Positions 1 to 60,666 of a stretch of DNA of 60,666 bases are shown here, piece after piece. The notes below the pieces were generated by a model. That model was not told the origin of the DNA. It made no database searches and worked only from the letters and a program-made list of their open reading frames with translations. Each line of letters opens with the position of its first letter. Position 1 is the stretch's first letter. Position numbers and translations under genes: made by a program. This stretch comes from Comamonadaceae bacterium. Its GTDB lineage: Bacteria > Pseudomonadota > Gammaproteobacteria > Burkholderiales > Burkholderiaceae_C. The DNA lies in contig CANGDZ010000013.1 of NCBI GenBank assembly GCA_947452785.1, forward strand, positions 1 to 60,666, read 5' to 3'.

Positions 1-765
1 CGATTTTTTGGCAACGATGATATTGCCAAAATCTTCGGGCCTGAGCATGCGCGACTGCACCTGCACGACGCGCTCTTGCGCCGCTGATTTGAGCGTACCC
101 ACCGGCACGTCTTGGTTTTCGTTGCGCACTGCATTGACCACCTGGTCGACCGAGACGCCAAAAGCCTCCATGGCATCGGGCTTGAGGTAAAGATTGAGTT
201 CACGCCGGCTGCCGCCCACCACGGTGACCGAGCCAACGCCGCGCACGTTTTCCAGTTTTTTCTTAAGCACCTGCTCTGACCAGTTGGTCAACTCGACCGG
301 CGTGGGTGCTTTGCCTTGGGGCGTCGCCTGCGGGATGACCGCCAGCGACCACACGGCGCGACTGGCCGGATCAAAGCGCAGCACACGCGGCTCTTTCACT
401 TCGGTTCTGAGCAAGGATTTGACGGCGGCCACTTTTTCGCGAACATCCTCTGCGGCTTTGCGGCTGTTGGTGTTCAAGTCAAACTCCAGCACCACCACTG
501 ACTGACCCTCGTAGGTACGCGAGGTAAGTGCGCTGATGCCGGCGATGGAGTTGACGCCTTCTTCGATTTTCTTGGTGACTTCGCTTTCGACAATTTCAGG
601 GCTGGCGCCGGGGTATTCGGTCAAGACCACCACCACCGGGAAATCGATGTTCGGAAACTGATCGACCTTCAGGCGCTGCAACGAGAACAAGCCCAACACC
701 ACGATGGCGAGCATGACCATGGTCGCGAAGACCGGATTTTTCAGACTGACTTTGGTGAACCACAT
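1..765 (-). CDS. RND multidrug efflux pump permease, N-terminal part (cut by window edge)
   Basis: AcrB/MexB-type inner-membrane permease that would export drugs or toxic compounds using the proton gradient. Only the first 255 codons lie in the window. The ATG is at 765 and the protein begins MWFTKVSLKNPVFATMV, the usual N-terminal first membrane segment. RND-family motifs follow: VDQFPNIDFP, YPGASPEIVE, and a porter-domain stretch around RGVGSVTVVGG. It lies 8 bp after the adaptor gene, so it is the distal gene of a tetR-adaptor-permease operon. The outer-membrane partner is not seen. Substrate unknown. Confidence 0.9.
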   Translation of the reverse strand, partial: MWFTKVSLKNPVFATMVMLAIVVLGLFSLQRLKVDQFPNIDFPVVVVLTEYPGASPEIVESEVTKKIEEGVNSIAGISALTSRTYEGQSVVVLEFDLNTNSRKAAEDVREKVAAVKSLLRTEVKEPRVLRFDPASRAVWSLAVIPQATPQGKAPTPVELTNWSEQVLKKKLENVRGVGSVTVVGGSRRELNLYLKPDAMEAFGVSVDQVVNAVRNENQDVPVGTLKSAAQERVVQVQSRMLRPEDFGNIIVAKKS

Positions 766-773
766 GGCGCGCT

Positions 774-1937
774 TTAAGGTTTCACGGCGGTGAATTTCAC
801 CCGCGTGCCTTCGCGCACTGCGCCTGAGCTGGCTCCCAGGATTTGCGCGCCTTCAGTGAGCGTGGCGCCCACACCGGTCACGGCCACCCTATTTTGTTCA
901 CCCACTTGTCCGCGCGCACCGAGGGTGACGGTCATGTGGCTCACTTGGCCGTTGTCGATCCACTGCACATAGGGTTGGGGTTTGTCGGTACGCACGCTGG
1001 TCACGGGCACGGCCAATGCCGAAATCTCGGTGGTGGCCAGTTGCCCTTGTACAAACAGACCTTGACGCAGTTCGGATTGGCGGGATTCGGGTTGATTTTT
1101 CACGCCCAAATAAATCATCACGCTGCGACTGCCCGCTTGGACGCTGGGGTTGATGCGCAGCACGCGTGCTTGGACGACGCCCTGGTTGCCTTCCATGGTC
1201 AAGCTGGCGCTTTGGCCGATGCGCACAGCCGCTGCGTCGGAGGATGGAATGGCGGCTTCGATTTCCAGTTGGTTCAGATCCACGATCTCCACAATTCGGG
1301 CATCCAATGCCACGCGCTCGCCGGGCTGAGCCAAGCGTTGTGCAATCTGACCTGACAACGGGGCCTTGAGGACGGTGTCGTCAACCGACTTTCGCGCCAC
1401 GTCGAGCGCAGCCACAGCCGCCAGGTGGCTGGCCTTGGCGCCATTCAAGTTGGACAGCGAGGTGTCCAAAGCCGTTTTGGAAATAAAGCCTTGATCGACC
1501 AGGGCTTGGTTGTTGTCAAATTGCTTTTGCGCCACTTCGACTTGCGCTGTGGCTGCATCGACCTGTCTTTGTGCTTGGCGCTGGCGGGCCAGGTATTCGG
1601 TCGGATCAATGCGTGCAACCACTTGTCCTTGCTTGACCCGATCGCCTTCACGCAGCGTGAAGTCCATCAACTCACCGACCACGCGTGCTTTGACCATGGC
1701 CGAGTTCACCGCTTTCAGCGTGCCGGACACGGGCAGACCTTGACTCAGGGTCAAGGTCTGGGCAACCACGATGTCGGAGGGCGCCAGCTCCAACGTTTGC
1801 GCTACCACTTTGGCGGCCTCGGCCGCAGCACTGGTGGCTTGCGCCGCCGCTTTGCGTTGCGCGACCCATTGATAGGTGCCGAAAGCGGCAGCCAAAATAA
1901 CAGTTGCCATCAGCGCGTGGCGCAGAGAAAGTTTCAT
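774..1937 (-). CDS. RND efflux periplasmic adaptor (membrane fusion protein)
   Basis: 387 aa. Links an RND permease to an outer-membrane channel. It has an N-terminal membrane anchor (about residues 7-26), then a biotinyl-lipoyl-like segment (VVARIDPTEYLARQRQAQ), a coiled-coil hairpin rich in Ala and Gln (about 115-165), a second lipoyl half (TVLKAPLSGQIAQRLAQPGE) and a C-terminal beta-barrel region. The order is typical of HlyD/AcrA-family adaptors and the length is normal. The start lies 4 bp after the tetR stop and the permease follows by 8 bp, so the three genes are almost certainly cotranscribed. Confidence 0.9.
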   Translation of the reverse strand: MKLSLRHALMATVILAAAFGTYQWVAQRKAAAQATSAAAEAAKVVAQTLELAPSDIVVAQTLTLSQGLPVSGTLKAVNSAMVKARVVGELMDFTLREGDRVKQGQVVARIDPTEYLARQRQAQRQVDAATAQVEVAQKQFDNNQALVDQGFISKTALDTSLSNLNGAKASHLAAVAALDVARKSVDDTVLKAPLSGQIAQRLAQPGERVALDARIVEIVDLNQLEIEAAIPSSDAAAVRIGQSASLTMEGNQGVVQARVLRINPSVQAGSRSVMIYLGVKNQPESRQSELRQGLFVQGQLATTEISALAVPVTSVRTDKPQPYVQWIDNGQVSHMTVTLGARGQVGEQNRVAVTGVGATLTEGAQILGASSGAVREGTRVKFTAVKP

Positions 1938-1941
1938 GGGT

Positions 1942-2580
1942 TCAATGTCCTATAGCCATGCCACGCACCAACAGATCGGCGTGTTGGGTGATGAATTTTT
2001 CGGCGGTGATCGGCAATTTGTCATGGCTGCAAGCGCCAGTAGCGTGCTTTTCCATGACCAAAAAGATCAAGGGGGCCATGACCGAGTAAATGGCGTTATC
2101 AACATCAATGGCGCGAAACTCACCGCGGTCGATGCCGCGTTGCAAGACAAAGCGCACCAACGAATGAGCCGGCTGAATCACCTTGTTGCGAAAGAATTCG
2201 GCCAATTCTGGAAAATTACCAGCCTCGCTCATCATGAGCTTGGAAATGCCAGAGGCTTTTGTCGCGCCATAGCGGCGCCACCATTCGAGCATCATCCAAG
2301 TGAGCAGTTCGCCGCTGTTGCCCGCAAAGTTTTCGGCTTCGGTAATGCCTTCGGCCACTGGGCGTGCCACGTTTTCCATCACCACTGCTTTGAACAGCTC
2401 TTCTTTGCTCGGAAAGTACAAGAACAAAGTGCCTTTGGACACTCCGGCGCGGATGGCGACTTCTTCAGAGCGTGTGGCCGCAAAGCCTTTTTCCACAAAC
2501 AAATCCAAAGCCGCCTCCAGTAACTCACCGGGGCGGTCTTGTTTGCGGCGTTCTCTTTTGTGGGGTTGCGGCTCGGACAC
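1942..2580 (-). CDS. TetR/AcrR-family repressor of the adjacent RND pump
   Basis: 212 aa, starting with GTG. The N-terminal helix-turn-helix is clear (EEVAIRAGVSKGTLFLYFPS, about residues 40-60), followed by an alpha-helical ligand-binding half typical of TetR proteins. It is the first gene of the operon with the adaptor and the RND permease, so local auto- and efflux regulation is the natural inference. An imperfect palindrome at 2589-2610, just upstream of the start, is the likely operator. The inducer cannot be read from sequence. Confidence 0.9.
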   Translation of the reverse strand: MSEPQPHKRERRKQDRPGELLEAALDLFVEKGFAATRSEEVAIRAGVSKGTLFLYFPSKEELFKAVVMENVARPVAEGITEAENFAGNSGELLTWMMLEWWRRYGATKASGISKLMMSEAGNFPELAEFFRNKVIQPAHSLVRFVLQRGIDRGEFRAIDVDNAIYSVMAPLIFLVMEKHATGACSHDKLPITAEKFITQHADLLVRGMAIGH

Positions 2581-2588
2581 GTGGGGTT

Positions 2589-2610
2589 TTAATGACTGAC
2601 TGGTTATTAA
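2589..2610. promoter_or_regulatory. Candidate TetR operator
   Basis: A 22-bp imperfect palindrome with outer arms TTAATgAC and GTtATTAA, 9 bp upstream of the tetR start. Position and symmetry fit an autoregulatory TetR site. Binding is inferred. Confidence 0.45.
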
Positions 2611-2700
2611 TGTAAATCATCGCCACCGCCTCGTCAATCTGACCCCCGGGACAAGCTGGTGTCAAGTGAGACCTTCAGCGTTAGTCCAACCCAAGGAAAT

Positions 2701-3921
2701 TCAGCGCAAAGCACGCAGCAGTTTTTGTCCAGCGCGGCCGTTGACCTCATGGCCTAAGCGGGTCTGTTCGGCCTTGATGGCGATGCGGCTTTTCTCACCC
2801 ATCATGCCGTCAATCTCTCCAATGTCGTGGCCGCGGCCACTCAGCAGAGTTTGAATTTCCCGCCGCTGCGCGCGCGACAGACCGGCGTCGTCGGTGGGCC
2901 ATGGCGTGGCAAACGGCTTCGCACCGCGCAGCCGGTCGGACAAATGGGCAATCGCCAGGCCATAGCTTTCTGCTGCGTTGTAGCTGTAAATAGAATCGAA
3001 GTTGCGGAACACCAAAAACGCGGGGCCTTTAGCTCCGGCGGGGGTCATTAGCCCTGCCGGGTTGCCATTCAAGGGCAGGGCGCTGCCGTCCACCTGCGTC
3101 AGACCGCGCGCGGCCCACTCGCTCAACGCTCGTTTGGTTTTGCGGCCTTCGCCAGACACATCGGTGCCAGGCGGCAGCTTGACTTCAAAGCCCCAGACCT
3201 GTGCTGGGTTCCAGCCGGCTTTGCTTAAAAAATAGGCGGTGGAGGCCAGCGCGTCCGGCACGCTGTCCATCAGGTCGCGGCGGCCGTCCCCATCAAAGTC
3301 TTGGGCCAGGCGCTCAAAGGTGGTGGGCATGAACTGGGTGTGGCCAAACGCACCGGCCCAAGAACCGACCAGCCGCTCGGGCGCGATGTGCCCGGCTTGC
3401 AAGATGCGCAGCGTGGCATAGAACTCGCCGCGGAAATAAGTTTGCCGGTTGCCAAAGCAAGACAGGGTGCCCAGCGCTTGGGTCAATGGGTATTTGCCAA
3501 AGGTTTGGCCAAAGTTGCTTTCCACGCCCCATACCGCGACCACCGTGGCCGGGTCCACGCCATATTGGGCTGCAACTTTGTCCAGCAGCTCTCGGTACTT
3601 GGCCAGTTGTGCCTGGCCTTCGGCGACCCGCTCGTCGTCCACCAAGGCGGCCAGGTAGTCCCAAATCGGCATGCGGAATTCAGGCTGGTTGTTCATCTTT
3701 TCCAAGATGCCCATGTCGGGATTCAAGCCTTGGGTGAAGCGGGCAAAGCTGTCTTCTTTCACGCCCGCCGCTTTGGCTGGACTGCGCAAGCCAGACAGAC
3801 ATTGCTGGAATTCGGTTTGGCCCCAGGCCGGGGAGGCCAGTGCCGCCGAGATAAGGACAAGCGGCAAGCAGGTGCGAACACTGAAAAAACGGGGAGGGCG
3901 TGGGGCAGAGTGGCAAGACAT
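2701..3921 (-). CDS. Lytic murein transglycosylase, MltB family
   Basis: 406 aa. Periplasmic enzyme cleaving the MurNAc-GlcNAc bond of peptidoglycan to give 1,6-anhydro ends. Residues 1-34 form a signal peptide ending at SPAWGQ. The SLT_2/MltB catalytic domain follows, with the putative catalytic Glu134 in VAVWGVESNFGQTFG and the conserved GAFGHTQFMPTTF. A peptidoglycan-binding helical domain (about 345-406, SRAQRREIQTLLSGRG) ends the protein. I chose the ATG at 3921: the frame stays open far upstream, but that extension would run through lemA on the other strand and lacks a signal peptide at its start. Confidence 0.9.
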   Translation of the reverse strand: MSCHSAPRPPRFFSVRTCLPLVLISAALASPAWGQTEFQQCLSGLRSPAKAAGVKEDSFARFTQGLNPDMGILEKMNNQPEFRMPIWDYLAALVDDERVAEGQAQLAKYRELLDKVAAQYGVDPATVVAVWGVESNFGQTFGKYPLTQALGTLSCFGNRQTYFRGEFYATLRILQAGHIAPERLVGSWAGAFGHTQFMPTTFERLAQDFDGDGRRDLMDSVPDALASTAYFLSKAGWNPAQVWGFEVKLPPGTDVSGEGRKTKRALSEWAARGLTQVDGSALPLNGNPAGLMTPAGAKGPAFLVFRNFDSIYSYNAAESYGLAIAHLSDRLRGAKPFATPWPTDDAGLSRAQRREIQTLLSGRGHDIGEIDGMMGEKSRIAIKAEQTRLGHEVNGRAGQKLLRALR

Positions 3922-4032
3922 GCGTGGGATTGTAGAGATCTGCCTGGCTGATGCCCCTGTTGTGTGCGGTTTGTTCGCTTGACTTTCTTGTGAAGGGTGT
4001 ACGCTTGCAGCCTTGTATTGAAAGGATGCTTT

Positions 4033-4632
4033 ATGTCTCAGATATTGTCGCGTTGGATGATGGCCTTGCTGGTGGTGACTGCCTTGAGTGGCTGCGGCTA
4101 CAACGACTTTCAAAAGCTCGATGAAGAGACCCGTGGAGCCTGGAGCGAGGTGCTCAACCAGTACCAGCGCCGAGCCGATTTGGTGCCCAACTTGGTGGCC
4201 ACCGTCAAGGGCGAGGCTTCTTTTGAGCAAGACACCTTGACCCAGGTGATCGAGGCCCGCGCCAAGGCCACCGCCATGCAGGTGACGCCCGAGACCTTGA
4301 ACAACCCAGAAGCGTTCAAGAAGTTTCAAGAAGTTCAAGGCCAATTGGGTTCTGCGCTCAGCCGCTTGATGGTGGTGTCTGAACAGTACCCCAGCTTGAA
4401 GGCGAACCAAGCTTTCAGTGATTTGCGCGTGCAACTTGAAGGCACCGAAAACCGCATCACCGTGGCGCGCAACCGCTACATCAAAGCCGTGCAGGCCTAC
4501 AACATCTTGGTGCGCAGTTTGCCCAGCAATCTGACGGCCATGGTCATGGGCTACAAGGCCAAAGAGGGCTTCACTGTGGCGAACGAAGCGCAAATTTCGC
4601 TACCGCCCACCGTGGACTTCAACAAGAAGTAA
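4033..4632 (+). CDS. lemA: LemA family lipoprotein
   Basis: 199 aa, starting at the ATG at 4033 with AAAGGA 7 bp upstream; a longer GTG-initiated reading is possible but would bury the signal peptide. The signal ends in a lipobox, ALSGC, with Cys21 as the lipidated residue. The rest is the long helical LemA fold, including the family stretch AWSEVLNQYQRRADLVPNLV. LemA proteins are membrane-attached and of unclear role; they usually sit next to TPM-domain genes, as here. It is the first gene of a three-gene operon and diverges from the transglycosylase gene. Confidence 0.92.
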   Translation: MSQILSRWMMALLVVTALSGCGYNDFQKLDEETRGAWSEVLNQYQRRADLVPNLVATVKGEASFEQDTLTQVIEARAKATAMQVTPETLNNPEAFKKFQEVQGQLGSALSRLMVVSEQYPSLKANQAFSDLRVQLEGTENRITVARNRYIKAVQAYNILVRSLPSNLTAMVMGYKAKEGFTVANEAQISLPPTVDFNKK

Positions 4633-4635
4633 GCC

Positions 4636-5523
4636 ATGGCTTTGCTTTTGCATTCTGTCTGGCGTCGCCTGCTGACAGGCCTTTGCCTGTTGCTGACCTT
4701 GGGGTTGGTGCAGTCACAAGTGCAGGCGCAAGAGCCGCTGCCGGTCCCCGCCTTGACGGGGCACCTCATGGACAGCAGCGGCACCCTGTCGGCAGGGGAT
4801 GCGGCGAGCATTGAGCAGCAACTCGCTGGGCTGGAGCAGCGCAGCGGCACGCAGGTGGTGGTGTGGATGCTGCCCAGCACCGCGCCTGAAGATATTTTTT
4901 CTTATGCCAACCGTGTGGCCAATGTGTGGAAGATTGGCCGCAAAGACGTGGGCGACGGCCTGTTGATCGTGGTGGCTGTGCAAGACCGGCGTATGCGCAT
5001 CGAGGTGGCGAAATCCTTGGAGGGTGCCATCCCTGATTTGGCCGCCAAACAGATCATCGAGGGCTACATGATGCCTGCCTTCAAGCGTGGCGATTACGCG
5101 GGGGGTGTGAAGCAAGCCATTGACGCGTTGGGTCAGCGCATCACGGGCGAGCACCTGCCCGCACCGGAGCAGCCTTCAGCGCAAAGTGGTTTCTCCTGGG
5201 ACCATAACTGGTCGTTTTTACTATTTGGCCTGTTGGCGGTCAGCCAGATGCTGCGGCGTTTGTTCGGGCGTGGCCCGGGCGCGGTGATTGCCGGCTTGGC
5301 TGGGGCTGGCTTGGCCTATGTACTCACCGCCAGCTTGATGCTAGCGCTGGGCGTGGGCGTGGCTGCCGTGGTTTGGGGTTTGCTCGGCGGCTTGGCTTCT
5401 CCCAGTCTGAACTCAGGTCTAGGCCGAGGGCGCGGCGGTGGTGGCTGGGGAGGTGGCGGCGGTGGTTTTAGCTCCGGCGGCGGTGGTGATTTCGGTGGCG
5501 GCGGCGCCAGCGGCAAATGGTGA
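4636..5523 (+). CDS. TPM-domain protein with glycine-rich tail (YgcG-like)
   Basis: 295 aa. It has a signal peptide (about 1-32), a TPM_phosphatase domain (about 40-175; LMDSSGTLSAGDAASIEQQL through KDVGDGLLIVVAVQDRRMRI), one or two membrane segments around 195-260, and a low-complexity tail made almost only of Gly, Ser, Trp and Phe. This is the standard architecture of the TPM partner of LemA. It begins 3 bp after lemA and its end overlaps the next ORF region. Function unproven; a role at the envelope is inferred. Confidence 0.88.
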   Translation: MALLLHSVWRRLLTGLCLLLTLGLVQSQVQAQEPLPVPALTGHLMDSSGTLSAGDAASIEQQLAGLEQRSGTQVVVWMLPSTAPEDIFSYANRVANVWKIGRKDVGDGLLIVVAVQDRRMRIEVAKSLEGAIPDLAAKQIIEGYMMPAFKRGDYAGGVKQAIDALGQRITGEHLPAPEQPSAQSGFSWDHNWSFLLFGLLAVSQMLRRLFGRGPGAVIAGLAGAGLAYVLTASLMLALGVGVAAVVWGLLGGLASPSLNSGLGRGRGGGGWGGGGGGFSSGGGGDFGGGGASGKW

Positions 5524-5534
5524 AGGAAAACACA

Positions 5535-6116
5535 ATGCCCTCACAGTCTTCCCATTCCTCTGCCTTCAGCGCTTGGCTGCTGGCCTTGCCCTTGTGGTGG
5601 CGTCATGCCCTGGCGGATGTGCGCGGCAGTGCCCGCGTTTTGCCGCAAGCCAGCTTGGCAAGGATCGAGGCGCATGTGGCACAGGGAGAGCGCCAGCACA
5701 CCGGCCAAGTTCGAGTCTGCGTCGAAACCCATTTGCCGCGCAGTTATTTGTGGCGCTTTGTTCGGCAAGGCACGCCCTTACCGCAGTTGATTGCGCAACG
5801 GGCTTTGATGCTGTTTGCCAAGCTCAGGGTCTGGGACACCGATCGCAACAACGGCGTGTTGATTTATGTGCTGCTTGCCGAACGCGCGATTCACGTCGTG
5901 GCCGATCGGGGTGTGAATGCCTTGGTGGCGCCAGACGGCTGGTCGTTGGTGATTGCGCCGATGCAGCAAGCCTTTGCCCAAGGTGATTTTGAAGCAGGAC
6001 TGCTGCAGGCGGTGGACGCTGTATCGGAAGTCATGGCGCGGCATTTTCCCGCGAGCTTGAATGCCGACCGGCCTGTGCGGTCGGATGCCATGCCCGATGC
6101 GCCGGTGCTGTTGTGA
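5535..6116 (+). CDS. Second TPM-domain protein
   Basis: 193 aa from the ATG at 5535, preceded by GAAGGA with good spacing; an in-frame ATG at 5517 overlapping the previous gene is the alternative. The body carries a degenerate TPM domain (LRVWDTDRNNGVLIYVLLAERAIHVVADRGV). It has no classical signal peptide and only a hydrophobic N-terminal stretch (about 12-22). It is third in the lemA-TPM-TPM operon, an arrangement common in beta-proteobacteria. Probably membrane-peripheral; role unknown. Confidence 0.85.
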   Translation: MPSQSSHSSAFSAWLLALPLWWRHALADVRGSARVLPQASLARIEAHVAQGERQHTGQVRVCVETHLPRSYLWRFVRQGTPLPQLIAQRALMLFAKLRVWDTDRNNGVLIYVLLAERAIHVVADRGVNALVAPDGWSLVIAPMQQAFAQGDFEAGLLQAVDAVSEVMARHFPASLNADRPVRSDAMPDAPVLL

Positions 6117-6122
6117 TTCGAC

Positions 6123-6398
6123 TCACCTAGGGTGATACAGATCGAAGGTGATCGTCACCATCAGACCCCCTTGCTCATGATTGGACAGACTCAAGGTCCC
6201 GCGCACCGCCTTGACCACGGAATCCACCAAGTCGTTGTCTTGCACCGGCTTGAGGGAGATTTTGGCTTTGTTCACATTTACAAAAAACCGCGTGCCGCCC
6301 ATGGTGCGTAATTGCTCGCTCAAAATGGGTCGGTACTGCGGCGGCAAGTCACGAAAAAACCGGATGGTGCCAGCCGTGTCTGCGCCGCTTGAATATTG
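6123..6398 (-). other. Short unrecognised ORF without a standard start, possible gene remnant
   Basis: The minus frame is open from about 6398, just after a TGA, to the stop at 6123-6125. Its composition is protein-like (for example YRPILSEQLRTMGGTRFF and LVDSVVKAVRGTLSLSN), but there is no ATG or GTG upstream of the conserved-looking part. The first usable start is a TTG at 6347, giving 74 aa. It lies immediately downstream of the response-regulator gene, where a sensor partner would be expected, so it could be the tail of a deleted protein. I do not recognise the family. Confidence 0.35.
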
Positions 6399-6442
6399 AC
6401 CCGGGGGTCAGTCGGCGTCAACAATCGGCCCTCAGAGCGAAG

Positions 6443-7177
6443 TCAAGTTGCCCCATTCGGGGCATCGTCCAGTCGGGTCACGTCGGTTGAAAAAACATAG
6501 CCGCTGCCGCGCACGGTTTTGATGAGCGCGGGTTGTTTACCGTCGTCGTTCAAGCGCTGGCGCAGGCGGCTGACTTGCACGTCCAGCGAACGGTCCAAGG
6601 GGCCAAGATCGCGGCCCCGGGTTTGTTCCATCAATTGGCTGCGGTCCAAAGTTTCGCCCGCGTGCTCCGCAAAAAATCGAAGCAAATTGAAGTCCATGCT
6701 GGTCAAGAGCACTTGCGTTCCTTCGACATCGGTCAGCATGCGCTCAACCAGATCCATGGTGAAGCCTGAAAAGCGCAAGTAGCGCGCCTTGTCGTTCGGG
6801 CCACTGAAGTTCATGCGCCGGTGCACTGCCTTGATGCGGGCTAACAGTTCACGCGGGTTGTAGGGTTTGGCCATGTAGTCATCAGCGCCCAGCTCCAGCC
6901 CGACGATGCGGTCGGTGTCGTCAGAGCTGGCGGTCAGCATGATGATCGGCACTTGGGATTGCTGGCGCACGGTTTGGCACAGGGTGAAACCATCGGTATC
7001 CGGCAGCATCACATCCAGGATGACCATGCTCAGATCGCCTTTGTACAGCTCAAACTCGGCCAAAAAACTACTGCCGTCACTGGTCGAACGTACATCGTAC
7101 TGGTGCTTTTCCAGATAGGACTTCAGCAATCGCAGGCTTATTTTGTCGTCATCGACGATCAGGATGGTGCGGGACAT
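6443..7177 (-). CDS. OmpR/PhoB-type response regulator
   Basis: 244 aa. The N-terminal receiver domain has the acidic pocket D9-D11, phospho-acceptor Asp55 (VILDVMLPDTDG), a conserved Thr/Ser region (IMLTASS) and Lys in YMAKPYNP. The C-terminal winged-helix DNA-binding domain (about 145-235) includes DRSLDVQVSRLRQRL and IKTVRGSGYVF. No histidine kinase gene is adjacent: only the short remnant-like ORF at 6123-6398 lies downstream and a long intergenic region lies upstream. It therefore looks like an orphan regulator in this window. Confidence 0.92.
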   Translation of the reverse strand: MSRTILIVDDDKISLRLLKSYLEKHQYDVRSTSDGSSFLAEFELYKGDLSMVILDVMLPDTDGFTLCQTVRQQSQVPIIMLTASSDDTDRIVGLELGADDYMAKPYNPRELLARIKAVHRRMNFSGPNDKARYLRFSGFTMDLVERMLTDVEGTQVLLTSMDFNLLRFFAEHAGETLDRSQLMEQTRGRDLGPLDRSLDVQVSRLRQRLNDDGKQPALIKTVRGSGYVFSTDVTRLDDAPNGAT

Positions 7178-7574
7178 GGCATTTCAAGTTGACTGCGGGC
7201 CGTGTAACGGGGGACTCTGGTTCGGTGCGCGCCCCTCAAAGGGCCGAGGGGTCTGTTCGAAAACGCACTTTACGTCTGTCATAACCTGACTAATTGTAAT
7301 GTTTCATTGCGTCGTCTACTGAAAGTTTCGTGCTGTAGGCATTGATTTCCTGTGTGCCCACCCCTTGGTGTAATAAAACGTATGCATATAGAATTTTCCG
7401 GCCAAAATAAATCTATATAAATCAATGACATAGATAATGTTGCAGATTTCATTTGTGGAGTTTGGTGAACTTTGAAATTACACGGCTGAACGCATAACCT
7501 CGGCGCCACTGATTGAATTTTCCGCCTGCCAATTCTGCAGGCGGGATTCAAGCACCGACTCAGAGGCTTACGCG
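7178..7574. other. Long intergenic region between the response regulator and the subtilase
   Basis: 397 bp, clearly more AT-rich than its surroundings between about 7260 and 7480. It should hold the divergent promoters of both flanking genes. I see no convincing gene. An open minus frame at 7279-7551 has poor coding character. A hairpin at 7522-7544 is listed separately. Confidence 0.6.
7522..7544 (+). other. Hairpin in the 5' leader region of the subtilase gene
   Basis: Perfect 8-bp stem CCGCCTGC/GCAGGCGG with a 7-nt loop, 30 bp upstream of the subtilase ATG. No T-run follows on either strand, so an intrinsic terminator is unlikely. It may shape the leader mRNA. Confidence 0.4.
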
Positions 7575-8684
7575 ATGACCGCTCATTTCACCGATTCTTT
7601 CAAGAGGGCTCCATTTTTGTTCAGCTTGGCTTGTGCTTTGGTGCTTTGGAGTGGTCTGACTTGCGCGCAAGAAATACCTTGGCATTTGGGCCGCGTCGAC
7701 GGCGCACAGTCTGCCCCCTCCGCCATCAATACAGCCGGTAATCATCCTGGACCGCACCGCATTGTGGTGGCGGTGATTGACAGTGGCGTGATCGCCAGCC
7801 ACCCCAGCTTGGAAGGGCAGTTGCTGCCCGGTTACGACATGATTTCAGCGCGCACCAACCTGCGCAAGAGCCGTTCCAGTAACTTCAGCCCAGATGAGCG
7901 CGACGCCAAGTGCGGCGAACGACTCCTTTCCAACTCATTTCGCACCCACGGCACCGAGGTGGCCAGCCTGATCGCAGGCAACGGGCTGGACGGTGTTTTG
8001 GGCGTGAACCCCACAAGCCAAATTGTGCCGGTTCGTTTGTTTGGGGCCTGCGCCACCTCACGTCAAGATTTGTTGGACGCCATTGCCTGGGCCGCAGGCT
8101 TTCCTGTCCAAGACGTGCCGGATAACCCTCACCCCGCACGGATCATCAATCTCAGCTTGTCGGGTGGTTTCGCGACCTGTGGTGATGATATGCAACGCTT
8201 GCTGCAACGAGTCATAGACAAAAACATCTTTGTGGTGGCGGCCGCAGGCAATAATTTTCAAAAACCATTGCAAGAACCCTCTAATTGCAAGGGCGTGATT
8301 TCGGTAGGGGCGTTGGATGCGCAAAACCGCATCGCCGCCTATTCGGCCTTGGATCCGCGCACCGTGGTGTATGCGCCAGGGGGTGGGCCGGCTTTGTCGG
8401 GCAACGAGCAATGGTCGGTGAACAAGCTCAAAGTGGCCAGTTACGAGCCTAATTTCATTGGCCAAGATCGCCCAAGCCACACTTACCGTGGTGTGGGCAC
8501 CAGTTACGCCGCGCCCATCGTCGCTGGATTCATCTCGTTGTGGTTGTCACACAAGCCAGAGAAAACGACGGCCGATTTTCTCAAGGAAATGGACCAGTTC
8601 TCACGCCAAGTCGAGCCCGTCGCAGCATGCTCAGCCTGTGTGCCGCGTGGCTTGTCCAGCATGCAGGCCATGAAGGGCTCATGA
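7575..8684 (+). CDS. Secreted subtilisin-like serine protease (peptidase S8)
   Basis: 369 aa. A signal peptide (about 1-31, ending LTCAQ) is followed by a subtilase domain with the full catalytic triad: Asp69 in VAVIDSGV, His125 in THGTEVASLIAG and Ser310 in GVGTSYAAPIVAG. The oxyanion Asn226 lies in AAAGNN. It is shorter than many S8 enzymes and has almost no propeptide between signal and catalytic domain. Several cysteines suggest disulfides, fitting a periplasmic or extracellular location. GAGG lies 9 bp upstream of the ATG. Substrate unknown. Confidence 0.92.
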   Translation: MTAHFTDSFKRAPFLFSLACALVLWSGLTCAQEIPWHLGRVDGAQSAPSAINTAGNHPGPHRIVVAVIDSGVIASHPSLEGQLLPGYDMISARTNLRKSRSSNFSPDERDAKCGERLLSNSFRTHGTEVASLIAGNGLDGVLGVNPTSQIVPVRLFGACATSRQDLLDAIAWAAGFPVQDVPDNPHPARIINLSLSGGFATCGDDMQRLLQRVIDKNIFVVAAAGNNFQKPLQEPSNCKGVISVGALDAQNRIAAYSALDPRTVVYAPGGGPALSGNEQWSVNKLKVASYEPNFIGQDRPSHTYRGVGTSYAAPIVAGFISLWLSHKPEKTTADFLKEMDQFSRQVEPVAACSACVPRGLSSMQAMKGS

Positions 8685-8707
8685 GTCTGCATCACGCGCA
8701 TTGATAC

Positions 8708-8736
8708 AACGTCGGCCGCGCGGGGCGGCCGCGTTT
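8708..8736. terminator. Bidirectional terminator between the subtilase and gcdH
   Basis: A very GC-rich hairpin: CGGCCGC (8713-8719) pairs with GCGGCCG (8725-8731), extended by AACG/CGTT with one bulged base, then TTT. It lies between two converging genes. Confidence 0.55.
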
Positions 8737-8743
8737 GCAAGAA

Positions 8744-9940
8744 TCAGTAAAACGCCTGCAAGCCAGTTTGCGCGCGGCCCAAAATCAGGGCGTGCACATC
8801 GTGCGTGCCTTCGTAGGTGTTCACGGTTTCCAAGTTGATCATGTGGCGAATCACGTGGTATTCATCGTGAATGCCGTTGCCACCATGCATGTCGCGCGCC
8901 ATGCGGGCCACATCCAGCGCTTTGCCGCAGCTGTTGCGCTTGATCATGCTGATCATCTCGGGCACCGCTTTGCCTTCGTCCATCAAGCGGCCCACGCGCA
9001 GGCAGCCTTGCAGGCCCAAAGTGATCTCGGTTTGCATGTCGGCCAGCTTCTTTTGAATCAGCTGGTTTTGCGCCAGTGGGCGGCCAAATTGCACGCGGTC
9101 CATGGTGTACTGGCGGGCGCGGAACCAGCAGTCTTCGGCCGCGCCCAAAGCGCCCCAAGCGATACCGTAGCGGGCTTTGTTCAGGCAGCCGAACGGGCCT
9201 TTGAGGCCGTTGACGTTGGGCAGAAGGTTTTCGGCAGGCACAAACACCTCGTCCATCACGATTTCGCCGGTGATGCTGGCGCGCAAACTCATCTTGCCTT
9301 CGATTTTCGGTGCTGTGAGGCCCTTCATGCCTTTTTCCAAAACAAAGCCGTGAATGGCTTCTTGGCCGCCCACCGAGCCGTCGGAGTTTTCGAGTTTGGC
9401 CCAGACCACAAACACGTCGGCGATCGGCGCGTTGGTGATCCACATCTTGGCGCCATTGAGGATGAAGCCCCCATCGACCGGCTTGGCGCGGGTCAGCATG
9501 CTGGCCGGGTCAGAGCCGTGGTTAGGTTCGGTCAAGCCAAAACAGCCCACCCATTCGCCGGTGGCCAGTTTAGGCAGGTATTTTTGGCGCTGCGCCTCGT
9601 TGCCGTATTCGTTGATGGGGTGCATCACCAGGGAGCTTTGCACGCTGATGGCACTGCGGTAGCCGCTGTCTACGCGCTCGACCTCGCGGGCGATCAGGCC
9701 ATAGGCCACGTAGCTCAGGCCGGCGCAGCCGTAACCTTCAATGGTGGAGCCCAAAAAGCCCATGGCGCCGGCTTCGGTCATGATCTCGCGGTCAAACTTT
9801 TCGTGGCGCGCGGCCATCAGCACGCGGGTCTGCAGGCGCTCTTGGCAAAAAGTGTGGGCGGCTTCGACGATGGCGCGCTCGTCGTCACCGAGTTGCTCGT
9901 TCAGCAACATGGCGTCATTCCATTGGAAGTTCGGTTTCAT
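8744..9940 (-). CDS. gcdH: Glutaryl-CoA dehydrogenase
   Basis: 398 aa. FAD enzyme oxidising and decarboxylating glutaryl-CoA to crotonyl-CoA in lysine, tryptophan and some aromatic degradation routes. It is a full acyl-CoA dehydrogenase with the family signatures [13 protein letters not shown] and [17 protein letters not shown], and the catalytic base Glu377 in [17 protein letters not shown]. The last segment is distinctive for glutaryl-CoA dehydrogenases. I chose the ATG at 9940, which has AGGAG at good spacing; 15 further upstream codons are open. It diverges from a LysR gene, as gcdH commonly does. Confidence 0.9.
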
Positions 9941-9992
9941 TGGGGCTCCTGGGGAAATGGGGGGAAGAGAGGGGAATACGGTCATTCAATGG

Positions 9993-10049
9993 GCGCCATT
10001 GTTGGCGCTGCATGAATAGTTGTCTAATATTGATTATCGATGCAGCAAT
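9993..10049. promoter_or_regulatory. gcdH-LysR divergent control region with two palindromes
   Basis: GCGCCA-TTGT-TGGCGC (9993-10008) is a perfect 6-bp-stem palindrome. ATTG...CAAT (10029-10049) has the form of a LysR-type T-N11-A site. Both lie between the two divergent starts. Regulation is inferred. Confidence 0.4.
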
Positions 10050-10064
10050 ATAAATTTTAAATCC

Positions 10065-10976
10065 ATGGAATTCCGTCACCTGCGTTACTTCCTGATGTTG
10101 GCCGAAGAACTGCACTTTGGTCGGGCGGCGCAGCGCCTGTCCATTTCGCAGCCGCCGCTGAGCTTGAACATTCAGCAACTCGAAGCCTCGATCGGCGCCC
10201 AATTGTTCAACCGTAACAGCCGCGGCGTGCAACTGACCGAGGCAGGGCAGGCCTTTGTGCCGGCCGCTCGGGCCCTGTTGGCGCAGGCGGTGCAGGCTGC
10301 CCAAGACGCTCGCGACGTGGCACAGGGCCAAGCAGGCACGCTGCAAATCGGCTTTGCCGGCAGCATGCTGTACTGCGGATTGCCGCAAATTCTGGCGCGT
10401 TTTCAGTTGGCCCATCCGCGCCTGCGCTTGGTGCTGCGCGAACTCAGCTCCAGCCAGCAGTTACCTGAGTTGGTGGGCGACCGGCTGGACGTGGGCTTTG
10501 TCCACACCACTCGGGTGCCGGCCGGGTTCTCGCAGCTGTTGGTTGCGCGCCAGCCTTTTGTGGCCTGCTTGCCGCAGGGCCATGCCTTGTCGGGGCAGCG
10601 CAGTTTGGCTTTGTCGCAATTGGCAGGGGAGGCCTTGGTGCTGGTGTCCCGCGCGGTCTCGCCCGATTACCATGAGCGCATTGTGCAGCTGTGTGCCACG
10701 GCGGGCTGGGCGCCCGAGGTGCGGCATGAGCTGCAGCATTGGCTTAGCGTGGTCTCCTTGGTGTCGCAAGGCCTGGGCGTTGCCTTGGTGCCGGCGGCTT
10801 TGCAGCAATCGGCGCTGGCCGGCGCATGCTTTGTTCCGATTGACGATTTGCACGCCACCTACGACACGCATTGCCTGTGGCGCAGCGACCGGGATCAGCA
10901 GGCGCTCACCGCATTCACCCACGCGGTGCAAGCTGTCACGTTGGACCCCGATAATGGCGCTTTAGGCCCAGCTTGA
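10065..10976 (+). CDS. LysR-family transcriptional regulator (likely controls gcdH)
   Basis: 303 aa from the ATG at 10065, which gives the canonical LysR N-terminus MEFRHLRYFLMLAEELHFGR. The winged helix-turn-helix occupies about residues 1-60 (AAQRLSISQPPLSLNIQQLE). The remainder is the periplasmic-binding-like effector domain. It is divergent from gcdH with a shared 124-bp control region, an arrangement seen for GcdR-type activators. The msrA gene follows 10 bp downstream and may be cotranscribed. Effector unknown. Confidence 0.88.
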   Translation: MEFRHLRYFLMLAEELHFGRAAQRLSISQPPLSLNIQQLEASIGAQLFNRNSRGVQLTEAGQAFVPAARALLAQAVQAAQDARDVAQGQAGTLQIGFAGSMLYCGLPQILARFQLAHPRLRLVLRELSSSQQLPELVGDRLDVGFVHTTRVPAGFSQLLVARQPFVACLPQGHALSGQRSLALSQLAGEALVLVSRAVSPDYHERIVQLCATAGWAPEVRHELQHWLSVVSLVSQGLGVALVPAALQQSALAGACFVPIDDLHATYDTHCLWRSDRDQQALTAFTHAVQAVTLDPDNGALGPA

Positions 10977-10986
10977 AAGACGCTCA

Positions 10987-11523
10987 ATGATCGAAACGAT
11001 AGTTTTAGGTGGTGGTTGCTTTTGGTGTACCGAGGCGGTGTATGTGCGCGTCAAAGGCGTGCTGGACGTGGAGTCCGGCTACTGCAATGGCCAAACCGTG
11101 CAGCCTACTTACGAAGAGGTGTGCAGCGGGCGCACCGGCCACAACGAAGTGGTCAAACTGCAGTACGACCCTGCGCAGGTCAGCACCCGTGAATTGCTCG
11201 AAATCTTTTTCGTCATCCACGACTCGACCACTTTGAATCGCCAGGGCAACGACCGCGGCACGCAGTACCGCAGCGGCATTTACTTTTCCACACCTGAGCA
11301 AGCTGCGGTGGCCCAGGCGTTGATAGCCGAGTTGACCTCCACAGATGCTTTTGACGGCGATGCCATCGTGACCGAGGTCGTACCCTTGGCCAACTACAGC
11401 GCGGCCGAGGAGTACCACCAAGACTTTTTTGAGCGCAACCCGGGCCAAGGCTATTGCCTGGCCGTGGCGGCGCCCAAGGTGGCTAAGTTCCGCAAAACCT
11501 TTGCACGGTTGGCCAAGGACTGA
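10987..11523 (+). CDS. msrA: Peptide-methionine (S)-S-oxide reductase
   Basis: 178 aa. Repairs oxidised methionine (S-epimer) in proteins using thioredoxin. The active-site motif GGGCFWCTEAVY places the catalytic Cys at residue 11. Family features GYCNGQ, HNEVVKLQYDP, FFVIHDSTTLNRQGNDRGTQ and YHQDFFERNP follow in order. Full length for the family. Its stop overlaps the start of the next gene (TGATG), so those two are translationally coupled. Confidence 0.95.
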   Translation: MIETIVLGGGCFWCTEAVYVRVKGVLDVESGYCNGQTVQPTYEEVCSGRTGHNEVVKLQYDPAQVSTRELLEIFFVIHDSTTLNRQGNDRGTQYRSGIYFSTPEQAAVAQALIAELTSTDAFDGDAIVTEVVPLANYSAAEEYHQDFFERNPGQGYCLAVAAPKVAKFRKTFARLAKD

Positions 11524-11942
11524 TGAGCCCGAATACCCGCGCTGTGTTGGCTGCCCCCCTGATGGTGTGGGGTAGGCGTGTGCGCGCTGCGTGGTGGGTG
11601 CTGGCCTTTTCGTTGGCGCTGTCGCCGCTGTTGTCGCGCATGCACCACGTGGTGCACCCCGGGCACGGCGTGGCCGTCAAGGCCGCGCAGGCCGCTAACG
11701 TACAGGACGCTTTGGCGCCCGCTGAGCGTTCTGAGTTTGACCGTTTGTTCGGCTCCCACGCCGAGGGCTCGCAAGTCTGCCAACTGCTGGACCACAGCAG
11801 CACCTCGGATGGGGCACTGCCTCAATTGGATGTGGCGGTGTTGGATGTGCCCACCTTGTTGTGGCAAAGCCCTTTCCGCTCACCTTGCGCATCCCGTCCA
11901 GTCGCCTTCTTTCAAGCCCGAGGCCCACCCGCATTCCTTTGA
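11523..11942 (+). CDS. Small hypothetical protein with His cluster, upstream of a TonB receptor
   Basis: 139 aa. One hydrophobic segment (about 23-38) is followed by a His-rich patch with His41, His42, His45 and His48 (RMHHVVHPGH), then a polar region, and the protein ends FQARGPPAF. Short proteins of this kind with an Arg-Gly-Pro-Pro tail often precede TonB-dependent receptors in beta-proteobacteria. The His patch suggests metal binding. It overlaps msrA by one base and the receptor follows 68 bp downstream. Function not known. Confidence 0.65.
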   Translation: MSPNTRAVLAAPLMVWGRRVRAAWWVLAFSLALSPLLSRMHHVVHPGHGVAVKAAQAANVQDALAPAERSEFDRLFGSHAEGSQVCQLLDHSSTSDGALPQLDVAVLDVPTLLWQSPFRSPCASRPVAFFQARGPPAFL

Positions 11943-12010
11943 AGTTTTTCTGCCGTCGCCGATGAGTTCCACTCTCGGTGGCGCGCGTCATTCATTTCAA
12001 AGGTTTTTCA

Positions 12011-14026
12011 ATGCCACTCATTTCTCAGGCTTGGTCACGACTCACCCCCATCGCGTTTTCCGTCATTCTGTTGCTGTGCGGTGCAACCGTCAATGCGCAA
12101 ACGGCGACGGTTTCTGAAGTCGTCATCACCGGCAACCCCTTGGGCTCTGAAGCGCGGGTCACGCCGGCCAGCAGCCTGTCGGGGCTGCAATTGTTGGAGC
12201 GCGGGCAAAGCACTTTGGGCGAAACGCTGAACCAATTGCCTGGCGTCTCCAGCACCTACTTCGGCCCCAACGCCAGTCGTCCCATCATTCGCGGACTGGA
12301 TGGGGACCGCATTCGCGTGCTCAACAACAGCGCTTCCAGCTTGGACGCCTCCGCGCTGAGCTACGACCACGCAGTGCCACTCGATGTGTTGTCCACCGAG
12401 CGCATCGAGGTGCTGCGCGGCCCAGCGGCCCTGCAATACGGCGGCAGCGCGGTGGGGGGCGTGGTGAACGTGATTGACAACCGCATCCCACGCGAAGCCA
12501 TGAGTGGTGTGCTGGGCAAAGTCCAGGCGCAACTGGGCACTGGCAATGATGAGCGCAGCGTGGCAGGCTTGGTGGAGGCTGGCAACGAGCGCTGGGGCCT
12601 GCATGTGGACGGCTTTGATCGCCACACCAGCGATGTGACCGTGCCGGTGCGTTTGGCTTGCGACAAAACAGGCGAAACCCATTATGCAAAGCGCATTTGC
12701 AATTCGGCCAGCCAGTCGCGCGGCGGTGCCTTCGGTGCCAGTACGTTCTGGGACTCTGGCTACTTAGGCGCTTCGGTCAACACCTACCAAAGTGACTACG
12801 GCACCGTGGCCGAAGACCGGGTGACGATCGGCATGAAGACGACGCGCTATGCCTTGGAAGGCCAGGTGCGCAACCTGCCCGGTCTGTGGGAGAGCGCCAA
12901 AGCGCGGCTCAGCCACACAGATTACCAGCACACCGAATTTGACACCGGCAACCCCGGCACCGTGTTTGCCAACAGCGGCCAAGAGCTGCGATTTGAAGTG
13001 CGGCATCGCCCCCTGCAAAGTTTGGGCGGCTGGCGCGGCGTGGTGGGTGTGCAAGCTGAGTCGGGCCGCTTTTCGGCGGTGGGTGACGAGGCGTTTGCGC
13101 CCTTCAGTCGTTCGAACAGCCAAGCCATTTTTGTGCACGAAGAGTTGCCCACCGCTTGGGGACAGGTGAATGCCGGAGCGCGCTTAGAGTCGGTGCGGGT
13201 CGAGTCATTGGGCAATCCGGCGCTGGCCCGTTTTCAGGTCGGCACCCGCCAGTTCACGCCGTTCAGCGTGGCGGCAGGCGGCCTGTTCAAACTGTCTCCC
13301 ACATGGAATCTGACGGGTAATGCCGCCTTGACCCAGCGCGCGCCCAAAGACTACGAGCTGTTTGCCAACGGCCCGCACTTGGCCACCCATGCCTGGGAAG
13401 TCGGCAACAGCGCCTTGGGGCTGGAAAAATCCACCAGCGTCGATCTAGGCCTGGACTGGAAGCGCGGCGCTGAGCGCTTGAGCGTGACCGCCTTTGCCAG
13501 TCAGTTTGCCAACTTCATTGGTTTGATGGGTTCTGCGCAAGTGCAGGGTGGCGTGCCCGTGCAAAACTACCAAGGAGTGAAAGCGCGCTTCCAAGGTCTG
13601 GAGGTCAGTGGCTTGATGCGCTTATGGCAACGCACATCCACGCTGGATCTGGAACTGCGCGCCGACACCGTACGTACCACCAACGAGACTACAGGCGAGC
13701 CCTTGCCGCGCATCGCTCCGCTGCGTATGGGAAGCACCCTGGCCTATGCACAAGGGCCTTGGCACGCCAAGCTGGGCATGGACTGGCATGCGGCTCAAAA
13801 CCAGGTGCCTGCAGGCAGCGTGGCCACGGGCGCTTACACCTGGGTGAATGCCAGCGTGGCCTACCGCCAAAAGCTGGACGCCACCGCGCTCACTTGGTTT
13901 GCGCGGATCGACAACCTGACCGACAGTCTGGCTTACAGCGCCACCTCGATATTGACGAGCACAGCTTTTGGCAAATCGCCATTGCCAGGGCGCGCGTTGA
14001 AGTTGGGCGTGCAAGCCAGCTTTTGA
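12011..14026 (+). CDS. TonB-dependent outer-membrane receptor, ZnuD-like
   Basis: 671 aa. Signal peptide about 1-30 (ending TVNAQ), then a plug domain (GNPLGSEARVTPASSLSG through IEVLRGPAALQYGGSAVGG) and a beta-barrel ending in Phe, as outer-membrane proteins do. The plug stretch SYDHAVPLDVLSTERIEVL resembles ZnuD zinc receptors and related copper and heme receptors. The loop around CDKTGETHYAKRICNSASQS holds two Cys and a His, like the zinc-binding loop of ZnuD. I chose the ATG at 12011 (AAAGG 7 bp upstream) over a start at 11978. The ligand is inferred. Confidence 0.85.
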   Translation: MPLISQAWSRLTPIAFSVILLLCGATVNAQTATVSEVVITGNPLGSEARVTPASSLSGLQLLERGQSTLGETLNQLPGVSSTYFGPNASRPIIRGLDGDRIRVLNNSASSLDASALSYDHAVPLDVLSTERIEVLRGPAALQYGGSAVGGVVNVIDNRIPREAMSGVLGKVQAQLGTGNDERSVAGLVEAGNERWGLHVDGFDRHTSDVTVPVRLACDKTGETHYAKRICNSASQSRGGAFGASTFWDSGYLGASVNTYQSDYGTVAEDRVTIGMKTTRYALEGQVRNLPGLWESAKARLSHTDYQHTEFDTGNPGTVFANSGQELRFEVRHRPLQSLGGWRGVVGVQAESGRFSAVGDEAFAPFSRSNSQAIFVHEELPTAWGQVNAGARLESVRVESLGNPALARFQVGTRQFTPFSVAAGGLFKLSPTWNLTGNAALTQRAPKDYELFANGPHLATHAWEVGNSALGLEKSTSVDLGLDWKRGAERLSVTAFASQFANFIGLMGSAQVQGGVPVQNYQGVKARFQGLEVSGLMRLWQRTSTLDLELRADTVRTTNETTGEPLPRIAPLRMGSTLAYAQGPWHAKLGMDWHAAQNQVPAGSVATGAYTWVNASVAYRQKLDATALTWFARIDNLTDSLAYSATSILTSTAFGKSPLPGRALKLGVQASF

Positions 14027-14107
14027 GTCAGTTTGAAGCGAATCGATTTGGCCGCTCTACGTGGTTTCCGGTGACTTAGGGCGATGGCAGGCCGGGATAA
14101 TCGGGCG

Positions 14108-15064
14108 ATGAATCTTGATCATCCTGTTATTTCCGCCATGCTGCCCGTGATCTTGTTGATTTTGACGGGCTTCGCGGCAGGTAAGGCCGGCTTGGTTCGG
14201 CGCGAGTCGGTGCGGGATCTGACTCACCTGGTGTTCTTGCTCTTGTCGCAGGCGCTGTTGTTTCGCACCATGAGCAGCGTGCATTTGGAGCGACTGTCGC
14301 TGCAGCCGGTTTTGGCGTATTTCGCTTTGGCTGTGGCCTTGTTTTTGGTCATGCTCGTGATCTACGGCCGTGACTCCCGTGCCTCGGTGTTGGCGCTGGC
14401 CAGTATTTTCAGCAATACCTTGATGATTGGCGTGCCCTTGGTGGGGCTGGCCTACGGACCCGAAGGGCAAGTGCTGCTCTTCACGTTGATTTCACTGCAC
14501 GCCTTGATCGTGCTCACCTTTGCGACGGTGGTGCTGGAGGTGCAAATGGCGCATGAGCAAGTGCAAGCCGGCGGCGCTCCCCGGCACATGGCTCGCACCG
14601 TGGGCTTGGCGATGCGCAATGCGGTATTGCATCCAGTGCCTCTGCCTATTTTGGCTGGTTTGATTTATGCGCAAACCGGTTGGGGTTTGCATCCGGTGAT
14701 TGACAAGCCGTTGATGCTGATGGGCAGTGCATTTGGCCCGGTGGCCTTGCTGTTGGTGGGCATCACGCTGTCGCATGCACGTGTAGGCCAGCGCTTTGCC
14801 AGTGCCCTGAAAATTTCAATCGTCAAAACACTGGTGCACCCGATCTTGATGGCTGGCGCGGGCTGGATGCTGGGCATGCGCGGTTTGCACTTGTCGGTGA
14901 TGGTGGTGGCCGCCGCCTTGCCGGTGGGCGCCAATGTGTTCTTGTTTTCTCAGCGTTACCAAAAAGAAGAAGAGGTGGTCACCGCCTCGGTCGCGCTGTC
15001 CACCGCCATGGCCCTGATCAGCGTGTCGCTGGTCATGGCTTTGTTGCCGCTGCTTCCGGCTTAA
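14108..15064 (+). CDS. AEC-family transporter
   Basis: 318 aa, about ten membrane segments arranged as two inverted five-helix halves, as expected for the auxin efflux carrier family. In bacteria these move dicarboxylates such as malate or malonate. Start at the ATG at 14108, giving a typical N-terminus (MNLDHPVISAMLPVILLILTG); 14084 is an alternative. Family features include FSNTLMIGVPLVG and a PVGANVFLFSQRY motif near the C-terminus. Converges with pdxH, leaving only 5 bp between the stops. Confidence 0.87.
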   Translation: MNLDHPVISAMLPVILLILTGFAAGKAGLVRRESVRDLTHLVFLLLSQALLFRTMSSVHLERLSLQPVLAYFALAVALFLVMLVIYGRDSRASVLALASIFSNTLMIGVPLVGLAYGPEGQVLLFTLISLHALIVLTFATVVLEVQMAHEQVQAGGAPRHMARTVGLAMRNAVLHPVPLPILAGLIYAQTGWGLHPVIDKPLMLMGSAFGPVALLLVGITLSHARVGQRFASALKISIVKTLVHPILMAGAGWMLGMRGLHLSVMVVAAALPVGANVFLFSQRYQKEEEVVTASVALSTAMALISVSLVMALLPLLPA

Positions 15065-15069
15065 TGACC

Positions 15070-15702
15070 TTAAGGTGCGAGCCGCTCGCGCAGCCACTGA
15101 TCGCCGCTCTGCGTGTAACGCAAACGGTCATGCAAGCGGCTTTTGCGGCCTTGCCAAAACTGCCACTCGTCGGGCAACAAGCGGTAGCCGCCCCAATGCG
15201 GTGGGCGCGGTGGCTGCAGCATGAATTTAGCCGCGTATTTGGCCGCGTTGGTCACCAGGACGCTGCGCCCGGCAATGACTTGGCTTTGCGGTGAGGCCCA
15301 TGCGCCAATGCGGGAGTCGAGTGGCCGACTGTGGAAGTACGCATCACTTTCTTCGTCGCTGACTTTTTCGATCCGGCCTTCAATGCGCACCACGCGCTCC
15401 AGCTCGACCCAATGAAACTGCAACGCGGCAAACGGGTTGCCTGCTAATTCTTGGCCTTTTTGACTGTCGTAGTTGGTGTACCAAACAATGCCGCGCTCGT
15501 CATAGCCCTTGATCAACACCACTCGGGTGCTGGGGCGCAGATTGCTGGCCACCGTGGCCAGCGTCATGGCATTGGGTTCAGGCACTTCGGAGGCGATGGC
15601 CTCTTGCAGCCATTGCTCAAATTGCTTCAAGGGGTCGGCGTGTGAGGCGTTTTCGTTGAGCTCGGCTTTTTCGTAGCTCTTGCGCAGGTCGGCGATGTTC
15701 AT
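15070..15702 (-). CDS. pdxH: Pyridoxamine 5'-phosphate oxidase
   Basis: 210 aa. FMN enzyme oxidising pyridoxine or pyridoxamine 5'-phosphate to pyridoxal 5'-phosphate. Clear PdxH features: [59 protein letters not shown], and the C-terminal FMN/PLP-binding block [18 protein letters not shown]. The start at 15702 ([15 protein letters not shown]) matches the family; the open frame upstream is not used. Monocistronic by appearance. Confidence 0.95.
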
Positions 15703-15742
15703 GGGGTGAGTATAGGCAAGCCGGTGCGCACACCGGACTACT

Positions 15743-16300
15743 TCAGACAGCCTGGGCCAGCAGGGCGGCCAGGGCGCGGTCTTCAATGCCCAGGGCTAGC
15801 AAGCTGTCATAGGTCTGGCGCGCGTAATCCAACGTGGTGCCAAACCGACCGCTGGCTTGCGCAAAAATGGCGCGGTACTGCGCGTGGGACAGGTTGCCGG
15901 TAAAGCTGGGGCTGCTGCGCGGCAGGGTGAAAGCCAGCGCTTGAACGATTCCCCCGGGAGTAGGGCAGGGCAGCCAGCGGGGCGTGTAGACCGGGCGCGG
16001 CATCTCACGTTGCCACAACTGCGCCAATGCTTGCTGCGCCTGCGCCGCCGAAATGCGAAACACCACGCCCTGGCAACTGCCGCCGGGTAACAGCGCAAAC
16101 ACCAAGCCAGGGCACTCGGGTGTTCCCCTGTTGATATGGCTCCACATTTTCAAAGCCCGGTGCCAGCCCTGCACCCGCGTCAGGTGCTGCTCGGTGTGCG
16201 CAAACTCCTGTCGCCAAATCAAAGAGGCGTAGCCAAAGACCCATAAATCCTGGTCAGCAGGATGCTGGGCTTGGAGGGCTTCAAGGGTGGGGGCGGGCAT
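15743..16300 (-). CDS. ChaC-like gamma-glutamylcyclotransferase
   Basis: 185 aa. ChaC enzymes split the gamma-glutamyl bond of glutathione to 5-oxoproline and Cys-Gly. The N-terminal substrate-binding loop VFGYASLIW (about residues 21-29) and the family stretches [28 protein letters not shown] and YTPRWLPC are present. I chose the ATG at 16300; a longer reading to 16435 would overlap the preceding gene and adds no conserved sequence. It lies 40 bp upstream of pdxH on the same strand. Confidence 0.85.
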
Positions 16301-16391
16301 GGGGGGATTGTGAAGCAAGGGGCTGTTGGGCCAAATGCCCGTTTGGACCCGCCGACGCAACCCTACTGGTACCCAATTGCACAACCTCCAA

Positions 16392-16970
16392 TCACACTGA
16401 AGGATGTGAGCGCAACCAATCACGCAATGCCTCATTCATACGTGTTTGCCAGCCAGGGCCTGAGCTGCGAAATGCACTGAGCACATCGCGGTCAAAGCGA
16501 ATGGCCACCTGTTCCTTGATGCCGCTGCCTGCGGGCCGGCCCCGTTTCTTGAGTGCCGCAGTCAACCCCGCTTGTAGCTCTTCGCCATTCAGCGGACGAT
16601 CATCCTCATCACCGCCATCCCACACATAGCCACTGCTCTTTGGCAGCGCACGCACGGCAGCCCGCACTTGGGCGCGAGTGAGTTCATTCATATTGGAGCC
16701 AGGCATCGATACCTCACGTTCTTCGTTGCTTGCATGGCGAAAGCTAATGACGCGCGTTGCACCTTCGCGCTCGGTGTGTACCACCGTCAGAACTGCCAAA
16801 AAACCCAATGCATCTGAAATGGACAGCACCCGAATTTCACCGCCGCGCACGGCGTCAATGTCCAATCGGTAACGGGATTCAAGTACCTCAGCCGCATCTG
16901 CAAAGTCCAAACCGTGCTTGCGTAAGTTGCTTTGGCGTTTGGTTTCGTCCCAAATCAGTCTGTCGCCCAT
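16392..16970 (-). CDS. BrnT-BrnA toxin-antitoxin fused in one reading frame
   Basis: 192 aa. Residues 1-88 match the BrnT RNase-toxin family (LIWDETKRQSNLRKHGLDFADAAEV, split here as WDETKRQSNLRKHGLDF; then VISFRHASNEERE). Residues 89-192 match the BrnA/DUF4415 antitoxin, with its ribbon-helix-helix end (QVAIRFDRDVLSAFRSSGPG, then WQTRMNEALRDWL). These are normally two overlapping genes; here no stop separates them. Two internal ATGs, at 16706 and 16691, could start a free 104- or 99-aa antitoxin, and the first has GAGG 5 bp upstream. The outer ATG has no ribosome-binding site and lies next to a strong promoter. Confidence 0.85.
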   Translation of the reverse strand: MGDRLIWDETKRQSNLRKHGLDFADAAEVLESRYRLDIDAVRGGEIRVLSISDALGFLAVLTVVHTEREGATRVISFRHASNEEREVSMPGSNMNELTRAQVRAAVRALPKSSGYVWDGGDEDDRPLNGEELQAGLTAALKKRGRPAGSGIKEQVAIRFDRDVLSAFRSSGPGWQTRMNEALRDWLRSHPSV

Positions 16971-16977
16971 GTGATTT

Positions 16978-17005
16978 ATTGTAGATGCGTTTATTTGGCT
17001 TTCAA
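16978..17005 (-). promoter_or_regulatory. Sigma-70-like promoter of the brnT-brnA fusion
   Basis: On the minus strand, TTGAAA (17005-17000), a 16-bp spacer and TACAAT (16983-16978). The expected transcript start falls within a few bases of the ATG at 16970, predicting a leaderless or nearly leaderless mRNA. Confidence 0.55.
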
Positions 17006-17079
17006 AGCCCTTTTATCCGACGGATAAATTCAAGTGCAGTCTGATGCCAGGTTGATCACCCGCAGGGGAGGCCGTGATT

Positions 17080-17154
17080 GGTAACCAGTCTGTAACTTGA
17101 AGGCCCCCAGATGAGGCTGTTGCCGGTTACCATTGGGCATGTAACAAAGTTACC
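17080..17154. promoter_or_regulatory. Repeated GTAAC/GTTAC operator array upstream of edd
   Basis: GGTAACC at 17080-17086, its inverted copy GGTTACC at 17125-17131, and TGTAACAAAGTTACC at 17140-17154. The last is close to the HexR (RpiR family) consensus TGTAAT-N3-ATTACA known to control edd-eda in other proteobacteria. Regulator identity is inferred. Confidence 0.5.
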
Positions 17155-17197
17155 AACTGGGCGGTGCAATGCCCAGCGTCTTCTGGAGCTCACCGAC

Positions 17198-19039
17198 ATG
17201 CAAGTTCATCCTCTCGTGGCCGAGGTCACGGCCAGCATCACCGAGCGCAGCCGCGCCACGCGCCGAGCTTATTTGCAGCAGGTCGATGCCGCCGCCAGCC
17301 AAGATCCTGGTGCCCAGCGCCTGGGTTGTGCCAACGTGGCCCACGCCTTTGCCGCCATGCCCGAGGCCGACAAAGGCCGCGCCACAGCGCTGGACAAAAT
17401 CAAAGTGGTGGCGCCGCGTGCGCCCAACATCGGCATCGTCAACGCCTATAACGACGTGCTCTCTGCCCACGCGCCGATGCAGCATTACCCCGATCTGATC
17501 AAAGACGAAGCCCGCAAGCTGGGCGCTACAGCCCAGGTGGCGGGCGGCGTGCCGGCCATGTGTGACGGCGTGACCCAGGGCACGCCCGGCATGGAGTTGA
17601 GCTTGTTCAGCCGCGACGTGATCGCCATGGCCACGGCCGTGTCGCTGAGCCATGACGTGTTTGACGCGGCTTTGATGCTGGGCGTGTGCGACAAGATCGT
17701 GCCGGGCCTGTTAATCGGCGCCTTGCAATTCGGCCATTTGCCCACGGTATTTGTGCCCGCAGGACCCATGACCAGCGGTCTGTCCAACAATGAAAAATCC
17801 AAGGTGCGTGAGCAAGCCGCGTTGGGTTTGGTCGGTCGCCCCGAACTGCTCGAAGCCGAATCCAAGGCCTACCATGGCGAAGGCACCTGCACCTTTTACG
17901 GCACCGCCAACAGTAACCAAATGCTGCTTGAAGCCATGGGCTTGCATGTGCCGGGCACGGCCTTCGTCAACCCCGGCGAAGGCGTGCGCCAAGACTTGAC
18001 CCGTGAAGCCGTGCGAACGGTGCTGGACCTGGTCAAGGCCAAAAATTTCACGCCGATCGGTTTGTTGGTCGACGAGCGCTGCATCATCAACGCCATGGTG
18101 GCCTTGCTGGCCACCGGCGGTTCGACCAACCACTTGATTCATTGGGTGGCCGTGGCGCGTGCCGCAGGTATCGTGATCGACTGGGACGACTTCTCGGCCC
18201 TGTCGGATGTGGTGCCACTGTTGACCCGTGTCTACCCCAACGGTAGCGCCGATGTGAACCAGTTCCAGGCCGCAGGTGGCCCGGGCTATGTGATTCGCGA
18301 GTTGCTTGACGCCGGGCTGATGCACGAAGACGTGCTCACCGTGCGCCCCGGCGGCCTGCGTGAATTCACACGCATCCCCTCTGCTCAGAATGGTCAGCTC
18401 GTCTGGAACGATGCTGGTGCCAGCCAAAACGAAACCGTGGTGCGCCCTGCATCCAACCCGTTCAGCGCCACGGGCGGCTTGAAATTGCTGCAAGGCAATT
18501 TGGGTCGCAGCGTGATCAAGATTTCTGCGGTGCCAGAAGCACTGCACATCATCGAAGCGCCGGCCCGCGTGTTCAGTTCGCAAGACGAATTGCATGTGGC
18601 TTTTCAGGCCGGTGAGCTGGACCGTGATGTGATTTGCGTGGTGCGTTGGCAAGGCCCGCAAGCCAATGGCATGCCCGAGCTGCACAAACTCACGCCGCCT
18701 CTGGCCGTGCTGCAAGGCAAGGGCTTCAAGGTGGCGTTGGTCACCGATGGGCGCATGAGCGGCGCCTCAGGCAAAGTGCCTGCAGCCATCCACGTCTCGC
18801 CCGAAGCCGCTGCCGGTGGGCCGCTCGCCAAGGTGCAAGACGGAGATTTGATTCGCATGGACGGCGTGGCCGGCACCTTGCAAGTTTTGATGAGCGAGGC
18901 CGACTGGGCCGCTCGCCCTGTGGTCCCTATGCCAGACGAACTGCGCGCCGCCAATGGTGTGGGCATGGGTCGTGAACTGTTTGCCAACCTGCGCCGCAAC
19001 GCGCTCAAAGCTGAAGAAGGAGCCTGTACATGGCTGTAA
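17198..19039 (+). CDS. edd: 6-phosphogluconate dehydratase (Entner-Doudoroff)
   Basis: 613 aa. Iron-sulfur enzyme converting 6-phosphogluconate to KDPG. It is an IlvD/Edd-family protein with the iron-sulfur cysteines in [17 protein letters not shown] and [14 protein letters not shown], and the Edd-type stretch [18 protein letters not shown]. The start at 17198 ([14 protein letters not shown]) has GGAG upstream and gives the usual family length; the frame is open to 17111 but would run through the operator array. It overlaps eda by 10 bp, so the two are one operon. Confidence 0.93.
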
Positions 19040-19677
19040 ATTTAAATGGTCCATTGACCGCCCTGCAAGTGATGCTGGACGCGCCCGTGATCCCCGTGAT
19101 CGTTTTGCATGATGTGGCCCACGCCGTGCCCATGGCGCGTGCGCTGGTGGCGGGCGGCATTCGCATGTTGGAGGTGACCTTGCGCACGCCGCAGGCGCTG
19201 GCCTGCATGGAAGCGATTGCCAAAGAAGTACCTGGCGCCGTGGTCGGCGCCGGCACGGTGCGCAGCACAGCGGACGCTGCGGCTGCTGCCAAGGCCGGTG
19301 CCCGTTTCGCGGTCAGCCCGGGCTACACCCGTGCGGTGGGTCAGGCTTGCCGCGACCAGGGGTTGTCGCTGTTACCCGGTGTGGCCACCGGCAGCGAAAT
19401 CATGATGGCGCAAGAAGACGGTTACACCGAGCTCAAGTTCTTCCCTGCCATGCAAGCCGGCGGCCCCGCCATGCTCAAAGCCTGGAGCGGTCCGTTCTTT
19501 GATGTGAAGTTTTGCCCCACCGGCGGCGTGACGCAGAGCAACGCCAACGAGCTGCTGGCCTTGCCCAATGTGGCTTGCGTGGGCGGTTCCTGGCTGGTGC
19601 CGGCCGACGCGCTGGCGCAAGGCGACTGGGCGCGGATTGAAGCGCTGGCCCGCGCCGCGACACAGTTGCCGCGCTGA
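19030..19677 (+). CDS. eda: KDPG/KHG aldolase (Entner-Doudoroff)
   Basis: 215 aa. Cleaves 2-keto-3-deoxy-6-phosphogluconate to pyruvate and glyceraldehyde 3-phosphate. TIM barrel with Glu48 in MLEVTLRT, Schiff-base Lys136 in ELKFFPA and the phosphate-binding CPTGGV. AAGGAG lies 8 bp upstream of the ATG, inside edd. Together edd and eda provide the hexose-acid route to pyruvate. Confidence 0.95.
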
Positions 19678-19678
19678 A

Positions 19679-20089
19679 TCAGCGCAGGCCCGCGCCTTCG
19701 GCGTATTCGGCGCGCTGGATCAATTCGATCTTGTAGCCGTCGGGGTCGGTGACAAAGGCGATCACGGTGGTGCCGCCTTTGACCGGGCCGGGCTCGCGCG
19801 TCACGTTGCCGCCGCTGGCTTTGATTTTTTCGCAAGCGGCATACACATCGGGCACACCCAAAGCGATGTGGCCGTAGGCGCTGCCCATGTCGTAGCTTTC
19901 GACGCCCCAGTTGTGGGTCAGCTCAATCTCGGCATGCTCCGGATTTTTGCCATAGCCGACAAAGGCCAGCGAGTATTTGTACTCTGGGTTTTCAGAACGG
20001 CGTTGCAGCGTCATGCCCAGCACGTGGGTGTAGAAATCGATGGCGCGTTGCAGGTCGCCGACGCGCAGCATGGTGTGTAAAAGTCGCAT
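19679..20089 (-). CDS. gloA: Lactoylglutathione lyase (glyoxalase I)
   Basis: 136 aa. Converts the methylglyoxal-glutathione hemithioacetal to S-lactoylglutathione. All four metal ligands of the bacterial enzyme are at their standard positions: His5, Glu56, His74 and Glu122. The start at 20089 ([13 protein letters not shown]) is the canonical one. It lies 11 bp after the thioesterase gene and is the last of a three-gene minus-strand operon. Confidence 0.95.
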
Positions 20090-20100
20090 GGTTTTCTTTC

Positions 20101-20649
20101 TCAAGCTTTGGGGGAGGGCATGTCAAATACCAGGCAGGCGGTGCTGGCGTGCGCGTACAGCGTGCCATCGGGGCCGACCAGTCGGGCTTCGGCCGTGGCC
20201 AATTGGCGGCCGCAATGCACCACAGTGCCAATGGCGCGCACGCGCTGCACTTTGGGGGTGAGGGCTTTGACCAGTTTCACGCTCAGTTCGGCCGTGGTGT
20301 AGCCGCGCCCGGGCGGCATCATGGTGTGCACCGCGCAGCCCAGGGCCGAGTCGAGCAAGGTGGCGAACCAGCCGCCGTGCACAGTACCCAGCGGGTTCAA
20401 ATGCGCTGGACTGGGCGTGCCTTGAAACACGGCCACGCCAGGACTCACTTCAACCAATAAAAAATTCAGCGTCTGCGCGATGGGCGCAAACGGCGCTTGC
20501 CCGTGCATCAGGGCTTGCATGACTTCTAAGCCTGTCTTGCCTTGAATCTGCGCCGCCGTGGCCACGCCCGGGCCTGGGCCGGCTTTGAGCAGGGCGTAAA
20601 GTTCTTCTTCGCGCGCCAACCAGGCGGCAAGGGGGTTGTCGGTGTTCAT
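20101..20649 (-). CDS. PaaI/hotdog-fold acyl-CoA thioesterase
   Basis: 182 aa. The hotdog core starts at about residue 55, with the family motif [20 protein letters not shown], followed by the strand region [14 protein letters not shown] and an [20 protein letters not shown] segment. This fits PaaI-type thioesterases that hydrolyse aryl- or acyl-CoA esters. The start overlaps the stop of the VirK/YbjX gene (ATGA), so it is coupled to it. Substrate not readable from sequence; the many acyl-CoA genes in the window do not single one out. Confidence 0.85.
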
Positions 20650-21698
20650 GGGGTTTGGGCAGTGGGATTCAGGTGAGCCAGCAGGCCGGCGTAAACACCG
20701 TTCAGCAAAGCTTGGCGGCGTTTGGCCTCAGCGCGTTTTTTGGAGGCGATCTCAGCCAGGTCAATTTCTTTCTCGGCCAAGGGCTCCAGCGTGTACCAGC
20801 CGTCAGCACGCAAGCTGGCACCAGCCTCAAGCCAGGTTTTGTCGTAATTGGCCGTGATGTGAAAACGCCGCCACAGATTGAGCGCGATGCGTTGGCGATT
20901 GGAAATGAGCAGCAGCGCCTCGCATTGCCAAATGGCCGCCAGATTGCGCGCAGCGTGCAGCATCAAATTGGCCGGGCGGCAGGCGTGCAAGTCGCTGGTG
21001 GCTTGGCGCACCAGTTGCTGCGCCTCTGGTTGTGAGGTGCCTTGCAAGCGGCCGACCAGCAAGCACGCCTTGCCGCCTTGCAGGGCCAGGGTGCAGTTCA
21101 GCTCAAACAGCGAATGGTCTTGGTAAATCAGGCTCAGGCAAAACTCGCCTTCGCGGTGACCTTGCTGGGTGGCGCTCAAGCGCAGATCAAAAGGCGTCTC
21201 GCTTTTGGTACTGCCTTGGTACAGGGTTTGTGGCGCGACCAAGGCCCGCGCAGTCAACGCGCTTAAGCCCAAGTCCTGCACGCGTTGGTAATGTGTTTTT
21301 AAAACCTCGACCCGCGCAGCACAGCTGTAATCGCGATTCAGGTAGGGGCGGTAAATTTTGGTGATCAGCTTGGGCAGCTGGCCAATGGCGTCACGCAAGA
21401 AGGGGGTGGCGTCGACGAATTCCAGCCAAGTTCGCGTGGCCCCAGGCCAGAGCAGAGCGCCGACGGCCATTTTGATCCTGTCCTTGGCGTGGTAAGCAGG
21501 GTGAGACCAGAGGGCCGACAGGCGCTTGAACAGGGAGGGAAGTGACAAAAAAGTGATCAAGCGGGGGGCACCGTGCAAAGGTGTTGAAGTGGACAGGTGC
21601 TGGACCCAGCACGGCAAGGGTTCGATTTTAGGCGGTTTCAATCCTGAGCCTTCAGAACACAGCGCTTGGGCCTCTGTGGCTCTGAAACCCGCTTTCAT
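20646..21698 (-). CDS. VirK/YbjX family protein (DUF535)
   Basis: Up to 350 aa from the ATG at 21698, but the first 45 or so residues look unlike the family and carry no ribosome-binding site, so the true start may be an internal TTG near RLITFLSLPSLFKRL. The conserved part includes FVDATPFLRDAIGQLPKLI, KIYRPYLNRDYSC, GEFCLSLIYQDHSLFELNC and ANYDKTWLEAGA. VirK and YbjX proteins affect envelope properties and virulence in enterobacteria by unknown means. The last bases overlap the thioesterase start. Confidence 0.8.
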   Translation of the reverse strand: MKAGFRATEAQALCSEGSGLKPPKIEPLPCWVQHLSTSTPLHGAPRLITFLSLPSLFKRLSALWSHPAYHAKDRIKMAVGALLWPGATRTWLEFVDATPFLRDAIGQLPKLITKIYRPYLNRDYSCAARVEVLKTHYQRVQDLGLSALTARALVAPQTLYQGSTKSETPFDLRLSATQQGHREGEFCLSLIYQDHSLFELNCTLALQGGKACLLVGRLQGTSQPEAQQLVRQATSDLHACRPANLMLHAARNLAAIWQCEALLLISNRQRIALNLWRRFHITANYDKTWLEAGASLRADGWYTLEPLAEKEIDLAEIASKKRAEAKRRQALLNGVYAGLLAHLNPTAQTP

Positions 21699-21709
21699 TG
21701 GCTATTCGG

Positions 21710-21737
21710 TTGAAATGATTTGGCGTATAAATACTAT
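21710..21737 (+). promoter_or_regulatory. Candidate promoter of the PhoD-like phosphatase gene
   Basis: TTGAAA (21710-21715), a 16-bp spacer and TACTAT (21732-21737), in a short AT-rich stretch 37 bp upstream of the ATG at 21774. Confidence 0.4.
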
Positions 21738-21773
21738 TTTTGTATTCAAATAAACCATCTTGAAAGGCATCTC

Positions 21774-23318
21774 ATGTCCACGCTACTCGGCCCCTTGCTG
21801 CAATTTCTAGGTGTGCAAAACCAGTGCTGGTGCGTCAGCGTGCTGGTGGTCACCGATACCGCCACGTCTCCCACGCTGCAAAGTGCGGCTGCGGCCGACC
21901 CCTTTACGCTGCTTTGCAATTTGCAAAGCGGTGCCTTTGTTTGGCGTGGGACCTTGGCCGTGACCCTAGCGGCCGACGCGCAGCGCGTGTGCTACAGCGT
22001 GGAAGGCCAAACCAACACCTTGTACGTGCCTGCAGACGGTGAGTCGCCGCGCATGGCGTACGGCTCATGCAACGGCTTTTCCAGCCCGTCCTTGATGAAG
22101 GGCGTGGACGATAAAAACGCCTTGTGGAAGCGGCTGATGAATTTGCATGCGGGGCGCGAGCGCATCAATGAGCGCTCGTTCGGGCCTTATCACCTGTTGC
22201 TGATGGGCGGCGACCAGGTGTACTCCGACACGCTGTGGCAAGACTCGACCTGCCCTGACATGGTGGCCTGGAGCGCCTTGCCCAGAGCCCAGCGCCGCGA
22301 GGCGCCGTGGACTAACGCGCTGCAGCAGCAGATCACGGCATTTTTTGAGAACTTGTACTTGCGCCAATGGTCACAGCCCGAGGTGGCAGCCGTCTGGGCC
22401 AACTTGCCCAGTGTGATGATGTGGGACGACCACGATATTTTTGACGGCTGGGGTTCGTACCCGCTGCCGGACCATGATTGCCCGGTGTACCAGGGCGTAT
22501 TTGAGGTGGCACGTACATTCTTTGCCTTGTTCCAGCGCCACAGCCTGGTGGGCGCGCCACCACCTTGCACTTTGCCGGCGCAGGGCGCTTTCACAGCGGG
22601 CTACCGCGTGGGCAGTACTGGTTTGCTGGCGCTGGACATGCGCAGCGAGCGCAGCCCAGAGCGCCAAAGTGGCGGTAACTTGCAATGCGCCCAGGTGTTG
22701 AGCGAGACCAGTTGGAAAGCGGCCTATCAATGGCTTGACGCGCAAGAGGGGCTGACGCATTTGCTGCTCATGAGCAGCATTCCGGTGGTCCACCCCAGCT
22801 TTGAGCTGCTGGAAAAATTGCTGGGCGTGCTGCCGGGTCAGCAAGAGCTGGAAGACGATTTGCGTGACCACTGGACCAGCCTGCCCCTGCGGGCTGAGCG
22901 GCTGCGGCTGATTCATCGTTTATTTCAATTCAGCCAAGACAAGGGGTGCCGTGTGACGGTGCTCAGCGGCGATGTGCATGTGGCGGCCTTGGGGGTACTG
23001 GAGTCGCGGCGCAACACTACCGACACGAACACCCAAAGCATTACCCAGCTCACCAGCAGCGGTGTGGTGCACCCGCCGCCCGCGGCCATGGTGCGGTTTT
23101 TCTTGGAGAACGCCTGCACGCGTGTGGAGTCGGTGGACCGTGGCATCACCGCCGCGATGTACGAGTTCCCCGCGTCTATGCGGCGGGTGATTGGTGCGCG
23201 CAATTTTCTGACGGTGGAGTCCGACGAGGCCACTAACTCCGCACCCCGGTTGTGGGCCAATTGGTGGGTGGAAAACGAGCTCCAGCCCACCACCAAGGTG
23301 ATTCACCCTGTGCGCTGA
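21774..23318 (+). CDS. PhoD-like metallophosphatase (alkaline phosphatase D family)
   Basis: 514 aa from the ATG at 21774, with AAAGG 6 bp upstream. It has the metal-binding motifs of PhoD-like phosphoesterases in order: YGSCNG, LLMGGDQVYSD, MWDDHDIFDGWG and LSGDVHVAALG. No signal peptide is apparent, so it is probably cytoplasmic, unlike the secreted Bacillus PhoD. The N-terminal 90 residues are of the kind found in the cytoplasmic subgroup. Substrate unknown. It converges with the channel gene. Confidence 0.85.
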   Translation: MSTLLGPLLQFLGVQNQCWCVSVLVVTDTATSPTLQSAAAADPFTLLCNLQSGAFVWRGTLAVTLAADAQRVCYSVEGQTNTLYVPADGESPRMAYGSCNGFSSPSLMKGVDDKNALWKRLMNLHAGRERINERSFGPYHLLLMGGDQVYSDTLWQDSTCPDMVAWSALPRAQRREAPWTNALQQQITAFFENLYLRQWSQPEVAAVWANLPSVMMWDDHDIFDGWGSYPLPDHDCPVYQGVFEVARTFFALFQRHSLVGAPPPCTLPAQGAFTAGYRVGSTGLLALDMRSERSPERQSGGNLQCAQVLSETSWKAAYQWLDAQEGLTHLLLMSSIPVVHPSFELLEKLLGVLPGQQELEDDLRDHWTSLPLRAERLRLIHRLFQFSQDKGCRVTVLSGDVHVAALGVLESRRNTTDTNTQSITQLTSSGVVHPPPAAMVRFFLENACTRVESVDRGITAAMYEFPASMRRVIGARNFLTVESDEATNSAPRLWANWWVENELQPTTKVIHPVR

Positions 23319-23353
23319 ACAGGCCGGTCGATGCGCTCAGACCCTGTCAGGGC

Positions 23354-24256
23354 TTAGGCGTCAGGAACCATGTCGCTGATCTTGCGCATATCAGCCACCG
23401 AATGGTTTTCACTGGTGCTGGTAATGGCGTCCGCGTACCGCATGTCGAGTGCAATTTGCTCAGGCCCATAAGCGTGGTTGGCATACACCTGAGCGCCCAA
23501 GGCCGGGTCGTGTGCGGTGATGCTGACCAGCAAACGCGTGCCAAGAGCGTGCAGGGCTGACGGATCCAAGTTGCGCAGATCGACCAGTGGGCTGTCGTCG
23601 GTGAGCTCGTGAGTCAATGTCCAGGTCAATGGAAAAAATGGCATGTCGGAGCGGGTCAGTGGCAAGTCAACCATGCTGCGCATTTTTTGCCCATCTGCCG
23701 CCGTCTCGTTGATGAAAGTGGTCACCCGCACGTTCGCATCGTTGAGTGCATTCATGCGGCCGTTGCCAATGCGAATCATCAAGCGCGGCACCCCCGAGCG
23801 GCGAACCACCACCGCTTGATGGGCAAACAGCAGTTTGGCTTTGGGCTTGGAAAAACGCACAAACACCAAACCGGTCATGGTAGCGGTGAGCAACATGCCC
23901 ACAAAAACCTCGATAGCCGATACCGTGTGACTGTAGGTCGTGATGGGGGCCATATTGCCGTAGCCCACCGTGGCCAAGGTTTCAATGCTGAAAAAAAACG
24001 CGTCCCAAAATGAGTCGGAAGGCATGTTGCTCACCGAGCCCGGAACGGCGTAATACAGCAGGGCAAAGCACGAGTTGATCACGGCATACAACATGAACAA
24101 ACCCGCAAAGAACTGCGGCCAACTCATGGTCAAAGCCAGGTGGTACGGGTCTTTGAAATCGAACTCACGCACGCCCACTTTTTCAAGCTGCAACGTGCCC
24201 GAGCCAGACGTGGAATGCGTCATGGGTTTGATGGACGATTTATTGTATTTTTTCAT
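23354..24256 (-). CDS. KirBac-type inward-rectifier potassium channel
   Basis: 300 aa. Two membrane helices flank a pore loop: the slide helix and outer helix lie at about residues 36-70, the selectivity filter TVGYG at 96-100 (ETLATVGYGNMAPI), and the inner helix at about 110-135. The cytoplasmic immunoglobulin-like Kir domain follows (KAKLLFAHQAVVVRRSGVPR; TWTLTHELTDDSPL). Length and order match KirBac proteins. The first 11 residues could be skipped by an internal ATG. It diverges from a VOC gene. Confidence 0.93.
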   Translation of the reverse strand: MKKYNKSSIKPMTHSTSGSGTLQLEKVGVREFDFKDPYHLALTMSWPQFFAGLFMLYAVINSCFALLYYAVPGSVSNMPSDSFWDAFFFSIETLATVGYGNMAPITTYSHTVSAIEVFVGMLLTATMTGLVFVRFSKPKAKLLFAHQAVVVRRSGVPRLMIRIGNGRMNALNDANVRVTTFINETAADGQKMRSMVDLPLTRSDMPFFPLTWTLTHELTDDSPLVDLRNLDPSALHALGTRLLVSITAHDPALGAQVYANHAYGPEQIALDMRYADAITSTSENHSVADMRKISDMVPDA

Positions 24257-24327
24257 AATGCTCCCTGTCTATGGGCTTTGCACAAGCATAAACCGGGATC
24301 GCCTGGCGGCCTTCACGATCCAGTAAT

Positions 24328-24353
24328 ATGGGTGCAATTCAAATGCAACCCAT
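24328..24353 (+). other. Inverted repeat in the leader of the VOC gene
   Basis: ATGGGTGCA and TGCAACCCAT form a near-perfect hairpin with one bulged base around ATTCAAA, 25 bp upstream of the start at 24379. It could be an operator or an mRNA structure. Confidence 0.35.
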
Positions 24354-24378
24354 CTCGGGTGAAAGAGGAGAAATCGCA

Positions 24379-24759
24379 ATGTTCAGTCACGTCATGGTCG
24401 GGGTGAAAGACCTCGAAGCTTCTCGGAAATTTTATGATGCCGTGCTCGGCACCTTGGGCTTGGGCCCCGGCATGGCCAACGGCAGCCGTTATTTTTACCG
24501 AAGCCCCACTGGCTCGTTTGGCATCACCACGCCGATCAACGGTGAGCCGGCTGGCGTGGGCAATGGCAGCACCATTGGCTTTGCCATGAGTTCGCCAGAA
24601 CAAGCGGATGCCTTTCATGCCGCGGGCGTGGCACACGGCGGCGTGACCTGTGAAGACCCACCCGGCTGGCGTGAAGGCCCGGCGGGTAAGTTGTATCTGG
24701 CATATCTGCGTGACCCGGATGGCCACAAGATTTGCGCCTTGCATCGCGCGCCCAAATAA
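24379..24759 (+). CDS. VOC/glyoxalase-superfamily protein
   Basis: 126 aa, starting at the ATG at 24379 with an excellent AGAGGAG 8 bp upstream. Two beta-alpha-beta-beta-beta units typical of the vicinal oxygen chelate fold are seen: MFSHVMVGVKDLEASRKFYD and GKLYLAYLRDPDGHKICAL. The His4 position and the final DPDGHKI are conserved family points. Single-domain proteins like this are often misnamed lactoylglutathione lyases; the substrate cannot be assigned. Distinct from the true gloA at 19679. Confidence 0.85.
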   Translation: MFSHVMVGVKDLEASRKFYDAVLGTLGLGPGMANGSRYFYRSPTGSFGITTPINGEPAGVGNGSTIGFAMSSPEQADAFHAAGVAHGGVTCEDPPGWREGPAGKLYLAYLRDPDGHKICALHRAPK

Positions 24760-24781
24760 GGGGATTCAAAGGGTGTGAGCG

Positions 24782-24805
24782 AAGGGAGGCGACAATCCTC
24801 CCTTT
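24782..24805 (+). terminator. Hairpin after the VOC gene
   Basis: AAGGGAGG/CCTCCCTT, 8-bp perfect stem, 7-nt loop, ending in TTT. Position fits a weak terminator of the VOC gene or the leader of the zinc-ribbon gene. Confidence 0.4.
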
Positions 24806-24837
24806 GCCATCCTCGGCACAGCTTCCAAAGAATCTCC

Positions 24838-25122
24838 ATGACCCAAGATCCCCACACCGCCCCCGACGTAGCCACAGCGGCTACAGCGGCCAAAGCGGCC
24901 AAGCCCCAACCCGAGCTGTGTGAGCCCTGCTCGGGTATTCAGCAAAACTGGCGCCGTGCCCCAGGTCATGCCGAACTGGTGCAAGGCGCCAATCGCAAAG
25001 TTGACCGCGGCCAAGGCCAAGCAACCATCACCCAGTACCGCTGCGACCGCTGCGGCACCGCTTGGGAATACGAAAACAACAAAGCCAATCTGCACGCCGG
25101 CTGGTCTGTGGTGAGCCGCTGA
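24838..25122 (+). CDS. Small zinc-ribbon-like protein next to a RIO kinase gene
   Basis: 94 aa from the ATG at 24838. After an Ala/Thr-rich N-terminus come two CxxC knuckles, CEPC (about residues 28-31) and CDRC (about 69-72), ending with GTAWEYENNKANLHAGWSVV. Four Cys in two pairs suggest one bound zinc or iron. It precedes the RIO-type kinase gene by 10 bp on the same strand, so cotranscription is likely and a shared role is possible. No named family recognised. Confidence 0.7.
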   Translation: MTQDPHTAPDVATAATAAKAAKPQPELCEPCSGIQQNWRRAPGHAELVQGANRKVDRGQGQATITQYRCDRCGTAWEYENNKANLHAGWSVVSR

Positions 25123-25132
25123 TGCGGCCAGC

Positions 25133-26014
25133 ATGAAAGCCCCCCCGAGACTGCAAACCCTGGTGGAAGAGGGTTTGATCGACAGCGTGGTGCGCCAGCT
25201 CATGAGCGGCAAAGAAGCCATGGTGTTTGTGGTGCGCTGCGGCGATGAAACGCGCTGCGCCAAGATCTACAAAGAGGCGACGCACCGCAGCTTTCGGCAA
25301 GCGGTGGACTACACCGAAAACCGCAAAGTCAAAAACTCGCGCTCGGCCCGCGCCATGGCCAAAGGCAGCAAGTTTGGCCGGCAAGAACAAGAAGCCGCTT
25401 GGCAAAGCGCCGAGGTGGACGCGCTGTACCGCTTGGCCGCTGCCGGTGTGCGCGTGCCCCAGCCCTACAACTTTTTTGACGGCGTGCTGTTGATGGAGTT
25501 GGTGACGGATGCCCATGGTGACGCCGCTCCGCGTTTGAACGACGTGGCCTTTACCGCGGAGCAAGCCTTGCAACACCACGCGACGCTGATTGCCGAGGTG
25601 GTGCGCATGTTGTGCGCAGGCGTGGTGCACGGCGATTTGTCCGAGTTCAATATCTTGCTGGCGCACACGCCCGGTCTGGGTGATGCGCCTGGCTTGGACG
25701 AGCCCGTCATCATTGACCTGCCACAAGCAGTGGACGCCGCAGGCAACAACCACGCGCAACGCATGCTGCTGCGCGATGTGGGCAATCTGCGCGATTTCTT
25801 TGGCCAGTTTGCCCCCGCGCTGCTGAAGACCGACTACGGCCCTGAAATTTGGAGCCTGTACCAAGCCGGTTTGCTCAGCAACGACACACAGCTCACGGGT
25901 CATTTTGAGCGATCCAAGGCCGATGTGGACATGACCGCGGTGCTGCGCGAGATTGACGACGCGCGCGCCGATGACGCCGCTCGCCGCTTGCGTATGTCCA
26001 TGCCGCCTGCTTGA
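25133..26014 (+). CDS. RIO1-family atypical serine kinase
   Basis: 293 aa. RIO-family kinase with a short winged-helix-like start (LVEEGLIDSVVRQLMSGKEA, the last part being the ATP loop), a flexible Lys/Arg-rich segment (about 62-85), the catalytic loop VVHGDLSEFNIL and the metal-binding IIDLPQAVD. The family acts in late ribosomal-subunit maturation in eukaryotes and archaea; bacterial members are poorly understood. A GCCTGC/GCAGGC hairpin (26005-26022) followed by a T-rich run overlaps its stop. Confidence 0.9.
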   Translation: MKAPPRLQTLVEEGLIDSVVRQLMSGKEAMVFVVRCGDETRCAKIYKEATHRSFRQAVDYTENRKVKNSRSARAMAKGSKFGRQEQEAAWQSAEVDALYRLAAAGVRVPQPYNFFDGVLLMELVTDAHGDAAPRLNDVAFTAEQALQHHATLIAEVVRMLCAGVVHGDLSEFNILLAHTPGLGDAPGLDEPVIIDLPQAVDAAGNNHAQRMLLRDVGNLRDFFGQFAPALLKTDYGPEIWSLYQAGLLSNDTQLTGHFERSKADVDMTAVLREIDDARADDAARRLRMSMPPA

Positions 26015-26033
26015 ATGCAGGCTGAACTTTTTC

Positions 26034-26801
26034 ATGTTAGTCATGCCTGTGCCGCCGCGCACCACCGCCCATTCGCCTGAGCCCCACGCGGTCTCGCGCT
26101 TGCGGACGGCTCGCCTGGCGCGCAGTGCCAAACCTTTTTTAGCGCGAGGCGGCATCAAAGGCGAGCGCTGTGCCGGTTGCCGCTTGCTGCCCAGTCACTG
26201 CATTTGCAGCTTTCGCCCCATCGTACCGACGCAGTCGGGCATGTGTTTGCTCATGGCCGATATCGAGCCGCTCAAACCCAGCAACACCGGTTGGTTGATT
26301 GCCGATGTGGTGCCCGACACCTTTGCTTTCGGCTGGGCCCGCACCGAAGTCGATCCCGCCCTGCTCACGTTGCTGGCCGATCCGCATTGGCAGCCCTATG
26401 TGGTGTTCCCGGGTGAGTTTGTGGCCCCGGAACGTGTGGTGCAGACCGTGGAAACGCAGCAGGGCACCCCGAAACGGCCGCTGTTCATCTTGCTCGATGC
26501 CACCTGGCCCGAAGCACGCAAGATGTTCCGCAAAAGCCCTTACCTGAACGCCTTGCCGGTGCTCAGTCTGAACCCCGAGCAGGTCTCGCGCTACCAACTG
26601 CGCCGCTCACGCCGGGGCGATCACTTTTGCACCAGCGAGGTCGCGTCCCTGTGCCTGGATCTGGCCGCTGAGACCCATGCCGCACAGACTTTGCAGGCTT
26701 ATTTAGACGTCTATACCCACCATTATGTGCAAGCCAAACACCAGCTGCCGCCAGCACTGGACGGGGCTGAACACGCAGCGTTGCAGGCTTTAAGATGCTG
26801 A
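26034..26801 (+). CDS. tapT: DTW-domain tRNA-uridine aminocarboxypropyltransferase
   Basis: 255 aa (ATG at 26034; an ATG at 26043 is equally possible). The DTW-family signature DATWPEARKM, the zinc-binding Cys cluster GERCAGCRLLPSHCIC, and VLSLNPEQVSRYQLRR are present. Enzymes of this family (YfiP/TapT) add the acp group to a uridine in tRNA, using S-adenosylmethionine. Its stop lies 4 bp before the MFS gene start. Name by family; specificity is inferred. Confidence 0.83.
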   Translation: MLVMPVPPRTTAHSPEPHAVSRLRTARLARSAKPFLARGGIKGERCAGCRLLPSHCICSFRPIVPTQSGMCLLMADIEPLKPSNTGWLIADVVPDTFAFGWARTEVDPALLTLLADPHWQPYVVFPGEFVAPERVVQTVETQQGTPKRPLFILLDATWPEARKMFRKSPYLNALPVLSLNPEQVSRYQLRRSRRGDHFCTSEVASLCLDLAAETHAAQTLQAYLDVYTHHYVQAKHQLPPALDGAEHAALQALRC

Positions 26802-26805
26802 TGCC

Positions 26806-28008
26806 ATGACCGATCCAAAGCCTTCACGCCCCCACATTCCGCCTGGTATCTGGGTGCTGGGCTTTGTGAGCATGCTGATGGACATTTCTTCCGAGATGAT
26901 CCACAGCCTTTTGCCGCTGTTTTTGGTGGGCACCTTGGGCGTGAGCGTTTTCACCGTGGGCATCATCGAAGGTTTGGCCGAGTCCACGGCCCTGATCGTC
27001 AAGGTGTTTTCTGGCGCCCTTAGCGACTATTGGGGTAAACGCAAAGGCCTCGCGCTGTTCGGCTATGCCCTAGGCACTTTCACCAAGCCCTTGTTTGCCA
27101 TCGCCTCAGGCGCGGGCCTGGTCATCGCTGCGCGACTGATTGACCGCGTGGGCAAAGGCATTCGCGGTGCGCCGCGCGACGCTTTGATTGCGGACATTGC
27201 ACCGCCAGAGGTCCGTGGTGCGGCCTTTGGCCTGCGCCAGTCGCTGGACACGGTGGGCGCTTTCGTGGGGCCGCTTTTGGGTGTGGGCTTGATGCTGCTG
27301 TGGGCCAACGACTTTCGCGCCGTTTTTTGGGTCGCGGTCATCCCCGGCTTGCTGGCGGTGGCACTGTTGTGGCTTGGCGTGCAAGAGCCTGAACTGCACC
27401 ACAACGGTCAACGCACCAACCCCATCACACGCGAGAACCTGCGCCGTCTGGGGGCGCCGTATTGGTGGGTGGTGGGGATTGGTGCCGTCTTCACACTGGC
27501 TCGGTTCAGCGAGGCCTTTTTGGTGTTGCGGGCTCAGCAAACTGGTGTGCCAGTGGCGCTGGTGCCCTTGGTGATGGTGGCCATGAACCTGGTGTATGCC
27601 CTGTCCGCCTATCCTTTCGGTTGGCTATCGGACCGCATGAGTCACGCCAAGTTGCTGGCGCTGGGTTTGATCGTTTTGATCGCTGCCGATCTGGTGCTGG
27701 CCAGTGTTCACCAGGCATCTACCTTGCTCGTTGGCGTTGCCCTGTGGGGCGTTCACATGGGCATGACCCAAGGACTCCTGGCGACGATGGTGGCAGACAC
27801 CGCACCTGCCGACCTGCGAGGCACCGCCTATGGTTTCTTCAATCTATTAAGCGGTGCGGCCATGTTGCTGGCCAGCGGTTTGGCGGGCTGGTTGTGGGAC
27901 CAACATGGCGCGGCAAGCCCCTTTTACGCGGGCGCCGTCTTTTCCGTTTTGGCCTTACTGGGCTTGGCCATTCGTTGGCGGCGCTGGATGCAAAAACCAC
28001 TGATTTGA
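26806..28008 (+). CDS. MFS transporter
   Basis: 400 aa, about twelve membrane segments. The MFS loop-2/3 motif appears as GALSDYWGKRKGLALFGYAL and in the second half as GWLSDRMSHAKLLALGL. The fold resembles drug and metabolite exporters with a conserved RLIDRVGKGIRGAPRDALIA stretch between helices 4 and 5, common in an uncharacterised MFS subgroup. It lies directly after the DTW gene. Substrate unknown. Confidence 0.87.
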   Translation: MTDPKPSRPHIPPGIWVLGFVSMLMDISSEMIHSLLPLFLVGTLGVSVFTVGIIEGLAESTALIVKVFSGALSDYWGKRKGLALFGYALGTFTKPLFAIASGAGLVIAARLIDRVGKGIRGAPRDALIADIAPPEVRGAAFGLRQSLDTVGAFVGPLLGVGLMLLWANDFRAVFWVAVIPGLLAVALLWLGVQEPELHHNGQRTNPITRENLRRLGAPYWWVVGIGAVFTLARFSEAFLVLRAQQTGVPVALVPLVMVAMNLVYALSAYPFGWLSDRMSHAKLLALGLIVLIAADLVLASVHQASTLLVGVALWGVHMGMTQGLLATMVADTAPADLRGTAYGFFNLLSGAAMLLASGLAGWLWDQHGAASPFYAGAVFSVLALLGLAIRWRRWMQKPLI

Positions 28009-28053
28009 AATTTGGCCCATCATTGACACAACTTCATTCCAAGGTCTGCCACC

Positions 28054-28926
28054 ATGAACTCTGCCGCTGCCTCTTTTTCCATTGAACAAATCGATGCCCC
28101 CCTGGGTGTCGTTGTACGCGACATTGATTTGACACAGCCTTTGGACGCCCTGACCTTGTCAGCGTTGCGCAGCACCTGGTTGCAACACCAATTGCTGGTG
28201 ATGCCAAACCAGGCCATGTCCATTCCCGATCTGGAGCGCTTTGCGCATGGCATGGGTCCCTACGGCGAAGATCCTTACTTCGAAGCCATGCCGGGGCATC
28301 CGCATGTGGCGCAGGTGCGGCGTGAAGCCGATGAAACCACCCGCATTTTTGCCGAAGCATGGCATTCGGACTGGAGCTTTATGGCTTCACCACCCGCTGC
28401 CACCGTCTTGCTGGGCAGCATCATTCCGCCGCACGGCGGAAACACCTTGTTCTCCAACCAGTACGCCGCCTGGGACGCGCTGCCCGACGACGTGAAATCG
28501 CGTTTACACGATGCCAAGGGCATCCATTCGGCGCGCCGTGGTTATGCCCGTGACGGCGCCTATGGCGAAAAAGACCGCGAGGCGGGCCGCTCCATGGCGA
28601 TCCGCTTTGACGACTCGGCGCTCAAAACGCAACTGCAGCCGATTGCCCGTGTGCATCCCGAGACCGGCCGTACCGCTTTGTACGTCAGCCCCGGCTATAC
28701 CCTGGGTATCGAGGGGTGGTCGGAAAATGACTCACAAGAGATGATGATGTTTCTGTTCGAGCACCAGACGCGATCTGAATTTGTCTACAGTCACCGCTGG
28801 TCGCCCGACACGCTGCTGATGTGGGACAACCGCTGCCTGATACACGCCGCCACCGGTGGCTACGAAGGCCACAGGCGCTTGCTGCATCGAATCACCATCG
28901 CGGAACGTCAACCGGCTGCGCACTGA
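28054..28926 (+). CDS. TauD/TfdA-family Fe(II)/2-oxoglutarate dioxygenase
   Basis: 290 aa. Double-stranded beta-helix enzyme with the iron facial triad His104, Asp106 (AWHSDWSF) and His264 (RCLIHAATGG), and a 2-oxoglutarate-binding Arg at about 275. Family members hydroxylate taurine, alkyl sulfates or aryloxyalkanoates; the substrate here cannot be told. It has its own short leader after the MFS gene and may share its transcript. Confidence 0.88.
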   Translation: MNSAAASFSIEQIDAPLGVVVRDIDLTQPLDALTLSALRSTWLQHQLLVMPNQAMSIPDLERFAHGMGPYGEDPYFEAMPGHPHVAQVRREADETTRIFAEAWHSDWSFMASPPAATVLLGSIIPPHGGNTLFSNQYAAWDALPDDVKSRLHDAKGIHSARRGYARDGAYGEKDREAGRSMAIRFDDSALKTQLQPIARVHPETGRTALYVSPGYTLGIEGWSENDSQEMMMFLFEHQTRSEFVYSHRWSPDTLLMWDNRCLIHAATGGYEGHRRLLHRITIAERQPAAH

Positions 28927-29039
28927 TCGACGGCAAGCCCATTGGCACTGCCCGTGGTGTTGAGCGAAGGGCCGGCAATTCTGAGGACTTATGAATTCTC
29001 AGGTTCCCATTTCGGTTTTTGAAAATTAATAATATCAAC

Positions 29040-29063
29040 AAAATCAGCAGTAAAACTGATTTT
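29040..29063 (+). terminator. AT-rich hairpin upstream of the channel operon
   Basis: AAAATCAG/CTGATTTT perfect 8-bp stem with an 8-nt loop and a terminal TTTT. It could end the upstream transcript in either direction. Confidence 0.35.
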
Positions 29064-29065
29064 GA

Positions 29066-29079
29066 TTGACTTAAGTCAA
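29066..29079. promoter_or_regulatory. FNR/ANR-like binding site
   Basis: The perfect palindrome TTGACTTAAGTCAA has the TTGAY-N4-RTCAA form of CRP/FNR-family sites. A -41.5 placement predicts a transcript start near 29114, with GAGAAT at 29102-29107 as a -10. This would make the channel-phaC-fabI-pta-ackA operon responsive to low oxygen. Inference from motif and context. Confidence 0.5.
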
Positions 29080-29140
29080 GCCTTAAATAGAGCCGGGGCT
29101 CGAGAATTTCAGCTACTGATTGTTTCCGTAGCCACGCCCT

Positions 29141-30784
29141 TTGCCACACACCACCACCTCTTCGCAGCCGCGCGCAACAGGCCTGTTGCCGCTGGTCCAT
29201 CAATGGCTGTTTGACCCGACATTTGAAAAAGGCTTTCACCGCGAGGTGGAGAACGGTGTGGGCTGGCTGATCATCATCAGTGTGGCAGCCATCATTGCTG
29301 AGCACATCGAGCCGATTTACGCTGGACGAGAGCTGCTGTTTCACATTTTTGACCTAGCCTGTATAGGCGTGTTCACGCTGGAATACGGCCTGCGTCTGGC
29401 CACGGCCCCTTGGGAGGCAGAATACGCCGGGCAGCGTTTTGCGCGTTGGCGTCATGCGGTGAGTTTTTATGCCTGTGTGGATTTGCTGGCCATTGCGCCG
29501 TTTTATTTCTCTGGTTTTGTGGCCATGGATGTGGAAATGCTGCGCGCCCTGCGGCTGCTGCGCTTGATGCGGATTCTCAAACTGTCGCGCTACATGGTGC
29601 CGGCTTGGAAAGACTTTCAGCTGATGAACCGGGGGCGCAGTGTGCGCGCCAAGTTGCATGCCTTGTTGGAGCCCACGGGCCACTCGGGCCAGCTGCATGT
29701 CTATGTGGACAACTTCATCATGTTCTGGGTGCTCTTGTCGATCATCGCGGTGGTGATGGAGTCGGTGACATCGGTGCATGCGGTGTTGTCGTTTGAATTT
29801 TTTGTGATCGATGTGCTGGCCTTCAGCATCTTCACGGTGGAGTATCTGGCGCGCTTGTACGCCGCAGCAGAAAACCCGGCCTACAAGAAATCGTTTTGGC
29901 CACGCTGGTTGCATTTCAAAGCGGGGCCGAACATCATCGACCTGCTGGCGATCTTGCCTTTCTTGCTGGAGCACTTCCTGCCCTTTGCACTGGACCTGCG
30001 TTTCTTGCGGGTCTTCCGGTTGATGCGTTTGCTCAAGCTCACGCGCTACACCTCGGCCACCAAGACCTTGTTTCAAGTGGTGCGGCGTGAATGGCAGGTG
30101 ATCTTTGCATCGGTGTTTGTCATGCTGCTGCTGGTAGTGCTAACGGCAAGCCTGGGCTATTTGTTCGAGCACGATGCCCAGCCCGACAAATTTGAAAACA
30201 TCCCGCAGTCCATTTACTGGGCGGTGGTCACGCTGGCTTCGGTGGGCTATGGCGACATCTCGCCCATCACGCCCATGGGCCGAGCCCTCACGGTGGTGCT
30301 GGCCTTGGTGGGCATCGGTATTTTTGCGATCCCTGCGGGTCTGCTGGCCTCGGCGTTCACTGATCAATTGCGCATTGACCGCGAAGACTTCAAGCACAAG
30401 CTGCTGCTGGCGTTTGAGAAGGGTGAACTGGACACTAAGGCGCGCGCCATGATCGCCGAAGAGTCTGAGCGTTTGCATTTGTCATTGGATGACATCAAAC
30501 GGCTCATGCAAGAAGCGCGAGAAGCCATCAAGGCCAAGCAGCGCGAAGAGCAGCATGCGACTTCTGTGGTGATCTTAGACCCCAAGGTCAATCCTGACAT
30601 GGCGGCACGTCAATGGCGGCTGCTGGTGTCGCAGTTGCAAATGCTGAGTGAAGCCACGGGCCCTGCGCTGCTGGCCAGCCAGCTTGAAACGCATGAGCAA
30701 ACGCATGAGCCACAGACGGAGCTTTGCAGGCGCGTGCTGACCGCTGTGCAACCGGCGGCGCAAACCACATCGTCATTGCCATGA
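29141..30784 (+). CDS. Ion channel with two voltage-sensor modules and one pore
   Basis: Up to 547 aa; the only upstream start is TTG at 29141, without a clear ribosome-binding site, so the exact start is unsure. Residues about 38-150 form a complete S1-S4 module whose S4 carries R135, R138, R141, R144, K147 and R150. No pore follows it. A second S1-S4 (about 188-302) repeats the same charge ladder (R287, R290, R293, R296, K299, R302) and is followed by S5, the K+ filter SVGYGD (367-372), S6 and a roughly 140-residue helical cytoplasmic tail. The architecture is 4TM plus 6TM. It heads the putative FNR-controlled operon. Confidence 0.88.
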   Translation: MPHTTTSSQPRATGLLPLVHQWLFDPTFEKGFHREVENGVGWLIIISVAAIIAEHIEPIYAGRELLFHIFDLACIGVFTLEYGLRLATAPWEAEYAGQRFARWRHAVSFYACVDLLAIAPFYFSGFVAMDVEMLRALRLLRLMRILKLSRYMVPAWKDFQLMNRGRSVRAKLHALLEPTGHSGQLHVYVDNFIMFWVLLSIIAVVMESVTSVHAVLSFEFFVIDVLAFSIFTVEYLARLYAAAENPAYKKSFWPRWLHFKAGPNIIDLLAILPFLLEHFLPFALDLRFLRVFRLMRLLKLTRYTSATKTLFQVVRREWQVIFASVFVMLLLVVLTASLGYLFEHDAQPDKFENIPQSIYWAVVTLASVGYGDISPITPMGRALTVVLALVGIGIFAIPAGLLASAFTDQLRIDREDFKHKLLLAFEKGELDTKARAMIAEESERLHLSLDDIKRLMQEAREAIKAKQREEQHATSVVILDPKVNPDMAARQWRLLVSQLQMLSEATGPALLASQLETHEQTHEPQTELCRRVLTAVQPAAQTTSSLP

Positions 30785-30835
30785 CACGCTGTGCTGCAAT
30801 AGTGACTTTTATTTTTCATTCTCTTGGACTTTGAC

Positions 30836-32599
30836 ATGACATCGACTTCCCTTGACCGTGCCGCTTCTCCCGAAGCCACGATGCGTGAAGCAGCCCAGCA
30901 ACTGGACCAGACGCTGCACAGCCTGATGGCCAAATCCAATATGGGGCTCTCGCCCATCGCCATGACCTTGGCCTACATGGACTGGGCCATGCACCTGGGC
31001 TCCTCGCCTGGTCAGCAAATGATCCATGCGCAGCAATCGATGGCCGACCTGCAGCACAAGCTGCAAAGCTCTGGCGAAGAAACAGACACGCGCTTTCGCG
31101 ATGCCTCCTGGCAGCACTGGCCCTACAACGCCCTCAAAGAAAGCTACAAAACCCAGGCGGACCATTGGATGCGCAGCACCCAGGTCGAAGGCATGTCGGA
31201 CCATCACCGGCACATGGTGAGTTTTTTCACGCGGCAATGGCTCGATGCCCTGTCGCCCTCCAACTGGCCGCTGAGCAATCCTGAAGTGATGCGCAAAGCC
31301 ATGGAGACGCAGGGCGAGAGCTTGCAAAAAGGCTGGAGCCACTACAAGGCGGATATGCTCCAAGCGCGCGGTGCAGAAGGTGCAAATGCCGCAGAACTGG
31401 ACCAGCCCTTGCCCTTCGTGGTGGGCCAGGATGTGGCCACCACGCCCGGCAAAGTCGTGTTTCGCAACCGATTGGTCGAGCTGATTCAGTACACGCCGAC
31501 CACCGAAAAAGTGCATGCCGAGCCGGTGCTGATCGTGCCTTCGTGCATCATGAAGTACTACATTTTGGATTTGTCACCGCACAACTCCATGGTGCGCTAC
31601 CTGGTCGGCCAGGGCCACACGGTCTTTATGATCTCTTGGCGCAACCCCGATGCCTCAGACCGCGACTTGGGGCTGGACGATTACTTGCGCATGGGCGTTA
31701 TGGAGGCCATGGCCGCCGTCAAAAAGCAAACCAGTGAACCCCGACTGCACGCCATGGGCTACTGCCTGGGCGGCACGTTCTTGTCCATCGTTGCGGCGGT
31801 GCTGGGGCGCAAATCAAGCCAACGGGGCCGTCGCACCGGCGCCGATATGCCCGCGTTGGCCAGCGTGACCTTGCTGGCCGCGCAGACGGACTTTTCAGAA
31901 CCCGGTGAATTGGGCCTTTTCATTGACGATGACCAACTGAAAACCTTGCGCGAAGACATGGCGCAAAAAGGCTATCTGTCAGGCAAGCAAATGGCCGGGG
32001 CTTTTCAGTTTCTGAATGCGCGCGACCTGATCTGGTCGCGCAGCACCCACCGCTATTTGCTGGGTGAAGAAGAGGTCGGCATGGACATGATGAGCTGGAA
32101 CGCCGATTTGACCCGCTTGCCTGAGCGCATGCACAACGAATACCTGACCCGCTTGTTCCTGCACGATGCGCTGGCTAAAGGCCATTACCAGTTTGAAGGC
32201 GAAGGCCTGGCGCTGATGGACATCAAGGCCCCCATGCTGGTGGTGGGCACGGTGCGCGACCATGTCTCGCCCTGGCGCTCGGTCTACAAAATTCATTTGA
32301 CCACCGACACCGACACCACCTTTATTTTGGCTGCAGGTGGCCACAACGCGGGCATCGTGTCTGAGCCCGGTCACGCCAAGCGCAGTTACCAAATGCACCA
32401 TGTCAGCCCGGGTTACACCTGGATCGAGCCCGAAGCCTGGGTCAAAAAGGCGTCACTGCATGAAGGCTCCTGGTGGGTGCCCATGCAAGACTGGCTGGTC
32501 AAACACTCCGGTCCTCTTGTCAAAGCCCGCCCCATTCCTGCCAAAAATGCGCTGTGCGATGCGCCTGGCGATTACGTGAAAGTTCGTTATGCGGATTGA
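30836..32599 (+). CDS. phaC: Polyhydroxyalkanoate synthase, class I-type
   Basis: 587 aa from the ATG at 30836. Polymerises (R)-3-hydroxyacyl-CoA to PHA. It has an alpha/beta-hydrolase core with the lipase-like box GYCLGG (nucleophile Cys310), the family block YYILDLSPHNSMVRYLV and HTVFMISWRNPD, an Asp in VGTVRDHVSPW and the final His in AAGGHNAGIV. The N-terminal 130 residues differ from canonical PhaC1, as in the second or stress-linked PhaC paralogues. No phaA or phaB is nearby. The end overlaps the next gene by 11 bp. Confidence 0.9.
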   Translation: MTSTSLDRAASPEATMREAAQQLDQTLHSLMAKSNMGLSPIAMTLAYMDWAMHLGSSPGQQMIHAQQSMADLQHKLQSSGEETDTRFRDASWQHWPYNALKESYKTQADHWMRSTQVEGMSDHHRHMVSFFTRQWLDALSPSNWPLSNPEVMRKAMETQGESLQKGWSHYKADMLQARGAEGANAAELDQPLPFVVGQDVATTPGKVVFRNRLVELIQYTPTTEKVHAEPVLIVPSCIMKYYILDLSPHNSMVRYLVGQGHTVFMISWRNPDASDRDLGLDDYLRMGVMEAMAAVKKQTSEPRLHAMGYCLGGTFLSIVAAVLGRKSSQRGRRTGADMPALASVTLLAAQTDFSEPGELGLFIDDDQLKTLREDMAQKGYLSGKQMAGAFQFLNARDLIWSRSTHRYLLGEEEVGMDMMSWNADLTRLPERMHNEYLTRLFLHDALAKGHYQFEGEGLALMDIKAPMLVVGTVRDHVSPWRSVYKIHLTTDTDTTFILAAGGHNAGIVSEPGHAKRSYQMHHVSPGYTWIEPEAWVKKASLHEGSWWVPMQDWLVKHSGPLVKARPIPAKNALCDAPGDYVKVRYAD

Positions 32600-32969
32600 T
32601 GCCCTCTCCATCCAAGAATTACCCCAAGGCCCTTTGCACCGCATGGAGGCTTCATTTGAAGCCCTGAATGCGCGCATTGCGCGTCTGGCCATCAGCCTGG
32701 GCGTGCCGCTGGACCATGAAGAACATATCCACGACATTCTCAAATCTCCCCAAGCGACCTACTTCGCCGATCCCCATCACAAGCGGTACTGGATCGAGTT
32801 GCGCGGCCTTTTGGTGCTGCGTTACGGTATGGAAAAGTCTGCTGCAGAACAAGTCGGCGTGGAAACCCTCAAACAAATCCTGATCGATGCTGAAGAGCAC
32901 CTGGCCATCGAGGGCTTCAAGCCCGGAGCTGACGGCCTGTTCATCAACGCACTCTTCACGAAAGACTGA
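32589..32969 (+). CDS. Conserved-looking hypothetical protein between phaC and fabI
   Basis: 126 aa, soluble and mostly helical by composition, no signal or membrane segment. It reads as a real gene: it starts inside the end of phaC, ends 4 bp before fabI, and its codon use resembles its neighbours. Notable stretches are GVPLDHEEHIHDILKSPQ and YWIELRGLLVLRYGMEKSA. I do not recognise the family. Its position within a PHA/acetate operon suggests a role tied to granules or to this low-oxygen response. Confidence 0.75.
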   Translation: MRIDALSIQELPQGPLHRMEASFEALNARIARLAISLGVPLDHEEHIHDILKSPQATYFADPHHKRYWIELRGLLVLRYGMEKSAAEQVGVETLKQILIDAEEHLAIEGFKPGADGLFINALFTKD

Positions 32970-32973
32970 CCCG

Positions 32974-33750
32974 ATGCCGAGCCATTTACTGACCAGCTTG
33001 GCGGGCAAAAAAGGATTGATTCTGGGCTTGGCCAATGAGCACAGTATTGCCTGGGGCTGCACGCGTCTGGCGCATGCCATGGGCGCGCAGTTGCTCACGA
33101 CTTGCTTGAATGAAAAATCGCTGCGCTTTGTCGAACCCTTGACCCAGCCTCTGGGCATTCCCTTGGTCGCTTGCAATGTCGAAGAAGCCGGCAGTCTGGA
33201 ACAAGTGGTGGCTCAAGCCGTGGCCCAAATGGGCGCGCTGGATTTCGTCATTCACTCGATTGCCTGGGCGCCGCTGGAAGACCTGCACGGCCAGGTGATT
33301 GACAGCTCTAGCCTGGGTTTTGCCCGCGCCATGGAAGTGTCTTGCCACTCGTTTGCTATCTTGGCCAAGTTGTGCGCGCCACACATGACGCAAGGCGGCA
33401 GCATGCTGACCATGAGTTACCTGGGCGCCGACGAAGCTGTACCGCACTATGGACTGATGGGGCCGGTCAAGGCCGCGCTCGAATCGCTGGTGCGCTACAT
33501 GGCCCTGGAGTTGGGGGCGCGCAACATCCGTGTGCATGCGGTCTCGCCGGGGCCGATTTTGACGCGCGCCGCCTCTGGCATTGAGGCGTTTGACGATTTG
33601 ATGCAAAACGCCATGCACAAAGCCCCTCTGAGCCGCCTGGTGACCTTGGATGAAATCGCACAACTGTGTGCATTTTTGTGCTCAGATGCTTCTTCGGGCA
33701 TGACCGGTCAGACGCTGTATGTCGATGCCGGTTGCCACGCGGTAGCCTGA
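32974..33750 (+). CDS. fabI: Enoyl-[ACP] reductase, FabI type
   Basis: 258 aa from the ATG at 32974. Reduces enoyl-ACP or enoyl-CoA double bonds with NAD(P)H. SDR fold with the FabI-type N-terminus GLILGLANEHSIAWG and catalytic region SYLGADEAVPHYGLMGPVKA, holding the two Tyr and the Lys expected of FabI. Being between phaC and a MaoC-Pta gene, it is likely a second, specialised FabI and not the housekeeping copy. A role in redox balancing or hydroxyacyl/enoyl-CoA interconversion is inferred. Confidence 0.87.
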   Translation: MPSHLLTSLAGKKGLILGLANEHSIAWGCTRLAHAMGAQLLTTCLNEKSLRFVEPLTQPLGIPLVACNVEEAGSLEQVVAQAVAQMGALDFVIHSIAWAPLEDLHGQVIDSSSLGFARAMEVSCHSFAILAKLCAPHMTQGGSMLTMSYLGADEAVPHYGLMGPVKAALESLVRYMALELGARNIRVHAVSPGPILTRAASGIEAFDDLMQNAMHKAPLSRLVTLDEIAQLCAFLCSDASSGMTGQTLYVDAGCHAVA

Positions 33751-33765
33751 CCCCCACCTCAAGAG

Positions 33766-35184
33766 ATGCTTCAAGTGACTGAAACCGACCTGATAGAAAA
33801 CCTGACCTACGACGAACTCAGCGTGGGGCAAACTGCCCAACTGATTCGCACCTTGACACTGGCCGACATCCAGGCCTTTGCGGCCGTTTCTGGCGACACC
33901 AACCCCGCGCACCTGGACCCTGTGTATGCCCACGACACCTTGTTCCATGGCGTGATTGCCCACGGCATGTGGGGCGGCGCCTTGATCTCGGCTTTGCTGG
34001 GCACGCAGTTCCCTGGTCCTGGCACCATTTACCTGCAGCAAGATTTGCACTTTTCACGCCCCGTGCGCATTGGCGATACCTTGACCGTCACCGTGACCAT
34101 CACTGTTTTGGACGACGCCAAAAAGAAGGTGGATCTGGACTGCGAAGTCATCAACCAGCACGCCGAACGTGTGCTGTATGGCTCGGCCCGTGTGCTGGCG
34201 CCGACACAAAAGGTACGCCGTCCGCGCTCGACGGTGCCGCATATCCAGCTGTTCGACCCCGAAGCCCGATTCAAGGCCTTGCTGGCCCGAGCAGAAGGCA
34301 TGGAGGCGGTACGCTGCGCCGTGGTCCACCCTTGTGACGCCGAGTCTTTGAGTGGCGCACTGGACGCTGCGCGTTATGGCTTGATCATTCCGGTGCTGAT
34401 TGGCCCCACCGCCAAGATCGACAAAGTCGCCTTAGACGCCGGCTTGGACCTGAGCGGCGTGGAGCGGGTCGCTGTGCCGCACAGCCATGCCGCCGCTGAC
34501 GTGGCCGCCGACATGGCGGCCAAAGGGCAGGTGGAGATCCTCATGAAGGGCAGCTTGCACACCGACGAGTTGCTGCATGCAGTGTTGGCCCAGCCCAGCT
34601 TGCGCACCGGCCGGCGCATGTCGCATGTATTTCGCTTTGATGTACCGATGTACCCCAAGCCCTTGATGGTCACCGATGCGGCCTTGAACATCCGGCCCAG
34701 CCTGATGGACAAGGTCGACATTGTGCAAAATGCCATTGACTTGGCGCACATCTTGAACATTGAGCTTCCGAAGGTGGCTATCTTGGCGGCGGTGGAAACG
34801 GTCAACCCGGACATGCCGTCCACACTGGACGCAGCGGCCTTGTGCAAGATGGCCGATCGGGGCCAGATTCAGGGCGGGCTGTTGGATGGCCCCTTAGCGT
34901 TTGACAATGCGATTTCCACGCACGCGGCGCAGATCAAGCACATCGTCTCCCAAGTCGCGGGTGATGCCGACATCTTGGCCGTACCTGACTTGGAATCTGG
35001 CAACATCCTGGCCAAACAGTTGGAATATTTGGCGGGCGCTACCGGTGCTGGTTTGGTGCTCGGTGCCCGGGTGCCGATTGCCTTGACCAGTCGCGCCGAC
35101 AGCGCCAACACCCGCGTGGCCTCGGCCTTGCTGGCGTTGCTGGCGGCGCACCACGCCAGGCGTCTGGCGGCTGCACCTCTCTGA
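33766..35184 (+). CDS. MaoC hydratase-phosphate acetyltransferase fusion
   Basis: 472 aa. N-terminal MaoC-like (R)-specific enoyl-CoA hydratase domain (about 1-150) with the hotdog catalytic stretch AAVSGDTNPAHLDPVYA. The C-terminal Pta/Ptb-type phosphotransacylase domain (about 165-470) includes GRRMSHVFRFDVP, PDMPSTLDAAALCKMADRGQ and GPLAFDNAIS. The fusion could feed (R)-3-hydroxyacyl-CoA to PhaC and make acyl phosphate for AckA, which follows. This two-domain form is known in beta-proteobacteria; the exact acyl specificity is uncertain. Confidence 0.88.
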   Translation: MLQVTETDLIENLTYDELSVGQTAQLIRTLTLADIQAFAAVSGDTNPAHLDPVYAHDTLFHGVIAHGMWGGALISALLGTQFPGPGTIYLQQDLHFSRPVRIGDTLTVTVTITVLDDAKKKVDLDCEVINQHAERVLYGSARVLAPTQKVRRPRSTVPHIQLFDPEARFKALLARAEGMEAVRCAVVHPCDAESLSGALDAARYGLIIPVLIGPTAKIDKVALDAGLDLSGVERVAVPHSHAAADVAADMAAKGQVEILMKGSLHTDELLHAVLAQPSLRTGRRMSHVFRFDVPMYPKPLMVTDAALNIRPSLMDKVDIVQNAIDLAHILNIELPKVAILAAVETVNPDMPSTLDAAALCKMADRGQIQGGLLDGPLAFDNAISTHAAQIKHIVSQVAGDADILAVPDLESGNILAKQLEYLAGATGAGLVLGARVPIALTSRADSANTRVASALLALLAAHHARRLAAAPL

Positions 35185-35215
35185 GTTTTCTTTGAGTCTC
35201 TTCTGAGTTTTTGCC

Positions 35216-36403
35216 ATGGCCATTCTTGCTGTTAACGCCGGTTCCTCCTCGTTGAAGTTCTCCTTGCATCCTTTGCAAGAAGGGCTGGTTCAGCCCAGTG
35301 TGCTGACGGGCAGCATTCAAGGCTTGGAGCCGCAAGGCACGCCTGAAATTGCTTGGCGTGCGCAGGGCGCTTTGATGAAGCAGTCCTTGCCCAAGGGTGA
35401 GGGCGATGCTTTCGAGCGCGCGCTGCAAGAATTGCGCAGCCTGCTCGCGCGCCTTCCCCATCTGCCGGCCATTCAAGCCATTGCCCACCGCGTGGTGCAT
35501 GGCGGTGAGCGTTACACCCGCAGCGTGCGCGTCACGTCCGAGGTATTGCACGACCTGGCCCAACTCAACTCTTTGGCACCGCTCCATCAGCCGCACAACC
35601 TGGCCGGCATTGAGGCCTTTCAGCAAGCCTTTCCTGATCTTCCGCAGATGGCTTGCTTTGACACGGCGTTTCACAACACCGTGCCGCAAGAGGAGCGGCA
35701 ATTCGCCTTGCCTCAAGCACTCACGCAGCAAGGCGTGCGGCGCTACGGTTTTCATGGTCTGTCGTACCAGTACATCATGGGCGTGCTGCAAGAGCGCACA
35801 CCTCGTGCCGAGCACAGAGTGCTGATGGCGCACCTGGGCAATGGCGCCAGCTTGTGCGCCGCGCGAGGCGGGCACAGTTGCGCCACCACCATGGGCTTTT
35901 CGGCGCTCGACGGTTTGATCATGGGCACCCGCAGCGGCTCGCTGGATGCTGGCGTGCTGTTGTACCTTATGGAGCAAGGCTGGAGCCACGACCGCTTGCA
36001 AAATCTGCTCTACAAACAATCGGGCTTGCTCGGCGTCTCGGGCATCTCGGCCGACATGCGCAAGCTGCGCGCCGACCCCTCAATGCAGGCGCAATGGGCG
36101 ATTGACCTGTTCACGCATCGCGTGGTGCGCGAGAGTGGCGCCTTGGTGGCCTGTCTGCAAGGCCTGGATGTGCTGGCCTTCAGCGGTGGCATTGGCGAGC
36201 ACGATGCGCAACTGCGCTTGCAGGTGTGCCAGGCGCTGCAATGGATGGGCGTGCAGATCGACCCGGTGCGCAATTTGCAGGCCTGCGGCGATGACATCTG
36301 GTCCATCCATGCCGTGGGCAGCATCGTAGAGATTTGGGTCATCCCCACCGACGAAGGCCGCGTGGCCGCCCGTGAGGCGGCCGCATTGTTGCGCCTGGCT
36401 TAA
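35216..36403 (+). CDS. ackA: Acetate kinase
   Basis: 395 aa. Forms ATP and acetate from acetyl phosphate. Full-length ASKHA-fold enzyme with NAGSSSLKFSL at the N-terminus, HRVVHGGERYTRSV, FDTAFHNTVP, HLGNGASLCA and FSGGIGEH. With the upstream Pta domain it completes substrate-level phosphorylation from acetyl-CoA, useful when respiration is limited. Last gene of the plus-strand operon that starts at 29141; bclA converges from the other side. Confidence 0.95.
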   Translation: MAILAVNAGSSSLKFSLHPLQEGLVQPSVLTGSIQGLEPQGTPEIAWRAQGALMKQSLPKGEGDAFERALQELRSLLARLPHLPAIQAIAHRVVHGGERYTRSVRVTSEVLHDLAQLNSLAPLHQPHNLAGIEAFQQAFPDLPQMACFDTAFHNTVPQEERQFALPQALTQQGVRRYGFHGLSYQYIMGVLQERTPRAEHRVLMAHLGNGASLCAARGGHSCATTMGFSALDGLIMGTRSGSLDAGVLLYLMEQGWSHDRLQNLLYKQSGLLGVSGISADMRKLRADPSMQAQWAIDLFTHRVVRESGALVACLQGLDVLAFSGGIGEHDAQLRLQVCQALQWMGVQIDPVRNLQACGDDIWSIHAVGSIVEIWVIPTDEGRVAAREAAALLRLA

Positions 36404-36446
36404 ACGCTGCGCATCGCTTAAGCCTTGCGCATCACGTCGGCACGGC

Positions 36447-38006
36447 TCAGCCGTTTTCTTGATCGCGCAGCCGAAAGCGCTGGATCTTACCGGTCGCCGT
36501 TTTGGGCAGCTCGGCCACAAACTCAATGAAGCGGGGGTATTTGTAGGGCGCCAAATGCGCTTTGACAAAGGCTTTGACTTCTTCTTCAGTCAAGCTTTGC
36601 CCGGCTTTGAGCACTACAAAGGCTTTGGTTTTGACCAAGCCGTCAGTGTCATTTTTACCAATCACCGCGGCTTCCAAAATGGCGGGGTGTTGCACCAAGG
36701 TGGCTTCGACTTCAAATGGCGAAACATAGATGCCGCTGACTTTGAGCATGTCGTCGTTGCGTCCGGCGTAGGTGTAGTAACCGTCGGGGTCGCAGCTGTA
36801 TTTGTCACCGCTTTTGGTCCACACGCCTTGAAAGGTGTCACGGGTTTTGTCCCGGTTGTTCCAGTACATCAAGGCACTGCTCGGGCCTTGGATGTACAGA
36901 TCGCCAATCTCGTTGTGGCCACTCAGCACCTGGCCGTCTTCACCGCGCAGTTGCACCGCGTAGCCGGGTACGGCTTTGCCAGTGGTGCCGTAGCGCACGT
37001 CGCCGGGGCGGTTGGACAAGAACACGTGCAGCATTTCAGTGGAGCCGATGCCGTCAATGATTTCGCAGCCAAAGTGGGCTGTCCAGCGCTCGCCAATGTC
37101 ACGCGGCAGCGCTTCGCCAGCCGACGAACACAGGCGCAGCGCCACCTGGGATTTGGCTGGTAAGTCCGGGCTGGCCAGCATGCCGCCGTAACCGGTGGGC
37201 GCGCCGTAAAACACGGTGGGTTGGAGCTCGACCAAGCGTTTGAAGCTGGCTTGCGGTGTGGGGCGCTCGGCCATCAGCACCACCGTGGCGCCCACGGCCA
37301 GCGGGAAGGTCATGGCGTTACCCAGGCCATAAGCGAAGAAGAGTTTGGCGGCTGAAAACACCACATCGCTCTCGTGCAGCGCGAGTACGCCTTTGCCATA
37401 TAGCTCGGCCGTCCAGTACAAATTACCTTGGGTGTGCACGGTCCCTTTGGGCTGGCCGGTCGAGCCGGACGAGTAAAGCCAAAAAGCCGGTTCGTCGGCC
37501 AAGGTGGGGGCGGGCAGGCCGAGTTGGAGCGAGGCCCAGTCGGCCATGTGGACGGCGCCTTCTGGCATATCACCGGCAGGGCGCGACACCACCAGGTGCT
37601 GCACCTCATGAGCGCCCAAAGCCAACGCGGCTTGCAAAGTCGGCAGCAAAGCGCCAGAAACCAAAACGGCTTGAGAGCGGCTGTTGGCCAGCATGAAGGC
37701 ATAGTCTTCGGCCGTGAGCAAGGTGTTGACGGCCACCGGCACCACGCCGGCGTAGAGCGCGCCCAAAAAGGCCACGATCCAGTCGCTGCTGTCGTGCATC
37801 AGCAAAAGCACGCGTTCTTCACGCTTGATGCCCAGACCACGCAGGCCGGTGGCAAAGCGCTGCACTTGCAGGGCCAAGTCGCCGTAGCTGACGTTGCCCA
37901 CGTCATCGATCACTGCAGTCTTGCCGTGGCGCGCCTTGTTGGTCAGCAGCAGGTGCTGGGCAAAGTTGAATTGCGCGGGCGGCGCCATCGTCTGGGTGCG
38001 GGTCAT
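36447..38006 (-). CDS. bclA: Benzoate-CoA ligase
   Basis: 519 aa. Activates benzoate to benzoyl-CoA with ATP, the entry step of the box pathway. AMP-binding family with the P-loop YSSGSTGQPKGT, the adenylate stretch GIGSTEMLHVFLSN, the hinge GRNDDMLKVSGIYVSP and the catalytic Lys in KTATGKIQRFRL. High similarity in pattern to BclA/BadA ligases. Start taken at 38006, with 38018 as the alternative. It diverges from boxR across a region full of TGCA repeats. Confidence 0.93.
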   Translation of the reverse strand: MTRTQTMAPPAQFNFAQHLLLTNKARHGKTAVIDDVGNVSYGDLALQVQRFATGLRGLGIKREERVLLLMHDSSDWIVAFLGALYAGVVPVAVNTLLTAEDYAFMLANSRSQAVLVSGALLPTLQAALALGAHEVQHLVVSRPAGDMPEGAVHMADWASLQLGLPAPTLADEPAFWLYSSGSTGQPKGTVHTQGNLYWTAELYGKGVLALHESDVVFSAAKLFFAYGLGNAMTFPLAVGATVVLMAERPTPQASFKRLVELQPTVFYGAPTGYGGMLASPDLPAKSQVALRLCSSAGEALPRDIGERWTAHFGCEIIDGIGSTEMLHVFLSNRPGDVRYGTTGKAVPGYAVQLRGEDGQVLSGHNEIGDLYIQGPSSALMYWNNRDKTRDTFQGVWTKSGDKYSCDPDGYYTYAGRNDDMLKVSGIYVSPFEVEATLVQHPAILEAAVIGKNDTDGLVKTKAFVVLKAGQSLTEEEVKAFVKAHLAPYKYPRFIEFVAELPKTATGKIQRFRLRDQENG

Positions 38007-38027
38007 GGTCAGTCTCATTTCGTAAGA

Positions 38028-38109
38028 TGCATTAAAAAGCTGGTCGATAATTGCAACTGGCTGTATAAATGCATTATTTTGCGTACGGCCAAGTATGCAG
38101 TAAAGTGCA
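38028..38109. promoter_or_regulatory. BoxR-type operator region between bclA and boxR
   Basis: TGCA occurs at 38028, 38052, 38070, 38096 and 38106. The last two form TGCA-N6-TGCA (38096-38109), the arrangement described for BzdR/BoxR operators in Azoarcus. It should control both divergent genes, with benzoyl-CoA as effector. The exact promoters are not resolved. Confidence 0.6.
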
Positions 38110-38166
38110 TGTTTTGGGTATTCGTTGGCGTGAGGGTTTTCCCTTGGGTAAGCTTTCAGGCAAAAA

Positions 38167-39141
38167 ATGAAGAGTTCAGTGACCGTGGAGATTCCAGTGA
38201 CAGATACCGCAGCGCACACAGATGCAGCACCCGTGGGTGATACCGAGGCCGCAACACCTGTAGCGATTGAAGTGGCGCGCAATCCGTTTTTGGTGTCTTT
38301 GGGTGAGCGTGTGCGCAATTTGCGCGCGCGTCAAGGCATGACGCGCAAGGCCGTGGCGCTGGCCGCGGATGTGTCTGAGCGTCACCTGGCCAACTTGGAA
38401 TACGGCACCGGCAATGTGTCCGTCTTGGTGTTGTTGCAAGTGGCGCAGGCGCTGCAATGCTCCTTGGCCGAATTGCTGGGCGACATGACCACCACCTCGC
38501 CCGAATGGTTGCTGATTCGCGAGCTGCTGGGCAAGCGCAGCGAGGCCGATTTGCGCCGCGCCCGCTTGCAACTGGGCGAGATGTTTGGAGAAGGCAGCGA
38601 TGCCCGCGCCCGGCAAAACCGGGTGGCCTTGATCGGCCTGCGCGGCGCGGGTAAAACCACGCTGGGCCAGCGTTTGGCCGACGATTTGGGCTTCCCGTTC
38701 ATCGAGCTGTCGCGGCAGATTGAGCAATTTGCCGGTTGCCAGATCAGCGAAATTCACAACCTGTACGGCGCGCACGCCTACCGCCGTTACGAGCGACGCG
38801 CGCTCGAAGAAGCGATTCAAATTTACCCCGAGGTGGTGATCGCCACGCCGGGCGGTTTGGTGTCGGACTCGGCTAATTTCAACCTGTTGCTGTCGCACTG
38901 CACCACGGTGTGGCTCAAGGCGGATGCCGCCGACCACATGTCTCGCGTGGCGGCCCAAGGCGATCTGCGTCCGATGGCGGCCAGCCGCGAAGCAATGGAA
39001 GACTTGAAACGCATTTTGGAAGGGCGCTCGGCCTTTTATTCCAAAGCCGATGTGGCCATCAACACCAGCGCAGGCACAGCCGACCAAGCCTTTGCCCAGC
39101 TGCGTGATGCAGTGCGCAAGCAACTGACCACCTCGATCTGA
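38167..39141 (+). CDS. boxR: BoxR transcriptional repressor of benzoate degradation
   Basis: 324 aa. An N-terminal Cro/CI-type helix-turn-helix (about 45-105; VRNLRARQGMTRKAVALAAD) is joined to a shikimate-kinase-like domain with the P-loop GLRGAGKT (157-164). In BzdR and BoxR the kinase-like domain senses benzoyl-CoA and relieves repression. The two-domain layout is diagnostic. It lies between bclA (divergent) and boxCBA (same strand), with candidate operators on both sides. Confidence 0.95.
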   Translation: MKSSVTVEIPVTDTAAHTDAAPVGDTEAATPVAIEVARNPFLVSLGERVRNLRARQGMTRKAVALAADVSERHLANLEYGTGNVSVLVLLQVAQALQCSLAELLGDMTTTSPEWLLIRELLGKRSEADLRRARLQLGEMFGEGSDARARQNRVALIGLRGAGKTTLGQRLADDLGFPFIELSRQIEQFAGCQISEIHNLYGAHAYRRYERRALEEAIQIYPEVVIATPGGLVSDSANFNLLLSHCTTVWLKADAADHMSRVAAQGDLRPMAASREAMEDLKRILEGRSAFYSKADVAINTSAGTADQAFAQLRDAVRKQLTTSI

Positions 39142-39194
39142 CGAACCAGGTTAATTGAAATTATGAGGGTAATTACCTATTAAATGAATTAAAG

Positions 39195-39229
39195 TGCATA
39201 TTGCAGCCCGCTTTGATGGGAAATATAAT
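39195..39229 (+). promoter_or_regulatory. boxC promoter with overlapping TGCA operator
   Basis: TTGCAG (39201-39206), an exact 17-bp spacer and TATAAT (39224-39229) form a near-consensus sigma-70 promoter. TGCA-TAT-TGCA (39195-39205) overlies the -35, so a BoxR-like protein bound there would block the polymerase. Confidence 0.65.
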
Positions 39230-39299
39230 TCACATCAATGTCACGCTGCCATGCGGTGTGAATTGAACTTCAACCCACCGTCCACTTTCCGGAGATCCC

Positions 39300-40958
<1,659 letters not shown>

Positions 40959-41048
40959 TGTTTTTGCGTTGTGCAGTGCGGTTCCCGGTGGTCCGCGCTG
41001 CAACCGAAATTTGACCCCACCGTTGCTTCTCAATTTCTGGAGACTCTC

Positions 41049-42476
41049 ATGTCCGGTATCAACTACAGCGAAAAAATCCCCAACAACGTCAACCTGTCTG
41101 AAGACCGCACGCTGCAACGCGCGCTGGAACAGTGGCAGCCCAACTTCATCAACTGGTGGGACGACATGGGCCCCGAAGGCTCCACCGACATGGATGTGTA
41201 CTTGCGTACCGCTGTGAGCGTGGACCCGCAAGGCTGGGCCCAGTTCGGCCACGTCAAGATGCGCGACTACCGCTGGGGCGTTTTCTTGAACCCCGGCGAT
41301 CAAGAACGCAAAATTCATTTCGGTGACCACATTGGTGAGAAAGCTTGGCAAGACGTGCCTGGCGAACACCGCGCCAACCTGCGCCGCATCATCGTGACCC
41401 AAGGCGACACCGAGCCCGCATCGGTCGAGCAGCAACGTCACCTGGGCCTGACGGCGCCCAGCATGTACGACCTGCGCAACCTGTTTCAGATCAACGTCGA
41501 AGAAGGCCGCCACCTGTGGGCCATGGTGTACTTGCTGCACAAATACTTTGGCAAAGACGGCCGTGAAGAAGCCGACGCCTTGCTGCAACGCAACAGCGGC
41601 AGCGTGGACAACCCCCGCATCTTGCAGGCCTTCAACGAGAAGACACCGGACTGGTTGTCGTTCTTCATGTTCACTTACTTCACCGACCGTGACGGTAAGT
41701 TCCAGCTGTGCGCCTTGGCCGAATCCGCGTTCGATCCTTTGGCCCGCACCACCAAGTTCATGCTGACTGAAGAAGCGCACCACATGTTTGTGGGCGAGTC
41801 CGGTATCAGCCGCACCATCCAGCGCACCGTGGACGTGATGAACCAGCTGAAAACCGACGACGTGGCCAAGCTGCGCGCCGCCGGTGTGATCGATCTGCCG
41901 ACCATCCAGCGTTACATCAACTTCCACTTCTCTGTGACCATCGATTTGTTCGGCGCCGACCAGTCGTCCAACGCCGCCACCTTCTACAGCTCGGGCCTGA
42001 AGGGCCGCTACGAAGAAGGCAAGCGCGTGGATGACCATGTCTTAAAGGGCAACAGCTACAAAATTTTGTCGGTCGAAGAGGGCAAGTTGGTTGAAAAAGA
42101 AGTGCCGATGCTCAACGCTTTGAACGAAGTGCTGCGCGACGACTACATCATCGATTCCAAAGGCGGTATCGACCGTTGGAACCGTGTGATCACCAAGGCC
42201 GGTATTCCATTCACGTTGACGGCGCCACACAAGGCTTTCCACCGCAGCATCGGCTCTTTGTCGGGCTCTAAGATCACGCCCGACGGTCAAGTGGTGACCG
42301 ACGCCGAATGGAACGCCAAAGTGGACGAGTGGTTACCTTCAAGCGATGACCGTGCCTATGTGGCCAGCCTGATGGGCCGCGTGGTCGAGCCTGGCAAGTT
42401 TGCCAATTGGATCGCGCCGCCTGTGATGGGCATCAACCGTCAGCCCGTGGACTTTGATTACGTCCGTTTCAACTGA
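41049..42476 (+). CDS. boxB: Benzoyl-CoA 2,3-epoxidase, oxygenase subunit (BoxB)
   Basis: 475 aa from the ATG at 41049 with GGAG 7 bp upstream. Di-iron monooxygenase that epoxidises benzoyl-CoA with O2, using electrons from BoxA. By alignment to BoxB numbering from memory, the six iron ligands are Glu122, Glu152, His155 (EEGRHLW), Asp213, Glu242 and His245 (TEEAHHMF), all present. Ferritin-like core. Lies between boxC and boxA, separated from boxA by a strong inverted repeat. Confidence 0.95.
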   Translation: MSGINYSEKIPNNVNLSEDRTLQRALEQWQPNFINWWDDMGPEGSTDMDVYLRTAVSVDPQGWAQFGHVKMRDYRWGVFLNPGDQERKIHFGDHIGEKAWQDVPGEHRANLRRIIVTQGDTEPASVEQQRHLGLTAPSMYDLRNLFQINVEEGRHLWAMVYLLHKYFGKDGREEADALLQRNSGSVDNPRILQAFNEKTPDWLSFFMFTYFTDRDGKFQLCALAESAFDPLARTTKFMLTEEAHHMFVGESGISRTIQRTVDVMNQLKTDDVAKLRAAGVIDLPTIQRYINFHFSVTIDLFGADQSSNAATFYSSGLKGRYEEGKRVDDHVLKGNSYKILSVEEGKLVEKEVPMLNALNEVLRDDYIIDSKGGIDRWNRVITKAGIPFTLTAPHKAFHRSIGSLSGSKITPDGQVVTDAEWNAKVDEWLPSSDDRAYVASLMGRVVEPGKFANWIAPPVMGINRQPVDFDYVRFN

Positions 42477-42524
42477 TGCGTTGAATCTTTGATCGACTGC
42501 TGCCTTCGCTTTGTTGTGGGGGCG

Positions 42525-42600
42525 GCAGTTGACAGAGCAAGGGGCGGGTTCCTCATGCGGTTACCGAACATAGTCACCCGCCCCTTGCTCTGTCAACTGC
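42525..42600. repeat. Perfect 25-bp inverted repeat between boxB and boxA
   Basis: Left arm 42525-42549 and right arm 42576-42600 are exact reverse complements, separated by 26 nt. No T-run follows, so a simple rho-independent terminator is not indicated. A small GCGGC-GCAA-GCCGC hairpin (42606-42619) follows. It could act as an mRNA processing or stability element, a partial terminator, or a mobile repeat. Confidence 0.9.
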
Positions 42601-42678
42601 ATGGTGCGGCGCAAGCCGCTTCTTTGCCATTAGACTGCGAACTCAAAAATTCGCTGAAGACACATTAGAAAGCCATGC

Positions 42679-44001
42679 ATGAGCACCGACACCTTCGTCA
42701 TCAAACAGCACGTCATCGACCCTGAAATCTGCATTCGCTGTAACACCTGCGAAGCCATTTGCCCGGTCGGCGCCATCACCCACGACTCGCTCAACTACGT
42801 GGTCAAGGCCGACATCTGTAACCTGTGCATGGACTGCATCTCACCTTGCCCGACGGGCTCCATCGACAACTGGCGCATGGTGCCCAAGGCCATGGCCTAT
42901 AGCATCGAAGAACAACTCAAGTGGGACGAGCTGCCTGCTGAACTCAGCGCAGAAGTTCTTGCGGCAGCAGGTGTGGGCGACGAAGCCGGTGCAGCGCAAG
43001 AAGCCCAAGTGGCTTTGCAAACCGCTGCGGATTCATCAGCTTCCTCGTCAGCAGCCAGCACCGCCGAGACCTCAGGTTTCAACTCAGCCCAGTTTGGCGC
43101 GGTCATCCCACCTTGGTCTGCTGCGCATCCGTACACCAATGTGTATGGCCCCAAAGCCACCGAAAAAACCATCACCGCCACCGTCACCGGCAATGTGCGC
43201 GTGACTGAAGTCGGCAAACAGGATGAGCAACAAGACTACGACACCCATCACATCGTGCTCGACTTTGGCCACATGTCTTTCCCGGTGCTCGAAGGCCAAT
43301 CCATCGGCATCATCCCGCCGGGCGTGGACGCGGCTGGCCGCGCCCACCATGCGCGCCAGTACTCGATTGCCAGTCCGCGCAACGGCGAGCGCCCGGGTTA
43401 CAACAACCTGTCGCTGACCATCAAGCGCGTCCTCGAAGACCATCAGGGCCAAGCGGTGCGCGGCGTGGGCTCCAACTTCATGTGCGATCTGAAAGTGGGC
43501 GACAAGGTGCAGGTGATCGGCCCGTTCGGCGCCAGCTTCTTGATGCCGAATCACCCCAAATCCAACATCGTGATGATTTGCACCGGTACCGGTTCGGCCC
43601 CGATGCGCGCCATGACCGAGTGGCGTCGTCGCCTGCGGGCGAGCGGCAAGTTTGAAGGAGGCAAATTGATGCTGTTCTTTGGCGCCCGCACTCAGCAAGA
43701 GTTGCCTTACTTTGGCCCTCTGCAAAACCTGCCCAAAGATTTCATTGACATCGAGTTTGCCTATTCACGCACGCCAGGCCAGCCCAAGCGCTATGTGCAA
43801 GACGCGCTGCGCGAGCGCGCCGCCGACATCGCGGTGATGCTCAAGGACAGCAATACCTGCTTTTATGTGTGCGGATTAAAGAGCATGGAAGAGGGCGTGG
43901 TCATGGCCCTGCGAGACATTGCGCAACAAGCGGGACTCGATTGGGATGCACTGGGCATGGCCCTCAAACTCCAAGGCCGCCTGCACCTCGAAACGTATTA
44001 G
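42679..44001 (+). CDS. boxA: Benzoyl-CoA 2,3-epoxidase, reductase subunit (BoxA)
   Basis: 440 aa. Transfers electrons from NADPH to BoxB. The N-terminal ferredoxin part has two 4Fe-4S clusters (Cys18, 21, 24, 28 and Cys47, 50, 53, 57). An Ala/Ser-rich linker (about 90-135) joins a ferredoxin-NADP reductase module with the FAD-binding [18 protein letters not shown] and nucleotide-binding [18 protein letters not shown]. Full BoxA architecture. ATG at 42679 ([18 protein letters not shown]) preferred; one at 42675 is out of frame. Confidence 0.95.
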
Positions 44002-44192
44002 ATTGCTTGCCCGGTTCTGGCTGGAGCAAATTCAGTACCTGTACCTTGTCATGGTTATCCCTTGCTTGGTTCTAGTTATTTGGTTCGTGTAAGTTTCCGT
44101 TCAGCTTCGGCGTTGATTCTGGGGTCTCTCTTGATTTTGGTCATGCGCACTGCTGGGCCTACACCGTGTCAATAAACCCCTGGAGTATTTGG

Positions 44193-45839
44193 ATGACGAC
44201 TCAATCCCCTGGTTGGCTGGACAAAGAACGGATCATTGCCGGCCCCGGCTTTAACCGTTGGCTGGTTCCCCCTGCCGCCTTGGCCATTCACCTTTGCATT
44301 GGCATGGCCTATGGCTTTTCTGTGTTCTGGTTGCCGCTGTCCAAAGCGATTGGCATCAAGGACGCTGTGAAATGTGGCCCTGATGTGGGCTTTTGGGCGC
44401 AACTGTTCACCACCAGCTGCGACTGGCAAATTTCAACTTTGGGGTGGATGTACACCCTGTTCTTCGTTTTGCTGGGTACCAGTGCCGCCACCTGGGGTGG
44501 TTGGCTTGAGCGTGCCGGCCCGCGTAAGGCGGGTGTGGTGTCCGCGCTGTGCTGGTGCGGCGGCATGTTGCTGTCGGCTCTGGGCGTTTACCTGCATCAG
44601 TTTTGGTTGATGATTGTCGGCTCCGGCATCATCGGCGGTATTGGGCTGGGCTTGGGTTATATCTCGCCCGTATCGACGCTGATCAAGTGGTTCCCCGATC
44701 GCCGCGGTATGGCCACAGGCATGGCCATCATGGGCTTTGGCGGCGGTGCCATGATTGGCTCGCCCTTGGCCGCAGACTTGATGAAGTATTTCGCCAGCCC
44801 CAACGATGTGGGGGTGATGCAAACCTTCATCGTCATGGCCTTGGCTTACTTTGTCTTCATGATGGCGGGCGCTTTAGGTTACCGCGTGCCTGAAACAGGC
44901 TGGAAGCCTGAAGGCTGGACGCCTCCTCCGGCCCAAGTAAATAACGCCATGATCACGCAGCGCCACGTGCATGTGAGCAAGGTCTGGGGCATTCCACAGT
45001 TCTGGTTAATCTGGATGGTGCTGTGCATGAACGTCAGCGCCGGCATCGGTGTGATCGGCATGGCTTCGCCCATGTTGCAAGAGGTTTTTGGCGGCACCTT
45101 GATTGGTATTCCCGCCAAGTTTGGCGATCTCGACAAAGATCAACTCAAGGCTATTGCCACAGTTGCCGCAGGCTTTACCGCGCTGTTGAGTTTGTTCAAC
45201 ATTGGTGGACGATTCTTCTGGGCCAGCTTGTCCGACAAACTGGGTCGCAAACTCACCTATATCGTGTTCTTTGTGCTCGGCGGCGTGTTGTACTTCAGCG
45301 TTCCCGGCAGTGCAGCGGCAGGCAGCATCGTTTTGTTTGTGGCAGCTTTCTGCATCATTTTGAGCATGTATGGCGGCGGCTTCGCCACCGTGCCGGCGTA
45401 TTTGGCCGACATTTTTGGCACGCAAATGGTGGGCGCCATCCATGGCCGCTTGCTCACGGCATGGGCCACGGCCGGCGTGCTCGGACCGGTGGTGGTGAAC
45501 TACATGCGCGAATACCAACTCGGCTTGGGTATTCCGCGTGAACAGGTTTACAACCAAACTATGTACATCCTGGTGGGCATGTTGGTGGTGGGCTTGATCT
45601 GTAATTTGCTGGTCAAACCCCTGGATGACAAATGGTTCATGACCGCAGACGAACTGGCTCAGGAAAAACGCCTGGCCCACGAAAAGGCCATGGCCTCTGA
45701 AGTGGTGCGCGGTGGTGAAGCTTCTGGTTCGGATTCAGTCAGCCCCATGGTGGTGGCACTGGCTTGGGCCGCTGTGGGTATTCCACTGGCTTGGGGTGTT
45801 TACCGCACCTTGCTCAGCGTAGCGAAATTTTTCGCCTGA
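44193..45839 (+). CDS. MFS transporter, OFA (oxalate/formate antiporter) family
   Basis: 548 aa from the ATG at 44193 with GGAG 7 bp upstream. About twelve membrane segments with OFA-type features: MAYGFSVFWLPLSKAIG, GLGYISPVSTLIKWFPDRRG, GRFFWASLSDKLGRK and FATVPAYLADIFGTQMVGAI. An extended loop sits between helices 6 and 7. OFA carriers move oxalate, formate and other small carboxylates. Set between boxA and formate dehydrogenase genes, a formate role is plausible; benzoate uptake is the other option. Confidence 0.85.
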   Translation: MTTQSPGWLDKERIIAGPGFNRWLVPPAALAIHLCIGMAYGFSVFWLPLSKAIGIKDAVKCGPDVGFWAQLFTTSCDWQISTLGWMYTLFFVLLGTSAATWGGWLERAGPRKAGVVSALCWCGGMLLSALGVYLHQFWLMIVGSGIIGGIGLGLGYISPVSTLIKWFPDRRGMATGMAIMGFGGGAMIGSPLAADLMKYFASPNDVGVMQTFIVMALAYFVFMMAGALGYRVPETGWKPEGWTPPPAQVNNAMITQRHVHVSKVWGIPQFWLIWMVLCMNVSAGIGVIGMASPMLQEVFGGTLIGIPAKFGDLDKDQLKAIATVAAGFTALLSLFNIGGRFFWASLSDKLGRKLTYIVFFVLGGVLYFSVPGSAAAGSIVLFVAAFCIILSMYGGGFATVPAYLADIFGTQMVGAIHGRLLTAWATAGVLGPVVVNYMREYQLGLGIPREQVYNQTMYILVGMLVVGLICNLLVKPLDDKWFMTADELAQEKRLAHEKAMASEVVRGGEASGSDSVSPMVVALAWAAVGIPLAWGVYRTLLSVAKFFA

Positions 45840-45874
45840 CGCCTGCATAGCCACGTCGGGCTAGGAGCCTCCTC

Positions 45875-45914
45875 AAGCCCCGCTGCCGCAGTCATTGCGT
45901 TTGCGGGGCTTTTT
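45875..45914 (+). terminator. Rho-independent terminator after the OFA transporter
   Basis: AAGCCCCGC (45875-45883) pairs with GCGGGGCTT (45903-45911), followed by TTT (five T in total). It separates the box/OFA transcript from the formate dehydrogenase operon. Confidence 0.75.
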
Positions 45915-45962
45915 GGTTTGCACAAAGCCGCTTCGATGCGCGTATATTTCAATGGATAACCC

Positions 45963-47777
45963 ATGCAAAAATCTCAAAGTTCAGTCCCTGTTTCGTCGCC
46001 CACCGTGACCTTGGCCACGGTAGACGATATGCGCCAACGCATCCGCAGCAAAAGCAAACTCAAGGGCCGTCAAACCGACGATGCGTCCTTGGCGGCCGTG
46101 CGCGCCCTGCTGGGGGAAGCGCCCCATCGGCGCGACCTGTTGATTGAACATCTGCATGTGCTGAATGACCATTTTGGCGGGCTGCACGATCACCATCTGG
46201 CGGCCTTGGCCAAAGAGATGAATATCCCGATGGCCGAGGTCTACGAGGTCGCCACTTTCTACCATCACTTTGAAGTCATCAAGGGAGACGAGGTCGCACC
46301 GGGCCTGACAGTGCGAGTCTGCGACGGCCTGAGCTGCGAGTTGGCAGGCGCGCAAGATTTATTGGCCCGATTGCCGCAGATTTTGGGTCGCGACGATGTG
46401 CGTGTGATCGCCGCGCCTTGCATTGGCCGCTGCGAGCAAGCGCCTGCGGTGGTGGTGCACCAGCATCCGGTGCCCTATGCTACGGTTGAAAGCGTGGCCC
46501 AGGCGGTAAACGCCAGCCTGCACAGCCACCCCATGGCTTCAGACCAAGCCCGGTTTGATGCCGCAGCGCTGGCAGAGCAATCGGTGTCGCCTGTGTCCGA
46601 TGTCCACACCGCACCGGCCTATGTGGGTCTGGAGGCGTATTTGGCGCAGGGCGGTTATGCCTTGCTGAAAAACGTGGCTTCAGGCCGCTTGGATTTGGAG
46701 TCTTGCATCAAAGCCATGGAAGACTCGGGCCTGCGCGGCCTGGGCGGCGCGGGCTTTCCGGCCGGACGCAAATGGCGCATCGTGCGAGATCAGCCAGCGC
46801 CCAAGCTGATGGCGGTGAACATTGACGAGGGTGAACCTGGCACCTTCAAAGACCGCACTTACCTTGAACGAGATCCGCACCGTTTTCTGGAAGGCATGCT
46901 GGTGGCCGCGCAGGTGGTGGGAATTGACGCTTGCTACATTTATTTGCGCGACGAATACCACGGCTGCCGCGCCCTGTTAGAGGCCGAGCTGGACAAGCTG
47001 CGCGCCAACCCGCCGTGCACCTTGCCCTTGATCGAGTTGCGCCGCGGTGCCGGCGCCTACATCTGCGGTGAAGAGTCCGCCATGATCGAGAGCATCGAGG
47101 GCAAACGCGGCGAGCCCCGCATGCGCCCGCCCTATATTGCCCAGGTCGGCCTGTTTGGCCGGCCCACGTTGGAGCACAACTTTGAGACCCTGTATTGGGT
47201 GCGCGACATTGTGCAGCGCGGCCCGCAATGGTTCAGCAGTTTTGGTCGCAATGGGCGCAAGGGCTTGCGCAGTTTCAGCGTCAGTGGGCGCGTCAAACAT
47301 CCCGGTGTGAAGCTGGCACCGGCCGGCATCACGGTGAAAGAGTTGATCAACGACTACTGCGGTGGCATGGCGCCAGGCCATGAGTTGTATGCCTACCTGC
47401 CCGGCGGCGCCTCGGGCGGTATCTTGCCCGCCAGCATGGGCGATATTCCATTGGACTTTGACACCTTGCAGCCCTATGGTTGCTTTATCGGCTCGGCAGC
47501 GGTCATCGTGCTGGGTCATCACGACAAAGCGCGTGACGCCGCCACCAACATGATGCGTTTCTTTGCGCATGAGAGTTGCGGCCAGTGCACACCTTGCCGG
47601 GTCGGTACCGCCAAGGCCGTGGCCCTGATGGATCAGCCGGTGTGGGACAACAACACCTTGGAAGACCTCAACACCGTCATGACCGATGCCTCGATTTGTG
47701 GCCTGGGTCAAGCGGCGCCTAACCCTGTGCGTTGCGTACAAAAATATTTCGCTGCAGAAATAGGAGCTTCACTGTGA
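45963..47777 (+). CDS. fdsB: NAD-dependent formate dehydrogenase, fused gamma-beta subunit (FdsG-FdsB)
   Basis: 604 aa. Residues about 20-185 are a NuoE/FdsG domain with the 2Fe-2S cysteines Cys120, 125, 153 and 157. The rest is a NuoF/FdsB domain with the FMN/NADH-binding GLRGLGGAGFPAGRKW, VNIDEGEPGTFKDR and GAYICGEESAMIESIEG, and the 4Fe-4S motif ESCGQCTPCRVG. It passes electrons from FdsA to NAD+. Separate genes in Cupriavidus, fused here, as in Methylorubrum Fdh1. The end overlaps fdsA. Confidence 0.93.
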   Translation: MQKSQSSVPVSSPTVTLATVDDMRQRIRSKSKLKGRQTDDASLAAVRALLGEAPHRRDLLIEHLHVLNDHFGGLHDHHLAALAKEMNIPMAEVYEVATFYHHFEVIKGDEVAPGLTVRVCDGLSCELAGAQDLLARLPQILGRDDVRVIAAPCIGRCEQAPAVVVHQHPVPYATVESVAQAVNASLHSHPMASDQARFDAAALAEQSVSPVSDVHTAPAYVGLEAYLAQGGYALLKNVASGRLDLESCIKAMEDSGLRGLGGAGFPAGRKWRIVRDQPAPKLMAVNIDEGEPGTFKDRTYLERDPHRFLEGMLVAAQVVGIDACYIYLRDEYHGCRALLEAELDKLRANPPCTLPLIELRRGAGAYICGEESAMIESIEGKRGEPRMRPPYIAQVGLFGRPTLEHNFETLYWVRDIVQRGPQWFSSFGRNGRKGLRSFSVSGRVKHPGVKLAPAGITVKELINDYCGGMAPGHELYAYLPGGASGGILPASMGDIPLDFDTLQPYGCFIGSAAVIVLGHHDKARDAATNMMRFFAHESCGQCTPCRVGTAKAVALMDQPVWDNNTLEDLNTVMTDASICGLGQAAPNPVRCVQKYFAAEIGASL

Positions 47778-50740
47778 ACGCACCCGCCTCTTTGTCCGAA
47801 GTGACGATCAAAACCGTTGAATTTAAGCTCGACGCGCAAACCATCCATGCTTACGAGGGCGAGACCATCCTCAAGGCCGCCAAGCGCCATGGCATCGACA
47901 TTCCCCATCTTTGCTACAAAGATGGCTACCGCGCCGATGGCAATTGCCGCGCCTGCGTGGTCGAGATCGCCGGTGAACGCACCCTGGCGCCCAGTTGCTG
48001 CCGCAGCGCCACCGAGGGCATGCAAGTGCAAGCGAACAGCGAGCGGGCGGTGAAAAGCCAAAAAATGGTGCTGGAGATGCTGCTGTCGGACATGCCTGAT
48101 GTGGGCTACAAATGGAACGATGCAGACATGACCGGTCAGGGTGCAGCCACAGGCAGCGGCCAGCACGGAGAGCTGAGCGACTGGGCGAGCCGCATGGCCG
48201 TGACGGTGCGCCCCGAACTCAAAGCCCTGCGCCGTCAGCAGCCTCAGACCGATGTCTCCCATCCCGCCATGGCCATCAATTTGGATGCCTGTATCCAGTG
48301 CAACCGCTGCGTGCGGGCCTGCCGTGAAGAGCAGGTCAATGGCGTCATCGGTTACGCCTCGCGCGGCGCGCACAGCGAAATCGTTTTTGACCTGGGTGAC
48401 CCCATGGGCGAAAGCACCTGTGTTGCCTGCGGCGAATGCGTCCAAGCCTGCCCCACCGGCGCGCTGATGCCCAAGACCCAAGTGGGCACGCAGGTGGTGG
48501 ATAAAAAAGTCGACTCGGTATGCCCGTTTTGCGGCGTCGGTTGTTTGCTGACCTACAACGTCAAGGACAACGTGATTGTGAGCGTGGACGGGCGCGACGG
48601 GCCGGCCAACCACAGCCGCTTGTGCGTCAAGGGCCGGTTCGGCTTTGACTATGCCGCAAGCCCGCAACGCCTGACCGTGCCGCTGATCCGCAAGAGCGGC
48701 GTGGGCAAAGACCCGGAGTTGTTGAACCGTTTGAACCGAGACAGTGCCGATTGGTCTGAGGTGTTTAGAGAAGCCACCTGGGGCGAAGCGCTGGCGCTGG
48801 GCGCTGGCCAGTTGAAAGGCTTGCGCGACCAATTTGGCCCCAAGGCGCTGGCCGGTTTTGGTTCTGCCAAAGGCAGCAACGAAGAAGCTTATTTGTTTCA
48901 AAAGTTGGTGCGCACCGGCTTTGGCTCGAACAACGTCGACCATTGCACCCGCTTGTGCCATGCGTCCAGCGTGGCCGCACTTCTTGAAGGCGTGGGCTCA
49001 GGCGCTGTGAGCAACCAGGTGAATGACGTTGAGCATTCCGACCTGATTTTTGTCATCGGCTCCAACCCGACCTCCAACCATCCAGTGGCCGCCACTTGGA
49101 TGAAAAATGCCGCCCAGCGCGGCGCCAAAATTGTGTTGGCCGATCCGCGCATCACCGACATCGGCAAGCACGCCTGGCGCACCCTGCAGTTCAAGGCCGA
49201 TACCGATGTGGCCATGCTCAACGCCTTGATCCATGTGGTGATTGAAGAAGGCCTGGCCGACCAGGACTTCATCGCCAAAAGGGCCAACAACTTTGAAGCT
49301 TTGCGTGAAAACGTCAAAGGCTACAGCCCGGAGGCGATGGCACCGATTTGCGGCATTCCGGCGCAAACCTTGCGCGAAGTCGCGCGTGAGTTTGCCAAGG
49401 CCAAAGGCGCCATGATTTTGTGGGGCATGGGCGTGAGTCAGCACGTGCATGGCACCGACAACGCGCGCTGCCTGATTGCTTTGGTCACTGTGACCGGACA
49501 GATCGGCAAGCCCGGCGCTGGTTTGCATCCGCTACGCGGCCAAAATAATGTGCAAGGCGCCTCTGACGCGGGCCTGATCCCGATGATGTTTCCCAACTAC
49601 CAGCGCGTCACCAACGCTGGGGCGCATACCTGGTTTGAAGACTTTTGGGATGCCAAGCTGGACGATCAACCCGGATACACCGTGGTGGAAATCATGCACA
49701 AAATCTTGGCGCCTGAGGCCGATGCGCACAAGATTCGCGGCATGTACATCATGGGAGAAAACCCCGCCATGAGCGACCCCGACCTGAACCATGCGCGCCA
49801 CGCCCTGGCCAGTTTGGAGCATCTGGTCGTGCAAGACATCTTCATGACCGAGACCGCTTGGCTGGCCGATGTGGTGCTGCCCGCCACGGCTTGGCCCGAG
49901 AAAAACGGCACGGTGAGCAACACCGATCGCATGGTGCAACTGGGCAAGCAAGCCATCGATCCGCCGGGGCTGGCCAAGCCCGACTTGTGGATCATCCAAG
50001 AGATGGCCCAGCGCATTGGCGGCTATGCCACGCATGCCCAAGCCCTGTCGAGCGAGGCGGGTGAGCATGGACGAGGACGCCCTTTGGCTTGCGGCTACGA
50101 GGGCGAGTTTGACGGTGTGGCCGAGGTCTATGACGAAATGCGCCGTGCCATGCACACCGCCATTTCGGGCATCACCTGGGAGCGCTTGCAACGCGAGTCC
50201 AGTGTCACCTACCCTTGTTTGAGTGCCGAAGATCCCGGCGCACCCACCGTGTTTCTGAACCACTTTGACACGGTGGACGGCCGGGTCAATCTGGTGCCTG
50301 CCGACATCATTCCGGCCAATGAACGCCCGGACCTTGACTTCCCCTTTGTCTTGATCACAGGCCGTCAACTCGAGCACTGGCACACGGGCAGCATGACCCG
50401 CCGTGCCACCGTTTTGGACGCCATCGAGCCGATGGCCACCGCGTCCATGTGCGGCGCTGATCTGGCAGCCATGGGGCTGGAGACGGGCGATGTCATCACC
50501 ATCCAGTCGCGCCGAGGCCGCGTGGCGATTCATGTGCGCCGCGACGACGGTACACCGCAGGGCGCTGTGTTCGTTCCTTTTGCCTACTATGAGGCGGCGG
50601 CCAACTTGATGACCAATGCGGCGCTGGACCCGTTCGGCAAAATCCCCGAATTCAAGTACTGCGCCGTCGCCATTCAGGCTGGCGGCGAGCCGTCAGCGGT
50701 TGAGGGCTACGGCACCCATGCGTTGTCTGGCACAAGTTAA
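47774..50740 (+). CDS. fdsA: NAD-dependent formate dehydrogenase, catalytic alpha subunit
   Basis: 988 aa. GTG start at 47774 with AGGAG 7 bp upstream, overlapping the fdsB stop (GTGA). N-terminal NuoG-like 2Fe-2S domain (CRAC motif), a 2x4Fe-4S ferredoxin segment (CIQCNRCVRAC, CVACGECVQAC), a further cluster at CPFCGVGC, then the molybdopterin catalytic domain with the metal-ligand Cys in NVDHCTRLCHASSVAAL and a MopB C-terminal domain. A Cys, not selenocysteine, enzyme. Oxidises formate to CO2. Confidence 0.95.
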   Translation: MNAPASLSEVTIKTVEFKLDAQTIHAYEGETILKAAKRHGIDIPHLCYKDGYRADGNCRACVVEIAGERTLAPSCCRSATEGMQVQANSERAVKSQKMVLEMLLSDMPDVGYKWNDADMTGQGAATGSGQHGELSDWASRMAVTVRPELKALRRQQPQTDVSHPAMAINLDACIQCNRCVRACREEQVNGVIGYASRGAHSEIVFDLGDPMGESTCVACGECVQACPTGALMPKTQVGTQVVDKKVDSVCPFCGVGCLLTYNVKDNVIVSVDGRDGPANHSRLCVKGRFGFDYAASPQRLTVPLIRKSGVGKDPELLNRLNRDSADWSEVFREATWGEALALGAGQLKGLRDQFGPKALAGFGSAKGSNEEAYLFQKLVRTGFGSNNVDHCTRLCHASSVAALLEGVGSGAVSNQVNDVEHSDLIFVIGSNPTSNHPVAATWMKNAAQRGAKIVLADPRITDIGKHAWRTLQFKADTDVAMLNALIHVVIEEGLADQDFIAKRANNFEALRENVKGYSPEAMAPICGIPAQTLREVAREFAKAKGAMILWGMGVSQHVHGTDNARCLIALVTVTGQIGKPGAGLHPLRGQNNVQGASDAGLIPMMFPNYQRVTNAGAHTWFEDFWDAKLDDQPGYTVVEIMHKILAPEADAHKIRGMYIMGENPAMSDPDLNHARHALASLEHLVVQDIFMTETAWLADVVLPATAWPEKNGTVSNTDRMVQLGKQAIDPPGLAKPDLWIIQEMAQRIGGYATHAQALSSEAGEHGRGRPLACGYEGEFDGVAEVYDEMRRAMHTAISGITWERLQRESSVTYPCLSAEDPGAPTVFLNHFDTVDGRVNLVPADIIPANERPDLDFPFVLITGRQLEHWHTGSMTRRATVLDAIEPMATASMCGADLAAMGLETGDVITIQSRRGRVAIHVRRDDGTPQGAVFVPFAYYEAAANLMTNAALDPFGKIPEFKYCAVAIQAGGEPSAVEGYGTHALSGTS

Positions 50741-50743
50741 GGG

Positions 50744-51655
50744 ATGGCTGCAGTGAGTCCGTTGCCGGGCGCGGCCTCAAGCCAGGCTTGCCTGAGCGTG
50801 GCCAAACCCCATATGACCCAAGCCAGCGCGGACCTGACCCAGGGCGTGCAGGTGATCAACGAGTTCGGTGAGACCAGCACCATCTCCATCCCGGCCGAGC
50901 GGGCCTTGACGGTGTATCTGGACAAGCGCGAATTGGTCACGCTGATGACCCTGGGCGCGCACCCAGAGTGGCTGGTGTTGGGTTTTTTGCGCAACCAGCG
51001 CTTGATCGTTTCGGTGGATGAAATCGAATCCATCACCGTGGACTGGTCGATCGGTGAAGGTGAGCTGGGCCAACCCGGCGTGGCCGCCGTCAAAACGCGC
51101 CGCGGTGTGGCCGAGACACCCAAAGCCCCTCGGGTGGTCACCACCGGATGCGGGCAGGGCAGCGTGTTTGGGGATTTGATGAGCGACATCGACGCCATCG
51201 TGTTGGCGCCGGCGCAGATCACCCAAGCCACTTTGTACAGCCTGGTCAACGCCATCCGCATCCAAGAGACCACTTACAAATCGGCCGGCTCGGTCCATGC
51301 CTGCGCCCTGTTTCAGGGTGACGAAATGCGCATGTTTGTCGAAGACGTGGGTCGCCACAACGCGGTGGACACGATTGCTGGCTGGATGTGGATGCACGAT
51401 GTGTCTGGCGATGACAAAGTCTTCTACACCACCGGGAGACTGACAAGCGAGATGGTGATCAAGTCCGCGCAAATGGGCGTGCCCATTGCCGTGTCGCGCA
51501 GCGGCATCACGCAAATGGGCTTAGACGTGGCCCTGCGCGTGGGCTTGTGCGCGATTGGCCGCGCCACGAACAAACGGTTTTTGTGCTTCAGCGCGCCCGA
51601 GCGGCTGATCTGGCAGCCTGAAGCTGCGCCGTCCAAGGACAAGCTAAAACCGTAG
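50744..51655 (+). CDS. fdhD: Formate dehydrogenase sulfurtransferase FdhD
   Basis: 303 aa. Delivers sulfur to the molybdenum cofactor, needed for formate dehydrogenase activity. Motifs: TTGCGQGSVFGDL (CxxC-like active region), SVHACALFQGDEMRMFVEDV followed by GRHNAVDTIAG, and FYTTGRLTSEMVIK. Longer N-terminus than the E. coli protein. It starts 3 bp after fdsA and completes the operon; no fdsC or fdsD is seen. Confidence 0.93.
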   Translation: MAAVSPLPGAASSQACLSVAKPHMTQASADLTQGVQVINEFGETSTISIPAERALTVYLDKRELVTLMTLGAHPEWLVLGFLRNQRLIVSVDEIESITVDWSIGEGELGQPGVAAVKTRRGVAETPKAPRVVTTGCGQGSVFGDLMSDIDAIVLAPAQITQATLYSLVNAIRIQETTYKSAGSVHACALFQGDEMRMFVEDVGRHNAVDTIAGWMWMHDVSGDDKVFYTTGRLTSEMVIKSAQMGVPIAVSRSGITQMGLDVALRVGLCAIGRATNKRFLCFSAPERLIWQPEAAPSKDKLKP

Positions 51656-51674
51656 CCCTGCACGGAATGCAGGG
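51656..51674. terminator. Hairpin after fdhD
   Basis: CCCTGCA-CGGAA-TGCAGGG perfect 7-bp stem immediately after the fdhD stop. No T-run, so a weak or rho-assisted terminator at best. Confidence 0.4.
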
Positions 51675-51693
51675 TATGGGTTAAGGTGCGGGC

Positions 51694-54231
51694 ATGCATG
51701 TGAATTTACGTTTGGCCCTGGCCCTGGGATGGCGCAACCTGTGGCGCGATCTGCGCGCCGGCGAGTTGCGCTTATTGATGGTTTCGGTCACTTTGGCGGT
51801 GGCCGCCTTGACCGCTGTGGGCTTTTTTGCCGATCGTTTGCAAGCCGGTTTGTGGCGCGATGCGCGTCAAATGCTGGGCGGTGATGCGGTGGTGGTGAGC
51901 GACAAGCTCACGCCGCCAGTCATGCAGAACGAGGCCGAGCGCAGCGGTTTGCTACGCAACACCTCCATCACTTTTCCGACCATGGCGCGCGCGATCAATG
52001 GTGCGAGCAAACTGGTGGCCTTGAAAGCGGTGAGCCCCGGTTACCCCTTGCGTGGGCAGTTGCAGCTCATCACGGGCAATGCCGTTGACCCCACGGCGCA
52101 TCCCGCCTCGGGCATTCCCGCCCCCGGCCAGGTCTGGGTCGATGCCGGTGTGCTCGAAAGTTTGGGCTTGACCCAAGGCGATGCGTTGCAATTGGGCGAG
52201 CGACGTTTACAAATTAGCGCGGTGATTGCCCAAGAGCCGGACCGAGGTGCGGGCTTTATGAATTTTTCGCCGCGCGTCATGCTCAATCAAGCCGACCTGG
52301 CCGCCACCGGTCTGGTGCAACCGGCCAGCCGCGTGACGTATCGGATGGCGGTGGTGGGCAGCGGGCCGCAAGCGGATGCCAGCGCCAAAACCTATGCCGC
52401 TTGGGCGCGTCGCCAAGTGGAGCAGGGCCTGGTGCGCGGCGTGCAGGTGGAGTCGCTGGAGAGCGGTCGCCCTGAAATGCGCCAAACCCTGGACCGGGCC
52501 GAGAAATTCCTCAACCTTGTGGCATTGTTGGCGGCCTTGCTCTGCGCCGTGGCGGTGGCCTTGGCGGCGCGCACCTTTGCTGCGCGGCATTTGGACGGCT
52601 GCGCTTTGCTGCGCGTGTTGGGGCAAAGTCAGCGCACTTTGACGTTGAGCTACAGCTTTGAATTTGTCACCGCCGGCCTGATGGCCAGCACTTTGGGCGT
52701 GCTGCTGGGCTGGTTGCTGCACCATGTGTTTGTCTGGGTGTTGGCTGGCTTGGTGGACACGGCCTTGCCGCCTGCCAGTGGCTACCCGGTAGCGCTGGGC
52801 TTGGGCATGGGCCTGACTTTGCTGCTTGCCTTTGGCTTGCCGCCGGTGTTGCAGCTGGCGCAGGTGCCACCGCTGCGCGTGATACGCCGCGATGTGGGTG
52901 CCCTGCGACCTGCTGCGGCCGGCGTCATGGGCCTGGGTTTGCTGGGCTTTGCGGTGGCGCTGTTGCTGGCCAGCAGCGATGTGCAGCTGGGCTTGATCAC
53001 CGTGGGGGGCTTCGCCGTAGCCGCTTTGCTGTTCGCCGGCGGCGGCTGGCTGGCGCTGTGGCTGATTGGCCGCATGATGCCGGGCGAGCATGCGCCGCGC
53101 TGGCTGCGGCTGGCCACGCGCCAGGTCACGGCCCGGCCGGTGTATGCCATGGTGCAGACCAGTGCCTTGTCCTTGGGTTTGCTGGCGCTGGTGTTGCTGG
53201 TCTTGCTGCGCACCGATCTGATCAGCAGCTGGCGCCAAGCCACGCCGGCCAACGCACCGGATCGCTTCGTCATCAATGTGCAACCCGAGCAAGCCCAGCC
53301 TTTTCAAGCCGCCTTGGCCCAAGCGGGCGTGCAGGGCTATGACTGGTACCCGATGATCCGTGGCCGCTTGGTCGCCATCAATGGCCGCGCCATCAACCCG
53401 ACCGACTACCCGCAAGAGCGCGCCAAGCGGCTGGTGGACCGCGAGTTCAATTTGTCGGCCAGCGCGCAGCGGCCAGCGCACAACCCGGTGGTGGCCGGGC
53501 GCTGGCAAGACAACGAGGCGGGTGCTGTGAGTGTGGAAGAGGGCATTGCCACCACGTTGGGCTTAAATTTGGGCGACAGCTTGCAGTTTGATGTGGCCGG
53601 GGTGCAAACCACCTCGCGCATCACCTCGCTGCGTAAGGTGGATTGGGGCTCCATGCGGGCCAACTTTTTTGTCATGTATCCGGTGGAGAGCTTGCCCGAT
53701 GTGCCGCTGACCTACATGGCGGCTTTCAAAGGGCCGGCGCAAAAAGGCTTTGACAATGCCTTGGTGCAGCAGTTCCCCAACATCACCAGCGTGGACATGC
53801 GCGCCACGCTGCAGCAGGTGCAAAACGTGATCGACCAGGTGATCCACGCCGTCGAATTTTTGTTTGCCTTCACGCTGGCTGCCGGCCTGATGGTGCTGAT
53901 GGCCGCCGTGACCGCCACCCGCGACGACCGTACGCGCGACTTTGCCATCATGCGCGCCTTGGGCGCCAGCAGCACCTTGCTGGCCCAGGTGCAGCGCGCC
54001 GAGCTGTGGGGCGTGGGCATGCTGGCCGGCTTCATGGCCAGCAGCGCCGCCATGGCGGTGGGCTGGGCCATGGCCCACTATGCGTTTGAATTCAACTGGA
54101 CTGCCGCCTGGTACGTGCCCTTTGCTGGCGCTGTGGCCGGTGGCCTGCTGGCCTGGGTGGCCGGTTGGTGGGGCTTGGCGGGTGTGCTGAAACAACCGGT
54201 GGCGCAAACCCTGCGGCAAGCCGCGTCCTGA
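51694..54231 (+). CDS. FtsX-like ABC transporter permease (YbbP type)
   Basis: 845 aa. An N-terminal membrane anchor is followed by a large periplasmic MacB-like domain. A first FtsX block with several helices spans about 265-480, a second periplasmic domain lies at about 500-690, and a final three-helix FtsX block at about 710-840 (RDDRTRDFAIMRALGASSTL). This duplicated layout matches YbbP/LolC-like permeases acting on envelope lipids or lipoproteins. The matching ATPase (YbbA type) is not in the window. Confidence 0.87.
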   Translation: MHVNLRLALALGWRNLWRDLRAGELRLLMVSVTLAVAALTAVGFFADRLQAGLWRDARQMLGGDAVVVSDKLTPPVMQNEAERSGLLRNTSITFPTMARAINGASKLVALKAVSPGYPLRGQLQLITGNAVDPTAHPASGIPAPGQVWVDAGVLESLGLTQGDALQLGERRLQISAVIAQEPDRGAGFMNFSPRVMLNQADLAATGLVQPASRVTYRMAVVGSGPQADASAKTYAAWARRQVEQGLVRGVQVESLESGRPEMRQTLDRAEKFLNLVALLAALLCAVAVALAARTFAARHLDGCALLRVLGQSQRTLTLSYSFEFVTAGLMASTLGVLLGWLLHHVFVWVLAGLVDTALPPASGYPVALGLGMGLTLLLAFGLPPVLQLAQVPPLRVIRRDVGALRPAAAGVMGLGLLGFAVALLLASSDVQLGLITVGGFAVAALLFAGGGWLALWLIGRMMPGEHAPRWLRLATRQVTARPVYAMVQTSALSLGLLALVLLVLLRTDLISSWRQATPANAPDRFVINVQPEQAQPFQAALAQAGVQGYDWYPMIRGRLVAINGRAINPTDYPQERAKRLVDREFNLSASAQRPAHNPVVAGRWQDNEAGAVSVEEGIATTLGLNLGDSLQFDVAGVQTTSRITSLRKVDWGSMRANFFVMYPVESLPDVPLTYMAAFKGPAQKGFDNALVQQFPNITSVDMRATLQQVQNVIDQVIHAVEFLFAFTLAAGLMVLMAAVTATRDDRTRDFAIMRALGASSTLLAQVQRAELWGVGMLAGFMASSAAMAVGWAMAHYAFEFNWTAAWYVPFAGAVAGGLLAWVAGWWGLAGVLKQPVAQTLRQAAS

Positions 54232-54252
54232 AACCGTCAAGAATTTTGGATC

Positions 54253-54669
54253 ATGTCTATACAAGAACCATCACCCAACACAGAACCCTCTGACTCGCCC
54301 TATGCCTGGGCCGGCGGTGAGGCTTCGGTGCGCGCTCTGGTGGACCGGTTTTACGACCTGATGGACCTGGAGCCAGGCTACAGCGAACTGCGAGCCGTGC
54401 ACGGCCCAGACCTGAGCTCGGCACGCGACAAATTATTTTGGTTTTTGAGCGGCTGGTTGGGCGGCCCGCAGGAATACACCGAGCGCTTTGGCCATCCGCG
54501 TTTGCGCATGCGCCACATGCCGTTTGCGATTGGTATTTTGGAGCGTGACCAGTGGTTGGCCTGCATGGCGCAGGCCATGCGCGAGACCGGCTTGGACCCG
54601 GCTTTGCGTGAGCGCTTGGAGAAAAGCTTTTTTCAAACCGCCGACTGGATGCGCAACCAAAACGTTTGA
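54253..54669 (+). CDS. Truncated hemoglobin, group II (TrbO-like)
   Basis: 138 aa. Small 2-over-2 globin: B-helix Tyr in RALVDRFYDLMD, FLSGWLGGPQEYTERFGHP in the E/F region, the proximal His in RMRHMPFAIG, and the G8 Trp in RDQWLACMAQAM that is typical of group II. These proteins bind O2 or NO and protect against reactive nitrogen or support respiration. It follows the permease gene by 21 bp. Confidence 0.92.
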   Translation: MSIQEPSPNTEPSDSPYAWAGGEASVRALVDRFYDLMDLEPGYSELRAVHGPDLSSARDKLFWFLSGWLGGPQEYTERFGHPRLRMRHMPFAIGILERDQWLACMAQAMRETGLDPALRERLEKSFFQTADWMRNQNV

Positions 54670-54713
54670 ATACCTGTGAGCAGGTGAGGGCGAAGTTCCA
54701 GCACCAGCCGGGT

Positions 54714-55352
54714 TCAATGCCCTGAAGTGAGCAACACCACCAAGGCCCCTGCGCCGCCTTCTGCGGGCTTGGCCTGCACAAAGGCCATCACTTGATTCTT
54801 TTGCACCAACCAGCTGTGCACCTTGGATTTGAGCACCGGCGTTTTGCCCGGTGAGCCCAGCCCCTTGCCATGCACCACGCGCAGGCAACGCAAGCCATGC
54901 TTATGCGCTTCGCGAATGAATGTGGCCAGGGCCAGGCGCGCTTCGTCACTGCGTAGGCCGTGCAAATCAATTTCTTTTTGAATCGACCACTCGCCTTTGC
55001 GCAGCTTGTGCGTGACGTCCCGGCCCACGCCGGGCCGGCGAAAGCTGAGCATCTCATCGGTGTCGAGCAAGGTACTGGCATCGAACTCGTCGCTCAAAGC
55101 GTCGCGCAATACGGCGGCATCGTCTTTTTGCCGCTGCAAGGCCACAGGCGGCACGGGCACGGGCTTTTTGATGGCTTGTTTCTTGTCCGGCAAGGTCTGC
55201 ACCGCCCCCACCGCCATCGAAAACAGGTTTTTGTCAGCATGCGCTTTGCGCGCAGCAGCGGCCAGTGCGGCAGCCCGCGCTACTTCTTCGGTATGCGCTT
55301 GGGCGATTTGTTTATGAACCTGTTTCAGGTCGGCAAGGGTATTGAATTTCAC
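54714..55352 (-). CDS. Smr-domain protein
   Basis: 212 aa from a GTG at 55352, giving the family-like start VKFNTLADLKQVHKQIAQ; a TTG at 55370 is the alternative. A charged, variable N-terminal half is followed by the Smr nuclease-like domain (about 130-205) with DLHGLRSDEARLAL and VVHGKGLGSPGKTPVLKSKV. Smr domains nick branched DNA or cleave RNA. Common single-copy gene in this order. Converges with the globin gene. Confidence 0.87.
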   Translation of the reverse strand: MKFNTLADLKQVHKQIAQAHTEEVARAAALAAAARKAHADKNLFSMAVGAVQTLPDKKQAIKKPVPVPPVALQRQKDDAAVLRDALSDEFDASTLLDTDEMLSFRRPGVGRDVTHKLRKGEWSIQKEIDLHGLRSDEARLALATFIREAHKHGLRCLRVVHGKGLGSPGKTPVLKSKVHSWLVQKNQVMAFVQAKPAEGGAGALVVLLTSGH

Positions 55353-55506
55353 AGAGCTATGTTGCCACAAAGCCCAAGTCCTTCAGTCGGGAACGAACGG
55401 AACTGCGCCAAAGATGCCACTATTTTTGGATCTGACCAAAATCGTCTCAAACTGGCCGTGGCAGTCACCATGCTGTTGTGTGGCGGATGCACGGCCACCC
55501 CGTGAT

Positions 55507-55917
55507 TTATTGGCCCGGATGGACCCAGTTCTCCACTTCGAGCGCAGGCACACGCACGAACTCCGACATGTTGTTCGTCACCAGCACCAAGCCTTCGCTA
55601 CGTGCGTGACCCGCAATGTGAAGGTCATTCACACCGATGGGCTGGCCGAGTTTTTCCAGGTTGGCACGAATGGCGCCATAGTGCTGCGCGGCCTTGGCGC
55701 CGTAGGGGAGAACTTCCAGGCGGCTGCAAAAGTCCTCGATGGCGGACAGGTTCTCGCTCACGCGACTGCTTTTCTCCGCGCCGTGCAAAAGTTCGGCCAG
55801 GGTAATGGCGGAAATGGCCATGCGGCTGGCGTTGGCGTTGAAGGTAGAGAGCACCTCGACAGGTCGCCGCTTCAACACGTAGATAACGATGTTGGTGTCC
55901 AGCAGGTAGCGCAGCAT
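55507..55917 (-). CDS. vapC: VapC-type toxin (PIN-domain RNase)
   Basis: 136 aa. PIN fold with acidic catalytic residues Asp7 (LLDTNI), Glu42 (TLAELLHG), Asp98 (VNDLHIAGHA) and the conserved TNN at 114-116. VapC enzymes cleave tRNA or rRNA. Its ATG overlaps the vapB stop by one base, the typical coupled arrangement. Probably an accessory insertion between the Smr gene and the broken radC. Confidence 0.93.
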   Translation of the reverse strand: MLRYLLDTNIVIYVLKRRPVEVLSTFNANASRMAISAITLAELLHGAEKSSRVSENLSAIEDFCSRLEVLPYGAKAAQHYGAIRANLEKLGQPIGVNDLHIAGHARSEGLVLVTNNMSEFVRVPALEVENWVHPGQ

Positions 55918-56150
55918 CAGAGCGCTTCCCGCTCCGACTGGTGCTGGTTGGCGCGCTCTGGTAAGAAGTCGTCGCTAACTTTGGGGCCGCCAAGGAAGAA
56001 GCTGTCCCAAGATTGTCCGAGGGGGGCGATGATGCGCTCGTTGCCTCTGGCGCGTATTTCTACCTTTTGGATACCCTCGGGTAGGCGCACGTCCAATGGG
56101 AGGCGGACGGCCTGGGTGCGATTGTTGACGAAAACAGTGCCAATGGACAT
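55917..56150 (-). CDS. vapB: VapB-type antitoxin
   Basis: 77 aa from the ATG at 56150, with AAGGTG 7 bp upstream; a GTG at 56159 is also in frame. AbrB/SpoVT-like DNA-binding N-terminus (TVFVNNRTQAVRLPLDVRL), then an acidic region predicted to bind the toxin (SWDSFFLGGPKVSDDFLPE). It precedes vapC and should repress its own promoter at 56181-56209. Confidence 0.9.
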   Translation of the reverse strand: MSIGTVFVNNRTQAVRLPLDVRLPEGIQKVEIRARGNERIIAPLGQSWDSFFLGGPKVSDDFLPERANQHQSEREAL

Positions 56151-56180
56151 GACTATCACCTTAGGTGGATGTATATAGCA

Positions 56181-56209
56181 ATTGTATATCGCGATGTGGG
56201 GGCTGTCAA
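56181..56209 (-). promoter_or_regulatory. vapBC promoter
   Basis: Minus strand: TTGACA (56209-56204), exact 17-bp spacer, TACAAT (56186-56181). Near consensus, 31 bp upstream of the vapB ATG. Direct TGTATAT repeats near the -10 may bind VapB. Confidence 0.7.
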
Positions 56210-56481
56210 TTCAGCCCTTTCCAAAGGGCTCTGTTCACGCCTCAACAATACGCTTCACGGACAGAGCCACGTGGTTGCTTATAGGTATGGAGCATGCAAA
56301 TCACCCAAAAGGAGGAGTAAATGGTATGACTGGTTTCGCTGCTTACACTTCCGACTTTACCGCGTGAGAGTCCACTTAGTGCCTGAAGTCGAAATTGAAC
56401 TCTGCAGGCTGAGCGTTAGCATCCGGGTGAATCAGCCACCCGAAAAAGTGGCAGCTTCAGTGACGTTCCGCAGGAACGGAC
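56210..56481. other. Gene-poor stretch between vapBC and the radC remnant
   Basis: About 270 bp with no credible full gene. It contains a hairpin at 56213-56230 (AGCCCTTT/AAAGGGCT), an 8-bp inverted pair GGCTCTGT/ACAGAGCC (56227-56268), an excellent GGAGGAG (56311-56317) ahead of a 13-codon ORF (ATG at 56326, stop 56365-56367), and a GTTAGCA at 56415-56421. The pattern is reminiscent of integron cassette debris, but no integrase is present. Confidence 0.4.
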
Positions 56482-57157
56482 TCAGATCAGGCCCTGCTCG
56501 GCCATGGACAAGGCCTGGCCTTGGCCGACGATCACAAGGTACACCCGCACGTCCACCAGGGCCAGTGCGGCTTTGAGGGTTTGCGTCAGTGTTTCGTCGG
56601 CGCGGCTCGGTTGCACCGAGCCGCTGGGTGGTTATGGCTGAGCACCACGGCGGCGGCCCGGTGGTGCAGGGCATGCAGCACCACCTCACGTGGATAGACC
56701 GACGTTTGGCTGAGTGTGCCGCGAAACAGCTCTTCCATGGCTTGCAGGCGGTTTTGGCTGTCTAAAAACAGCACCGCAAATACCTCATGGTTTTTATGCG
56801 CCAAATGCAGCTGCATATATATACGCTTTCACCGCCTCGGGTGCGTGAAAGGCCTGGCGCTCCCGCAGTTGCTAGGCCAAGCCCCGTCGCGACAACTCCA
56901 GCACCGCCACCACCTGGGCGCGTTTGGCCGGTCCCAGGCCTTTGATCACGTTCAGCTCCGTGGTGCCGGTGCTAAGCAGGCCCGACAAGCCGCCAAAGGT
57001 TTCAAGCAGCTTTTGCGCCAGTTGAAACACGTTTTTGCCGGCCATGCCGGTGCGCAGCAAAATCGCCAGCAGTTCCACGTCGCTCAGCGCAGAAGGGCCG
57101 CGCGCCAGCATTTTTTCACGCGTGCGTGCGTCCTGCAAGCAAGTCCTTGATGGTCAT
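56482..57157 (-). pseudogene. radC: Broken radC (DUF2466/JAB-domain) gene
   Basis: All parts of RadC can be read but in several frames. MTIKDLL starts at 57157, and an extra base near 57140 shifts it to [22 protein letters not shown] replaces a Gln codon after LELSRRGLA (about 56870). A (TA)n run near 56818 adds a shift before [20 protein letters not shown]. One base is missing at the JAB metal motif SHNHPSG (about 56629), after which [20 protein letters not shown] ends the protein. Four lesions make it non-functional. Its site before fkpB is ancestral. Confidence 0.88.
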
Positions 57158-57194
57158 GGGTGAGCCCTCCCTGGGCAGTCTTAAAAAGACCTTT

Positions 57195-57224
57195 TTGTTG
57201 GCTTTCTGAGAAGCTTTTTACAAT
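57195..57224 (+). promoter_or_regulatory. Candidate promoter of fkpB-ispH
   Basis: TTGTTG (57195-57200), an 18-bp spacer and TACAAT (57219-57224), 51 bp upstream of the fkpB start. Confidence 0.4.
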
Positions 57225-57274
57225 CAGAGCATTAATGCACACATTGCCACTTGCTTGGCATTCCAGAAAACCCT

Positions 57275-57718
57275 ATGTCCATCGTCCAAACCGGCTCTTT
57301 TTTGACCCTCCATTACCGCCTAGCGGGTCCGAAGGGCGACATCATCAACACCTTCACCGACAAGCCTGCCACCTTGTCTTTGGGTTCTGGCGAACTCTCT
57401 CCGGCCATGGAAGAGCGCCTGGTGGGCTTGGCCGAAGGCACCCACACCACCTTTGAGCTGCCGGCGGGCGAGGCCTTTGGCGATCGCAACCCCGACATGG
57501 CGCAATGGGTGGCGCGCAAGCTGCTCAACCAATTGGGAGACCCGATGGAAAAATATGCGGCTGGCGACGTGGTGCAATTTCCCACCCCAGACGGTTTGGG
57601 CTCTTACGCGGGCACGGTGCTGGAGGTTAATCAGGAGGGTGCGGTGTTGTTTGACTTCAACCACCCGCTGGCCGGTCAACCCGTGACCTTTGAAGTCCGG
57701 CTGATTGGGGTGCTGTGA
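57275..57718 (+). CDS. fkpB: FKBP-type peptidyl-prolyl isomerase (FkpB/SlpA)
   Basis: 147 aa from the ATG at 57275. SlyD/SlpA-like two-part fold: FKBP strands (GSFLTLHYRLAGPKGDIINT, SGELSPAMEERLVGLAEGT) with the inserted IF domain, and the conserved FNHPLAGQPVTFEVRLIGV. Cytoplasmic folding helper. Its stop overlaps the ispH start (TGATG), the usual fkpB-ispH coupling. Confidence 0.93.
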   Translation: MSIVQTGSFLTLHYRLAGPKGDIINTFTDKPATLSLGSGELSPAMEERLVGLAEGTHTTFELPAGEAFGDRNPDMAQWVARKLLNQLGDPMEKYAAGDVVQFPTPDGLGSYAGTVLEVNQEGAVLFDFNHPLAGQPVTFEVRLIGVL

Positions 57719-58656
57719 TGTCGGTGCAAGATATTTTGTTGGCCGAGCCCCGCGGTTTTTGCGCCGGGGTGGACCGGGCGATCGAAATCGTCGAGCGAGC
57801 ATTGGCCAAATTTGGCCGCCCGATTTATGTACGTCACGAGATCGTGCACAACACCTTTGTCGTCAACGACCTCAAAGACAAGGGCGCGATTTTCATTGAA
57901 GACCTGGACGATGTGCCGCCGGGCGCCACGCTGGTCTTCAGTGCCCACGGCGTGAGCCGCACTATCCAAAACGAAGCCCAAGCCCGAGGCTTCAATATTT
58001 TTGACGCCACCTGCCCACTGGTCACCAAGGTGCATGTAGAAGTGGCCAAGCTGCACAAAGAGGGCTACGAGTTCATCATGATCGGCCACAAAGGCCACCC
58101 CGAGGTCGAAGGCACCATGGGCCAGCTCGACAGCGGCATCCACTTGGTGGAAGACGTGGCCGGTGTGGCCTTGGTGCATCCCGCGCAAACCGAGCGTTTG
58201 GCGGTGGTTACCCAAACGACTTTGAGCGTGGACGATGCGGCCGAAATTTTGGCGGCCGTGAAGCTGCAATTCCCCTCGGTGCGTGAACCCAAGCAGCAAG
58301 ACATTTGCTACGCCACGCAAAACCGGCAAGACGCGGTCAAGGTGATGAGCAGCCAGGTGGATGTGGTGATCGTGGTGGGCAGCCCCACCAGCTCCAACAG
58401 CAACCGGCTGCGTGAACTGGCCGGCCGCCTGGGCGCAGACAGCTACATGATCGATAGCGCCGAAGAGCTTCAATCCGCTTGGTTTGAGGGCAAGTCGCGC
58501 GTCGGCCTGACCGCCGGTGCCTCGGCCCCCGAGGTGTTGGTGCAAGACGTCATCACCCGGCTGCGCGCCTTGGGCGCGGTGACCGTGCGCAAGATGGAGG
58601 GCATTGAAGAGACCATCAAGTTCCCTCTGCCTAAAGGGCTCAAGATCGAGGGCTGA
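57718..58656 (+). CDS. ispH: 4-hydroxy-3-methylbut-2-enyl diphosphate reductase
   Basis: 312 aa. Last step of the MEP isoprenoid pathway, yielding IPP and DMAPP. Iron-sulfur cluster cysteines Cys15 (RGFCAGVDRAI), Cys99 (DATCPLVTKVH) and Cys197 (QDICYATQNRQ), plus the substrate-binding VGSPTSSNSNRL and TAGASAPE. Essential housekeeping gene, translationally coupled to fkpB. Confidence 0.97.
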   Translation: MSVQDILLAEPRGFCAGVDRAIEIVERALAKFGRPIYVRHEIVHNTFVVNDLKDKGAIFIEDLDDVPPGATLVFSAHGVSRTIQNEAQARGFNIFDATCPLVTKVHVEVAKLHKEGYEFIMIGHKGHPEVEGTMGQLDSGIHLVEDVAGVALVHPAQTERLAVVTQTTLSVDDAAEILAAVKLQFPSVREPKQQDICYATQNRQDAVKVMSSQVDVVIVVGSPTSSNSNRLRELAGRLGADSYMIDSAEELQSAWFEGKSRVGLTAGASAPEVLVQDVITRLRALGAVTVRKMEGIEETIKFPLPKGLKIEG

Positions 58657-58670
58657 AGCTCAAGGCCTGA

Positions 58671-60481
<1,811 letters not shown>

Positions 60482-60508
60482 CACCAGAAAACCGAGCAGG
60501 GGCTCTGC

Positions 60509-60514
60509 TAGAAT
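60509..60514 (+). promoter_or_regulatory. Candidate -10 box of the tRNA-Ser gene
   Basis: TAGAAT, 27 bp upstream of the tRNA. A matching -35 is not evident. Confidence 0.3.
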
Positions 60515-60541
60515 CGACGACTCGACAAAGACACAAGCGCT

Positions 60542-60631
60542 GGAGGGGTGGCAGAGTGGTCGAATGTACCTGACTCGAAATCAGGCGTAGTGGCAACACT
60601 ACCGAGGGTTCGAATCCCTCCTCCTCCGCCA
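60542..60631 (+). tRNA. tRNA-Ser, anticodon CGA
   Basis: 90 nt including the encoded CCA. The acceptor stem GGAGGGG (60542-60548) pairs with CTCCTCC (60621-60627), with discriminator G60628 and CCA at 60629-60631. The anticodon stem CCTGA/TCAGG encloses loop CTCGAAA with CGA at 60576-60578, reading UCG. A long variable arm and the T-arm GAGGG-TTCGAAT-CCCTC are typical of a serine tRNA. Confidence 0.95.
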
Positions 60632-60666
60632 AGACTATTTCGAACTGATTCCAAGTCGTTCGAACA

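Follow-up and report, generated by a model that had tools for sequence, protein, structure and literature searches.

Voltage-gated potassium channels of the Kv type are built from subunits that carry one S1–S4 module each, as in the solved structures of Kv4.2, Kv2.1 and KCNQ2, and to our knowledge all known voltage-gated channels have one sensor per pore-forming quarter. The ordinary bacterial 6TM Kv channels (annotated as 'ion transporter', NF040645) have the same pore and sensor fold, and their physiological role is, as far as we know, mostly open. Other arrangements exist: two-pore channels (TPCs) have two voltage-sensor modules per chain with a pore after each, and form dimers; Hv1 and the voltage-sensing phosphatases have a sensor without a pore domain of its own; BacNaV channels have a LESW-type filter.

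Here we describe a gene from a 60,666-base stretch of DNA (the window) whose product fits none of these descriptions: its parts are those of Kv channels, its arrangement is not. The chain has two modules where a Kv subunit has one, and the first of them (module 1) is absent from the ordinary bacterial 6TM channels. It shares the two sensors with TPCs but has one pore per two modules; module 1, like the Hv1 sensor, lacks its own pore domain but shares its chain with another sensor and a K+ pore; and the filter is SVGYGD, unlike that of BacNaV. No description of a two-sensor, single-pore subunit was found in the searched listings of open-licence PubMed Central text.

Two voltage-sensor modules and one pore in a single chain

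The protein has the sequence features of a voltage-gated K+ channel, namely S1–S4 segments with regularly spaced Arg/Lys in S4 and acidic partners in S2 and S3, and S5, a pore helix and S6 with a filter of the T/S-V-G-Y-G type (Table 1), while its score against NCBIfam NF040645 (K_channel_Meth) is below the cut-off (56 versus 300 bits). Both S4 ladders have identical charge spacing, and S5-P-S6 follows module 2 only. Pfam Ion_trans matches two stretches of the full protein, and module 1 by itself (E 2.1e-12); Ion_trans_2 matches a single stretch, and the model contains no S5 or S6 after module 1. Further residues of the sensors are equivalent in modules 1 and 2, respectively: the S1 Glu (E54 and E207), the S2 Phe (F78 and F231), the S2 Glu (E81 and E234) and the S3 Asp (D114 and D267). 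The modules align in BLASTP over 130 aa with an E-value of 2e-23 (35% identity); judged by sequence, they are homologous and do not resemble each other by chance. An earlier note on this DNA had described two S1–S4 modules with the same ladder spacing, and S5, SVGYGD and S6 after the second only; its coordinates, frame, length and charges are all borne out. It had also set the protein apart from ordinary 6TM channels and from two-pore channels, and rightly so, for the chain has neither the one sensor of a standard 6TM Kv subunit nor the two pore domains of a TPC.

Table 1. Features of the double-sensor channel gene and of the unit around it (positions in the window)
Feature	Position	Strand	Remarks
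FNR/ANR-type box (putative)	29066..29079	+	starts 75 bp before channel start codon
double-voltage-sensor K+ channel gene	29141..30784	+	TTG start, 547 aa; Pfam Ion_trans E 3.1e-40, Ion_trans_2 E 9.2e-18
voltage-sensor module 1 (residues 33-150)	29237..29590	+	
module 1 S4 charge ladder R135, R138, R141, R144, K147, R150	29543..29590	+	
inter-module linker (151-184)	29591..29692	+	presumably cytosolic; from model and alignment
voltage-sensor module 2 (185-303)	29693..30049	+	
module 2 S4 charge ladder R287, R290, R293, R296, K299, R302	29999..30046	+	
S5, pore helix, S6 transmembrane part (318-410)	30092..30370	+	Pfam Ion_trans_2
filter SVGYGD (residues 367-372)	30239-30256	+	
helical C-terminal region (411-547)	30371..30781	+	presumably cytosolic; AF2 helices 432-444, 449-475, 485-506, 508-521, 526-536
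phaC, PHA synthase	30836..32599	+	ATG 51 bp after channel stop; TTG at 30824 also possible; PhaC_N 1.2e-57
126-aa ORF	32589..32969	+	no Pfam/NCBIfam-type family match; kept in L010 at 90%
enoyl-ACP reductase, FabI type	32887..33750	+	start uncertain; NF005717 above cut-off
bifunctional enoyl-CoA hydratase / phosphate acetyltransferase	33766..35184	+	NF006045 above cut-off
acetate/propionate kinase	35216..36403	+	TIGR00016 above cut-off; Acetate_kinase 6.8e-104

In the AF2 model module 1 comprises S1 (33–54), S2 (64–87), S3 (109–126) and S4 (131–162), with pLDDT of 86–97 across the block, so that residues 33–150 are predicted to fold as the S1–S4 module that the note had proposed for residues 38–150. 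Since a structure search with the whole model was filled by module 2, module 1 was also predicted and searched alone; it folded with a pLDDT of 90.3 and a pTM of 0.81, and all 50 listed matches are channels with voltage sensors. A profile of module 1 finds the sensors of Kv4, Nav, Cav and KCNQ (best E 8.5e-15). Its S4 extends as one long helix, and the linker leads into the start of module 2, ahead of S1, rather than into S5. The full model has a pTM of 0.69, and its filter stretch (366–373) a pLDDT below 50, so the relative placement of the two modules is not settled by it. The models are of the monomer, four of which would assemble into the channel.

A conserved and patchily distributed family

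A homologue search (E ≤ 1e-3; 7,997 candidates scored) returned 4,390 hits, and the best 120 listed are 480–621 aa long, each covering at least 86% of the query; several homologues have a Met start aligned with the TTG of the window gene (e.g. P0008). A true start near residue 185, the weak point to which the earlier note had itself drawn attention, is at odds with these proteins. The alignment consists of 209 rows, of which 121 (P0001–P0121) were unselected for two sensors and 88 are locus ORFs selected for two sensor hits; over residues 19–410, 206 of the 209 rows are distinct, the window protein having entered twice (P0001, P0002) before that step.

In all 206 distinct sequences R141, R144, K147 and R150 of the module 1 ladder are present; R138 is Arg in 204 and Lys in two, and R135 is found in 199. 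No substitution occurs at D114 (206 of 206) or at E81 (205 and one gap), while E54 is kept in 204 with two gaps and F78 in 204 with one Leu and one gap. All six charges of the module 2 ladder are identical throughout, and exceptions to the invariance of gating residues (R135, R138, F78, E207) concern at most seven of the 206 rows each. The 204 rows that span both modules all keep the last five module 1 charges, and 197 keep all six. N163, R169 and G183 of the linker are invariant, as are S, G, Y, G and D of the filter, whose V is replaced by I in one sequence (V in 205). The extra module, whose conservation the note had wanted tested, is thus conserved in a family. As a whole, conservation is slightly lower in module 1 than in module 2 (mean column majority 0.64 versus 0.70). 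Between the window protein and its closest relative (L010) dN/dS is 0.038 in module 1 and 0.037 in module 2, against 0 in the pore and 0.133 in the C-terminus, so in this pair both modules are under near-equal purifying selection; in four other pairs it is 0.13–0.25 for module 1, and 0.19–0.21 for module 2 in the three with computable dS. Alignment and predicted fold together show two homologous S1–S4 modules, each with a full charge-transfer set, a single SVGYGD pore and a conserved linker; the tetramer, its current and the coupling of module 1 are what we infer from them.

The genome scan kept at least 78 loci, from the best 80 of 243 relatives, and all 78 listed matches begin at query residue 1–25 (the gene of L029, cut by a contig end, on its own aligns from residue 102). 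The listed loci are labelled Burkholderiales or Betaproteobacteria with few exceptions, namely uncultured bacterium (L025, L034), uncultured proteobacterium (L044, L085) or Methylococcaceae (L040). Three carriers, Limnohabitans sp. Jir61, Limnohabitans sp. 2KL-17 and Polynucleobacter sp. UB-Piko-W3, are not labelled MAG, so an assembly error is unlikely to be the source of the architecture. Among same-family genomes 12 of 399 were matched (E ≤ 1e-60), with the match starting in the first 20 residues in nine, own genome included; double-sensor channels form a family with a patchy occurrence in Burkholderiales (9 of 399 same-family genomes), and a second one is encoded on another contig (C45) of the own genome. 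Evenly drawn samples of the order and of the phylum gave matches in 17 of 120 (E ≤ 1e-20) and 27 of 349 genomes (E ≤ 1e-40), respectively, where module 1 was covered only by the matches of the own genome and all others start at residue 130 or later. A second sensor was found neither in the 16 other matched order genomes, all of which have one sensor per gene, nor in 18 of the 26 other matched phylum genomes by inspection of frames; the remaining eight have open frames of 297–363 aa, too short for two sensors, and the longer open frames among the phylum matches hide none. When 398 phylum genomes were searched with another query, one more carrier came to light in another family of the same order (G872), which has a 543-aa two-sensor ORF. 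The genome samples were drawn within Pseudomonadota, beyond which plasmid and genome-contig scans were made. 6TM relatives in this phylum match the second half of the window protein at 32–41%.

By identity to the window protein we distinguish subfamily 1 (at least 53.5%; 22 listed loci and the window, 23 in total) and subfamily 2 (∼44–51%, including the C45 copy of the own genome); one exception, the frame at 4184–5803 of L028, has an identity in the subfamily-2 range and groups with subfamily 1 in a 53-row tree of module 2 and the pore. This frame, with the filter SIGYGD, is the second of a tandem pair of double-sensor frames with overlapping ends (L028, 2547–5803). In L091 (4050–5880) a double-sensor gene is split across two frames by a frameshift or sequencing error. 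A diverged two-sensor relative is found on a plasmid of Gemmobacter aquarius (Rhodobacterales; L122, 3707–5182), annotated as 'ion transporter'; ladder charges are lost from both of its S4s (by eye), and it is partly decayed.

Gene neighbourhoods and a candidate low-oxygen setting

The channel gene of the window stands before genes of PHA and acetate metabolism (Table 1); the phaC product matches TIGR01838 with an E-value of 1.2e-154, yet below its cut-off. The stretch between the channel and phaC has a promoter-like site at 30776–30803 and nothing that resembles a terminator, so a shared transcript is likely, not certain. The order channel, phaC, 126-aa ORF, fabI, hydratase/pta, ackA is retained in L010. 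L023 and L024 have phaC-fabI-hydratase/pta-ackA-channel, and L018, L019 and L022 have hydratase/pta-ackA-channel; the stop-to-stop frames of ackA and the channel overlap in L018, L019, L022 and L023. In L018 and L019 (∼2910–3320), after an FNR-type box, an apparent fabI fragment (by eye) takes the place that phaC has in L023, as though phaC had dropped out of the operon. About 5 kb upstream of the window's double-sensor channel, on the minus strand (23354–24256), there is a smaller channel-like gene (300 aa, filter TVGYGN), which gave 30% to the channel's pore in the whole-genome search and presumably resembles channels of the 2TM inward-rectifier type.

The sequence TTGACTTAAGTCAA upstream of the channel, by its consensus a putative FNR/ANR-type box, is the sole match to TTGAYNNNNRTCAA in the 60,666 bases, with 0.11 expected. 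L010, L012, L021, L027 and L028 have an exact box at −69 to −106, counted from estimated start codons; in L023 and L024 one stands at the head of the phaC operon, and in L018 and L019 one occupies the corresponding place. Altogether, such a box heads the unit in 10 of the 23 listed subfamily-1 loci, and 13 are without an exact one. The 25 matches in 1.106 Mb of locus sequence (some sites duplicated) correspond to ∼0.06 expected in 23 stretches of 110 bases. A candidate FNR-type box near the promoter, as in an FNR-regulated unit, is present by its consensus and recurs in relatives. One paper names the Herbaspirillum seropedicae operon dksA-phaC2-fabI-Hsero_2407 as a direct Fnr1 target (PMC5934665), and another on micro-oxia in B. 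cenocepacia cites a low-oxygen-activated locus (PMC3759415).

From the channel's place at the head of a probable low-oxygen PHA/acetate operon the earlier note had suggested that membrane potential is linked to energy stress. The link to the operon holds in part. The operon stands beside the channel at 7 of the 23 listed subfamily-1 loci (window included), in two gene orders, and together with the recurring boxes and the phaC2-fabI operon named as Fnr1-regulated in PMC5934665, this recurrence lends the link partial support. It is not general, though: the channel is at the operon head only in the window and L010, and no such operon is visible at 16 of the 23, at five of which (L015, L020, L021, L027, L029) one flank is too short to exclude it. 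For the window channel a low-oxygen setting is a likely candidate, judging by the boxes and gene order.

The neighbours of subfamily 2 are different. A single-TM protein (by eye) is encoded directly before the channel at 55 of the 63 listed subfamily-2 loci with at least 700 bp upstream and at none of the 19 listed subfamily-1 loci; L029, whose gene is truncated at the contig end, was left out of this count, as were L093 and L094, whose contigs are already represented by L030 and L014. No Pfam family (E ≤ 0.1) matched the two members of this protein that were searched, and no NCBIfam family the one searched. Downstream, a 6TM channel with the filter TSG[YFW]GN (6A) is found at 13 of 49 listed subfamily-2 loci with at least 1,200 bp, and 6A together with a second 6TM channel, 6B, at 11 of the 44 whose sequence extends 2,300 bp or more, the 6B pattern (I[SA]GWGN) missing VSGWGN forms that occur; such odd-filter channels are directly downstream at none of 20 listed subfamily-1 loci. 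The six-charge S4 is retained in 6A (19 sequences) and 6B (12). A close 6A relative (at least 74%) occurs in four of 398 same-family genomes and adjoins a subfamily-2 channel in all four. A DG...E...LS stretch resembling the C-terminal region of the double-sensor channel is also seen in neighbouring 6TM channels (by eye). Exact FNR-type boxes are found within 1.3 kb before the subfamily-2 channel at 6 of 63 listed loci, at about −680 to −696 in L008, L073, L076, L077 and L078 and at −454 in L056.

On C45 of the own genome (L008, 4802–8948) the single-TM protein and the double-sensor channel are followed by 6TM channels with TSGYGN and ISGWGN filters, which recur in other genomes; an FNR-type box (8990–9003) lies just before the single-TM gene. 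Limnohabitans sp. Jir61 (L014, 1–8271) has a still larger cluster: besides a subfamily-2 channel and two odd-filter 6TM channels it encodes a DUF4337 protein, a Kv-type channel (opposite strand) and a sodium-channel-like protein with an Ion_trans match and a LESW-type filter. The stop-to-stop frame of a subfamily-1 double-sensor channel abuts or overlaps the sodium-channel-like gene. Similar channel clusters are present at L016, L017 and L030 (Pfam was run on L014 only).

Origin and role of module 1

In the 53-row tree the branches next to the double-sensor channels are those of the 6TM relatives L089 and L090 (99/92). L088, where a search for module 1 was negative, falls within subfamily 2 (clade 100/99, its own position weak); double-sensor rows as one group without L088 are rejected (p 0.001). 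With L089 and L090 outside, L088 inside and 6TM outgroups only, module 1 was, on these sequences, probably gained once and lost at least once, and L088 seems to have lost it. No decayed module 1 was detected by tblastn (E <0.05) upstream of L088, L089 or L090 beyond their own sensor. This apparent loss and the lost charges of the Gemmobacter relative indicate that module 1 is not essential everywhere. A sensor tree of 92 rows unites the module 1 sequences in a single clade (100/99) separate from module 2, which groups with L089 and L090 (100/97).

The existence of such 6TM near relatives might suggest that the window gene, too, codes for a 6TM channel of the ordinary kind, its start called too far upstream and the sequence before the real start non-coding or decayed. 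These relatives do not imply a wrong start here, and the idea is hardly credible: the best 120 listed homologues of the 4,390 are all long, module 1 is under purifying selection, and its invariant residues and confidently predicted fold rule the idea out. As to where module 1 came from, its 35% identity to module 2 would suit a duplication of module 2 within the gene once its lineage had parted from the 6TM near relatives. We regard this as improbable, since the AU test (137 columns) rejects a clade of modules 1 and 2 that leaves these relatives out (p 0.026). In the same test neither a clade of both modules with L089/L090, as expected of an older duplication, nor one that unites module 1 and the 6A/6B sensors is rejected (p 0.30 for each), so an older duplication and a fusion with the sensor of another channel are both possible. 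A standalone sensor gene upstream of a 6TM channel was tried as a source and rejected: in two genomes (G724, G674) the alignment seemed to run through a stop, yet a single sensor is present in each of L115, L116, L126 and L128.

We think it fairly probable that the protein is a Kv-type, K+-selective channel of four identical 10TM subunits, with eight sensors around its one pore, in which module 2 gates and module 1 is a tethered sensor, and which is made with the PHA/acetate enzymes when oxygen is short. Module 2 would open the gate via its S4–S5 helix, as in Kv channels. Having no S5 of its own and a long S4 helix joined to module 2 by the linker, module 1 should act as a tethered second sensor, which would move with voltage and bias module 2 or the gate allosterically through the conserved linker; two sensors per subunit could give a steeper or a two-threshold response. 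Short oxygen would, through the FNR-type box, lead to production of the channel together with enzymes for PHA and for acetate and ATP, and a shift in membrane potential would then let K+ pass, keeping the potential and K+ steady or restoring them once respiration fails. At low oxygen acetate kinase would make ATP, PHA would take up reducing power and the voltage-controlled K+ leak could protect or restore the potential.

It is rather unlikely, although not negligibly so, that module 1 is a real sensor fold that does not drive the pore, serving as an assembly anchor or binding partners such as the single-TM protein or the 6TM channels, with module 2 alone setting voltage dependence. Its attachment to the pre-S1 side of module 2 and not to S5 would suit this; in two-pore channels a single active sensor of the two can suffice, and close partners are conserved in subfamily 2. 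However, a pure scaffold would not have to retain all gating charges, and E81, D114, R141, R144, K147 and R150 are unsubstituted in the 206 sequences, while the window's own subfamily has neither the single-TM partner (0 of 19 listed loci) nor odd-filter 6TM channels directly downstream (0 of 20). In short, the invariance of the charges argues against a pure anchor, and the missing S4–S5 link of module 1 against direct pulling. Isolated voltage sensors can conduct protons, and module 1 might accordingly be an ion pathway of its own (for protons or cations), fused Hv1-like to a K+ channel; this is very improbable, because the hallmarks of Hv1, an aspartate in S1 and an Asn in S4, are absent, S1 having Glu and S4 continuing with Lys/Arg as in Kv channels.

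Beyond the tethered-sensor channel preferred here, a bolder picture is possible, if doubtful: eight working sensors per pore would form two coupled layers, subfamily 2 would belong to a larger electrical module with the single-TM partner and perhaps co-assembling TSGYGN and ISGWGN 6TM subunits, and clusters of the Limnohabitans type, with both subfamilies and a sodium-channel-like gene, would look as if set for shaped electrical signals at low oxygen. In either case, two intact sensors with one pore segment raise the question of how many sensors a gate can use. The family may provide a natural test of steepness against sensor number, and of the influence of a sensor without an S4–S5 link. The protein is compact and present in named strains not labelled MAG, and so is amenable to testing. 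It would also link a voltage-gated K+ channel of bacteria to low oxygen and PHA/acetate metabolism as a candidate condition.
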